Shown in pieces: positions 1 to 64,000 of a stretch of DNA of 64,000 nt. The notes beneath the pieces are model-generated. The model searched no databases. It was given only the letters and a program-made list of their open reading frames with translations, and was not told the origin of the DNA. Within the stretch, counting starts at the first letter, position 1. Every line of letters begins with the position of its first letter. Source of the DNA: Mesaphorura yosii (lineage: Eukaryota > Arthropoda > Collembola > Poduromorpha > Tullbergiidae); assembly GCA_009869945.1 (NCBI GenBank), contig WIXG01000208.1, positions 62,001-126,000 of the forward strand. Reading direction: 5' to 3'. The position numbers were made by a program, and so were the translations under genes.

Positions 1-2975
1 GGCGAGGCAGCCTTTACTTGAATTGGAGTGTGTAAACCTTTCCCAGCCTTGTTTCGCTTCATTTTTTATTGCCCGCTGCACCACACAAGCAAGAGAGGCA
101 AGCAACCGACCAAATAAGATGTTAAATTCAATGTGATATTTGATCAAGTCCCCGGAGACTGGAGACGCATTGGCGACACGTCACGTAAAATAAGTACAGG
201 GTACAAGTCGGCAGTGATCTTTATATTTTTATATGGCGTAATGTGTGATGGCGTAAATCGACATTCTCGACGCATTTCTACCCCCATAAATCTCTGTTAC
301 GTTACGTTTAGCATCATCGAATAAAAAATAGAAGCCATTGGAAAAGTGTGTAACAGGACAGAGGAGCCTCTGCCTGCTCCGCGATCAAGATTAAGAGCCG
401 ATGATGATCATGATGTGATGGCTTATGGGACAGGGACACAAAATACACCAATACACGGGACGGTTTAGCGAATCCCTCGGGAGCTTTTCTCCACTTAAAC
501 TAACAAAGCTTTGCATCATCCCTGACATGGATATTTTTCTAATGCTTGTGCCGTGCTTCGATTAGAACTTTAGAGCTCGAATCCTTTTATCGTGCTCAAA
601 TTCAAACACAAGTACTAAAATTACTGCTTGGCGACTGGCACAAAGGAAGTTTGACGAGCTGAGACTCCACAATATTTCACAAACAATAAAACCGAGTGTT
701 GATGAAGAAGTTTTTACGTACACGTTCAGTGCAGAGCACAAGCACAGAGGAGCTTCGCTTATTTATTTGTCTTGTATTGTCTACACATCGCACATTCTCC
801 GCATGCACCAGTTTTATCAAAATAACCCCTGAAAAACTTTGCTGCCTTTTTTGCTCTTTACACTCGCACTCGTAAACGCATTAACGAAGTACGAACAGGG
901 AGAAGAGAAAAGAAAGAGATTCTCTGCTTTTGTACTTTCATAAAGTTTAAACTTCACATCAACTTTTTCACTCATCTCGACGCATCTCGTCACATCTCAT
1001 CGTGAAATCTGTGCTGCTTCTTGCTCGCCTGTCCAAACTGTTCCATCAAAATTTCTGTATTCATCCAGTGTAAAGTGTAAGTCATCCAAGTAATACTGTA
1101 ATATATTCATTCCGAAAATACGCCAGCGTGCCAATGACTACGTGGCAGCATGGCAAAATGGATCTGTACAGAAAGGCGAGAAGCATCATCATGCTTTGAT
1201 GATGAACGTTTTAACTTTGACTCATCTCGAGAGAGAAACTTCTCATATAACTTATTGGCTTCTCGCTGCTCTCTAAACTTTATTTTTACGTCCAACTTTT
1301 ACATAATTCATCTTAAATAAACAAAATCAAGCAAAAACAATTTTCGTATTTTGTGCTCCGGCTCATAATTCTCATTTTCGGCCGAGTCTTTGCCTCTTCA
1401 ATGCAAAAGCGCAACTCGAATATGCTTTTTGAGTTGTCATTCTCCACTCAGCCGTCATTTTGCCATTGCGAAATGACTTTAGACATAAATCTCATGCATT
1501 CTGCGTAATTCATGCTGCGATTTTTATTTCGAGCTGTAAATCTTGATTGGGCATAAAACCGTGAACGATAAAACTGGGAATTAAGAGAAAGGAAGGCAAT
1601 GGATAATTTGAATGTTTATTTTACTTATTGTAATAAAGAGCCGTCGTAGCCGTGAAACTGTGAGTCTTGTCTTGTTTAGAAGATCTCGATTTAAGACTGT
1701 GAGTCTACTCTTCTCATTGGTGCCATTCCTCATACAGAATTCGAATCCACTTGAAGACGTCTTACACAAATATACATTCAATTAATATATGTAGGGCTCA
1801 GGCTTAGGCCTCGCCGTAGCCGTCGTCCTATTCGCCTTGGTTATTTTTATTATTGTGTGTTTATAAAAAGTCGAGAATCGAGAATAGGAGAAAATGTCTA
1901 TGGCTCTTTTTCAATAACAAACAAAAAATCTCTCAAGAACGCTTCAACGCAGAGCACAAGCACCGTTCGCGTACATACACAAGATATATTGTAATGTAAT
2001 AATAAAGAAATGGTTCGGAATATTGCAAACTGCGGAGTACAACTTCGACGCTTTAGTTTAGGTAAGAAAAATGGTTTCATTCGAGCACAAGAATAAGAAA
2101 GGAAAAATCAACAGCAATGCAATGCAATGCGTCATTTCTTTATTCTTGACTTTTTCCAATTTCGTGCAAGAAAGATTCCCATATAAATAACACTCGCAGA
2201 ATTTGGAACTCATGAACATGGACCCACTTTTGCACCGCACTGGGTTTTGCAGTTCAGTTCGCGAGCGTTCGGTTAAATCAATTGAGAACTTGCTATAAAT
2301 CATAAACCGTCGTCCGACGTCTCTGAAACTCTGAATGGCTGGGTCCATGGCCTGGCCTAGGAGCCAATAATTTTTGCATTAGCAATTCGAAATGATCAAG
2401 TACATCATTGAAGTGGAAAAACAAGTCGAGTTTATGTCAGGGAGCCAAAAAATACACGGTGAAGTATTTCCCGGGACGGGCGGGCGGCATTCAGTTTAAG
2501 TAAAGCGAGGCGGTGGATCAAGCCCATTTGCATCCAAATCATAGCCAATTTATTATATCCCAGCTAATTGAAGCATAGTAGTACGTGTTCGGGTCATGCG
2601 GCGCAACATCAAGGAGAAGAAAGAAGCAAAAAGACCATCGCCATCGTCATCTCGAATCCGGCAAGGATCAATTCAAGTCGAGTATAAAGCAAAAAGAGAA
2701 GCATGGACAGATAAATGGGATTTGCTCATCTAAATTTAGCATTTCGCATAATCGCAAAGTCGAAATACATCATCGTCATAATTCAGTCGCTTCTCTTGAC
2801 AAGCGATTTAGAACGAAAGAATAAAGAGCCGGAACTGAAATACAAATTCATTAATTAAGAAGCCGTACTTGCGTACTCAAATGGAAGAACTCTTGGACGG
2901 CGATATAACATGTGACCCAAATTACATGTAATAGAATTTCCAGTCGCAAGATTGCTTTCGAACCGTAACATGAGC
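1..2975. other. Gene-free stretch, probably E-protein intron
   Basis: No coding exon is supported here. Open frames are short, lack matching splice signals and show no recognisable protein motif. Because the daughterless-type gene at 27-29.6 kb is transcribed towards the left edge and its bHLH exon has not appeared, this stretch is inferred to be intron of that gene. Only short AT-rich and CAATG-like words stand out. Confidence 0.4.
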
Positions 2976-3408
2976 AAATCTCGCCGAAAGTATCCCGCAG
3001 AAGGAATCTCGCAACGAACGAATCTCACAGGAGGAAATCTCGCAACGATGTATCTCGCAGTGCAACAATCCCGCAACGTGCTAATCGCAAACAACCAAAC
3101 TTATCAAACCCTTTAATTGTCACAGACTCAGCCTTCTTTCCACCAAAGGGCAGCCGTCTCTGTCTCGGTCACGGGGTACTGAAGGAGATGGGAAATATTA
3201 CACACCCTTCAATCCTTCCAGTGTCTCTTCATTCCGTTTATTCTCATATCTGCCTTGTGCATTTCACATAATGCCATTGGTTGCGTTGTGAGATGGTTTT
3301 GTTGCGAGATTGCTTCGTTGCGGAATAGTTTCGCTGCGAGATACATTCGTCGCGAGATTCCTTCTGCGGGATTGCTTCGTGCGGGATACGTTCGGCGAGA
3401 TTCATTCG
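2976..3408. repeat. Foldback-like inverted repeat with subrepeated arms
   Basis: Two arms, about 2976-3100 and 3274-3408, are imperfect reverse complements separated by about 170 bp. Each arm is built of roughly eight 14-16 bp degenerate units around the word AATCTCGCAACGA on the left and its complement on the right. Translating opposite strands of the two arms gives the same peptide pattern (EIPSAG), which confirms the inversion. Long inverted arms made of short tandem subrepeats are typical of foldback-type DNA elements, but no target-site duplication or transposase is visible. It could also be a locally expanded palindrome. The structure is seen directly; the element class is inference. 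Confidence 0.65.
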
Positions 3409-6400
3409 TAAATTCCTTTCAAACTATGACACATGTTCGTGTTAACTTCCAATCTTCTGAATTGTCACTTATCAATCAATGGTTTGCGGAAGACGTATGA
3501 GTGAGATGGAAGATTAGAAAGATCCATATGAGATGTAAAAAATGTAGTTATATTTGTGTACAAGAAATACAAAGTCTTTAAACATTTTTTTTTTGCTTTT
3601 TGGTGTAAAGACACTCGAAAAGTAGGCACTGAGAAATCCGACACATTCTTTCCTTTTCATTCACTACCACGCTGCCTTGCTGTTACAGCTTAATGCTTGG
3701 TGATGGGGCGCATTTTGGCTGGAAATGATTACTAAATGCACATTTTTGTATTGGCTTAGTTGTCACTGCAAAACTTAGTTTGATTGAAAACTTCTCTGCA
3801 TTTTGCAGTATGCAATCTTCTCCACAGTAAGTTGGGTTAACCTTAACCCTGCCGCTTTGCGGGGAACAGCAGGAGTGTTTTTAGGCGAAAAATATTGCAA
3901 AGTGGCGTGAAATGAAAATCTGTTCGCCAGCCCGTCACGACGACGCGGGATGGAATGCAGGTGTTTGCATTTGCATCATCTGCTCTTCTCATTTGAGCCA
4001 GGCTCGGCCGGCAAGTGATTCGCACACGTAAACTCGCGTCCACGTGCCACGACAAGGACCAGACACCAGACCGGCTACGCTAACTTTCGCAAAATTCCCG
4101 TTAGCCATTGGGTTACTGATTTTGGAATGGAAAAGGACAGCTGGTGATGACGGTGACTTTGAAAATTAAAACGTGCTGAGTATGCAGTGCGGTGCAATCC
4201 GCGGCAGCTGATAAAGCTTCACACAGGGCAAGGCTTACGGAGAGCCATACGCGATATTGCTATTGTTATTATTATTATTATAATTATCTGATTCCGGGGT
4301 CAATCTCCATCCATCCACCCTCCACCTGTCTTAATTCTCAGTACAAATAAATCAAAGCAGCAGGGTCGTGAGAGTTTCACTTGTTGCGTACAAGCTGCGC
4401 TTGTTTTGATTTTTAAAGCCATAATCCTTGGCGTGGCAAATGTGGACAGCCTGGCAAACTGCGAAATTCCGATGCGGTACGCATCTGCTACAATTGCGAA
4501 GTGCGAAAACTGACCTCACATACTTCACACACAATTCGATCAGAATTTAAACCAAAAGGCAATTAAGATTCGTAATACGATTAATCAGCCTCGTAAGTCG
4601 TAATCTTTTGACAAGCCCGTCTTGTGCCTCGCTGCAAGGTGGCTTGGCGCGTCTCGTCTCGTCTGGCAAGCGCGCGTCTGGCGAATATGTCAATGTCAAG
4701 TCGCAAATGGCGAATAGAGATTGACATATGGATGACGAAGTGCGGTGCAACGCAGCGATTAACGCACGCACAATGAGACTGAGTGAGCAAAAAGGTCAAT
4801 GACAATCACGGGCAAAAGGAAACCAGTTTAGTTTAGGTAAGACGCGACTTAATTTGTATTCCATCAATGTCATTTGTCAAATCACGACAAATACTCGTTT
4901 GACAAACAGGCGAGTATTAAATTGCTATTTGCAAAAAATGCGTTTACGTATGTCGCTTGGTAAATCGAGACGCGTGCAATTCCTAATTCCAACTCGAGTC
5001 CAGTGTTGCACTACTAATTAGAATATTCATGACAAATTATCGATGTCACAACAGTCAGGCTGGGGTTCATAGCCCTGACTGGTTTGGAGAATTGCAATTT
5101 GGTCATCACAGGCTACGTCTTTTCTCGTTTACCAGCCATATAATAAGTCTCAAAGGAAAGGCTTTATTTATTCCAGGTCATCTCGAAGCCAAGTGGCTAC
5201 AGGCATGGTGGACGACCGATGAGCAAATCTGAATAATGCAGAACGCAATGCATTCCTCAACAAAAAATTAACGAATACATGAATTGCTGAATTGCATTGA
5301 TTGCTAGACATTGTAAACAAACCTTCGATAATAACATGCCAGTGCTTTAATTCAGCATCTGCATTTCGCCATTGAGCAGTGACGCGCAAGCTCCTGAAGC
5401 GAAATTCAGCCCGGGCCCGGATTTCGGTTCCCCTTCAATGACCCACTACGTAACTTCATTCCAATCAAATTGGTTACGCGATTCCCGTTTGTGACAACTT
5501 GATTTTAATATTCTAGAGCTGAATGCGATGGAGACTCTGAATGACTCACAGCGTAACTCATTTTATGTATCATTTCACACCTTTCTCTCTCACTCTTCTA
5601 TTCTCGCGTACGAGCATTCATAAAAGATTGTCTTGTCAATCATTCAGCAACGCAATGAGAAAGATTCTATGAGCTCGTGAGCGATGCAATACAATGCCAG
5701 AATTAATTTACTCTCGCATAGCGTATGGATTTGCCTTTTCACGGGCGACGGACGCGCTTTGAAATATCACTGTGATATTACTTACGACATGCGTTCAGGC
5801 AGTGTCAGAATAAAGCGAACAAGACACGCAATCTCTTCGTAAAACCAGACCAGGGAAATCGAGACTGTTCAAGTTTGATGCCATTTTGAGTATGATTTCA
5901 CAAACTGATACTTGATGAACGTGAGAAAAGGTTAGAAGGCACATTTGACCAAAAACAGTTAAGCCCGGGGTCAGATTTCAAATTCGAAATTAAAAACAGC
6001 ACTCGAGCTCAAGCACTCTTCAAATTATAAGTGGGCTGCACCTTTGACACTTTGTGTTTTGGAAACTGAAACTCATTATTCTCTCATTCTCAATTTTAAA
6101 CCTACACAGTTTCCAGGCAATTCAAATTACTTAACCAAGGTTCCCCGTCGAGAGATGAGTACAAAAAAAAATTAAGATGAGCATAAATCTGAAAATCAAG
6201 ACTCGGTCTTAAGTGGGTGCACGAGTCTTGTGGAGCGATGAATTATTATTGCCGCATCTTACAAGAGCGAGCACAAATAATTAGCCAACAACGCACAACA
6301 TTTCTGTTCATTGTTGACAACATTCTAATACTATTTGCAATTAACGTCTAATCCGTTTGCAATAAATCGCGGTCACGTCTTCCTTATAAATAGAGTCACA

Positions 6401-9400
6401 GAATTGCGTAAACTCTTCCACTTACGTACTTAAAATGATTAATGCGACCAGATTGCCTATTACAGGCATTTCGTTTTGGAAAAATTGCATTTTATTTACA
6501 TAAATAAATATTTATGGAGAATGTTTACACGATTCACTGGGCTCACTTCATACATCGAGCTTGAAGTTCATATTTTATGGTGATGAATTTCTCATTTCGT
6601 TCGTACGTATTTCAGGTGAATTAATTCATTTACGTAATTTATCAATAAATTTTAGTTCCGTCGTGTAGCACCGCTTTCGAATAGCAATAAGGTCCAAGAG
6701 CGAGTCGTTTGATTCAATTAATGTAAGTTTAAGACCATTTTCGATGTTCGACTCCCACAACTTGTACCACGTAAAGACGTAAAATGGTGGCCTTGTCCCA
6801 TCACTTCGCTTAGACAAATACAGACCGCAAAAAAATGTAATTTATTTTTGTGAAGCATCTCGTGCGAATGAGCCTGATGGGAATCTTCTCGATATGACTG
6901 TCCCACTCATCTTTCCCAAGAATATCAAAATACCCTGCTTGGCTGTCTTTTCATTTACAAATTTAACCCTAGAATTTTTTCATCTCCTTGTCTTTGATTT
7001 GCCTTCTTCATTCATGCCCGTGATGATATTTGAATTTTTCTAATCCCCAGTCAAATGCAAGAGACGACAAAAATTATCCTGCTTTTGATTTTTAAAATAT
7101 TTTCGCCTGATTACTCTCGTTCACAATCACAACGAACCCAAATTTTGAAAAGACAATAGCAATAAGAGTGAGAAGGGGACTAAGAATTGGGTGCGATCGT
7201 GCAGTGCGGATGAGCAGAAATATTCGACCCGAATCATACCCAAATCATGAGCCACGCGATTAATTTTCCATTTTTATTTTATGAAATCTCCCGAAACGAG
7301 AGAAAAGCATTGAGTACGGAGAATAATAATAGAATTTGTGGTTCAAATTAAGATTTGCTTAATAGAGAGAGTCAATTGCAGCAGGGCAGGCTAATAGGAT
7401 TGTCATTTGCAAAGGTGGGAAGTTTGTGACAGGATAGCTCTGCTTGTGAACAAGATGAGTACATGATCCACGTCTCCCGTCGCTTCTAATTTTTTGAATA
7501 CCGTTGCATTCGGAAAGTCGGAAGCATGGATCGGCATACAAGTTGCATGTCTTGTGATGGTGAAGACAATAGGAATGATTATTACTCGAGATCTCAATCT
7601 GGACGAATTAATCTCCATTCACTTTCTGAGACGATAAAGTCGCGAATGACTTTTGGATCATTTCATTTCAGTCACTGAACTTTGAAATACGTCTTCAAGC
7701 TCTGACGCACACACGGAAGGTAATTTCAAGAGTTTACGAGTTATGACTGAGGTGCAAGTGTTAGCAAGACAAATATAGCAAAAGAGACAGAAATGGCGAT
7801 ACAGTAATTACGACCCTAATTTCAGGGATTTACGAGGCGAATTATCAGACAGGCAAGCAAGGCAAAGGCAATGCATGTATCGTTTCACACATCCACGACG
7901 TAAGTTCAATAAAATTAAGACCCATAAGCGCCTGAACTGGTATTTGTAATGGCTCCACTCTGCGAGATAATAAAATGAGAGCAGAAGACAGAAATAATGA
8001 TCGCAGGTCATAAAACATTTAAGGAGAGACTCGCTGCTCATAAAAGAATATTCTCTTGTCGATATGGAGTTTTCGTCTTTCGCTTGGAATATAAGTTTCT
8101 TATTTTGATGACATCTTCGAGCTTCTTCGTCTTCGTCTCCGTTCCGACTGCTATGAGTCATGGTCGTGAAGTGTCACTCATTTGGTGTGATGCTTTTTCA
8201 TTCTGTTGCGCCTTTCTCTCGATCATGCAATGCACATCCATAATTGAACTTTACAGCCACACAGCCATCAATTTCGATTTTCAATTCAATTTGCTTTTGC
8301 TCTGTTTTCCCTTCACTATACATCATCTTGTCAAGCTAACCCGAAAGTATGTCCAGCACTACGATGGACGCGCGCTGCTGTGGAGAAGTCAAGTCTTGGC
8401 TTTGCTGCTGCTGCTGCTGCTCATTGCTATACCGCAATAACAATATGGAAATAAAATGGACCAGGATGATGAAAGTTGTAAAAAAAATAGACGCAGTCGA
8501 GGCGAGTGGCAGAACCCATCAAACCTATTGCGATTGCTGTTGCCAAAATTGCTATTGCATACATATAATAACACCGTACACGCATTATTCTGCATAATTT
8601 TGTCCGCCACCATGAACGTATTTTTGACTTGTCCCTTTTTATTACTTTTTCAGCAAATCCGGATCGCGGAGAGGAAGCTCGCTCGGAGGTACAATTCAAT
8701 TTGTAAAATTCACTTATTTGTTTTTCTTTTTAGAGTCCAATAAAATGATGGAGGAGAAGAGAGTAGAAAATATTTCAGCACACATGGCCTGCTGCTCGCA
8801 AATAATAAAATGAGATATACTAATAGACATTGAAGCAATATCGCAGTTACACCATCGACCATCCTAGTGCACTGGTGCCAGTCAAGTGCACAGGCTTAAA
8901 GTTGTCGTTGCGTATTTGCAATTATGGTGTAATTTTAATGTTATCCGTTTTCGTAATGTTTATGCTAAAAGATCCGGTTTATAGATTTTTGACGAGTAAA
9001 AACGCATAAAATTCAAAATTTGCCAGACTCATAGGCCGACTTCAGACCATGTTAGAATTTACGCTTCGCGTATAAAATAAACGTCAGATATTAAATCGTA
9101 CGTGCATTGAACATGGATTTTAGAAAAGTCAATACTCACATAAAATATTTGCTAAAAATTAAGACCAGTCATTATTAGTGCTATTTTTAACGTAGACCTC
9201 TCTTGTCTCTTGACCGTAGAATCAGTATGAGCTAAGACACATAACGAAGTAACTATAATAAGCTACGTTACGAGGACACGGGAGACCAGTATGAAGCAAA
9301 AGGACGATATGATTTCCCTGCTTTTGGGAAGGGAAACAGCACAATAAAATTGGAGGATGGCGAATAAGAGTCCAAGTCGAGTGCGAGCAATAGAGTCCAT

Positions 9401-12400
9401 CAAACTTAAGAGTTAAGAAATAAATGGCAATCGTTCTCTGCTTTCTCGCATTGTGCTAGCCACTCCGCCACTCGATGGGTAATTTCTCGTGTGCTTGCGC
9501 CCACAATCCTAGAATGGTGCGGGGATTGAATTTTCTACTCTAATTGGCTCTGTCAGTCAAACAAATCGTTTTCCGAGAACGAGAAAGACGAGATCGTTGA
9601 ATCGCCCTTCGCACTTGCAGCGTTCAGCCTCTCCTTATTCGCACAGCATCTATCCCGGTCTCAATAGACCAGAAAACACAAGAGACCACACCACTATCAC
9701 GTTACATCATTCTTCCAATGAAATGATATCATACCCTACTCCTACAGTTCCTAAGTTCATCACACCACACAAAACTATTTCTATTTTAATTTACTCGTTC
9801 GTGGATAAACAATACTAAAAAAATAAGTTTTGGGGATTTTAATAGCAGAGGCGATTGGGAAAACCATTCGAAGAAAAGTTTACCCACTTTATGTGCCAAT
9901 TTCCTATTATGACTTTTCACCGTAAGAAAGGAAAACTTTGCCTGTTCAATATGGAGCAATAAAGTGCACTCTCGTTCAATCATTTACACGGACCGATAGC
10001 AGTGCCGAAAGAGAGATATTATGCGAAGAATTAATATCATAAACATTTATCGCGACGGCTGTTTTGTCTTCTGACCAAAAATAGCACTATAGAAATTAAA
10101 TTCAAGTCGTTCCATTGTAGTGGCGAATGTGAGAATTAAGACGATAACAGTAACGGAATGCCTAAATGGCTTAATTTATGTATTGGCTAAAACTTTTCGC
10201 CATTTGCCGTTTAGAAAATTCATTTAATGCAAAGATTTGACGAGGAAAAGCGGGGGTACCGAAACAAGTGAACTTTACTTCCTGTTCTTGTTCACTGCGA
10301 ATCCAATAAAATAATGGCCAAGCACAACTCAATTTCCTCAACTGCGTCGTCCGAGCACATGCCCACTCTTGGGATTTTAATGAACTGGCAAGTCAACCGA
10401 AAAAGTGCGCCGATTTCTTACTTTAGTGAGCTAGACCAAGACCTACCAACTTTTCTATTTTCCAGCGAACCAACAAATCTCCAAGTTAAAAGTAATGTAC
10501 GAAATACGAACAATATAATCTGTTACATATAGCGATGGAGTATTATCATACGTACTCAAGAGATTTGACCGCGCGTGGCCACTAGAGAGGCAAATAAAGC
10601 GTATAATGCGAAATAGGAAATAATCGAAAAACAAAAACAACTCTTTGACACAAACACTAGCCGAGAACCGAACACCGAGAAAGGTCTTTAGGTAAATGTA
10701 GGTAACAAATACCGCCGAGTTTTGGATTTACGAACTTTTGCCCTCTCGTCGCTCCAAGTAGCAACAGCAGCAGTAATCTAAAAAATGGACTTTCATATAA
10801 AAAACCGAATCAACTCTTTCTCTTCGCGTCCAATTCCCTGGCGTGATCCGTGTGCATTGTGTATTGCGTATTAGTTTCATTGTACCATAATCTCAATCGT
10901 ACACGGTTCATTACAATCAAAATACGAGACAGAGAGAAAGACCAGACCTGGCACGACTCGGCTACTGTGCAGTATTGTTTATCATGACTCCCTCATTGAA
11001 CTCAAACCCAAAACGGCTACCGTCGTCCGCGTGCAATAACTCTTTTTCTCCTTAACCAGACCGTACGAAAATAATAAACCCCTTCGCAATATGATATTAT
11101 TACCATTGCCATTGAATCGAGTAACAGATTCATAAGATGATGGTGCAATCTCATATCTCAAGAGTTTTCATTGAATTGCACCAACACTTCAACATATTTT
11201 CCATTGAAATGCATTCAGTTGATTCATTTCAAGCCATACACGCGTAAACAATTGAACGGAAATGCAGAGCGAGTAATGAACACTGAATCCTCTCCGAGTC
11301 CCAGCACCCAAACATCACACACGTAAGAATTCATTGCAATTCAAGAGCCGTGTACCAAAGAGCGCTCAAGCTTAATGCAATATCGTTGTGTTGCCCGTTT
11401 TATTATGAAATCGCCCGTCCCGTTATGTTTGTATTTCCTATTTGAACAATCATCATCTCAACTTCATTGCACTGTATTCATATTCACGAGATAATTTTAT
11501 CTTGAACACGACACAGCACGGAACACGGGTTGTGATTCGGTCGTATCTTTAATACTCGCACTTTTTACTCACTCACAAGTGAGGTCGTATGTCACCCGGC
11601 TCTCCGCTCTTTGTGCTTTGTGACACGCGAATTGGAGTATGAAATGGACAAACAACCAATCCGCCTGGGTAAAGAGCAACCCTTTCTTTATGTCGTAGCA
11701 TAAAGTGCTGCTGCATACAAATGCGGCATGAAAGAACCAAACGAAGGAACGCTTCGGCACTAGACTCATTGAATTTCGTCTTCTTGGAAGTGGAGTGCGT
11801 ACCCTTTCTTAAGAAATGCAAGAGCAAGACCCGAAGAGGATGCAAGTAGTCGTAAAAATAATGAAGGGATGAAAATGAAAGACGAGACGAGACGCATAGC
11901 GATGCGATGCAGTAAACAGAAGAAAGAAGAGAGAAAAGGGTAAAGGATGATTATGATGATGATGATTACTGTGAAAAGAACTTTTAGTCATACATCTGCT
12001 CTTCTTCTCCGTCGCTGTCAATGTTGCTGCATGCTGACGGCCTTGGCCAGTACGAGCCAACAAAAACTGACCAAGAAATAACACACACAAAATACACACG
12101 CAGTCTCGAATGAACGTACTCGTATTATTGCGATGTGAGTGCGAGTTAATTCTTTCATGATTACAAAAACCAGAATGCAGTGCAGCAGGCTGGACAGACG
12201 GTGACCGGCAGGGTTAAATTTCTTGTCTCAATTCATTTCTCAACAATGTAACCTTTTAAAATGCGTACTTGCTTGTTAGAATAGCACTCGAGTAATCCAC
12301 CTTCAAACGAGTAGCAGCAATGTCGTAGTCGTAGCCGTACGCGTACCTGATTTCATGTACGTACGGACCCGCAGTGCACCCAGTCTTAGCGAAGATCGGG

Positions 12401-15400
12401 CCAACAACAAGAGAGTGCGGGCTAGCGAGCGAGCCGGCTGCTGACTTAATCATTTGAGTACCAATCGAGTACTTCGTACAATAATAATTTATCCAGTCGA
12501 TACAAAATTCATAAGAACGACGAGCGCGAGCGCCTTGAATATTTTTATCTCACAAAGAAAATATTCAAATTAGGCAAAAAAAACTCAACCGGGCTCGGCT
12601 CACGCAAGGCGAGGAGCCAGCGCAGAGTTAATTATTGCTAAACTCGATCCATAAAATTGCTTAAGAATCGTACATACATCGCAAAGGGTGTAATGAAATT
12701 CAGAAGCATTGGCTAAATGGAAATTGTCAACCCTCAACACAAACTCCGCAGAATGAGCAGTGCATTTCGACTGTAACACAAACGTTCTTTCCTACCGCAA
12801 TTTCATGTGGAACACACAATAGGCCCACTAATGAGTAACGAATTGAAAACAGTCATGGATCGGTACAGAACAACAAAAATGTCTCCGGCTCATACACACA
12901 TTCTTCAATTCCCCGTGCGTACGAAGGGTTGCAATTTATCCCGTTTTATCGACACCGTCATGCTATCTTACAAATACGCAGCTCGAAGAGTCTACCGTCA
13001 TTGCGATTTACCCTTTCTGGCGGGTTTGCATTCGGTTCGTGTGCTATTTTCGTTCGAGTAAGTTCTGCGGCCCTTTCCACATTCAGACTCCGCAATTCAA
13101 GTTTGAATATTAACCACGGTACACAATGCCTTAAAGTTACTAGTTACTTTCTCTCGTGTTTACAATGCTCAAAGCGAAGGCACCAGGCAGGCACGGAGTA
13201 GCAGGTCACGTATGATAAGGTGTAAAAATATGGGGCGTCAGTTGGAAGCATACATAATCAAGCATGCAATGCAAGCATGCATGCATGGGCTGATGCCCGT
13301 TCATTCGTGGTTCTGCAAGTCGGCGGAGAAGAGCAGATGGTCATCCACCACCACCACCGACCAAGCACCATCATCATTATACTCCCTGCACTGCTTTTAA
13401 TGTTTCCAATGATAGCTTCTACCGTGTCATGCTGTGCGTGAGTTCTGATGTCTATTAAATCCAATGATGAAAAAGCGGTCCATGCTTGGAGTCTTGATTC
13501 TGGATCCTGTGACAGGATTTCCACTCGACTTTCGAGACAACGCAAATGACATTTACTTTCAGTTACAAATTAACTGGATTAATTGCAGTGAGTTGGAATA
13601 ACAATGAGAGTTATTCGCGCGGGATACACGTAATAAATTACGGACAATTTGGAATGTCAAAGTCAATAGTCAAGGTAAACGCCAACATGCCGCGTGTCTC
13701 TGGCTGGCCAGCAGACGGTGCCGTGCAATCAGACGCGTCTTTGAATTTAAAATTCAATTCATGATACAGCACTAAATAATCAAATAGTACAAGAAAGCTG
13801 GGCTCTGGCACGAGCCAAACCACGTCGGAGTAGCTTGCCATGCTTCCCTCACCGTTATGTAAAACTTAATCCCAAAATTTCAATTCCAATCGTTTACTCA
13901 ACCCGAAACTTTCCAGGCTGAGTCGGGCACATTTCAAGAAATCACGTTCAATGAAAATTACCGGCCATTTGAGCTCCAGCTTCGGCCACGCTACGCGTTC
14001 AAAAATTATATTCATAAAGTATATTATTATTACGATCATCAACATAAGCCATAAGCTTTTGCTTTTGCCTCTCGTCTCTTTCATGCTGATCAAACAGAGT
14101 TCAAAACCAAACCCAAGTCCAAACTGCGGCTGCCGCCGATGCCAATTTCATTGATTCCATGCCTGGTCATGTCCGACGGCGAATCAAGTAAATGTTTGGA
14201 ACAAGAACCATGAATCCTTTTGATTTCAAACAGAATCCATCCGACAGCCTTTGCCTTTGTTCCTAATTGCTACTTTAAAAACTCAGTTAAGACCAGTGAA
14301 GAGAGAGCCAAGACTAAAATTAAAGTTTGAATGCTCAAGGAGTACGATCACTGATTACACGCTGTCAGTAAATTGGCAGCACGCAAGGGCTCGCTACTTG
14401 GGACTCGGTCTGGTAGCACTTAACTTTTACAAATGGGTACCGACTCAACCGAACAGAGAAAGGCAATTTTAAGGTAAAAAGAGAAGGCACAATGTATCGC
14501 TCATTGACGCTAACTCAGCCGAGCACGCGGTACAGATCCAAAGCCATACAAGAAGCAAAAGAAAAGAACATTACATCGTACAACAAATGATGGAATAGCA
14601 AATAGCATGTTTGGAAATCGTTAAGAGTAGTTTATAGCTCGGTCCTAAAGAGAATCAGTGTGCATCTTTCCTATTAACTGGCTGGTCGTGGTGCCTTTTT
14701 TTACCGTTTTACCATCTCTAGAGTCTTAATGACATTGAAACAAAAAACAGATCAATTATTCCTGGAAAAGGAAAAATGAGCACCGAGAAATAGATGCGAG
14801 CGGAAAGATGATCCTATCCATTTTTGCACTAAACGCTAGCAATTACTCCTATATTGCTGTTTTAAACCAGAGATTAAATGAACACGAACGCGAACATTAA
14901 GCCAGTTGTAAAACAACCATTAACCGAGTATCTTGTTCGGGTCGTTAGGATTCACAATTCCCTGCTTGGGTCGGTCAAGACCTAAGCTAATGCTTATCTC
15001 CTACTAACTAGAATGCATTTGAGGTGACTCTTTATAGCTCCCTTGACCAGACCAAAAATATAGCGTATTTTCCGATTAAAGTCTATTTCACTAACTCGAT
15101 CGCTGTTGCTCTTTATTTACTCGCCATCGACAGTTGGCAATTTTCTCACACTTTACCATGCAATGCTTTGGCTTATCCTGTACGCAATACTGCCATTGAT
15201 CAGTTGATCCATTGTGTGCTCAGCATTTATGCGCTAGTGAGCAGCCTAGTTAAATTCCTGAATTCCAGTACGCTGGAGGTTAAATATGTATGAATATTTT
15301 GAAAACACTTCAATTCATTTCAGCCTTTTGAAAGGCGGAGGCTGCGTGCTTCTCTAAGTTAAAAGTTTCATCCGCAACCTTGGAATACATTCGATTCATC

Positions 15401-16710
15401 AAAATTTTGCACTTTTCAAAAGTCAATTTGTGAATAATCTTGCCCTGTACTCTCGATTTTCAGTTTCACCAGCAAACTGTGGATACACTGAATACATTCA
15501 TTAAATTCGACTCTGGTGTTTGGTCCAATAATTTCGAACACAGATTTCATTCATCCGATTCAAGCCGGGCGTAATTCATATCTGGTGTGCCTTGGGATCA
15601 TGCATCACCAATTTTTCTAAACAACTTCATTTTAAATATAGAACTCGCCGTTCGCCCACACGTACGCCAAGAAATAAGAAACTGTAAACTGCAATTTGCA
15701 TTGAGTCGCGATCACAAGCCATTATTTGCGACTTGCAACACCCCAAGAAATACACACGCGTAACATCATTATCCATCGCCTGTCTATTTGCAATTTACAA
15801 TTTGCAAAAGCACTTAACAAAGAAACGGGAAACGATATGTGAATGCGAGTGTCTGACTGACGCTACGCTATCCATTATCATTCCACGAAAACACTCAAGC
15901 AGAAAGTTTTCGAGAAAAAGGATGCGCTCGATAGCATCCTTAGTATTCAATTAGATGTAAGCCACCTCGGCAGTCGGTCCCGTCCTCATCTGCCTCATTT
16001 GTTCGTGGTAATGAGTGACACAACTTGAAAGACGAGGAGACGAAGACTTGACATTTCGCAACTTGCAACTCGAGTTTTAAATGGAGCCATAAAATTGTAA
16101 TCGCAATTTCGCAATCGCAACTGCGAACAATTGCCTAGACTTGGGAGACATGTGCCCATGTCTCTTAGTCTTTGGCCGCAGATCGTTAATTAGACCAAGA
16201 GACAAGACAATTCGTGCATCTACCCGTTTCAACCTTACACATCCACGGCACTGTTAACATGCATTGGCTAAAAGAACGCTTTTCAGGTGGATTTTGAAAA
16301 GAACAGATGTTGTGCATTTTTTGTCCAAAACGCAAACTCGAACGCGACGATGATGCTAAACCTGTTGCTGTTGCACGCGTTTGTGCTCATGATAATATTC
16401 TGCTTTGGTACCCTGTCCGCTTAGAAAAATGTATGGACTGGATGTGCGCGTCGTGCGCGGCTTCATTTTATTGAGTACAGCCTATTTAATATGCATTATT
16501 ATTGCGGTTAGTAAATTGACGTGGAAAAATTCCTCCATATTCACGCAACGAGCAAACGAGCCTGCCAACAAGATTCCTCGCCAACCACGGTGAATATTTT
16601 ACTTGCTACGCAAAATTACGAGCTACATACAAGCAAAGACATGGTGCTTCGCCTGCGCTGGCCATGAAGAATCGATTGTCAGTACTCGGCACAAACGGAA
16701 TTAATCTAAC
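3409..16710. other. Gene-free stretch, probably E-protein intron
   Basis: About 13 kb without a supportable exon. It contains short simple repeats (ATT units near 4265, GCT units at 8403-8421, ATG units near 11953) and a few open frames of 60-147 codons. None of these has protein-like composition or paired splice sites. It is probably intronic to the minus-strand E-protein gene. Short conserved exons below my detection limit could still be present. Confidence 0.4.
8403..8421. repeat. GCT/AGC trinucleotide microsatellite
   Basis: A short uninterrupted run of about six GCT units. It lies inside an open frame on the plus strand that has no other coding support, so it is treated as a plain microsatellite in intronic or intergenic DNA. 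Confidence 0.7.
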
Positions 16711-16962
16711 CTGTGCTGCCGCTGCGAAGATGAGATCAAAGGCCGCGGCCTGATCAACCGAAGACAGGGCATAAAGCGTCTCTTCAGGAAGCAGTCCCGG
16801 CATTTTGGCGTTGGTGCTCGCGTTGCTTACGGCTACTTGATTTTGATTACTCGAATTACTCATCGTCTGGCCGCTGCTGCCTTGCCGTGCCGTAAAGCCG
16901 CCATTATCGCTTGACTTTGATACGTGGCTATTGTTAGTATTAATGTCAGCTTGGCTTTGCTG
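16711..16962 (-). CDS. Putative internal exon, Gln/Ser/Asn-rich protein segment
   Basis: An 84-codon open segment in phase 0 at both ends. It has an acceptor AG before a CAG-rich start and a good donor, CAG|GTTAGA, at its end. The peptide begins with a Gln/Asn/Ser-rich low-complexity stretch and ends in a helix-like, Ala-rich segment containing MPGLLPEETLYALSS and FDLIFAAAAQ. Its composition differs clearly from chance frames nearby. The phases match the end of the third E-protein exon upstream (phase 0), so it could be a later exon of that gene, within its disordered middle. I do not recognise the sequence, and the acceptor lacks a strong pyrimidine tract. It may instead belong to another gene or be fortuitous. 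Confidence 0.4.
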
Positions 16963-19900
16963 CTGTTGCAATCATTTATAATCCAAGCTACGGTGTCAAG
17001 CCAGAACTATGTCGTGCCGCTGCTGTTGTCGTAATCTTTCCAATTCCCAGAGGTTAAATTACAGGAGAAATGTTCCAGCTTAAAGCTCAAAGTGAAGTTA
17101 TTTCTTGACAAAATGTTTGCACTTTCTGAAGATGACAATGATGAGGAAATTAATACTCGTTGGACTCAATATCGTAAAAATAAACTACACGTCATTACTG
17201 TACTTCACCACAATTGAGTTGGTCACACCGTAAATCTCATGTAGTCCGTACTAACCCGGTATGGTCTCTCAAGCCTAAACGTATCACGGTCACACTAAAT
17301 GACGCACTTCGCAAAAATTGCTAGGCCGTCTAATTGAATCTGTCCTTCAGGAATTTAATTTCGATTGTCAGAGGCACAAGTCGCTGATTCAAATTCACAT
17401 TACGGATTTATAAACACAGCAAAGAGAGAGATGAAACGATGCAGCCCTTAAACTGAAATTGAGAATTTGAACCTAAATCGCTATTTCCTTTGCGGTGGAG
17501 CAAGCACTGATTGTATACAAAAGCTGAGTTACAATCTTTACGTTAACTGAAAAACTCGGAGATTTGAACGCGAAGAAGAGCAAGACAGGAAAAAGCAGCA
17601 ACAGCAGTCTGGCTGGCTGGCTGCCGAGCGATCCCCAAACCGAGCTACGAAAAAAGGGAACCTGACCGAGCACTTAATAACCTGGCGAAATGGAAAGTAA
17701 AGTAAGATGTTGTGCATGTACGCGTACTTTGCAGAGGATGAGGTAGGACCGTGAACCATGAACATCCGATCATGCATGAGGACTCAAGGCTCAAGGGACT
17801 CCTTTAAAGTTTCGGGTTATTTCCACTTCCAGCGTAACCACGATTTGTTCTACCTTTGCAGTACCCCGTGCTCTTATTCGGTAGCATTCATGTGTTAAGT
17901 TGTACCAGTTTGAGAGAATTGAGGAGTAAAACAATAAAAAGGAAAACCTTGTCAAGAGTCCCGTAGTTCCTCCGACCAACCGAAGACCGTGATCGCGATA
18001 TTCAAGGCTCCATGCTCCAAGATGCGCAACATGGACTTAATCAAGAGCGAGGGAGCTCGGATCGTCGACGACGATGGAGGGGAAGCAAGATTTAAAAAGT
18101 TTGTATGCACTTTATCCAAGAACCATGATTGTTATATTGAATAAGGCTGCACGCTGATGCACTGCTATTGCTTTTGCTGTGGTCGGATCTGGTACCTCGT
18201 CCATTGTTGCAGTTACAGGGCAGTGTTGCATGTTAGACTTACTTCATTGCTATGTTGCACACCTCAATACCCGGGAGATGAAAAAGCTATCTCGAATTTT
18301 GAGCAAGGGATGCTTTAACTCTGGCCTGGCAGTGACTGTGGTAATGTTCCGCTCTGCGCGCTGCTCTCTTTTCCATTTTTCATGGACCCACTGAACTCCT
18401 GAACGCATTGAACCCGAATTACATCCCTCTACTAAAAATATCAACAATTCGGTACATTCTTTATTGATAATTAAACACACACCAAATGGAGATACGGCAG
18501 TTATTGAAAGAAAGGTGCCAATGTTTGTGCAGTAAGCTTCAATCACGCGTGCATTCTCGCCAAGCCGTAATTAAACTCATTCTGTCTACTCATACAGAGC
18601 ACACACATTGAGCGAGTCGAGTGCGCGCACGACTTGTAATTTTGTTAAATTTAACCTGATTGAGTTGCGTTTATTTATGAAACATGAATTCTATTCCTCA
18701 TATTTTGAATACATTTTTCCCTTTTCATCTTCACTTTAACTCAGACGCGTCATTTTTCACATCCGTTTCGGTCAGCACATGAAATGAAATGGACATGAAT
18801 ATGAATACCCTGTCGACAGTGACGGGAAGAAATCCTTGAAATATCATCTACGCTTGAGATATGAACTAAAAGGCTTCTTGAGTGCAGCGCAATACATTTA
18901 GCTAAAAATACACGAATATCTTCTCAACATTCTCTCCGAGCAAGTTCTGAAGAAATGCGAAGTACTGAATCGGGATGACGAAGTAAAAAATGAAACATTG
19001 CTTCTTGACTCTGACACGTTCGCTTGTCGGTCGGTCGGTCGAGCCGAGATTCGTGTGCCTACTTGCAGTAGGAAAGTGAAATGAGGAGGAAATGCTTCGT
19101 AACCTATTACGCGCTTCGCTAGAATATTTCCTGCTTGCCGTAATAAGCTATCATCATCATAACCTCCAAGCCAAGAATATAAACTCTAATGATTTGGTCC
19201 AGCAAAGAAGTGTAGCCACGCTTTTGTGTCGTGCAGTCGGTCGTAATGCAGTAGCAGTAGCCTTTTGATCTTTCTTTCCCGATCGCCGTCCGCGTCCAGG
19301 GCTGTGAAAAAGGAGTCGACCGACTGCTCGGTCTCGATCCGATTCGCTTCCATCTCTTTTCCACACCAAACAAGACTTTCTTTTTATTCCGTGTCTCAGA
19401 AAGAATATTGCTCACAATGAGGCTCAGTATGCCGGAGTAGAAAGTTGGGCTGTACTTTTCCTTTTCGTACGCCGTGGACGGACGAGGAAATGAAATAAAT
19501 GGACCTCTTCTAAGACCTGGACCGAACTGCTGCTCTTTCGCTCTTTTATTGAATTCATGCACAATGACACAATTGTGTGCGAGCAAGCCGAATCTTTCGC
19601 CTTGCCTTTGACAAGAATAAGATTTTTATCCTGCGACACCGATGCCGGAACGGATACTTACTGCTTAATGGTTGGTCATCTGCCGCAACTCTTTCCATTG
19701 TCCCGCAGTGTCGTCGGATGACAAACACGGCATGGCAAGGTGTCCGGTTTTCGTTTACACAACAAAGACGCACGGTGCATGAGAATAACAACAATGACAA
19801 TGACGACTTTATGAAATTCTTGCGAGTGAGCGCCTGAGACTGAAGTTTGAATAATAATGAATGTGAGCACCAGCTTTACCCCATACGGAGCTACCGGAAA

Positions 19901-22900
19901 GAAATCTCGACTTGGTGGAAAGGTGCAAAAGTTAACAAGGACAAGTTTGCATTGTTAAAATATTTGGTGCATGGTTGTGGGCGATAGGCAGCGAGCCCAG
20001 CCTGCTGCTGTCAGTCATAATACATCGTGCACTAAGCTTTGGGACGAGCGACCTTCGTTACGACCACGGACTGGCTTCCGCCACGTCACACGTTGCACAT
20101 GTCGCTTGTTTGTAAAAAATCAGAGCTAAATGCTTTTTGATCGCATCATCCAGATTTCTGATTACGATGAAATCGATCAATCAAGTGACACGAAAAACCT
20201 CACTCCGACGAAAATTGACGTCGCGACGTCAATGAGTTAAGTCACCCTCAGCAGCTAATTTGGAACGCTTGGGTTTAATGACATTGAAATGTAATCGTGA
20301 TTACGGCATATGGTAGCTATGTGCGCCAGGAATAATAATGGCCGTGTGTCTTACTCGCTTGGTAATAAAACAGTTCATAATTGCGTCTATTCAATTTTTC
20401 TCAGTTTCAGTTTCATAATTCCCTAAGCTCTTAATTCAACAAGAGTCAGAGTCTCTTTTAATCCGAGTTAAGATTCCATAGTTAATGCCCTGCCAAAACG
20501 CTTCACCTTCAATGTTCCTGACTGGAAAGGATTTCAGAGCCAAGCAAATGAAGTCAGTCTTGCACGCATCAGTTGAACTGAAAGGGGCAACCTCCATTGG
20601 CTGGCAATGGCAATGAGGTCCCAGAGAAACGCGTTACGTAAAGTCCGTCGGTCGAAAGGATCTCCGAAATACGAGACGATCGTGTCGTGTCTTGGAAAAT
20701 AAAACAGGACGTGGACGAAGATGAGGACGGATTTTAACTCTCATTACATTATCCATTTAAATGTGAGCGGAGAACAACCAGTCAGTGGTAAAATGCATTT
20801 ATAACACTGCACACTACCAGCAAATGCCCCGCACCCGCATACATGCGTGGAAGCGTAGTGCAGCAATTATTTCATAAATTACAATGTAGCGTAACGTAAT
20901 GCATATTGTGCTCTGCGCTGCTCTGCTCTGTGCCTAAAGAAAAGGATGCGAGATGCGATGGCGATGGGTTAGCTTTTGCTGCTGCTCTTTCTCAAATAAA
21001 GAAAACACCAGACTCATAGAGTTCGGGTCCGGGTCCCGGTCCGAGAGAGATGATGAAGGAGGGTAATATTTTTTCACGGAGACCGGAGCGAGAGAGAAAC
21101 GGAGGGTTGCTGGCGACCGTGCAATGAAAGTTAAAGCCAGGCATTATTATTATTACGACTTGGACGACTAAAATATAATTTTCATCGTGTAATAACTTTC
21201 GGAACACTGGCTGGCTTTGTAGCACAGTATTGGCTGAGTCATGCTTCACTGTTATGCTTTGTGAACTTCAGTTAGGGGCCTTACTTTTTTACACTATTCC
21301 ACCGCGAAATCGAAGGTGAAAGGTAATTAAGCCACTGGACCTGGCAATTCACAGGGCACTGTGCTTGAGGCCAAGCTGACTTTCACTTTCAGCCACATTC
21401 AAACCCAAAATCAATCCAGAACTCAAATAATGCCATAATTCGAGGAGATGCGAATGTGAACACTCAACCCTTACACACGAGATTATTTACAAGTTGGATG
21501 ACGATTCTCCATTCTAACGGAAAAGGAGAGTTGCGTGGAAGGGTAAACTCCGATTCCGTGTCCATACGCAGACTATTACGCAACTCGGCACGGAATAAAA
21601 AATATGAGATGGGGGAGTAATAACAATAATAATATGAGCCATGAGCGCGAGATGTGCTGGATGGAAATGTAATGATGATGAAATTATGGAACAAAGTTAT
21701 CGCCTCGCTATGAAAATTCTGTCTAGATGCAGATCAGTTAAATCGTCTGTGCGGCTATTCCAGTCTCCCTGCTCAAGATCCAGCTAAAGTGTATTTGGTA
21801 AGCAACAGCACCTTGAACTTGAAACATAACGGAACAATAAAAGTAAAAAATAATCCGTCTAGCATTTGGGATAAAGATAACAGAATCGATAAGCTATCAA
21901 TGCACCACTGCCTTGCACGAGAGCACGAGAAATGGAAAATTAATGATTCGATGCTCAACCCCTCAAAAGCGCAGACGGGATAAGGTTAATGAGTTGAACC
22001 CGGACGGATGAAAGTGAGGGCAGAGTGTGTCGAGTGTAATTTGAGTAATCCAGACCCAGAACCCAAAATCAAATCTTCCTCAGTACAAATGCACGTCGAG
22101 CATATTTTAAAAATTAGTCTGAAGAGATGAACTCTGGCTTATCATTTCACATTGCTGGATAATATTGGAGCAGGAGAATGAAGAAGTGAAAAGGATTAAA
22201 AACTTTTGCTGTGAATCTGAATCCTCACTCTGTCTACATCAAACTATGACGATACAAAGTTGCATTGATATTGCATAATAGTAAATGAATTACGGAGAAT
22301 CTTCTCGGCATGCTTAATCCCCCGTGCTGTAGATTGCGTATTCCCAGTAGACTAGAATATTACGAATAATAAAATTATAGTTAATCTTCTTACCCTCTTT
22401 TTCAATGACAACATCATTTCGCTATTCGGTATATTTCAATACGCGAGCATTGACTACTGACGCAGTGAATGCAAAACCTCAAAACAAATAGGGCTCGGAT
22501 CGGATGTGATTGTGATTCAGGTGAGATGATAAAAAAGCAGGAACAGGAGACAGTGTCGGTGGTTACTCCGTCCCCAATATGAACTACTACGCGTACTTAT
22601 AGCCGACAAAAGACGCTTAAATGGCCGTATTTTCATTGCGGTTTTCGTAGCAATCATTTCTTCCACTTCCAGAATGCCTTCATGCTTGATTGAGTCAAAG
22701 CCAACTTCGAAAACTCAAGTGCTCAAGATGGAAAAATAAATGGAAAAGTTGGAGCAGTCGAATGATCTATTTCAAGCGGTGCAAAGTGTGTTTGTACTCG
22801 TACGGGGTAAAAAATAATGGCCTGACCCTCTTCATCGTCTTACCTGGCTTCGCGTGTCTACCGCTCTCGTATATGTGCAGACGTGCAGGTTAACAAAGCA

Positions 22901-25900
22901 TTAAGCACTGCGCACTGAGGTAAACTTAAAAGCTGGTTTTTTGGCTGCTTGTTTTCAACCCGCACGGCACCAGCACGTAAGTCGCGTGGCTTGTCGAACG
23001 CCACATTCGAAACACGGATCTCGAAACACCTGCCGCTACCGCATTCATGCATGTACGTAGAAACTCAACTGACGCGACGTACTGGGTTATGGATTTGGAA
23101 TCTTACGACCCACAAGGGTGAAAAGGGAAGTGGAGACTGCGTGCCATGCCGGAGACGTTCGTTCCAATTTGTAATAATGCAATCCGCTGTGCCGTACTGG
23201 TATCGCGTATCGCGGCATCAGTCTCGGAATTTTCGTGCTCCAAATTAATTTGTGCGACCATGCTCAAAAACGAGATTACAAGAAAATTATTGTCAACAAA
23301 ATCCTGCGTCGCATATTTTCATGTCAAATGGTCTTCGCACAGTAAAGAAAAGCCACGTAAATAATTAATCAATCACGAATTCGAATATCAAATTCAGAAT
23401 TAATGGCCCATTATGCATCAGAGTCATTTTGTCATGTGTTTCACATGATAAGAAGATTTCTTCCATGATGTGATTTTTCTCGACTGACTCGGCGAGTCAC
23501 GAAGGTCCTGGCGGACTCGCAAACCACTTTTCTCGTCATGTTGATACATGCACATTTTGTAGGCAGTAATTATTAAGGAGATCATGCAACCTATAAACTC
23601 CAGAGTCAAAGATTAAAGCACGCGTCGCCGGCCTTTGTTGTTTGGCCGTGTACAGTCATGTCATTGAATGAACAATGATTCAGACTTCATGGCCTGCATG
23701 TCGGCAGTTATCAAATACAGTACCCGTGCCTCGCCTGGGACAGCGGAAGTCCACAATTCATTTCTAAGCAGAATTCACATTCATGTACTCGTAATAGCGA
23801 TGCTATCTCAAATTCCAATGTGGAATCACCACTCATTGTAGGAAATTTGGTAATATTTCAGAAGCGTACGGAACACAGTGAAGACTTCCATCCACGCAAT
23901 GCAACGCTTTTGTATTGCAACACTATGAAATGCACCCCAAAACGAGCCGCTGCATCTTCGTCCGAGGCCGTGTCCGACAAAAGAAATCAAATTATACACA
24001 TCACATGAACGAGTTAGCGTTAGAGGGGAATTCGACTTGTCTTTCTGCTTAGCCGGAGCACAGCCATTAGTAATGCGCTGGTAATGAGAATGAGTCGCGG
24101 AGAGAAATAAAATAAATTAGAGTTAATACAGCGTGGCATTGACAAGGCAAGTGCGTCCGTGCTCGCCGTATGTCTCCAATTTGATTCTTGTGCCGATTGC
24201 CGTCGTGCGAGGGTTGAGCTGTTTGCTGTTGGATGAGCTCCTGCAGTATGCAGTAGTGCCATGCGTTGCAATGCTACTTGAGTGGGTAACAACAATTAAC
24301 AATTAACATGAGTAATAAATACATTTTCATTTAGCGTTCATCCTCCCTCAATTGTAAGTACGAGGACTGAAGTGCTCAGAATAGTGAAACATTTTTCCAT
24401 GCTACTGGCTCGCTGATGTTCATTACAACCGAACAGAAAAGACATGACATATGTTTTCAGTAGAGCAAGAATTAACCTTGCACTCATCACATGGCACAGC
24501 GGCACGGTGGAATAATCAAGTTCCGTTACAGATTCTCAACGCGAGCACTCCGCATCTTGTAATTCACCCTCGCGCCGTCTCCTTCAATAAAACTCCATTA
24601 ATTTGAGTTTATTTACAAGCCCGACTTCCTGGCTCGGAAAAGGTGAACAAAAGTATGAGGAAGCTGCTTCTGAAGTTTTCTCCAAAAAATATTAACCGTT
24701 AGGTAAACGTTTTTTCCTCATTCCTGGATCCGGATCAAGATCAAGAGCGCAGACGTGGTGCACCTTGTCTTAATTGAAAATGAAAGGCCGCATACTTTTT
24801 AGCGTTTTAGCTTCTTGGGAGGGTGAAACGATTTTGTTTCACGGAAACCTCAGAAAATGTGGTCGGTCGGTTTAGTTTAATGCACAGTCATTGTTCGGCG
24901 GCTCATTATAACGGGACGAGTAGAGACTATTGAATAAGATCGAATTTCATTTCCAGGTTCCAGGAATTATTATCTTTCATGTGCGCTTGATACCGTTTGA
25001 CTATTTCAGCTTAATCTCAATGACCTACAGTCAAAGTTTAACCTCGCTTAATGATAAGGGCGCTCTTCCGTCCGCTGAACAGAATCGGAAATTGCTTGTG
25101 TCCAGTTCAAGGATAATGCGGTGCACCAGCGACTTCAATTTCCTTGCACGCGCACGCGACCGACCCACCGACGGTCGTTGGCAATTGATTCCGACTTCCT
25201 GCGTCCCCTTCGCATTGCTCTGTGACTTTGGCTTATTACGTACTTGTTCCTACTTCGAACTAATCCTGTAATGTTAATGCTAATGCTGTAATCATGTCAG
25301 AATTGGAATTCCAATATAAATGCATGAAGCTCGACCCGGCATTCCGATGCTATGCAAATATTATAGCAACATCACAGTAATACGTCCTATAATAAAAGAT
25401 CATGTTAGATTATGCTTGAAATCCAATATAATCCAAGGTACCGTTGCTGTTTATATATTCCAAACCGTCATCCTTCAAAAATTGAATCCATAATATTAGA
25501 AATGCTCCATTGCTTCGTTCGAGTTAGTCATAATGTAAGTCGGGGCTTAAAAGCGGGACTACACAAGCAAATAGAAATATTAGAATAAAGTATCCCGATG
25601 CGAGCTGAAGTCGATCTCTAGACCAAGACCAGACCAAGCGAGCAGTCATAACGACTTGTCACTCCACCAACTCGTGCTTTTCCTTCCTGACTTATCCGGT
25701 GGTGGTGTGGTGTGATGTGCATGGCGAATACAGCATAACCAAAATACAAAGTAGGCTATTAGTACGTATATTTTGCACTTGCACCTAAAAATGGATGGAT
25801 GATGCTGAAATGGTGATGATGAGATTTCCAGAAGTCGAAGTCAAGCTTCACACTGGATATTATTTCATTTCCAATATTGAGCAGTCGTGTCGAAATATTT

Positions 25901-27289
25901 GATTTGAATACACAACCAACAGAGCAACGTTTTGATTCTGTATGATGCCATCATTCGAAATTGAAATGGAGAGCCGTGCAAAAAGAGGTAAAATGCAAGA
26001 CATGAGACACGGGCGCACGGAACGGAGCGTCATATTCAGTGAGATACGCGCGTGAGGCTAGAATAGGGAGAACTGCAACGTGTGAATTCTTTTTCCTGCT
26101 GGAAGACAAGCGCAAACCAAACCACCGGGTTGTAGTCACAATCTCACATGTTTCGCATACCAAAAGATTGTTTTTTAAAACATGTCAAATTCCTGGGTTT
26201 CCAATATCAGTTCAGAAATGCCAAACGACAAATCTTGCTGACTTGCAGCTAAATCAAGGTACTTGTGAGTACGACATGCCATTATTTAGGCTCGGCCTCG
26301 AATCCGTCACAATCGTTTTCCTCTGGCTCAAGCGAGTTGCATGACTTTACTCTCAAAAATTTGGATAATTTAACTCGCCCAAAGCGGGCAGGTGTTTGTG
26401 TTTTTAACTCGGTGCTTGGCGTTTGGTTGGAATTCAAAACAATGTACACGCTTCCTGCCGCAGCCGGCATGCAACCTGTTTAGCATTGTGAGAACTTGCT
26501 GCCAATTCCAAGAATCCTTCACTGCGCCGCAGTGCAGCATCCGTCCGTCATCTCATCTTTTATCCATGTGGCGTTTGCTTGTGGTAGTTTTGCACATATA
26601 GGAGGAATTATAAGAAATGGTAAATCTTCATTTGTCAAGTCGCGCGGCCCCGACAGAGGTCAATAATTTATTTGGTGATGCTGAACCTGAAACTTGATAC
26701 GTGCCTCTAATAACCTGAAAGCTCACTCGTTTAATAATTCGCAAATTAACTCGACTCCGAGTCAAATGTGCGAATTCCGAGCGCAAGCTTAAATTACAGT
26801 CGTATTTGTAATGTACCTCAACTGGGCACGCCATAAACCAAGACTGGTCTATGACTCATACCATTTTGGGCAAAGGCAAAATCAACTCGTCAATGTAAAA
26901 TGTATCTTGTAACATTAAAATTACTATCATTAACCCATCACACCAGACAACAACTCGTTTCGTTGCCGTGTACGTATGTGTAAGCAAAAACTTCGAGCAG
27001 TACAACTTAACCTTTGTAAAGGGAATGGCGAATGTGGAAACGAGTCAAGTCGTTCGAAGTTGACTCGTCCAATGTGACAATGAGAAACGATTTGCTGCTT
27101 ATCTCTATCTACTTGCGCTTGACAATGAAATTGATGCGAAATGTGAAATGCGACGTGCGGACAACTTGAGTTTAGTCTACACCCACAACTCGGTACTTGA
27201 CATGGGCTTACGAGAAGTGGAACTGAGCTTGCACTCAGAGATAGCAAGCAGCGCGTGTATGAGTGTAATGAAAACAATTGACTACTTAC
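16963..27289. other. Long intron-like stretch with isolated splice-like sites
   Basis: About 10 kb with no recognisable exon. Isolated strong donor-like sites occur on the minus strand, for example near 19662 (GCA|GTAAGT preceded by an ATG) and near 22843 (CCAG|GTAAGA), but no paired exon is convincing. It is probably intronic to the E-protein gene. Confidence 0.4.
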
Positions 27290-29618
27290 CCAATTAGGCT
27301 GTTGTCCATCTCCTGGGTCAAGAGTTGAGTCCATGCCCTGCGTAGTAAAAATTCGTTAATTCGTGCTTCCCATAGCTTCCTTTCCGCACAAAGGTCGAGA
27401 ACAAGAAAAAAGCAAAACAGCGACTCGAGTCCATCGTGTTCACAATTCACGTTCACAGTTTCTCGCAGAAAAGAGTCGACTCGACTCAGAGTCAGTCATG
27501 CATCTCAATTCTATTTGACAACATGAATAATTGCGATATTATATAATGCAGCGCATCGCAGTATTTCTTGGAGTTGGAAGTGTCTTCGGTGCACTGCTCC
27601 GGTCGGAGAATAAAATTCACCGTAGAATAACAATTCATGCTACAAATTGTAGTGTAAACTCAACTCGCCTCCGAACTTCCGTTTCTTAGACAAAGTGCAT
27701 TCATCCTCCTAATTGAATTGACTTGGCTTGGCTGCTTTAGTCTTGCACAATAAACAAGCCAAACACTAGCGGGATGGGAAGACGGGATGCAATTGAATGC
27801 AATGCAGATTTTGGCATGATCTTGGCCGCACATAAAATTAATTACGATCACGTTAACGATTTAACAGTCATCAAAGCCCCGAATTATTGCGTCATTAATT
27901 TCACGCTTGCTTGCTTTCAATTTTCGTGTTAGTGAAGGACAAAAGTGCTAATTAGGTGTAAACATATCGCGATTCCCGAAGCGACTCTTTGATTTGACAA
28001 CTCGCAACACGATAGGAAGCAATGATAAAGAATCACGACGACGACAAAAGACATTTTGCTATCTAATTACGCCGACACTTTGCTAAGCGTTACTGTCATT
28101 ATGGCCTGTTCCAAGAGCGCTGTCTTAAGTCTTAGCTCGTGAGTCTTTCACAAATAAATACAAACAGGCGAGAAAATACGGAAAATGTAACTCATTGTCT
28201 TTCCCCTTCTCGGGTCTTTAAATAAAGCTTTCAAATAAAAATAACTCCGTTCGCTGTGACTGCGACATATTTCCGACTAGTTACTGTAATCATCATGCCA
28301 TCATTACGAGCCAACTTGTGAAGCAAAACTTCTACTGCTAATTTACTCGTTCACAACGGGCATAACTCACGACTTGTCAATTTCTTAAGTCTTGTTACAC
28401 AATAAATGAAAGAAGCTAAAGATAAAACAAAAGAATCTCACGCTGCACTGTGAACGATGTGATTTATTCAGCGCTATATTGGAAGATGCAGACGCTCTGG
28501 CTTCGTGTTTACTGACTTGACGCAAACAATTTCTTTCTTTCACCGTAATTTGTCCTTTGCTTAAATTGGAAATCGTGATTTAAAGCTAAATTGTTAGCCA
28601 ATTCTCGGTAATTTCGGGCGCACAGATTGCACGTCAAACGCGGCAGACAGAACAAGAACAAGAGCAAAATGGTAGGAGTCTGACCTCTTTCTTCCGCTTG
28701 CAGTTTCCTGAAACTTGAGGAGGGCCCGCTAATCGTCTTGAACCACTGAACGGGAAGAAAGGCGAGTCTGGGCTAAAGGTCTCTTCCACTGGGTAGCTGT
28801 TGCCGGCAGGATACGCGGACATTCCATTATTGTCCAAGCCAGTGTACTGGTTTGGGTACGGCGCTTTTTCTGAAATACCACACAAATTAAAGATTACTCT
28901 AGTTAGTTTTAAAATCAAGGCTGTCCGCTTGACGTGGTACATTTTCGAAGGTCAGAGGTAATCATCAATTTCTCAGGAAAGCTGCAATGCAAACACTGAA
29001 GACGTGCACATCTTTAAATTCTGAAGCTGTGGAAAATTAATGCGTATTTGAATGGGATGGATCTAAATATTTGCTGTCCGTTTATGAAGTCCGAAAACGG
29101 TCAATATTTGAACTGGCGCTGGATGCTGGAATCTGCTTTGATTTACATAAATCCAAAATTCCGTTATCAATAAACTTTTCCTTTTCCTATTTCATTTCCT
29201 AAACCTTGTACTTTGCTCGTTTGCTTAAGTGGGTCTAAGTTTGCTTCCTGCTGTGCTATCAATTGAGCAATTACAACGACTATCCTCAAACTGTCCAAAC
29301 TACTAATCATGAATGCTAGCGTTTGTAGACTTTTACTTTCTGGTTCACAAATGTTAGGACTATCAAGAGTTCCTTCGGATTCTTTCCTAACTTTATTTAT
29401 ACATTTTAACATCAAGAATCATGACCGGCCCAGTAATTTTTAGGGTTTGTACGCAAGTGACACGCTTGCAGAATCTCCAGAATCAGAAGCGCTGGACAAT
29501 TAAAATCATTAACATTAGCAGTATAGCAGCCTTTACCTCCTTGCTTGTTTGCGATTTTGTTGAAGCAATTCTGAAACACTTCGTACAAATGCATCGGTTC
29601 ATCGTCGCTAGCAGCCAT
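27290..29618 (-). CDS. da: E-protein bHLH transcription factor, daughterless/TCF3-4-12 family, N-terminal exons
   Basis: Three coding exons are assembled: 29618-29537 (start ATG in context GACCATGG, phase 1 out), 28869-28685 (phase 1 in, phase 0 out) and 27337-27290 (phase 0). All have GT-AG junctions and compatible frames. Exon 1 contains [18 protein letters not shown] after a short acidic start, which matches from memory the extreme N-terminus of Drosophila daughterless, part of activation domain 1. Exon 2 (about 61 residues) is Tyr/Pro/Gly-rich with a basic KRKK end. Exon 3 is 16 residues. E-proteins are class I bHLH factors that dimerise with tissue-specific bHLH partners on E-boxes in the nucleus. 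The C-terminal bHLH segment was not found in the window, so the gene is partial and probably continues past position 1 with long introns. The family assignment is firm; downstream exons are not. Confidence 0.85.
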
Positions 29619-30663
29619 GGTCAAGATTTGCAGTTTACAGTGATTCCAGTTCTTTACTTTAAACTGCAAAATATGCACTGCGAAGTTAAGTCAATTATAG
29701 CGGCCGTCCGCGCACGGCAGTCCAGATGCCAGGTCCAATTTCTTCCTCCGGATGCAATTTCACGACGCCAAAATTCGAAGGAACCGTCGAAACTTTCACT
29801 CGTCAATTGTTTTCTGGTCCACCGTTTGAATGTTTACAAAAATCCCAAGTTACGATCGGTTGTGTTCAGTTTGTAATTATCCAGTGTAGTTTTAATGGGC
29901 CACGCACTCGGATGGGAAAGTCACTTGCACTCTAAGTCAGGAGCCAATTTGTGCCAGTAATTTTGATGAAAGTCAATTCCAAGCTGGAATTTGCGACTAA
30001 ATGTGCAACCAAATTTTTCAAAGTTTCTTTATTTTTGTGGTGAATTTCTTTCCGTCGTGTGCTGCCTGCCAGTAAGTACTTGAAATCTTGAAGACTTGCT
30101 CCAAAACCTTTCAAATAACAACTGACTATCTAAACAACATACTGCTCAAGCTGGGAATGGAAGAGGAAAGGAACGACGAATCAACAAGCACTGTACCGAG
30201 TACCGAACCTTTCAATTTCTACTGCTAACGCTGAATGCGAAATGTGGGCTTCAGTTTGTAGTGATCGGACCAAGCCACCTCTGCTTGGTTGAATGCAAAG
30301 CAATGCTCTCCTATCGCAAATGCCAGCCTACATTGTATGGCCACTGTCAAGCCGCAGCTTTTGGTCGAATTCGAGAAGGGAAGAAGTCAGGCTGCGGCTG
30401 CTCTCTGCAAAGTAAATGTGTGAACCAATACAAGAGACCGAGATCGAGAAGCGCGGCTCCGGTTCTTTGTTCGCTCATAATTAAATCGGCAGTCAATTAA
30501 CAGTCGGATGGAATTTCAATAATTATATCTTATTTTCAACGTGATTTGACAAACGCAAAACATCTAGAAAGAAATAAGAAATCGACAAAGTGAGTCAAAG
30601 AAACATATCGACAAATTCAACTACATTGAAAAATGAACTTGAACTGAAAAGCTTATTACCTAC
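29619..30663. promoter_or_regulatory. Upstream region of the E-protein gene
   Basis: About 1 kb between the E-protein start codon and the poly(A) signal of the minus-strand cyclophilin gene. It must hold the proximal promoter and 5'UTR of the E-protein unless a distant noncoding first exon exists. I see no clear TATA box or other named site. The 151-codon frame at 29421-29876 on the opposite strand overlaps exon 1 and is not supported. Confidence 0.4.
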
Positions 30664-30669
30664 TTTATT
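30664..30669 (-). terminator. Poly(A) signal AATAAA, SR-cyclophilin gene
   Basis: AATAAA on the minus strand about 95 nt past the TAA stop of the cyclophilin gene, followed by an A/T-rich stretch. Position and sequence suit its 3' end. Confidence 0.6.
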
Positions 30670-30761
30670 TTTAAAAAAATCTGAACAGCACATCGACCTT
30701 ACTAGCAATGGCTTCAACTTTAAACACCAAACATTCTGCGTCAAGACCTTTCAATTAACTT

Positions 30762-33700
30762 TTAACTACGACTTCGGCTCCGGTTGTAGCCTCCAATCCA
30801 TCTTTCACGCGACCGCCTCTGCCTGGCACCTCTTCCACCCCAACTCTGTCGCCCTCCATGACGGTCGCGATCCCGGTGCGAAGAGCGCGATCGCGACTTG
30901 TTTCGTCTACTTCGCGGAGATGATTTACTTCGACTTCGACGACGTCCTTCTCTCGAGCGGCTTTTTGATCCGTCCCTGGATTTCTTGTCCTTTGATGAAC
31001 TTCGGGCTCTTTCCTTGGACTTCGGCTTGGAAAGACTCCTACTCCTGCTCTTAGATTTTTTGCTCGACTTGCAGGACTCCGAACTACTGCTACTGCTTGA
31101 GCTTTTTCTGGCTGTGCGTTTTCGGCTATCTTTGGAGTCGTCTCGCGTGCGTCTTGTCTTAGAACGCGACTTTCTCTTTTCCCCACTCAAGCTTCTCCTT
31201 TTCCGTTCGGCACTTTGTCTCTCATTGTCACGGTTTCTTCCTCTATCCGGACTCCTGTCCAATTTCGGAGGTGTCCTCCTGCGTCTTTCTGGGCTTCTTC
31301 TTGTCTGTTTTCCTCTGCTCCGGTCAGCAGACTTTCTTCTAACGTCGACCGGGCTTCGGCTCCTTTTACGACTTGGATGGTCCCTTGGGTCTCGCCGTGC
31401 AGTAACTGCCTTCTCAGAGTCTTTAGCAGGGCTTTTCTTCGAAGGTGAAACTCTTCTATGGTGTGCACTTCCTTCCCCTTTCTTGGAGTGCTCATTTGTA
31501 TCTTCATCTCCTGAACTCTCTTCCCAATCTTTGAAGCGTTTCTTCAATAGCTCGCTTCTCAACCTCCGTTCTTCGTCTTCATTAACAGTTGATCCAAGAA
31601 TGGCCGGAACCATGGGTTTCTCTTGGCGATCAAAATTTCGAGTTTGGTTGTTGTCATCCCTCGATCCTCTCCTTTCTGCTCCATGTCCGTGGTTAGATTT
31701 CTCGAATTTATCCCTTTTGAACAAATGTTGGTAATAAACGACACCGTCTCCGTTGCCAGTCATTCCGGCAGAAGCCATTAGAAAAGACTCGATGCTTGGC
31801 TTTTCCTTCTGCTGAGGTTCAGCCTTTGAAACGGGACCCGTTACTTCACTGTCGGTTTCACAAACTTTCTCCTCTTTCACTCTGCTCTCTTCCTGTAACT
31901 TATTTTCCTCGTGGCGTTTTTGTCTCTCCTCTTGTCGGCGGCGAAGCTCTTCCTGTCTTTCCAACTTCCTCTTCTCTTTTTCCTAATTCGAGAAATCAAG
32001 AAATCAACAGAAATGAGTGTACATATTCCCACCTCATATTGCAATATTGTACTATCATACCTCGAACTCTTTTAAGCTAATAGTTTTTCGAGCTTCTGCC
32101 TTCCAGTGCGGAGGAGTCACGCTGCGCGATCGACTTCGAGATCGTGATGTTGCTCGAAAGCACTGTACAAGAATCAAGTTTTAGATTAGTTCTCTGTGTC
32201 ATGTAGAAGTCAGTAGCCAGCAAGCCAGCCATTATTGCATGACGTACCACACGCCCGCGACCCTTGATACGTTTATTATCCCCTCCGCCTCCACCAAATC
32301 GGGAGTCCCGAAATCGATTGAAGAAACCTCTTGGCGGACTTCTTCCATCTCTTCGTCCCCTGTCACGTCGGTCACGATCTCTGCTGTGACTTCTTCTCCT
32401 GTCTTTCTTGTCCTTATCCTTATCGTCTTCCTCTTCCTTTTTTGCACGCATCAAGAATCTATTTGGTGGATCTGGCGGTATTTCTTTCTCGTCGATATGT
32501 GTAACAACGGCCAAAGGATGCATGATCTCCCTAATTAAACCAGTAAAATTATTAATGCTTCGGAACTCAAGCTCATTAGATAATCTTCTATTAAAGTTCA
32601 TCAATAATACTTGTCCTCATCCGCGTTTTCGTCGTCCGATATCTCTCCCTCTTCGACTTTTTGCTTCTTTCCGTCTTCATCATTCGAGCCTTGATCATTG
32701 ACCTCTCCCGAAGATGCTTCTTCCTTGCGTTTCTTGTCTTCTTTTGCCTTTTTAACTTTCTTTTCTGCAAAATTAGAAATTGCGCACATGTACTATGGAC
32801 CTCAAGTAAGGGAGTTCAAATGGAATCAATATGAAGGTAAGAAGATAAGGCAAACCTTTTTTCTTTTTAAGCAACACAAGTTCTCCACAATTTGCGATCT
32901 TCACATCCTGAAGGGGTCTGTTCTTCCTGTCAGTCGGTAATCCCTCTATTTGCTTCACAACTCCATGGCCACTTACAACACGTCCAAAAACGACGTGAAT
33001 TCTATTCAAGCGGAAACAGCGAATGAAGTTTATATAGACGAAGAAAATGAAGCAAGAGTTCTTGGATTATTTAACTTACCCATTTAAATGCGGAGCAGGT
33101 TCAGTAAGTCTAATTCAGAAGAAAGAAGAGAAAAATAGGGTCTGTTATACTTCAATGATCAACTACAACATAAACTTTCGGGCTTCCAAATCAAGTCAAT
33201 TCTAAACAAAGTAGAAACAGAGAAAGAGGACTTCTGATTATCCAATGTCTTGTTGTGTTAAGTCAATTAAGTCTCTTTCCTTCTTAACTAGTTTTAGCCA
33301 GTCAATGGAAGTACTCCATCAAATCAGACAGAATACAAATTGGATTAACTGAGCATATCATTTTTAACTTGATTCGGAAGCAGATCAGACATAAATTAAT
33401 AGAAGATACTTGAGTAGTGAGACACCGAATTGGTTTTTGTCTCGCCACAATGACAACTTAGAATCCACCTGAAAATCTTAATATTTAGATCTTTCACTAA
33501 AACTTAACCATTATGAAATGTAACCTGGTGTGGCAGTTGTATGAAAGGATAATGTAGATTCTTACATAAAAAACTGCGACCCATTCGTCCCGGGCCCACG
33601 GTTCGCCATCGACAGCAAAAATGGTTGATCATGCAGTAGCTCAAAGTTTTCATCTGTAATTGAAATGGCAAGACATGAATTCAAAATAGAGAACTGAGAT

Positions 33701-34073
33701 AGCCACAAGAAACTGTTGTTTTCGCTGCATTACCTTCGAAGGTGCCTCCATAAATTGATTCACCACCAGTACCATTGCCATTTGCGAAATCACCACCTTG
33801 TATCATAAAATTCTTCACTACACGATGGAAGACGCTTCCTTTATAGTGCAATGGCTTTTGTGATGTTTTCCCCAGTCCCTTGTCTCCAGTGCACAGAGCC
33901 CTGAAGTTTTCTGCTGTTTTGGGTGTGGTATTCGAATAAAGTTCGAAAACGATGCGACCAGCCGGGATTCCACCGAGCTCAATGTCAAAGTAGCATCTTG
34001 GTTGAACTGAAGCTGATTTGGCATCTCCGGCGCCAGCTTTGGTTGAATCTGACTCCGATCCGTCAATCGTCAT
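30762..34073 (-). CDS. SR-domain cyclophilin, peptidyl-prolyl isomerase (PPIG/NKTR/Moca-cyp type)
   Basis: Eight exons join in frame to 787 residues: 34073-33734, 33653-33566, 33109-33080, 33001-32856, 32764-32611, 32530-32248, 32162-32061 and 31982-30762. An in-frame stop lies upstream of the chosen ATG. Residues about 25-205 form a cyclophilin domain with [29 protein letters not shown] and HVVFG, keeping the catalytic Arg, Phe and Gln. The position of Trp121 in CypA is His, as in the large SR cyclophilins. A Lys/Glu-rich linker, an Arg/Asp tract, the family signature TPPHW preceded by SR dipeptides, and a long Glu/Arg then Arg/Ser-rich tail (RSRSRS at the C-terminus) follow. These proteins sit in nuclear speckles, bind the phosphorylated RNA polymerase II tail or splicing factors, and isomerise X-Pro bonds. 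PPIG versus NKTR cannot be resolved. Exon 3 is only 30 nt. Confidence 0.9.
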
Positions 34074-34600
34074 GTTTGCTGCCCTCAGCAAATTAAAAAC
34101 TTAGTATTAGACACGCTTTAGTCAGCCATCAAAGCAAGAACACAATTGTTTCGCAAAAATCTTAGTGCATACGCATACCTGTTTCTTCTTAATTGCCTGA
34201 AGCCTAATTTCCGGCGTTCGGTTGTCCAGTTCAATTTGCTGTACTTTGCTTTACAGAAGTCCACTACACACAGTTTTGTGAAACAAACGATGAAAACGGT
34301 GCGATGGCGGACACTGATTATGTTTCGTACTGATTTAAGTACTCAAAAGCCGATTTAACGACCAACGCTACTGTGCAGGGAAGAGAGGAATGGTAAAATT
34401 GCGTTCCATCTTCCATGAGCATAAGCACGATTCTTCTCACTCCCTGTTTTTAACCACAGCGTTCTTTCTCATTTGACTTTCCTTCTCAATTATATGCTTC
34501 GGCTTCCTTGCGTGCCAAGTACTTGTGGAACTTCATGCTCGCAGCAACACAACGTGCTAATAAATGAATTGGATACTTCATCATCTCATCGTTGATCGAA
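34074..34600. promoter_or_regulatory. Short spacer holding the cyclophilin promoter
   Basis: About 0.5 kb between the cyclophilin start codon and the candidate poly(A) signal of the next minus-strand gene. It probably carries the cyclophilin 5'UTR and promoter. No coding exon or clear core promoter element is visible. Confidence 0.4.
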
Positions 34601-34606
34601 TTTATT
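34601..34606 (-). terminator. Candidate poly(A) signal AATAAA, 1,468-residue gene
   Basis: AATAAA on the minus strand about 470 nt past the stop codon of the gene at 35080-39962. It is the first canonical signal I noticed in the intergenic spacer. Use of a closer variant signal is possible. Confidence 0.4.
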
Positions 34607-35079
34607 GAATCAACGTAAATTATTAATGGCAGTTTTCTCGTCGCAGTTCGAATTCATAAATATATTGTTCTAAAGTGGTCTGCTCTTAAATACTTGCAAA
34701 AGGTATGTTCCGGCATCTCACTTTGTAACAAAAATACTGACAATCGCTGTTTGGCAGTATGAAATAAGTTAATTCAGACAATTTCAGGGCGTACTGTACT
34801 TACAAATATGCAACATATTACTAATATAGAAACTAACAAACTAATTACAGAGAAGAACTTAGGAGGAATATGAACAAGTTCGCGTCAATTGCGTGATGCA
34901 GAATTACCGTCTCTGGAAGTTAGCACACAAGAAAAATAACAAATCTAATGATGGGAAGACAAGTTCTAATCCATAGCCCAAATCAGTATGCGGTACCAGA
35001 TCGAGAACATGAGCAATGAGTTATAGATCAAGTCAAACATTTCGTAGTAATAGAAAATTTAAAAAAGAATGCGCTCGTC

Positions 35080-38000
35080 CTATACATGTGTAGGTTGCAG
35101 GTAGCAGTCCAGAGCCGGTGGGCTGACTTCGTCGTCTGTCCCTGAAGGTGATGAAAATTCACCACGGGAGAAGTCGGTTGTTGGTTCCAGCACCGGACAT
35201 TCCTTTTCTGTCGGAGAACTTGACAGAGAACAATTGCCATTGCCATCTGATTTGAGGTTGTCAACCAGTTCTTCGCGTCGTTGATCACAACTGTTAATCA
35301 AAGCCTGCAACTTGGTGATGTCGTTAATTCCCGGAGCCCGGACGCTCTCCGGAGGAGACGGATGTGTAGCATTCAATATTGAATGAGCTTGAGGTGAGCC
35401 CTGGCCAACTTCCAGACTCTTGAGCTCTATGATGGAGACATTCAGGCGTGGAACATTCACAAAGCACTCAAGATTTGAAATATCCATTCCGTGTGAAGTA
35501 CAGGACTTTGACTGTGGCTGTCCTGCTGCTTCTGACCAAGGCAAAAGGAGAAATCTTTCCTCATCGTTCTTCGATATCGCATCGTTTCTTGAAAGTTCTG
35601 CTGTTTCCACTTCACTTACGGCTATTCGTACTTCTTCCTCGTGGAAAACAATATTGGTATTGACATCAGGTGCTGGAAACATGGGTTGTAGCGCGTGTGA
35701 TGATGAGCCAAAATGAGTTTCCGGCTTGGACAATTCAATTGAGAGGGGCAAGGGTACACATTTTATTTCTTCCAGAGGAGTGCGGCGCGAAACTGTTTTC
35801 TTCTTCCACGATGTGTTCATTTCAAAGTCAGAAGTCAGATCAATTTCGACTGCTAAATGAGGTTTGTTCGTGTTGCTCAGCTCTAAGGGGTTGACATCAA
35901 TATTGGAATTCATCTCATTATCTTCATTGTTGACAGGAACAACGCTGTAAACCGAGGTTGTCTCTTGGGAATGGTGCAAGCAATTGCTTTCAGATGCAAC
36001 AAAGGGTTGATCCTCTGACGGAGATTCTGAATGCAGCACCAAGTGATCTTCTACAGCTTGTGTCACCTCATCTTCATCTGCAGTTATAGTAATAGAACTA
36101 TTGACTGTCGAGTTGTCACCCTCCGGGTCTTCTTCAGGCTTGACAGAATCTTCTTGACCAACAAACCAAAAAGATTGACTATCACAAGGTTCTTTCGGTT
36201 CCGCTACTACGTTTGCCTCTTTCTCTTTCCTTAATTGGAAGTCTTCTACGTCTGCTAGTCTACTTCCTCTAAGCTTGATCAGTGCGACTACTGCGGCATT
36301 CTCAATTTCCGTTGATTCTGCCTTGTCATCTTTCGCGTTTCGGCTTCCATCCGGATCCGACAAATCTCCAATCAGTTTACTAAATCCTAAACCTTGCTCC
36401 CCGGGTTTGAATTCCATTTTTCTGAGGCTTGACCTCAGATAGTTCTCAATATCTTCAACTTCAGCCTCTTCAGCTTCCACTTCGGGCTCCAGAAAAGTAG
36501 GCAGACCTAGTTCTATCGAGTTCGCAGTCGAGCCGTCCCCCAAATTGTCGTCCTGGTCATCGCCGCGGACATTATATTCTCCGGACGGTTTTACAGAGTA
36601 CGTCTCTTTAACTTTGTTAAAGCCACTTTCTTCAATGAGTTTGGTGATCTGATCGCATTCATCCTCTTTAGATTCTTCGTCTTCGTGTAGCACAGTTGGG
36701 TCATATTTCCTCCTCGATTCATCCATGGCATTTGCCGCAAATAGCGGAAGACTTTTAGCTTGATGCACTTTCTTTTTCGTTGTGGCTTTTTGTTCTTTCA
36801 ACTGACGAGTCCGTTTTTGACTTGATTTTGACTCACGGAAGCTATCAGATTGGGTCGAGATGCTCTTATTAGTAGCATGATCAGTGGTGAAATCCTTCGT
36901 TCCTTTTGGATCTGGTACTCTGATTCGCTGTAAACTGGACATCAAGTGAGTGAAAAGAGGAACGTTGCCGATGACGTTTGTCTTTCCCGATTTCGTAATG
37001 GCATTTTTCCTTCCAACCTCAGAATAATCTAAAGCGGTAGGACTATAAGTATGCATGCTGTTAAGACTGCATTGCAATTGGTCTGCCTTTCTTTGAGAAT
37101 TAATGGACGGTCGCCGTTCGGGAGCAGCGGGCTGCCTTGATCGCTGTTGAGATTTCCTGGAACTAGTTGATTCGGATTCCGATTGAGGATCGACTTTTGA
37201 CGGGACAGGATTGTCGTCTAGGGAAAGCTTCCGTATTAGTTCTGACGTACTGAACACGATTCTCTGCCCTTCTTGCACGTCCCTCAGAGCATAAATATCG
37301 ATTCTTAGTGACTGGAGCGTGCAAAGGGGAAAAGCTTCTGTGAAATTCTCTTCAGTGGCAGGTGGCTTTGTTCGTTCGTCTTCTCTTTTACGTAAGACAC
37401 TTATGCGTTTTTTGACCACCTTCCTAACATTTCTCACTCTTACATACTTGCGCTTTTCTACGCTGGGTTTTGATTTCTTCAGGGCCGGCTCATCTTTAGT
37501 CTTAACACCACTGTCTCTGGTTCGTAAAAATCTTTTCCACTCCTTGAAACGTGATTGTGGCTCTTTTTTTACTGGTTTTCCTTTTGCTTTATCATCGGAA
37601 TCATCCGCAGTCGGTTCAAAGCCAGCTTCAAAGATCATTTCATCGCCGTAATCTTCCTTCAAGTAACTAAATTTTGAGTAATCGGGCCTGGCAAATTCCA
37701 AATTGTTGAGATCAAGGATTTCAGATCCTCGTGTCTTCAAGTGCTTCGAGCAAAGCGGTTCATAAAATGACCAACTGGGTCGAACTGTGTTGAAATTTGA
37801 CAGTCTTGAATTCGCTGAGACACAAATGAGTGTTTGAAGTGTTGTTTCTGGAATCCCCAATTCCGAAGATTTCTTGCTACATGAGACACATTCCCAAACA
37901 GTCTTAGTCCAGGCATTCTCATCATTTTCTGAAGTCTGCATATTTCCGGTAGGAGAGCGTCCAGACCGTTCCTGTGCGAGCTCCTTCAACTTCTTAAATA

Positions 38001-39962
38001 ATTCCTCAGTTGGATTTAAGGAGAAAGCAGTCAAAACAACGTCGAAAGCCATAGCTGGGTCATTCTTGAAGGACAGTGCCAATTCTTTATACTCCATGGC
38101 TAAAGCCCTTTCTTTTGCTGCTATTTCACCCTTAGATGGGTCTCCTAGACCGCTCATACGCAACTGCTCAAGCTCATTGCTCTGGTTGGAAAGAGCGTCA
38201 ACGCACAACTTCACACATTTTGAACGAATTCCAAGCCATTCCAAACCAAACTAGATTCGAAAAGAATACTATATTAGTTGATATTTCCCTGCACCGAAGC
38301 CCAAAGCATAATCACGTAGTCGCATACTAGATTGGAATATGCATGAAAAAAATTTGCAACTTACTTCCATGTTCAGTGCAGCTGCAAAACAAGACAGATA
38401 ACCCTGGTCTCGGACATTCTTGCAAAGATCATCGATAACTTCAACAGGAAGGATGCTTAAGAACTTCTTTTCTTCTTCTTTTAAGTTTTCCTGAGCTTCT
38501 GGCGTTAAATTGTACATGTGGGCCTTGGAGGCAAAATTAGCTCCGGCAAGATATTTTTGCTGATTGAGTTTGTAGGTCAATTTCAGCCATTTGGCAGCAG
38601 TGGAGAAAATACTTCTAAATACGACTTCAATAATAGCAGCGGTGGGAACAGGAATAGGAGCCGTCACCGACTCCCACAATAATTTCTCTACCCATCCCTG
38701 AGCTATATCGTCTTTGTATTTCCATCCTTTTTTCCACTTAGTCGCAATTCGATTGCTATCGACGTCAGCGACTAGTTTGTCGAAAATGTAATCTCGCGTG
38801 GCAAGTGAAAACAAGTTGCACACCTGTAAAGCCAGCAGAGATTGTCTCAGTCAGTTAGTTTACTTAGCTGAGATCTTTCACTAGTGCAATGTTAGTGTTT
38901 CAACTATTGACTTACCGATGTTAAGTCTTGATTCAATTTAACACTTAATAAAACAAAGATAGTTCCAAACTCTAAGAAGTCGTCCGATGACATTGCGGCG
39001 CCTACGTCCTCAATTTTAGGGTTGTCACCGTAAATGCTACGGAATTTTAGAATGGATCCTTGCACTAGGGCCTTCGCCTTTTGCAGATCATTTGCAACGC
39101 ACAACCACTCAACACGAATTTTGATAAACTCGCAGTCCTCAACGGTCCACATTTCATTCACTAAAGGAACAAACATTTTACAAATTGTGTATTTCAGTCA
39201 AAGAAAGTGGAAACAATAAAACTAAATGGTTTCTTTCATCTTGATTTCTTTAATGAAGATCGCTCACTTACCTGCTTCCATTTCAACGGCCAATTCAGTT
39301 GAGTTGTATATTTTCTCAAGATATGGAGCTGACCATACGTTATACTGAATGATGTGTGCCATACCTTGACACATATTCCGGAATCGTTTGTTTCGATCAT
39401 CACAATCATTGTGGTTGCCCTCTCTTAAAATGAAGTTAGTCAGCTCAGATTTAACGCTTTCTAGAACAACCATCCACCCACCGCCAAATACACATTTTGC
39501 AGTCACTCTAAAATGGGGAAGGCGTGATAGTTACAATAGCTAGTTAGCGCAATTCATTCTCAGTTTAAAAAAATCACCCTTACTCTATGAGTAGCAATGG
39601 GCTGACGTTGGCACCACTTGCTGTCATGTCTGACTCAGTCCAGTTTCGCCAAATAGGGAGCAAACTCATACAAGAATCAACGCCAAAGTTTCCGCTTTGC
39701 TTTATCTGTAATATACTTCTGATTACGAGTTCCTTTTTCTGTTCCAACTCGAACTTCTCCCGCGATTCCTGCAAGAATTCAAGTGAAAAACATTTTTTAT
39801 AAATGTTCCAAGACTCGGCAATGGAAGTATAGCGATGTTAGGTCGCTTTACCATGTCCATCATCGACTTCTCGTCTTTGATGTCGTTCAACAATAAGGGG
39901 CGCAATTGCTTGTGTGCGTTGGCTGCCAACTGTACCAAATCGAGCTCTTCGGTATCAGGCAT
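35080..39962 (-). CDS. Unrecognised large protein: helical N-terminus, CxxC/CxxH motif, acidic disordered tail
   Basis: Six exons join in frame: 39962-39852, 39768-39584, 39507-39272, 39160-38916, 38823-38365 and 38250-35080, giving 1,468 residues from the first ATG I accept. I do not recognise the family. Residues 1 to about 510 look globular and mostly helical, with Trp/Leu/Ala-rich segments resembling TPR-like or armadillo-like repeats. Around 530-585 a WECVSC pair and a later LCSKH pair could form one zinc site (CxxC, about 41 residues, CxxH). A strongly basic patch near 670-700 (KKSKPSVEKRKYVRVRNVRK) could be a nuclear localisation signal or nucleic-acid contact. The remaining 750 residues are Ser/Glu/Asp-rich and probably disordered. 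The frame stays open about 30 codons upstream of the chosen start (includes SRRSPWVVLRALE), so a further 5' exon is possible. It is head-to-head with WDR37. Confidence 0.85.
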
Positions 39963-41186
39963 TTCAAGAGCTCTCAACACAACCCAAGGACTACGACGAC
40001 TCGCCTGCCGCCTCGGAGAAAGCCCAGCCGACGGCTTATCGATAGCAATTGAACAATGGCATTATTCATTCTCCATTTGTTTTAGAATATTTCTAGTTTT
40101 CAGGATACCTAGAATATTAAAGTCATGTGGATTAAATATGCATTTCCTGCTGCATAGCAAGTCAAATTACTGATTCATCAATGCGTCACTCTATCAAGGA
40201 AGCAAGAACAAGTAAGCATTTTGGCAATTGTAATTACTCACCTCTTCCTTTCTCCAAAAATGTGGGTGGTCAGAAAATGCCGGATATGAAGAGCATTACC
40301 AGACTTACGAGTTACGATGCGACTGCGGAGATATTGCTTTATGCAAGCAATAATTAATTTAACATGTTTACAAAACGTTCGTTATTGCAATTATTGCAAT
40401 GAAATTTATTATAAAGTCGATCTCGAAACTTGTCAAGAAAACAGAAAGTATGAACCTTGGCTCCGTTTGGAATTTTGTATTTTCAGCATCAATCCTTGCG
40501 TACTCGTGCAAGTCAAGTAAGTCACAAACCAAACCACAATATTTACGTGCTCAGGACTTTCACTCCATGAATACATACAGTTGATTTCAAGAAGTGATTT
40601 CTTGACTATGTATTGGTGCAATATTTCAGTACTGCACGCAGTGAAAGCACGAAAATATTGCAGGAAGTGAAAGCCATGAAATAAAGACACATTTGGTTGC
40701 TCGCATCTAGCACATCAAGACAATCAAGAGCGGGTCGGAGTTATTGCGAAGTCTGAACAGAGGATTTGGGTTTGAGGTAGTCAACTTCGTCATTAAAATA
40801 TTGTCAAAGGAGTTCGGCACTGCATTGCAGTATACGACTTCCTGGCGGCGTCATTGATTTCTGCCAAATACCTGTTACAGAACCAAGGACCTTGAATTCA
40901 AGAATTTACTATTGGATGTTGAACACTTGGATCGAATCGAGTCTATCGAGTAACCACCAGTATTAAAATCAGGTTAGAATCATAAAGCATACGGGCAAAA
41001 CACACAATTGAATTCTGTCGGATTCTAAGTGCATTTGTATTATGCGCAGCCAGAGAATTGCTGCACTGCAGAGCTTTTAGTCGGGGAATGGCAGACATCC
41101 ATTGGAATTAACGAAAGACTAACAGAAACAGCGTGAAAGAGGGAAGAGGGTCGAATCTTTAATTCTTAAGAATCTAGATTTTCAAA
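39963..41186. promoter_or_regulatory. Divergent intergenic region between the large unknown gene and WDR37
   Basis: About 1.2 kb separates the start codons of two genes transcribed away from each other, so it probably contains both promoters. The part nearest the minus-strand gene is open reading frame for about 90 nt and may still be coding. I saw no convincing TATA box or named factor site. Confidence 0.45.
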
Positions 41187-43555
41187 ATGCCACAGGAAGG
41201 AGTTGTACATAAAAAATCCTCGCGGAAAAGGTCGAGCTTGAGTAAGTGTACTACAATTGGGAAAATCTCAAAATTTGCCAAATCATGCTACCTTCGGCCA
41301 TTGCAATGACGATGCTATGTCTTATGTTGTTATCTCCTCTCCTCTCTAGAAAAGGGTGACTCAATGCTTCCCCAAGCATTCCAGTCACGCCTAAATGATT
41401 TGTTCGGTCAAATAGAAAAAGAGTTTGAGGCAATGTACCTGGAAAACTTGGCACGTAAGTAGAAGAAATCATGGCTTCCGTACAGACATGAAGTGGTCAT
41501 GAGATGAAAGGAGACAGACGGATGATCTTCATGTAATTTATTTCAGTACACGAGAAATTAGATGCCTTAAATGCTTTGAGCGACCAGAGAGAAAGCATTT
41601 TTTCTCCTTCCGCAATTACAACTGCTACTTTAACCCCTGGAGAAAAAATTTTCCAGCCATTCATGAGCGTGGATGGAGCAGAAGATCTTCCTCATAGCAT
41701 GCAGAAATTGAACCTGTCTAAAACGAAGAGTGAGCTACTCGCTTCGGCATTTTAGCCTACGCTGCGCTATGACATGCCAATCGTTATCATTTATTTATAT
41801 CTAGGTGGCATTCCTGGGCAGCAGAAAGTCGCTTTGCGTTTAAAGGCTCAAACAAGCAGAATAGTGTCAAGTTTTAAGACGAGCACGGTGTCATGCAGTT
41901 TGGTGAAGGAATTCTCGGGTCATAAAGATGGTATTTGGGACGTCACATCATGCAGATTAGGAATTCCAATAATTGGAACAGCTGGTGCCGGTAAAAATAA
42001 TTTTTATACAATTGTGTTGATATGAACCTCGAAACCGCAATCAAGCTCTTGCTAAAGTCATTGAATTCCACAGATCACAAGGCTGGGGTGTGGGCTGTTG
42101 ATTCGGGACGATGCCTATTGAGGTATCAGGGGCACACAGGATCCGTTAATTCAATCAGATTTCATCCTAGTAGGGAATTAGCCCTGACGTCCAGTGGTAC
42201 GAACTAACAACTTTTGAATTCTCTGTCGCAACCTGCTACAAAGCCGAATGAATACGTTTGACAATTCTTTATGCATTGTTAGGAGATCACACTGCACACA
42301 TTTGGCAAGCTTCTGTGGCGTGGGAACAAATGGTAAGTTTATGAATACTGCTACTGAGAGTGGGAGATCATTTCCGTCTATATGCAGGTACAGAAAGGAC
42401 TTTCATCTGAGGATGAGTTTGAATCATCAGAAAAGGAAGAGGCGGAGGAGGGAGGATCGGACGGTCCCATTGGACTTGCAACATTACGGACACCATCTCA
42501 GGTTCTCAATGGACACACTTCGGTAGTGATTGCTGCTGCGTGGCTACACGGTAGGATCATCTTACCGTAAAAGTTCAAGGGTTAGACACCCAGAAGATTA
42601 TTTGATTCATTGCTCGGTTCAATTTAGGTGGGGACCAAATCATAACTGCATCCTGGGATAGGTACTGTATGCTCTATATGTATTAGGTCCGCGTGTGAAT
42701 TAGATTTAATTCCGTATTATCATTGCAGAACTGCTTCGCTTTGGGATGTCAGTACTGGCGAGAGAGTACAAAATTTTTCTGGACATGACCAGGAGTTGAC
42801 CTACGCTGCTGCACATCCAGTTCACAAGCTCATCGTCACCACTTCTAAAGATGCGACATTTCGTCTTTGGGATTTGAGAAGCTCCTGCTATTCTGTATCT
42901 GTTTTTCAAGGCCATACGGAGTAAGTTTTTAAATTCTGAACATTAGTTTTCGTTTTTTCAGTCATCCTTTCGATTTCACAAGTAGAAACATTACGAGCGC
43001 TGCCTTTTCAAATAAGGACGAATTGGTCTCTGGAAGGTAGGCATAAATCGAGTGAAGTTGTAGAATTTTATTCACCTTCTTCACTTTGCATTATCTCGAT
43101 GCTTTTATCCAAGTGATGACCGCACAGTCAAGGTGTGGGACATTCGCAACATGCGCGCGGCGACTGCGACAATTCGATTGGACTCTGCAGCGAACCGCAT
43201 AAGCATTTCCAACAGTGGTTTGATTGTGGTTCCACATGATGACAGACACGTTCGAATATTCGATCTGAGTGGACAGCGAGTGGCAAGACTGCCAAGATCA
43301 AACAGACAAGTACGTCACCTTAAAATCCCATACCGAAGGTTCTTATGAAGCAATGACAATATACCGTAATCGCAGGGCCATCGTCGGATGGTTACATCTT
43401 GCGCTTGGAGCGATGACCAAAAGTGCAATCTGTTCACCTGCGGATTTGACCGAGTTGTTATGGCCTGGAACGTGCAATTCACGAAAGAAAAGGACAAGGA
43501 GAAAGAGAAGGATCGCGACTTCCCTAGTCATAATTCTGCCATTAAATCAACCTAA
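41187..43555 (+). CDS. WDR37: WD repeat-containing protein 37
   Basis: Twelve exons join in frame to 506 residues: 41187-41241, 41350-41454, 41547-41729, 41805-41990, 42074-42196, 42283-42332, 42388-42550, 42628-42661, 42729-42920, 42983-43036, 43114-43309 and 43376-43555. Human WDR37 is about 494 residues. The N-terminal coiled segment carries [20 protein letters not shown]. The propeller follows with [50 protein letters not shown] and [17 protein letters not shown], and ends in a Lys/Glu-rich tail. For exon 10 an acceptor exists 21 nt earlier, but the one chosen restores the family sequence [15 protein letters not shown]37 is a scaffold protein linked in vertebrates to PACS1/PACS2 and calcium or ER homeostasis. 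The orthology is clear. Confidence 0.93.
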
Positions 43556-46500
43556 TATTACACTGTTAAACTGACCTATCTTTTCTCACAAAGACGTAAA
43601 AATGGGACCTTGCAGAACCTGATGGTTACCGATATTATACAATACGATATTTCACTGCTTGCAGAGACAGAAACGTAATATAGCTTTTGCAATAATTGCT
43701 AGATTCGATTGTAGATCGAAGTAGTCATTATCAGTACACTGTTGCAATGCAATTTGTTGTAGACTATTCGCTAATTCGCTATTTATTAACTTATGCATTA
43801 CACGACGCTGTATAATTTTGTTACTAGACGCCACCTTGTACGTATTAATCTCAGTTTGTGAGTTCTTGAGTTTGCTCTTTCCTATTTATCACAATAAAGG
43901 CAGGCATGAGTTATTCGTGAGTCTAAAGAGTGTCAACGCCGAAGAAAGTGGACTGAGTGTGACCAAATTTAGACAGTTGCTTGTCATACGCTCGCATTTT
44001 ACTTTCTTTAAATCATAAACTCATATCTCAATCACGAAGTGCTTATTAACCGGTCCGATCGGTTTCTGCATTTCTCAACTTCATTCAATAAAATACGCTG
44101 AAACTGAAGTAGTAATTTTCTGCTTTGTGTATGCAAATGAAGCTTCGTTCTTTGATTACTGGGTACATGGCGACTATAACTATCGAGCCTTTCTCCAAAG
44201 TCCAAAGCGTGTGAAGGAGTGCCCGATGTTTTCATTCAACGTGAATGCGCAACGCGAGAGTGATGTCATGTCATTCAACTTTTTACAATCGCGTTGTTGC
44301 TCTGCGCTTTTACTTTCATCTCGGAACACTGAACACGCAATGCATCGCATCACATCACAACAGGCAATCAAAGAGTAGCAGCAAATTAATGAACCATGCG
44401 AACTGCGAACAATGCTGTCAAGCGACTCAATTATGCCAACAACAACAGGAGAGCATGTAGGCTGGCAGGTATCAGTACTTTGACTTTGACCATCGCTCCG
44501 AGCCAAAGCTAAGAATCATTAACCTAAAACCAGATAGTCGCGCATCAACGACAGGACTGCGCTTTGCAATCGAAATCCTTACGCTCAAGCACTTTGGCTG
44601 AAAAATTCATTACGATTATGATGCTTCTTCTTCAGGAAATCAATCAATGGAGATTGAAATCTCACGGCCAATGCTTCGCCATTTCAACCTTTAACCGTTG
44701 TGTGCGCCACAGATTTCGCAATTCTGATTTTGAAAGAACCGGCTCGCAAGAACCCGAATGAAAGATTGACAATGCGCATGTCATCCTTTCACAATGTGCC
44801 ATTTTAATGCAAATTATCCAAGTACCAATGTTTAGTTTTTGCAAACTCCAGCATAACGGCGGGACACCGCATTCTTGTTTTATACAATTTATGCAAAAGC
44901 GAGCGAAAACAAAAACATAGCGCATCCTGCGCCGAAGAATTCTATCTATACTTTGCTTAGGTCACTTTTACTCTATTCCATGTCAGTAAAATCACTTTTA
45001 CGAATTCATTAAACATTAAACGGCTCGTGAAGTCACTCGGACTCGTAACTCCTTCATTCATTCATGAGTTCGTACTCGTCTGCACTGCATTTTTAAGGAT
45101 GACTGAATTGATTCGTTGACACTGACTCCGTGATGGGCCGAATCAATTTCTGAGACAACTTCATTTGAAACTATCCCCACACATCACATGCACTGCATTG
45201 CACTACGCGTTGTCTTACTTTTCTCGCTGTGATTCTGTCTCGGGCATTTCTTGCTCTTCGCTCACTGAGCAATTGATGTTGAAATTGAGTCCGATTCTGA
45301 CAGGCTCAAGTGCGTGTCATTTATTCGCTCAATGAATGCGATGCTTGTATTTATTTATACTCATTGATAATAAACAAGACGAACTTCTTGTAGATTTATC
45401 TTGACATTTGGTATTTCAAACTTGTTCTTTGAGTTCAGCTCACAAGAGCGACTCGTATTTTTGCAATATGCAAATGTAATTTTATGAAGGCGGGATTTGC
45501 AGTCAGACGGAGTGAGAATTAGAATCGCGTATGGCCAGAACGAGGGAACTACGCTGAAAGCCTAGCTAATTAGCACAATAAAATAAGCATCGCTGCAATG
45601 GTCTCGCAGTGACAGGAGTCACAGCGTAACAACCGTCGTGGCTCGTGTGGTTCCACTTTCAAGCTGATGTCAGGCGCTATAATGATGTAAAATGAGATGA
45701 AGTATGAAATGCTGATTCTGCAGATACCAACCACCAGCATGAAATATGGTCGTTGCTTTTTGTATTCTATGCATCACCGTGACGCGGTGCGGCCAGTGAA
45801 AACTATTCCTCACATCTCAAATTGGGTATAGCCAGGTTCCTCATATTGAACCTGTGGACGTCTCTGGGCCAGATGATGCGAGTTAAAGAATATGACCAAG
45901 TCAATGGTTAATGGACATTTTCACTTTCATCACTTTCTTTTTCCGGCTCGCATCGTTCCCGCCCGGCCCGGCCCTCCTGCCATTTGACTTTGACACCCAT
46001 TGATCAAATTCCAGGCCTTCGAAGCTCAGACCGGTGGCTCAGCTGCATTCTTGACATCGCCTCAGCAGTGCGGTGATAGCGAGCAAATGGTTAAAGGCGG
46101 TTTTGTGGATGCTGGAATAAAGTTCGCATGCTGTGCACTGAAGATGTTATAATGAGAGTACGAATGGCAGGCAACCCAATTCGAATGGATCAATGGGAAC
46201 AAAACAGTGTTCATTGCCATTTACGATGTATGGCTCAGAGTTTCAGTGAAGAACTTCTCCAGAGAGGACAGACGAGAAGCCGGGGTTGTAACTTGCAACT
46301 TTACTACACTTGCACGCATAGCGAATGCATTGGCAACTGGTTTTGGTTCTTATTGCCTATAAACAGGCTCGAGTTAGGCTCGTATAATATTTACTCGTCT
46401 TTTGTTGCAAATATTGGATGTACTAATACCACCACGAGGACTGTAGCTAGGCTCTCGTTCTGCTTTATACGTTGTGCGGAATGAACATAAGAAAAAAGCT

Positions 46501-48406
46501 TAACGTGTTCTCCAATACAGAGTTAATCGGTGGTTAGGCTCGGCTATTTGTGTCAAGCAATTACGAGATGCTGTCTGCACTCTGCGTGGCCTTATTTACG
46601 ATTGTACAATAATTATAATTCAATTGCATTCAAGTCGTGATGTCACAGGTTCAGTTTTGGTGAAAATACTGCTTTCCCCATTCTAAAGTAGAGACGGACT
46701 CGTATGCCATTTGTAATATTTATGTTTCGACACTTTATAAGTAATGCAGAAGTATAAGTATTGGTAAAAGCTTGAAAGCTATACCGACCTAACTAAAACG
46801 TTAACGGAGCTTCCAAATGATTATACAATAATTAGAGAAATTATTGCGGTGATTTTGATGAGCAATCTCCAGCCGCCGTGCCTTTGGATGCAACCTGTAT
46901 TGCAATCGAAATAGCCCATGGTTGTAATATTATAACATGCCCTTATAAGAGAACACGCCTAGTCGACTACACATGCGTCCATTATACTTTACACAGGTCT
47001 AGTCAGCCAATAGACGCATAGCACAACAAAAGCCATAAAAACTCTTTCACTGAAATAAAGCTTCAGTAAACTCTTTCCATCTCGCTTTAGTCTCTTATAT
47101 TGGCTACAATCACACAGTACACATTCACAAACGCGTATCGCGTACTCGTATTGTACTCTGTATCGCGTGCATTATTATTCTACGAGTTATATCTGCGAGT
47201 AAAGTACATCATTTTCATTCCATTCTGCATTCTGTTCTATCTTTGGGCCCTCGCTCGTTCTTGGCTCGTGGGTCTTATAATTTTATACTGCATTATTACA
47301 GTCTATCCATATCCAAGTGGAAAAGAAGCTTCGGAAACCATTATACAAGTTTTTATAAATAAAAAATATTACACACATTTTGTAACCATAATACACGAGT
47401 CCGTGTGGAGCACAGGGCCAGATATACCGAGACTGCATCTCTGTTGCACTACTGACTCGACTTTATAAAATCTATTATTTTCATTTTCCTATTATTCACT
47501 CTCAGCCTCGTATTTGTATTTTTTGCTTCTATAATCTCAGTCTTACACATTTCATACTTTATAGGCAGACACAAGCAAAATAGTTCTTTTTTACAATAAT
47601 TTTTGTAATGAAGAGTTAATCATATGAATGCTGCGTGTGTAAGAAAGTTTACGTTTTTTGTGCACCGACTCAATTCACAATTGGCACACAAGAATTGTAA
47701 TCACATGGACGGACTTGGACTCAATTTTTGTTGATTCCGAGTAAAAGTGCAGCGGCGCAGTCGTGCAGTGCGGTGCATCTGTTGATTATCTCTTACATAA
47801 TTTCAATAAATCAAGGTAAACAGAAAACAGTGTGTTGGTTGTTGTGCCGTACTGTAATTGTATTACGTAACCCCATCAAAGGTTGAAGTTTAAGTGCACT
47901 GACAATGTGGACGTAATTTTGTTGACAGTTTGCAGGTTAAGCTGGAATATTTGGAATCGAGCGTGAATGTAAACAGACCAACATGGAGCAGAGTGCGTAC
48001 AGCTGAAGTTGAATGAAATTTCAAGCGACTAAACGGAATCAGCACTAATTTTGAAGTCTGCTGGACGGAATTATTTCGAATGCTTTGCGCACAGTCATCA
48101 AAATAACGAGTTCGTAATTTCAGTGAAAGTCTACAGATCTGATAAGACCAGGTTGTCGTTCAGAATTTTGTACTCGGAGCTCTTCCGTCGTTATCAAATT
48201 AACTGTGGCTTGAGAGTACTTGCAGTGAAAAATAAAATTCTATTTGGGTTTGGATCTGCTGGAATTAGCTAGCGAGTTCGAGTCGGTCATGGGGTCCAGC
48301 ACAAGCACGTGCTGACTGAAGAGCAGCCGAAGAGTCAAAGTCAAGCAAGCAAAATAAAGCAATAAATCATTTGGTCGGTCCCCACGACTCTCGAGGCAGT
48401 CTCGAG
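43556..48406. other. Intergenic region downstream of WDR37, possibly ending in an HMG20 5'UTR exon
   Basis: Nearly 5 kb without a supportable coding exon. A 122-codon frame at 47100-47468 starts with TTG and shows no family features. The right end may include the noncoding first exon of the HMG20 gene, because a near-perfect donor, CTCGAG|GTAAGTATT, lies at 48406/48407. Confidence 0.4.
43893..43898 (+). terminator. Candidate poly(A) signal AATAAA, WDR37
   Basis: AATAAA about 340 nt past the WDR37 stop codon on the same strand, a reasonable 3'UTR length for this genome. Another AATAAA lies farther on, near 44090. Confidence 0.45.
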
Positions 48407-49774
48407 GTAAGTATTAGTTAATTTTTCGGAAGTTATGATTACCATTATTGTACTTCGAACGCCCATAGAAAATGACGCAAAGTTAAAATAAAATATAAAA
48501 AGTAGGGATCATCTGCTGTTGTGCTACAACCTCCGATGTACTTCTAAGGTCTCAATCAGAGAGTTGGAGCTATCAGGAATTCTGTCAATTATGTCGCCAA
48601 ACTTGGACTACGAGCGCGTTTGCAGTTTACGCAGTTTTCCCTCTCCATTCATTGCACTATAAAAATGCGTATGAATTATAATCAGAAGAGGACTTTGAGC
48701 TAGAAAGATAAGTGACAAATCACGTTGTTGATGCGTTTTGGTTTTTATCTTTTTCACACTTTGAATTTACAACCTTTTAATAGGCCGTGGTTTCACGTGG
48801 TGTATAGCTGCTAGTGCAAGACTTGTTAATCATCGTGTATCAGGCCAATACTGATACCATGAGTTTCCCCTTAACCTACTAATAACCAATAACGTCATGC
48901 AAATACTGGCAACTGGCTGCCTAATGTTCACTTGAGTGTGATTTGCAATGTTGAGACTCCAGCGGTAGTGGAATTAAAAGGAGAGAGCAAATGCACATTG
49001 TATCCTAAGATGGGCTCAGAATTTAAAGTACTACTTGCGACAGTAACATGCTGCTGCATTTAGCCAGTTAAGAATTCGCAACATAATTAAGCGCGTGCAG
49101 CGAAACAGCAAAGGAATGCCGGTAATACACGAGGACTGATATTGCGAAGACAGGACAGGTTATGGCCTTTGGTAGTAGCAGACAAGGTGAAAAATTCCAA
49201 AGACAGCAATTATAACATAAACTGACCAATTGGCTACGAGAAGCAGTACGCGCATTTTGCCCTGCATTATTAGCCTGATGAAGTTGGTTTATGGTTTGTC
49301 TGAAATCTGAACACACCACATTGAGCCTACCTCACCACAGACTGCGACTGCAGACATTTGTTATCAATCACGGTTTGTTCTCATTCAAGTTCATTTGCTC
49401 GCGTTTGTTTGGGTGCTTGGGTTAGAAATCTCACACATGGGAAAGAAGTGGTGGTTGTGGTTCATTAACGTCCGCATAATTTACAAAAGCACAAGTCCAG
49501 TCACCACTAGACTGCACCTCTCCAACAGTATTCGGTTTCTCTCTATCGGTCTCACAACATTTTAGTATAAACAGATTTGATGGATTTTGCAATTGATTGT
49601 GAACGTGAGCGGACACACGTCGAGTTGAGCGCGCTGGGCACATGCTTCATGAAGAACTGCAGCTAATCGCTGAAACTAATACCGATTAGGGCTGTGATAA
49701 TGTATCATGGGTAGGAGCAAACGCGCAGTCTAGTTTCAATTCTCTTGTCTAATTGCTCCTTCTGTTTTTTTTAG
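48407..49774 (+). other. Likely 5'UTR intron of the HMG20 gene
   Basis: The coding exon of HMG20 is preceded by a strong acceptor with a T-rich tract ending at 49774, only 34 nt before the ATG, so the transcript must have an upstream noncoding exon. The best donor is at 48407 (GAG|GTAAGTATT), which would give an intron of about 1.37 kb. The acceptor is seen directly; the pairing is inference. Confidence 0.5.
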
Positions 49775-49808
49775 AGCACCCGTACTACCGTACACCTCCG
49801 AAGACAGT

Positions 49809-52288
49809 ATGAACATAAATGGTCCACCCATAATGGACATGTCAATGAATCCAAATGGCTATCATCAACCCTACCTCACGCAGAATATGATGCCTCCTCC
49901 TCCTCCACAGCATGGGCAGCATCACTCCGAAGGAGGCGGGATGACCGTCGGTCCACCTCAATCTCAACCGCCTCCGGCGCACCCCACGCAATCTCAAAGT
50001 CAAAATTCTGCAAATACAAACACCAATGCCAACTCCAATCATGGAAGTAATTCCGCAGAAAATAACACCGGCTTACACGGCGGAGGAGGAGGTTCAGGAA
50101 GTGAGAGTTCATCAAATGTCAAGTCAGAATATCAAAGAAAGAAATCATGGCCAAAGAAAAAGGTTTACAAGAAACCCGACCCAAATGCACCCAAGCAAAG
50201 GAGATTCTCAGGTTGGCTCATTTCTTACAATTAATTTAAATTGCAAGATAGTACGACACAGCGTTCATTTGCTGTCGGCCGGTTGTATACCGACCACTTG
50301 ACCGTGTCTTGCTGAACGAGATTTTGTAGTGCGTTTAGCGGCGACGCCGACATATTAATCGTGGCAGTGTTGTGCATAGTCCGAAGTGCAAATTTTCACT
50401 TTGTCATCTCGTGTTTCCTGAAACTACTCTGATGCTTTATGAAATCTTCCGTCTGGCTATCTTACTCAAGGCTATCTATAAATTAAACAAGCAAGAGTTG
50501 CAAGAGCCAGAGCGACATTAAAGACCATCGTGCACAGTGCACATCATATTCGTCACATACTTGACTTTATCAGTACTAATAAATGTTGACCACAGAGTTC
50601 AACGTAGTTTACTTTTTGAGCAATTTTAGCTGACGCTATGTTATGTCATTTTTCAGGATACTATGTGTACATGCGAGAACGGCGTGACCAACTGCGATCT
50701 ATGTACCCGGAGATGCCTTTCTACGAGATTATTCGGCAATTAGCACAAGAATGGAATAACATGGACCGCGATATTAAGCAGGTACATTCATAATTGCTTG
50801 AAAAATATACCGAGTTTCTATTAAAAGCCTAATAGTAATTTATCGTCTATTCTGGAATTATGGCGGAGTCACTCACACATAATAATGCACTGTCTGACTG
50901 CGAGGTCAAAGTGCCACTGTTGTAGCGTCCAAGTTCCAGCTTGTGCTCATATTATATTTATCCCTATGTAGAAATACCTGGACTCAGCCGAGATGGATAA
51001 GCAAAATTATGAACGAGAAATGAGTGCATATAAGAAGACTGAATCGTTCAAGCCTGCCCAAAAGCGGAAGAAGAAAAATCAACAAGGCAATCATTCGGGA
51101 CAGCAAAGTAGCCCCTTAGACATGAATATTTCAGGAACAAATTCGATGTCTACTGCCAACAACTTCGTTAGCACACACAACGTAATGGGAAGTCTCCCCA
51201 GCAGCAGTGCCATGAACATTATGAATCGCCCTGTACATTTGAATCATGATTCGGGTATGGAAATCCCAATTTTTACGAACGAGTTCCTTGACCATAACAA
51301 AGGTTCGCTTCATTTCGTTTTTTTTGCAATTTTTAAGACAATCAATCAGAACACTGCTCGGTCTAGCCGCTTGGTCGGCAGTTTTTTACTGCACTTTAGG
51401 CTATAATCAGCAGAATATGATTCTGATTGATTGTCTTCTGAAGGAGTAGGATAAAAATTATAAAATCCTGACTAGCTCAACTATAATTTTTTAATTTTCA
51501 GCGGGGAAAATGCTCGAAGAATCAATCAAATTTGTTCTCTAATAAAGTCAGACTTTGTGAGCTGCAAGCAGCTTTTGTTTCTATTTGAAATAATTCATAC
51601 TAAACCAACTAATTACTCATGGGTTCCTATTTTTTCCATCTTGAAGAGTTGGTCTGACAATCCTACTTCTAACGTATTTTAAAATTCAGAACTCTGTTTG
51701 AATTTAATCTTGTAACACTTTCAGCTCGTGAGTTGGAGCTCCGTGCTCTTCGGAAAACGGTGGCGGAGTGTGAGGAGCAAAATCAGACGCTGCAGAAGCA
51801 CGTGGAGCAGATGCAGAGTGAGATTGAGCGAATGGAACACGAAATGAGACAGCAGAAACTACAGAATGAAATGTTAAGTCAGAACCTCAACCGACTCCGA
51901 AGCGTCTTGGCGCAGAGCTTCGCCTCGCTTCCCCTGCCTGGCAGTCATGAACCACCGAATATCCACACGGTAGGTAGTATTGTAATTATAAATCGTTTGT
52001 ATGATTCTAAGAACGAGTAGGTAGTATAAAAGGAACAGTGGTTTAAGAAAACAGTGAACAGTGACTATTGCTTAGGTTGAGAACTTAGGACACTGTAATT
52101 TTTGTTTATCGTTCTTCCTCGCACTCATTCCCAATGCCCTAACAAATGAAAATAAGTGAAAATTTAATTTGTTATTTCAGATCGACAAGTACATGAACGA
52201 AGTAAAAGCCATGCAAGAAGCCAATTCTGTTCATTTCGCTCCATTCCTATCTCGTGTGAAGGATATCATCAGTCGACTTGAGTTATGA
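49809..52288 (+). CDS. HMG20A: HMG20A/HMG20B orthologue, HMG-box chromatin protein
   Basis: Five coding exons: 49809-50211, 50657-50781, 50972-51302, 51725-51969 and 52182-52288, for about 400 residues. The N-terminus is Pro/Gln/Asn/Gly-rich and probably disordered. Residues about 118-200 form one HMG box starting at KKPDPNAPKQRRFSGYYVYM, followed by a Lys-rich segment. The motif EIPIFTNEFLDHNK near residue 280 closely matches the vertebrate HMG20 element DIPIFTEEFLNHSK. After it comes a coiled coil of about 60 residues, then SFASLPLPGS, also family-specific. HMG20B is a subunit of the LSD1-CoREST histone demethylase complex; HMG20A (iBRAF) opposes it. One invertebrate orthologue probably represents both. 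My exon lengths sum to 1,211 nt, so one base near the start of the last exon needs checking. Confidence 0.92.
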
Positions 52289-54517
52289 TTTTGTTCACTC
52301 CTTCTGCATTTTCGTACTGTTCTCAAAATGTAATAGCCCTGGTTGTTCATTGTCAATAGTAAATGGGTTTAGATACAGGACAAGCGACTGAATCCGAAGG
52401 ACACCAATAAGCCTGGTCTGGCAAACGTCGTACATTTTTAGAACGCCTGAGACTGAGATTTTAATATGCAAACTGTCTTCTGGAAGAATTTAGTTCAAAC
52501 CTGGACTCGCCGATGAGCCTGTAATAATTTGTTCAGCTTTCGATGTTAGATGAAATTGAGATTATTCAATAACTTCTCGAGGTGTTTGGAACCCCAGTTA
52601 TGCATGTAGAGCAGAATAAAAGTTCCATTGTAATGTTTCTGGCCCTTGCACGCAGAAATGCAACTGATCATTTATGCGACTTTCACCGAAGGCGGACATC
52701 ACGAAAGAAGCCAAAAGTAGTAATTAAAAAATCGTAGGACGAAACGGCAAACGGGTCTATCCAATTGAAAATTGCATTTATTTAGTGAACATTATAACTC
52801 TTTGAAGAGTCATAAATCATAAACTAGTTCTTCCTTTAGTGTTGTGTTGTGCTTAGACTTACTGAGGAACTTTACGGTGGACGAAATCGTAAATGCGTTT
52901 GCAAAACCAGAATTGGTAAATCTGAAGATGACGAGAATCGATCACTCGACGGAGACTCCTGCTCGCTCCTTCCTTCCATCTTTTCAGTTTCACCAGTAAT
53001 AATTTGTGTCTTGCCTCTTACCACGATGGACTAACATAGCAAATAGCAACACTTTTCTCACTATGCAATTATTCATGAGTACGGGACTTTTTATACCGCT
53101 TACTTTTCAGATGATGACTACTTGACTTGAATGCTATTCTTTTGATAATAACGAATCAATCACTAGACTTTATGAAAACGTATAGTTCAATACAAGTAAT
53201 GCAACAGGTAAAATATATGATGTAATGCTTATCGTATTGTGGAACAGTACCTACTCTCGTCGGTCGAGTTTATTACATAGGATGTGAAATTAGTTTTGTA
53301 GAAGATGTAATTGTAGCTTTCTAGCTTTTGTTTATAGCGGTTAAGCATTTAAAGAGCCATGTGAGTAACTAGAGCTAGAGCTAGCAGTCGTTAATGCTAA
53401 CGTTAACGTACTTACACGATGTGCAGTTAGGAGCTAAGGTTTGATATTAAGCACCCAATTCTATAAGGACTAATCATCGTTGCATTTAACCTGCTCGTCA
53501 ATCAGCTGAACACTGCATCCAGATTGTAAATAAGAAAAGGAACCCAGAGCGCATTAATTGTTGACGCGCCGGAGCTGTAGAAATGAATACCAAAAATTAA
53601 ACAAAAAGGCTGTTAGAAATTGTGCATGTAGAGTAGAACGAGGCTGTGGCTGTGACTTAGGTGTCACGTCAGTAAATTATTAAGGCTTGCTATTTTTGTT
53701 TTCAGACGCAGTAGCCAAATTGAGCATTTATTGTTTTGACCTTTGACGTTCATGCTGTTGAATAGTACAATTACAAGAGTAAATATCACACGCTAGATTT
53801 TATGCAACCTGAAACTCGATCTTTAATGCATTTATCACACCGCTTACCTTTACACGTTATTTTTGCAATATTAACTGTACTATTTAGACTAATATTTATA
53901 CCTCTTGCTAGTGCTTGTCTTCAGCAGCAGACAACAAAGTGTGTAGAAATTTTAGTTTATAATTAGTCTAAATTTTTTATGAGAACGTCAGCGGCTAGCA
54001 CAAAGGAGTAAACCAGTAATCTGTACTTCTCGAGAAATAATAAAGTCGACTACTAGTTTCTGAATTGAAACCGAATCACCCATTTTGAGTGTCACTTATT
54101 CGCACACAAAATCACAGATGCCGTCTCTATCGTCTAATTTTAATTAAATGATTAGAGAATTTCAACAAAGGTTGTTGGAGGACAAAGATTTCAATCATAT
54201 GCGATCAAGCTTTCTTTGCGTTGGCTTTGGTTCAAGCTTTCAAGGAGCATCCTTGTCAACAGATTTTTAGGCTCCAATACGCACATGTTGAAGAGCACAT
54301 GCACATGTGCAAGTACCCTCACCAAGTATTCAATGCTTTTCAGCAAATTATTGACATTTTGTAGTAGTTGTAACTTTTCTAATTGTGGCACATTTAATCG
54401 CTATATTCAAGATTACCATTCCAAGCTTAGCACCCGAGCTCTGTGGTGGGGCCGTTTGATAATGAACTGAACCGAGCATGAACGTGATTCCGTGTGATAC
54501 GTGATAGTGAGAGAAGA
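52289..54517. other. HMG20 3'UTR and intergenic region before midasin
   Basis: About 2.2 kb with no coding exon that I can support. The first third is HMG20 3'UTR, up to the AATAAA at 52615. The last few hundred bases probably include the midasin promoter and 5'UTR. Short frames on both strands near 54200-54470 have no family features. Confidence 0.5.
52615..52620 (+). terminator. Poly(A) signal AATAAA, HMG20
   Basis: AATAAA about 330 nt past the HMG20 stop codon on the same strand, followed by a T/G-rich stretch. Confidence 0.55.
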
Positions 54518-57500
54518 ATGTCTTTGGGTATGGAAGTTGTAAATATTGCTGAGATGAAGACTCGAGACGAACTTCTAGAGTTGCTAGAAATTAACACAAA
54601 TGACGTGGTAAGTTTTGTAAGTGCAAAGGTGATGCGTGAAGCAGCGTGAGAGTGTTATTGCTTGCTAAATTCTTATCGCATTTGATAGGAGCTGCATTCG
54701 AATTCAGCTTCGATACTGTTCAAATGGATCGAAAAATTATCGGTGTACATCACGGAACCGCAATGGACCGAAATCATTGCCAATACATTTCCGTACCTTT
54801 TATCAACAATTTTGCGACGTGTCTGGTCCGCGAATAGCAATTGTAAAACCAAGAACGACGTTACTGAAAATGTGCTTCTACTCTCCAAAATAATAGGAAG
54901 ACATCCCTCACTAATTAGGTAATCCCACACAAGCTCACTTTATACACTGAATTTAACGATAAGCACTTGCTATGCTAAATGCCATAGATTTGCGACACAA
55001 GTTTTGCAAGAGATTGGATCCTTGATGAAAAATATAACTGGCCAGTCCTCAAGAAAAGTGTCGAAACGCTCGAGGAATGATACAGACAGGAAGGCGAATC
55101 TGGAACAACTACTATTTTCAACGTTACTCCTAGTGAAGTCCATCCATAATTACAAATACGTCATTTCGGATGTATCCCAGTGTTTGGACTATATGACAAG
55201 CGACGACGCGGTTATTAGATGGTGAGTGTAGATTTCTTTCTCGTCGATAATAACTTAACGCACAGCATTATAATAAAATTAACTGGCCAATGTGTACAGG
55301 TTGGCGGCAAATTATATTGGATGCGCCCTTAAACTTCCTGAATCCAAGCTAACTAAACTCAAAGAAGGAGGCAAAATTTCTATTTCACAAGATTCTCGAA
55401 TGTGTTTGGAGATGCAGAGTCTGACTGAACAATTTAGAGAACGAAAACTATTAAATGAAACACAAAATCTCCACTTGCCAATAAATAGTAAGTACCACTA
55501 CCGAGCCTACCAATACTACATTTTAAAGATTATGAGCATAATTTGTTGAAATATTTATTAGATATCTTGGAGCTGTCATCTATTGAAATGGAACAACTGC
55601 TTTCAGTTGGAGGCGTAATGATTCAGTTTCAGTTGCCTTCAAAATCAAGTCTTGGAATGAAATTAACTAACCAGATGCCGCTTTGCCAATTACCGTCAAC
55701 TGTGAACATTCTTCGAGAAATTGCCTTGTCCACACTGTGTCAATCTGCACCTGTTTGCCTTCAGGGGCCTGTTGGCTCAGGAAAAACACTCCTACTTCAG
55801 TATATAATGTCATTATTTCGACGCTCAAAATTTCCGCACAGTATCTCGGTTCAGATGTCAGATCAAATTGATTCAAAGCTCTTGCTGGGATCGTATCATT
55901 CGACTGATTTGCCTGGTCAATTTGTTTGGAAACCGGGATGCTTAACCAAAGCTGTGTTAAATGGATATTGGATTATTTTCGAAGATTTGGATGCCGCCAC
56001 AGCTGACGTTTTGACTCTCTTGAATTGTTTAATGGATAACGGGAAACTTACTGTACCTGGCTATGGAGAAATTCATAGTATTCATCCAGACTTCAGAATG
56101 TTCTCAACTTGCAGGACTCAGGTAGGACTGGTTTGAATTGCCTATTGCTGCAAGGCTGCAACTGGAGGAAATATCCTGGCAAGCAAGCTTTTGAAGCAAG
56201 TTTTCGTTCCATTTTAGGTTGGGAAGAGAAGTGACAAACTGAAGTCAGCATGGACAAAGCTGAACATTAATCATATTACAACAAACGAACTGAAGGGCCT
56301 TGTTTACGGGCTATTTCCTCATTTCAAACAAATAGCTGACAGACTGATTAGCATGTACACCACGTTGATTGAATTTACTTCAGAGTCATTTAATTCTGGA
56401 AGACTGATCACATTAAGGTTATTCTCACCATTAGCAAGTATTATGAAAACGTTTTTAATGGAATTTGTTTTCATATTTCTGTACACAGAGACTTTATAAA
56501 ACTTTGCCGACGAATTCCACTCCAACTGGATTTCAATAAACCGGAATCTGCCATCTCCATTTTCCAGGAAGCGTTTGATATATTCGCTTCTTCCTGGAAA
56601 TGTCAGACAAAGAAGCAGCAGATTGCAGAGATTATTGGCACACATTTGAACCTGCTGAAAGCTAAGGCTGAGTATTTCTGCACAGCCTACAAACCGAATT
56701 TGAGTATCTGCTGTAATACAAACTCAGTGACATGTGGGAGACATTCTGTTAAAATGATCCAATCGACATCCAACCTGATGGGGTGAGTAAAATTACAAAT
56801 CGATGACAGTATAAGGAGTGGAGTGTCACGAAAATACTTTTTTATTAGGGACAAACCTGCAGTATTTTCCCTCACAAAGCGGGCATCTTGTCTTTTGGAA
56901 ATGATTTGTGGTTGTGTCAAGCACAATGAGTCAGTATTATTGACTGGAGAGACCGGCGTGGGGAAAACATCTTGCATACAGTACCTTGCGAACATTCTAC
57001 ACCAGAAATTAATTGTTGTAAACCTAAACCGGCAAAGCGACTCTGCCGATTTACTTGGAGGGTAATACTTACACGTTTTTACATCATTTTAATGATCGAC
57101 CAGATGCTAACTAAACTAACTTCTTAGATACAAACCGGTCGAATTAAAATATGTATTTGGACCGATTCGGGAAGAATTTGAAAGCTTATTTGTACAAACT
57201 TTCAACAAGGAAGCCAACTCAAAGTTCTTGAGTCACATAATGACTTGTTATGCAAATCGAAGATGGAAGGATTTGGTAAAACTTATGTTCCATGTAGAAA
57301 AGGCTGCTTTACAACGTGTGCTGAAAAACAACCAGGAGCAAAGCAATAATCTTTTCGAACAGTAAGAAAATTAACGCATATCTTCATACTATGCAATTGG
57401 ATTTTCTCGAAATGACGCAATTACTGGCATTAATAGATGGACCACATTAAGCAATCAGCTATCCAGAGTCAATTTGCAAATTCAGCAAGGTGAAAGCCCG

Positions 57501-60500
57501 TTTGCCTTTGCATTCATTGAAGGATCCATTATTAAGGCAGTCAAAAACGGTAGGTTCTGTTCTGATTGATGATCTTGACTGGAAGTCTACTTCTGCATTG
57601 TTTGCATCTAATAATATTCTATTGCAAATGATACCAGGTTACTGGATTCTGTTGGACGAAATAAACCTTGCCAGCCCAGAAATGCTGCAGTGCTTATATG
57701 GCATTTTGGACGAGAACTCCAATATAAATTTAATGGAGAAGGCAGACGAAACTCCGATAGAGAAACATGTCAACTTCCGCCTCTTTGCAGCCATGAATCC
57801 GGCTACCGATGTAGGAAAGAAGGAACTTCCTCTTGGCCTTCGAAATAGGTTTGAATGCAAAAATTGATACTCCATATAGTAAGAACTCTACTCCTTAATT
57901 TTTGTTTTACAGATTTACGGAGTTCTATCTGCCTGAGCTAACCGATCCGTCAGAATTGCAAATGCTGGTCACTGAATACTTACGAGGTTTGTCTCTTTCA
58001 TCACAACAGGCAGAAAGCATTGTCCAACTATATTTGAGTGTCAGAAAGTTATCTGAGACTACTCTGGTCGATGGATCAAGCAAAAGACCGCATTACAGTT
58101 TGAGAACCCTGTGCAGAGCTTTAAAAATTTCGTCTTTGACATTGTATGGAAGCGTCAGCCGCTCTCTGTACGAGTCATTTTGTTTGAGCTTTTTGACCCA
58201 ACTTGACCGAGGTTCGCACAACCTCGTGGAATCAATTATTGCGAGGTAACGGCTGTTAACTTCATTGCAATTACAATTTGTTACGAATGCTATATTTCTT
58301 GGAAATCGCAGGCACATATTTGGTAAATCTGATATAAAATCAATTCTTAATCAATCATTGCCTACGCCGAAGCTGGGAAAATGGGTTGAAGTCGAAGGCT
58401 ATTGGTTATGCCAAGGAGATCATGATGTTAAACAAACAGAAATGGTATAAGTCTCACTGTTTCGAGTGGCTGCAACTTGAACTTAATCTGTTTCCAAATT
58501 AATTGCAGTACATTCTGACGTCAAGCGTCCGAAGAAATCTGAAGGACTTGGCCCGAATTGTTTCTGCAGGAAAACTGCCTGTGTTGATTCAGGGAGAGAC
58601 ATCCGTGGGGAAGACAAGTCTCATTCAATATCTCGCAGATTTAACCGGGAACCGCTGCTTCCGCATCAATAACCACCAACACACTGATCTCCAGGAATAT
58701 GTAGGATCATACCAGTCAGATGAAAATGGAAAACTAGTCTTCACAGAGGGTATCTTGCCAAACAAACGCTGTTATACCACTCAGTGACCAAAGCTGATGC
58801 TAATACAAATTTGTTGGACAGGTGTACTAGTTCAGGCGATGAGAAGGGGAGACTGGATTATACTGGATGAGTTAAATCTTGCACCTTCTGATGTTTTGGA
58901 GGCGCTGAACAGAGTGCTGGATGACAATCGGCAGCTATTCATCACTGAGACTGGACAACTAGTAAATGCGCATCCAAGATTCATGCTGTTTGCTACTCAG
59001 AATCCTCCTGGCTTTTATGGGGGTCGAAAATTGCTATCCAGAGCTTTTCGCAATCGTTTTGTGGAACTGCACTTTGATGAGATTCCAACAGCAGAACTTG
59101 AAACTATACTTCATCTCCGTTGTGCCATTCCACAGTCGTACTGCGCAAAAATAATCGCTGCACTTAAGGACCTGCAAGTAAGTAAAGAAATCAAAGGCTG
59201 AGTTGTCCAAGAATTTCATGTTCTTCGTACGAACAAACAGGTACGACGGAAGTCCAGTGCCACCTTTGAAGGGAAGCACGGGTTTGCCACGTTGCGTGAC
59301 TTATTTCGATGGGCTGAACGATACCGGTTGAGTGGCGAACAGACTGGACGCTTCTATGATTGGGATCAGCATTTGGCTGACGAGGGTTACTTGGTACTGG
59401 CTGGCAAAGTGAGGAAATATGGCGAAGCCGATGTAATTCGTGAGGTCCTCCAGAAGCACTTGAAACGGACCGTTGATCCACATAACTTGTTCACGTGTAA
59501 GTCCCTTTCATCGATCTTTTGGCATTACGTTCGGATTTATATTCTCAGTTGCATGCATTTTTCTTTTAGTGCATGACAAGACGTCTACGGTTACTCGGCC
59601 TATATTAGAGGAAGTGCTACGAATGGATGTTCCTGAGTTTGGTCATATTGTTTGGACGTTCCAATTGCGCCGTCTCGCAGTTCTGATCGGGAAGGCGTTG
59701 CAATTTAAGGAACCGATTTTACTGGTTGGAGAAACAGGATGCGGGAAAACTACCATGGTTCAGCTCCTGAGCCAACTTAGAAATCAGAAATTGTTTTCGG
59801 TTAGCTGTAATATGAACAGCGAGGGCAGTGACTTTATTGGTGGGCTGCGGCCTGTGCGCCAACATCTTGAAAATGTAAAATTAACTAAAGTATGTCAGAG
59901 TCGGATTGGATGGTTTCAACTTTTGTTTTTCCACTTCCAGGATGACCGTCTTTTTGAGTGGCTGGATGGGCCATTAATTGAGGCAATGAAGAATGGAGGA
60001 ATATTCTTAGCTGATGAAATATCTCTTGCTGACGATTCCGTTCTTGAACGAGTAAATTCGGTTTTAGAGCCCGAGCGGACCATTTTAATTGCTGAGAAGG
60101 GCGATGAAACTCCTTCCCTAATTAAAGCGGTCGACAGCTTTCACTTCATTGGCACGATGAATCCCGGTGGTGATTATGGAAAGAAAGAGGTGACTTTTTA
60201 CTTCGCCGCAGAATTTTGGCAAGATTTAACTTTTTAACATTTTGTCTCTTGTGTTTAGCTGTCGCCGGCATTGCGCAACCGATTGACAGAAATTTGGTGT
60301 GAAGTCACCACTGAGCTGGAGGATTTGGAATCTATAATTGAGCACAACCTCGATGGAGCACTTCGTGGACAAAACATTGGCAAAACTTTGATCTCGTTTG
60401 TCTCCTGGCTTCAATGCACCGAGCAAAGTATTCGCTGGACGGTTACTATTCGTGACTACCTGTCCTGGGTCGCCTTCACCAACCACACCCATTCGAACTT

Positions 60501-62130
60501 GGGTAACATTTCATTGAGGTCTACCATTCACCACGGGGCTTGCCTTGTACTGCTTGACGGTATTGGAAGTTTACTTAACATGGGTGAAAAGTAAGTGATT
60601 TATTGCTGCCGCACTGTCGCTTTCTCGATCCCAATTGTAAACCAATGTTATATTCTAGCTCAACACTCGTTCATGACAAGAAGATTGAATACCTCACGAA
60701 ATTATCTGAGATGACAGCAAATTATGCTGGTGATGACGATGTGCTTCAACCATCATTTATAATTCAAAATTCAGCTGAGTACATTAAGATCGGCAAGTTT
60801 CCAATAGTCAAGAACTTGGATCTCAGCAAGCATGCATTTGAAAAACAATTCACATTGAGTGCTCCCACAACTTCTCAAAATGGACTGCGACTTTTCCGAG
60901 CCATGCAACTATGTAAACCGATTCTACTGGAAGGGTCACCTGGTGTTGGAAAGACTGCTCTTGTGTCAGTGCTCGCTAAAGTTTGTGGATTTCCATTAGT
61001 TAGGATCAATCTTTCAGAGCAGACCGACATCTCCGATTTGTTTGGAGCCGACTTGCCAGTTGAAGGAAAAGACGGTGGTCATTTTGAATGGAGAGATGGA
61101 CCCCTTTTACAAGCATTGAAGACATCTTCATGGATACTACTGGACGAATTGAATTTGGCCTCTCAGTCTGTGCTGGAAGGATTAAACGCTTGCCTCGACC
61201 ATCGTGGCGAAATCTACGTCCCCGAACTCAACAGAACATTCAAAATATCCAAGACACATAACATCACAAAAATATTTGCGTGCCAGAATCCAGTACGTCA
61301 AGGAGGTGCCAGGAAAGGTTTGCCAAAATCCTTCTTGAACCGATTTACTCAAGTCTACATGGACGCGCTTACGTTGGATGATCTCAGATTCATTATGAGA
61401 ACAATTTATCCAACACTTGCGAAGACTTCAATTGATATTATGACCCATTTCGCGGATTCTGTGACCAAGGCCGTCAACGAACTGAACTTGTTTGCAAGAG
61501 TTGGTGCTCCTTGGGACTTTAACCTGCGAGATTTAATTCGATGGAGTGAATTAATGCTGAACGAGGAAGACGATGACTGTGACCCTCGTTGTGGCCCGTG
61601 GGCGTTTGTTGATTTAATTTACGGGCAACGAATGAGGACTTCAAAAGACGCGAGAAGAATGCTGCAGCTGTATTTGGAAACGACAAAATTGTACAACCGG
61701 GATGAAGAAAAGTCCCCTGTGCTCAAGTGTGGTGCTAGTGGATTGTTGTTGCTGAATGATCAATTCATTTGTGGAAACGGTTGTCTAAAACGAGGCAGTA
61801 CAATGCCGGGCTCTGATCAAGGCGACATCAGCAAGCAATTGATCCTGCTGCAAAGACAAATTCCGTCAATTGAAGCGCTTACCGTATGTCTTCAAAGAAA
61901 CTGGATGCCAATTTTGGTAAGATATTTCATGGTTCGATATTAAATATGGAACTCGGAAAGTCAGTTCGGAAATATCATAACTTAATGTGTCCTCAATGCA
62001 GGTTGGACCCAGCGGTTCCGGAAAGACTTCGGTCATTAAATTACTTGCTGAACTCTGTGGTCACAAACTTGAAATTATGACAGTCAGTCCTGAAATGGAC
62101 ACAATGGAACTACTCGGAGGTTTTGAACAG
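54518..62130 (+). CDS. MDN1: Midasin (MDN1/Rea1), N-terminal part through the start of AAA6
   Basis: Twenty-one exons join without a frame conflict to 2,058 residues (first exon 54518-54607, last 62002-62130), with introns of about 50-96 nt. Six Walker A motifs follow in order: GPVGSGKT near residue 317, GETGVGKT 630, GETSVGKT 1041, GETGCGKT 1348, GSPGVGKT 1687 and GPSGSGKT 2016. Walker B motifs include FEDLD (AAA1), LLDEINLA, ILDELNLA, LADEISLA and LLDELNLA. The ED order in AAA1 is normal for the family. Midasin is the giant dynein-like AAA+ ATPase that strips Ytm1 and Rsa4 from pre-60S ribosomes in nucleolus and nucleoplasm. Whole proteins have about 4,900-5,600 residues; here the linker, acidic region and MIDAS domain are absent. 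The last exon ends at a donor (CAG|GTTCGT) and no following exon is found in the remaining 1.9 kb. Confidence 0.95.
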
Positions 62131-62287
62131 GTTCGTACGCCGTTTCTTTGTGATAGAATTACAAGCATTAGCATCGGTAAAACAGTAATTCGAGTGATGT
62201 CTAGCAGTCTAACGTGCGTGTTCGAGGCTTAAATTCGTACCACAGTACAAGGCCTAAAAATTCAAGAAGCAGAAGCCAGATTTCGGT
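62131..62287. other. Spacer between the last midasin exon and the opposite-strand gene
   Basis: If the midasin donor at 62131 is skipped, the frame reads 33 more codons to a stop at 62232. Those residues do not resemble the AAA6 continuation, so this is taken as intron. The stretch lies between the convergent ends of two genes and holds nothing else recognisable. Confidence 0.5.
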
Positions 62288-62293
62288 TTTATT
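62288..62293 (-). terminator. Poly(A) signal AATAAA, right-edge minus-strand gene
   Basis: AATAAA on the minus strand about 40 nt past the TGA at 62331, ideally placed to end the minus-strand transcript. This supports the short terminal exon at 62331-62378. Confidence 0.55.
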
Positions 62294-62330
62294 ATTATCC
62301 AAGTAATCAAAAGGGTCTTTAAGATATTGT

Positions 62331-62378
62331 TCACCAGCGATTCTCCATGAGTGAGGTCGATCGGTCCTCCATCGAAGC
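62331..62378 (-). CDS. Putative terminal exon of the right-edge minus-strand gene
   Basis: A 48-nt segment after an acceptor (GTTGTATTTAG) reads ASMEDRSTSLMENRW and then TGA. It is phase 0, matching the phase-0 donor of the exon at 63595, and a poly(A) signal follows closely. Another frame of the same bases is also open, so the assignment rests on phase, acceptor and the 3' signal. Additional small exons may lie between. Confidence 0.5.
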   Translation of the reverse strand, partial: ASMEDRSTSLMENRW

Positions 62379-63594
62379 CTAAATACAACAACATAAAATT
62401 AGTTTTTTTTTACTACCATCTCATTGCGTACTACCGGACTACATATTTGGGCAAGCATAGCATATTTGTAGAGAGCAATCTCTATCTCTCAAATTTCATT
62501 TCACTTTCCAGCGTGCGTGTTCGTCGGAATTTTTCTCGTGGTCTTCTCTTCCTTTATTGTTGGAAGTGAAATTACATTACATAATTCTCAACGACAGAAT
62601 CTTGGTCTTAGAAAATAGAACTTTCTTTCTATGGTTGGTTTGAATTGTTTCTTGAGCGTGGAGCGCAAAACTATTCAATGGAAAACACAATAGACCGGTT
62701 TTATTATCAGAAATTATGAGACTGCATTATGATGGTACTTGTACTCTTGTGGCGCCTGAGCCGGAGGCAGAACTACGCGAGAGTGAAAGAGACTGCGGGA
62801 AGAAAGTACGAAATAATAACTACTCGTGTAAATAATCCCTTTATGGTTTAGTATCTCTGGTTTCGCTCATAATAGGATTTGTATTTATTAGTGCAGGCGG
62901 CAGGCTTATGGTCATTCAGGAAAGTTGTTGCATAAGACTGCTTTTCTTCCATAATGAAATGAAGTTCGCGTTGTAAACAATCATAAACCAAGCGGGTTGG
63001 CTAATATGGTTAAGCTTGTAACCAAGTTCTTCAACTTTCTACCGCACTCATTCTTGTGTTTCGTCGAGAGTCTAAAATTCAAGCGCATGGAACCACTTTC
63101 CATATTCTTTACTTCTCTGATTTACACGTTGATTTTTGAAGTCGCTGGCCTGATTTTGAGCTTGCGTGACATTTGAGATGAGCTGAAAAATATGAGGGAC
63201 TTTTCTACGTGTTCGGTGTCTTGTGGGATGTAAATATTTTAGTTGCATGATTCACTGTTTTCGCCCTTGAGCTGCGAACCTGCACCTCCGTAAATCATGC
63301 ACGGGCTCACCACGTCTTCACAGCGTCAGATTTACGTTCCCATGCTCTTCAAGCACCACTTCTGGAATGAATATTGTATTACTTGGCTGGACTAGAAACA
63401 AGTTTCTCCTTCCAAGTAATAAAATCCGAACAACGCTACGATATATGCAGCGAAGATGAAGCATGTAGTATGAGATGACTCGCCTAATGATCTAACCGAC
63501 TTGCTACTAGTCCGTCGGATCCGCATTTCTAGCATTATTTGGCTCGCTTTCTATAAGCCATGGTTGTGGTTGAGAAACAGATTAATAAACAAAC
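62379..63594 (-). other. Intron-like stretch of the right-edge minus-strand gene
   Basis: About 1.2 kb with no supportable coding exon on either strand. It is probably one intron of the minus-strand gene, and on the plus strand possibly also part of a long midasin intron. Confidence 0.4.
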
Positions 63595-64000
63595 CTGCTT
63601 CCTAAAAGCCATGTTCCGAGGTGGAAGGGGCGCCGGTGGCAGTCCAAGTTCAATGATTTCCTCTTCATCCGAGCAGTGCATCGGTGACATTGATCTTCCA
63701 ATCAGCAGCTCAGTTCCCCCGAGAGCAGCGAGGCTCGCGATGTGAAATCCACTTCCGGCTGCACCACCGCCAAGGCTTCGATTTGACTTAATTGACTTGA
63801 CAGAGGGTGTCCTCCTTAACTTATGGGCGATATTGTCCATTGATTTTGAACTGCCAAGCAACACATTCTGAGTGCTTGATGAACGCAGCTGATTGTGGCT
63901 GCTGGCCCTGCTCGATGCTAAATGTCGGTAGTCTGACTCGCGTCCTATCCCCGGATTATTGTGAATTGTCGTGATTGAGCTGTGCAGAGTTTCCCGACGG
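63595..64000 (-). CDS. Unrecognised Ser-rich protein, C-terminal exon, partial
   Basis: An open frame of 135 codons enters from the right edge and ends at a clean donor, AAGCAG|GTTTGT, in phase 0. The peptide is rich in Ser, Arg, Asn and Gly. It includes LRRTPSVKSIKSNRSLGGG, which looks like basophilic-kinase (RxxS/T) sites, then an acidic patch SDEEEIIELG and a proline-rich LPPAPLPPRN that could bind SH3 or WW domains. This suggests the disordered tail of a cytoplasmic signalling or scaffold protein. I do not recognise the gene, and a membrane-receptor tail is equally possible. Joined to the exon at 62331-62378 it would end in ENRW. Confidence 0.65.

Follow-up and report, generated by a model that had tools for sequence, protein, structure and literature searches.

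A probable 17-kb intron of the midasin gene in the collembolan Mesaphorura yosii and a predicted receptor gene on its opposite strand

The window analysed here is a stretch of 64,000 nucleotides from Mesaphorura yosii (GenBank assembly GCA_009869945.1), corresponding to positions 62001-126000 of contig WIXG01000208.1 (hereafter C208; 142,069 bases). It raises the question of whether midasin (MDN1/Rea1), an essential gene, is broken in this genome: the coding sequence can be followed from its start codon into the AAA6 module, and the end of a gene on the opposite strand comes next. An earlier note on the window offered three explanations, namely a long intron harbouring an antisense gene, a gene split by rearrangement, and a false join of two contigs. 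Very probably, the midasin gene is intact and what follows position 62130 is an intron of 17,009 nt, in which a predicted antisense gene of seven coding exons for a probable, divergent rhodopsin-family G protein-coupled receptor (GPCR) is nested. Positions given without a contig name are those of the window, and the features are collected in Table 1.

Table 1. Positions of the midasin and receptor features in the window and on contig C208.
Feature	Position	Strand	Remarks
Midasin (MDN1/Rea1) 5' part, ATG to AAA6 Walker A exon	54518..62130	+	Spliced model; AAA_5 and AAA_lid_7 matches
Last midasin exon of the window (AAA6 Walker A)	62002..62130	+	Ends in phase 0
Midasin intron of 17,009 nt, first 1,870 nt	62131..64000, on to C208:141139 (window-equivalent 79139)	+	Donor and acceptor located
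AATAAA polyadenylation-signal-like hexamer	62288..62293	-	Starts 38 nt past the receptor stop
Last coding exon of the predicted receptor	62331..62378	-	Stop TGA at 62333-62331
Sixth coding exon of the predicted receptor (TM7 and C-tail)	63595..64262, cut at the window end (63595..64000 inside)	-	
Predicted receptor CDS, 7 coding exons	C208:128901 down to 124331	-	Spliced frame

Midasin on either side of the probable long intron

The 5' part of midasin was modelled with 21 exons and 20 introns, giving 2,058 codons. In this spliced model all 20 introns ahead of the last exon in the window are of the GT-AG type and measure 51-96 nt, with a median of 70, as the earlier note had remarked in putting them under 100 nt. 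For two of these introns, shifting the edges by up to 4 bases in search of an open frame gave a single solution; an automatic model of the same part had 18 introns, one of them 124 nt long, with two introns read through and some edges placed differently. Across the genome there are 21 AAA_5 matches, six of which are on C208, and all three AAA_lid_7 matches are on this contig as well. The last exon encodes the Walker A motif of AAA6 (VGPSGSGKTS), and at its 3' end GGFEQ is followed directly by GTTCGT in phase 0.

The next midasin exon begins at C208:141140, 17,009 nt from the donor at C208:124131, is preceded by TTACAG and reads ADVYRKIDELTVGF; the donor and the acceptor side are both in phase 0 and on the same strand. 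With E up to 10, a probe for the Walker B part of AAA6 matched the genome at six places. The best match is C208:141832-142059 (+) (E=2.2e-24, 57% identity), and the other five all fall inside the midasin exons of the window. No further midasin exon was detected with this probe between 62131 and 64000 (E up to 10), in agreement with the observation that neither a Walker B exon nor a later one follows 62130 in the window. The conclusion that midasin stops inside AAA6 was mistaken, since the gene goes on at C208:141140, then through Walker B, to a MIDAS domain on contig C1.

The junction between 62130 and C208:141140 falls after residue 71 of the spliced AAA6 query. Residues 5-93 of this query align with residues 1851-1939 of 6or5_A, a stretch of 89 residues in both. 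For 6i27_A, residues 6-96 of the query pair with 1983-2069, and the net length difference is four; both comparisons are judged from the coordinates of the aligned stretches. We take these two chains to be fission and budding yeast midasin. With the alignment running on through the junction, an exon missing at this point is unlikely. Midasin chains are matched, in order, by the Walker A part and the Walker B part; the linker between them (query 97-208) was unaligned to the PDB midasin chains. The predicted protein is a midasin by its tandem AAA modules, with a complete AAA6. The two introns that follow on C208 were modelled at 173 and 81 nt, and the 17-kb intron stands out when compared within midasin, because all 20 of the earlier introns are shorter than 100 nt.

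The Walker B exon ends at C208:142052, 17 nt short of the contig end, and the 3' part of the gene is carried by contig C1 (970,415 bases). There, base 606 is preceded by an AG, and the exon at this position completes the codon that is split at the end of C208, opens with AMRNRGVEIF and carries AAA6 on (AMRNRGVEIFMPG). The assembly breaks within another midasin intron (C208:142053-142069 and C1:1-605), and midasin is therefore divided over two contigs. The last 40 bases of C208, searched as two exact 20-base words, are absent from C1:1-10000, so that this intron would measure at least 622 nt plus a gap. We take the break between the two contigs to be a limit of the assembly rather than a biological break. 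What breaks nearby is the assembly and not midasin: C208 stops 17 nt inside a later midasin intron, and the gene resumes on C1.

A search with probes for the missing exons, which the earlier note had proposed, located the C-terminal part of the gene in addition to the AAA6 part described above. The MIDAS probe has a single match in the genome, at C1:10045-10623 (+) (E=9.5e-65, 55% identity); the modelled frame meets this exon in phase and then reaches a stop codon following ALRQWFELVTSDER. An acidic stretch and the motif DDSASM were seen by eye in the spliced model. The succession of an acidic region and a C-terminal MIDAS (VWA) domain likewise marks the predicted product as a midasin. The 16 introns modelled on C1 range from 52 to 241 nt, with exon edges taken from a simple scoring model by which some exons or introns may be miscalled. 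After 62130 the model contains 3,014 residues, close to the roughly 3,000 that the earlier note had estimated were still needed, and the whole predicted protein comes to 2,058 + 3,014 = 5,072 aa. Its open frame is partly a matter of construction, because the models were built to avoid in-frame stops; in favour of the midasin model is that its frame is in phase with both the AAA6 and the MIDAS exons found by the probes.

The AAA modules, the acidic stretch and the C-terminal MIDAS domain are common to the model, the PDB chains of midasin (Rea1/Mdn1) and the human midasin probe, and the modelled MIDAS domain ends close to where that of the human probe ends. Compared with known midasin, nothing unusual was seen in the predicted protein, while one intron is exceptionally long. 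What seemed to be a defect of this essential gene is thereby cleared, midasin appearing to be whole in M. yosii. Automatic annotation could report such a gene in fragments if it limits intron length or proceeds contig by contig.

Contig C607, which has an AAA_5 match, was considered as a source of the missing midasin part and dropped; it is the one examined among the 15 AAA_5 matches outside C208. The minus-strand ORFs in C607:1-10000 read by eye like dynein heavy chain and are unrelated to the missing part of midasin.

A predicted receptor gene on the minus strand

The earlier note had a minus-strand gene ending at 62331 with a stop codon and a polyadenylation signal, and both were recovered at the end of a longer predicted gene, coding exons 1-5 of which lie outside the window (up to C208:128901). 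Its introns measure 395, 83, 346, 100, 580 and 1,216 nt, all six of them GT-AG and with matching phase, and the open frame, starting at a Met in the first coding exon, has 616 codons; a start further upstream is possible. The predicted coding sequence is nested, as it lies (C208:124331-128901) wholly within the midasin intron (C208:124131-141139).

There are grounds on which this frame might be held not to be a real gene. Its exon edges were chosen by hand from the sequence to fit the phases. The first 437 of the 616 residues match 7tm_1 (PF00001) at E=3.3e-5, with 23.9 bits against a curated cut-off of 30.5; this match spans profile positions 167-258 of 260, and no 7tm_1 match was obtained in six single ORFs that were scanned apart. 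A PDB search returned 52 sequences at E up to 1, of which two fall below 0.001; both are CCR6 (best match 9d3e_A, E=6.4e-4) and cover TM6-TM7 only. Hydropathy analysis (Kyte-Doolittle >1.2) yields nine segments, two of which, at residues 265-283 in loop 3 and 423-441 after TM7, are extra to the seven assigned to TM1-7. DRY/ERY, CWxP and NPxxY-type sequences are among the motifs that define the rhodopsin family, and DRY, ERY and [ND]PxxY/F were not found in the 616-codon frame. We nevertheless regard a spurious frame as quite improbable, because six phase-matched introns leave all 616 codons open, hydrophobic segments occupy the expected places of TM1-7 with CWVP (CWxP) in TM6, and the PDB matches are rhodopsin-family receptors. 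The product of this predicted receptor gene looks like a divergent orphan receptor. It has no DRY/ERY motif, and it has a long stretch between TM3 and TM4 (C208:127823-128324, minus strand, outside the window).

A genome search with 184 residues of the receptor, from loop 3 to TM7, gave seven matches, two of which are the receptor gene itself. No close second copy was seen, since the other five matches have E values of 0.016 to 0.36 only.

The rest of the intron and the alternatives

Between the first coding exon of the receptor and the next midasin exon there are about 12 kb, which may represent the upstream region of the receptor. Among the 40 best segments of a codon-usage scan, the highest in this interval scored 10.3, compared with a 95% level of 11.8 obtained by resampling (60 first-order Markov sequences, 11.8 kb each); two segments passed 11.8, one in a midasin exon and the other in a receptor exon. 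The scan has low sensitivity, its background having been trained on a portion of this very stretch and some receptor exons having scored low, and it gives a weak indication that clear coding sequence is absent from the 12 kb beyond the receptor. No Rfam family was found in C208:124001-142069 at gathering thresholds, and the long intron contained neither tRNAs (program run with the bacterial code) nor tandem repeats.

The alternative that survives best, although still improbable, is that the assembler wrongly inserted the 17-kb stretch into a midasin intron. The assembly is fragmented (93 Mb in 1,127 contigs), C208 itself ends inside midasin 930 bases past the long intron, and an intron of this length departs from all 20 that precede it. 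Such an error would need two independent false joins in one intron that left splice sites on both sides, whereas the order, strand and phase of midasin are kept across the stretch and C208:124001-142069 is free of N bases. Three DNA probes spanning C208:124131-141100 each match themselves alone in the genome, in a self-search that skips very common words and simple repeats, and hence no repeat able to mislead an assembler was seen.

The rearrangement that the earlier note had entertained is contradicted by the same order, strand and phase on C208. That midasin is truly split, into two transcripts joined by trans-splicing or two polypeptides that assemble, is the least likely of the explanations. 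Indirect points in its favour are the unusual length of the intron and the antisense gene inside it. Against it, the two parts follow each other in order and in matching phase on a single contig, and the break falls inside the ATPase fold of AAA6, past Walker A and before Walker B. Of the three explanations first offered, the long intron harbouring an antisense gene is the one supported, the next exon lying on the same strand and in phase, with the minus-strand gene in between.

From these coordinates we infer splicing across 17 kb and a correctly assembled contig. Under the nested-gene reading, the midasin pre-mRNA would be transcribed across the whole region, receptor included, and cis-splicing of the usual kind would excise the long intron, so that GGFEQ is joined to ADVYRKIDEL in phase 0. 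Midasin would then continue across the break between the end of C208 and the start of C1. The receptor would be transcribed separately from the opposite strand, with a putative promoter in the 12 kb upstream of it. A more elaborate proposal, that the 17-kb intron is kept because it carries the control region of an orphan receptor lacking the DRY motif and that convergent transcription through it couples ribosome assembly to receptor expression, strikes us as improbable.

Comparison with known nested genes

Nested genes are described as widespread in animals and frequently run opposite to the direction of their host; they account for about 6% of the genes of Drosophila melanogaster, 2.1% in Caenorhabditis elegans and 0.5% in human (PMC3786989). 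Interference between nested and host genes has also been studied (PMC8467205). The tim2 (timeless2)/2mit pair of D. melanogaster (PMC3786989) likewise has a protein-coding gene in one intron of its host and in the opposite orientation. In M. yosii the host is midasin, and the nested receptor has six introns, compared with one in 2mit. Conservation, expression and a functional tie were tested for tim2/2mit (PMC3786989), whereas the midasin/receptor nest is predicted from sequence. A literature search pairing midasin with a nested gene returned no paper. The arrangement is most likely an ordinary nested gene, a new instance of a known arrangement. It illustrates antisense nesting within a host gene whose introns up to that point are almost minimal.

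Elsewhere in the window, the minus strand carries ORFs of 406 and 179 aa (30762-31982 and 32077-32616) that are RS/SR- and charge-rich and resemble a splicing-related protein by eye. Two further minus-strand ORFs, of 1,056 and 193 aa, are located at 35080-38250 and 38269-38850.
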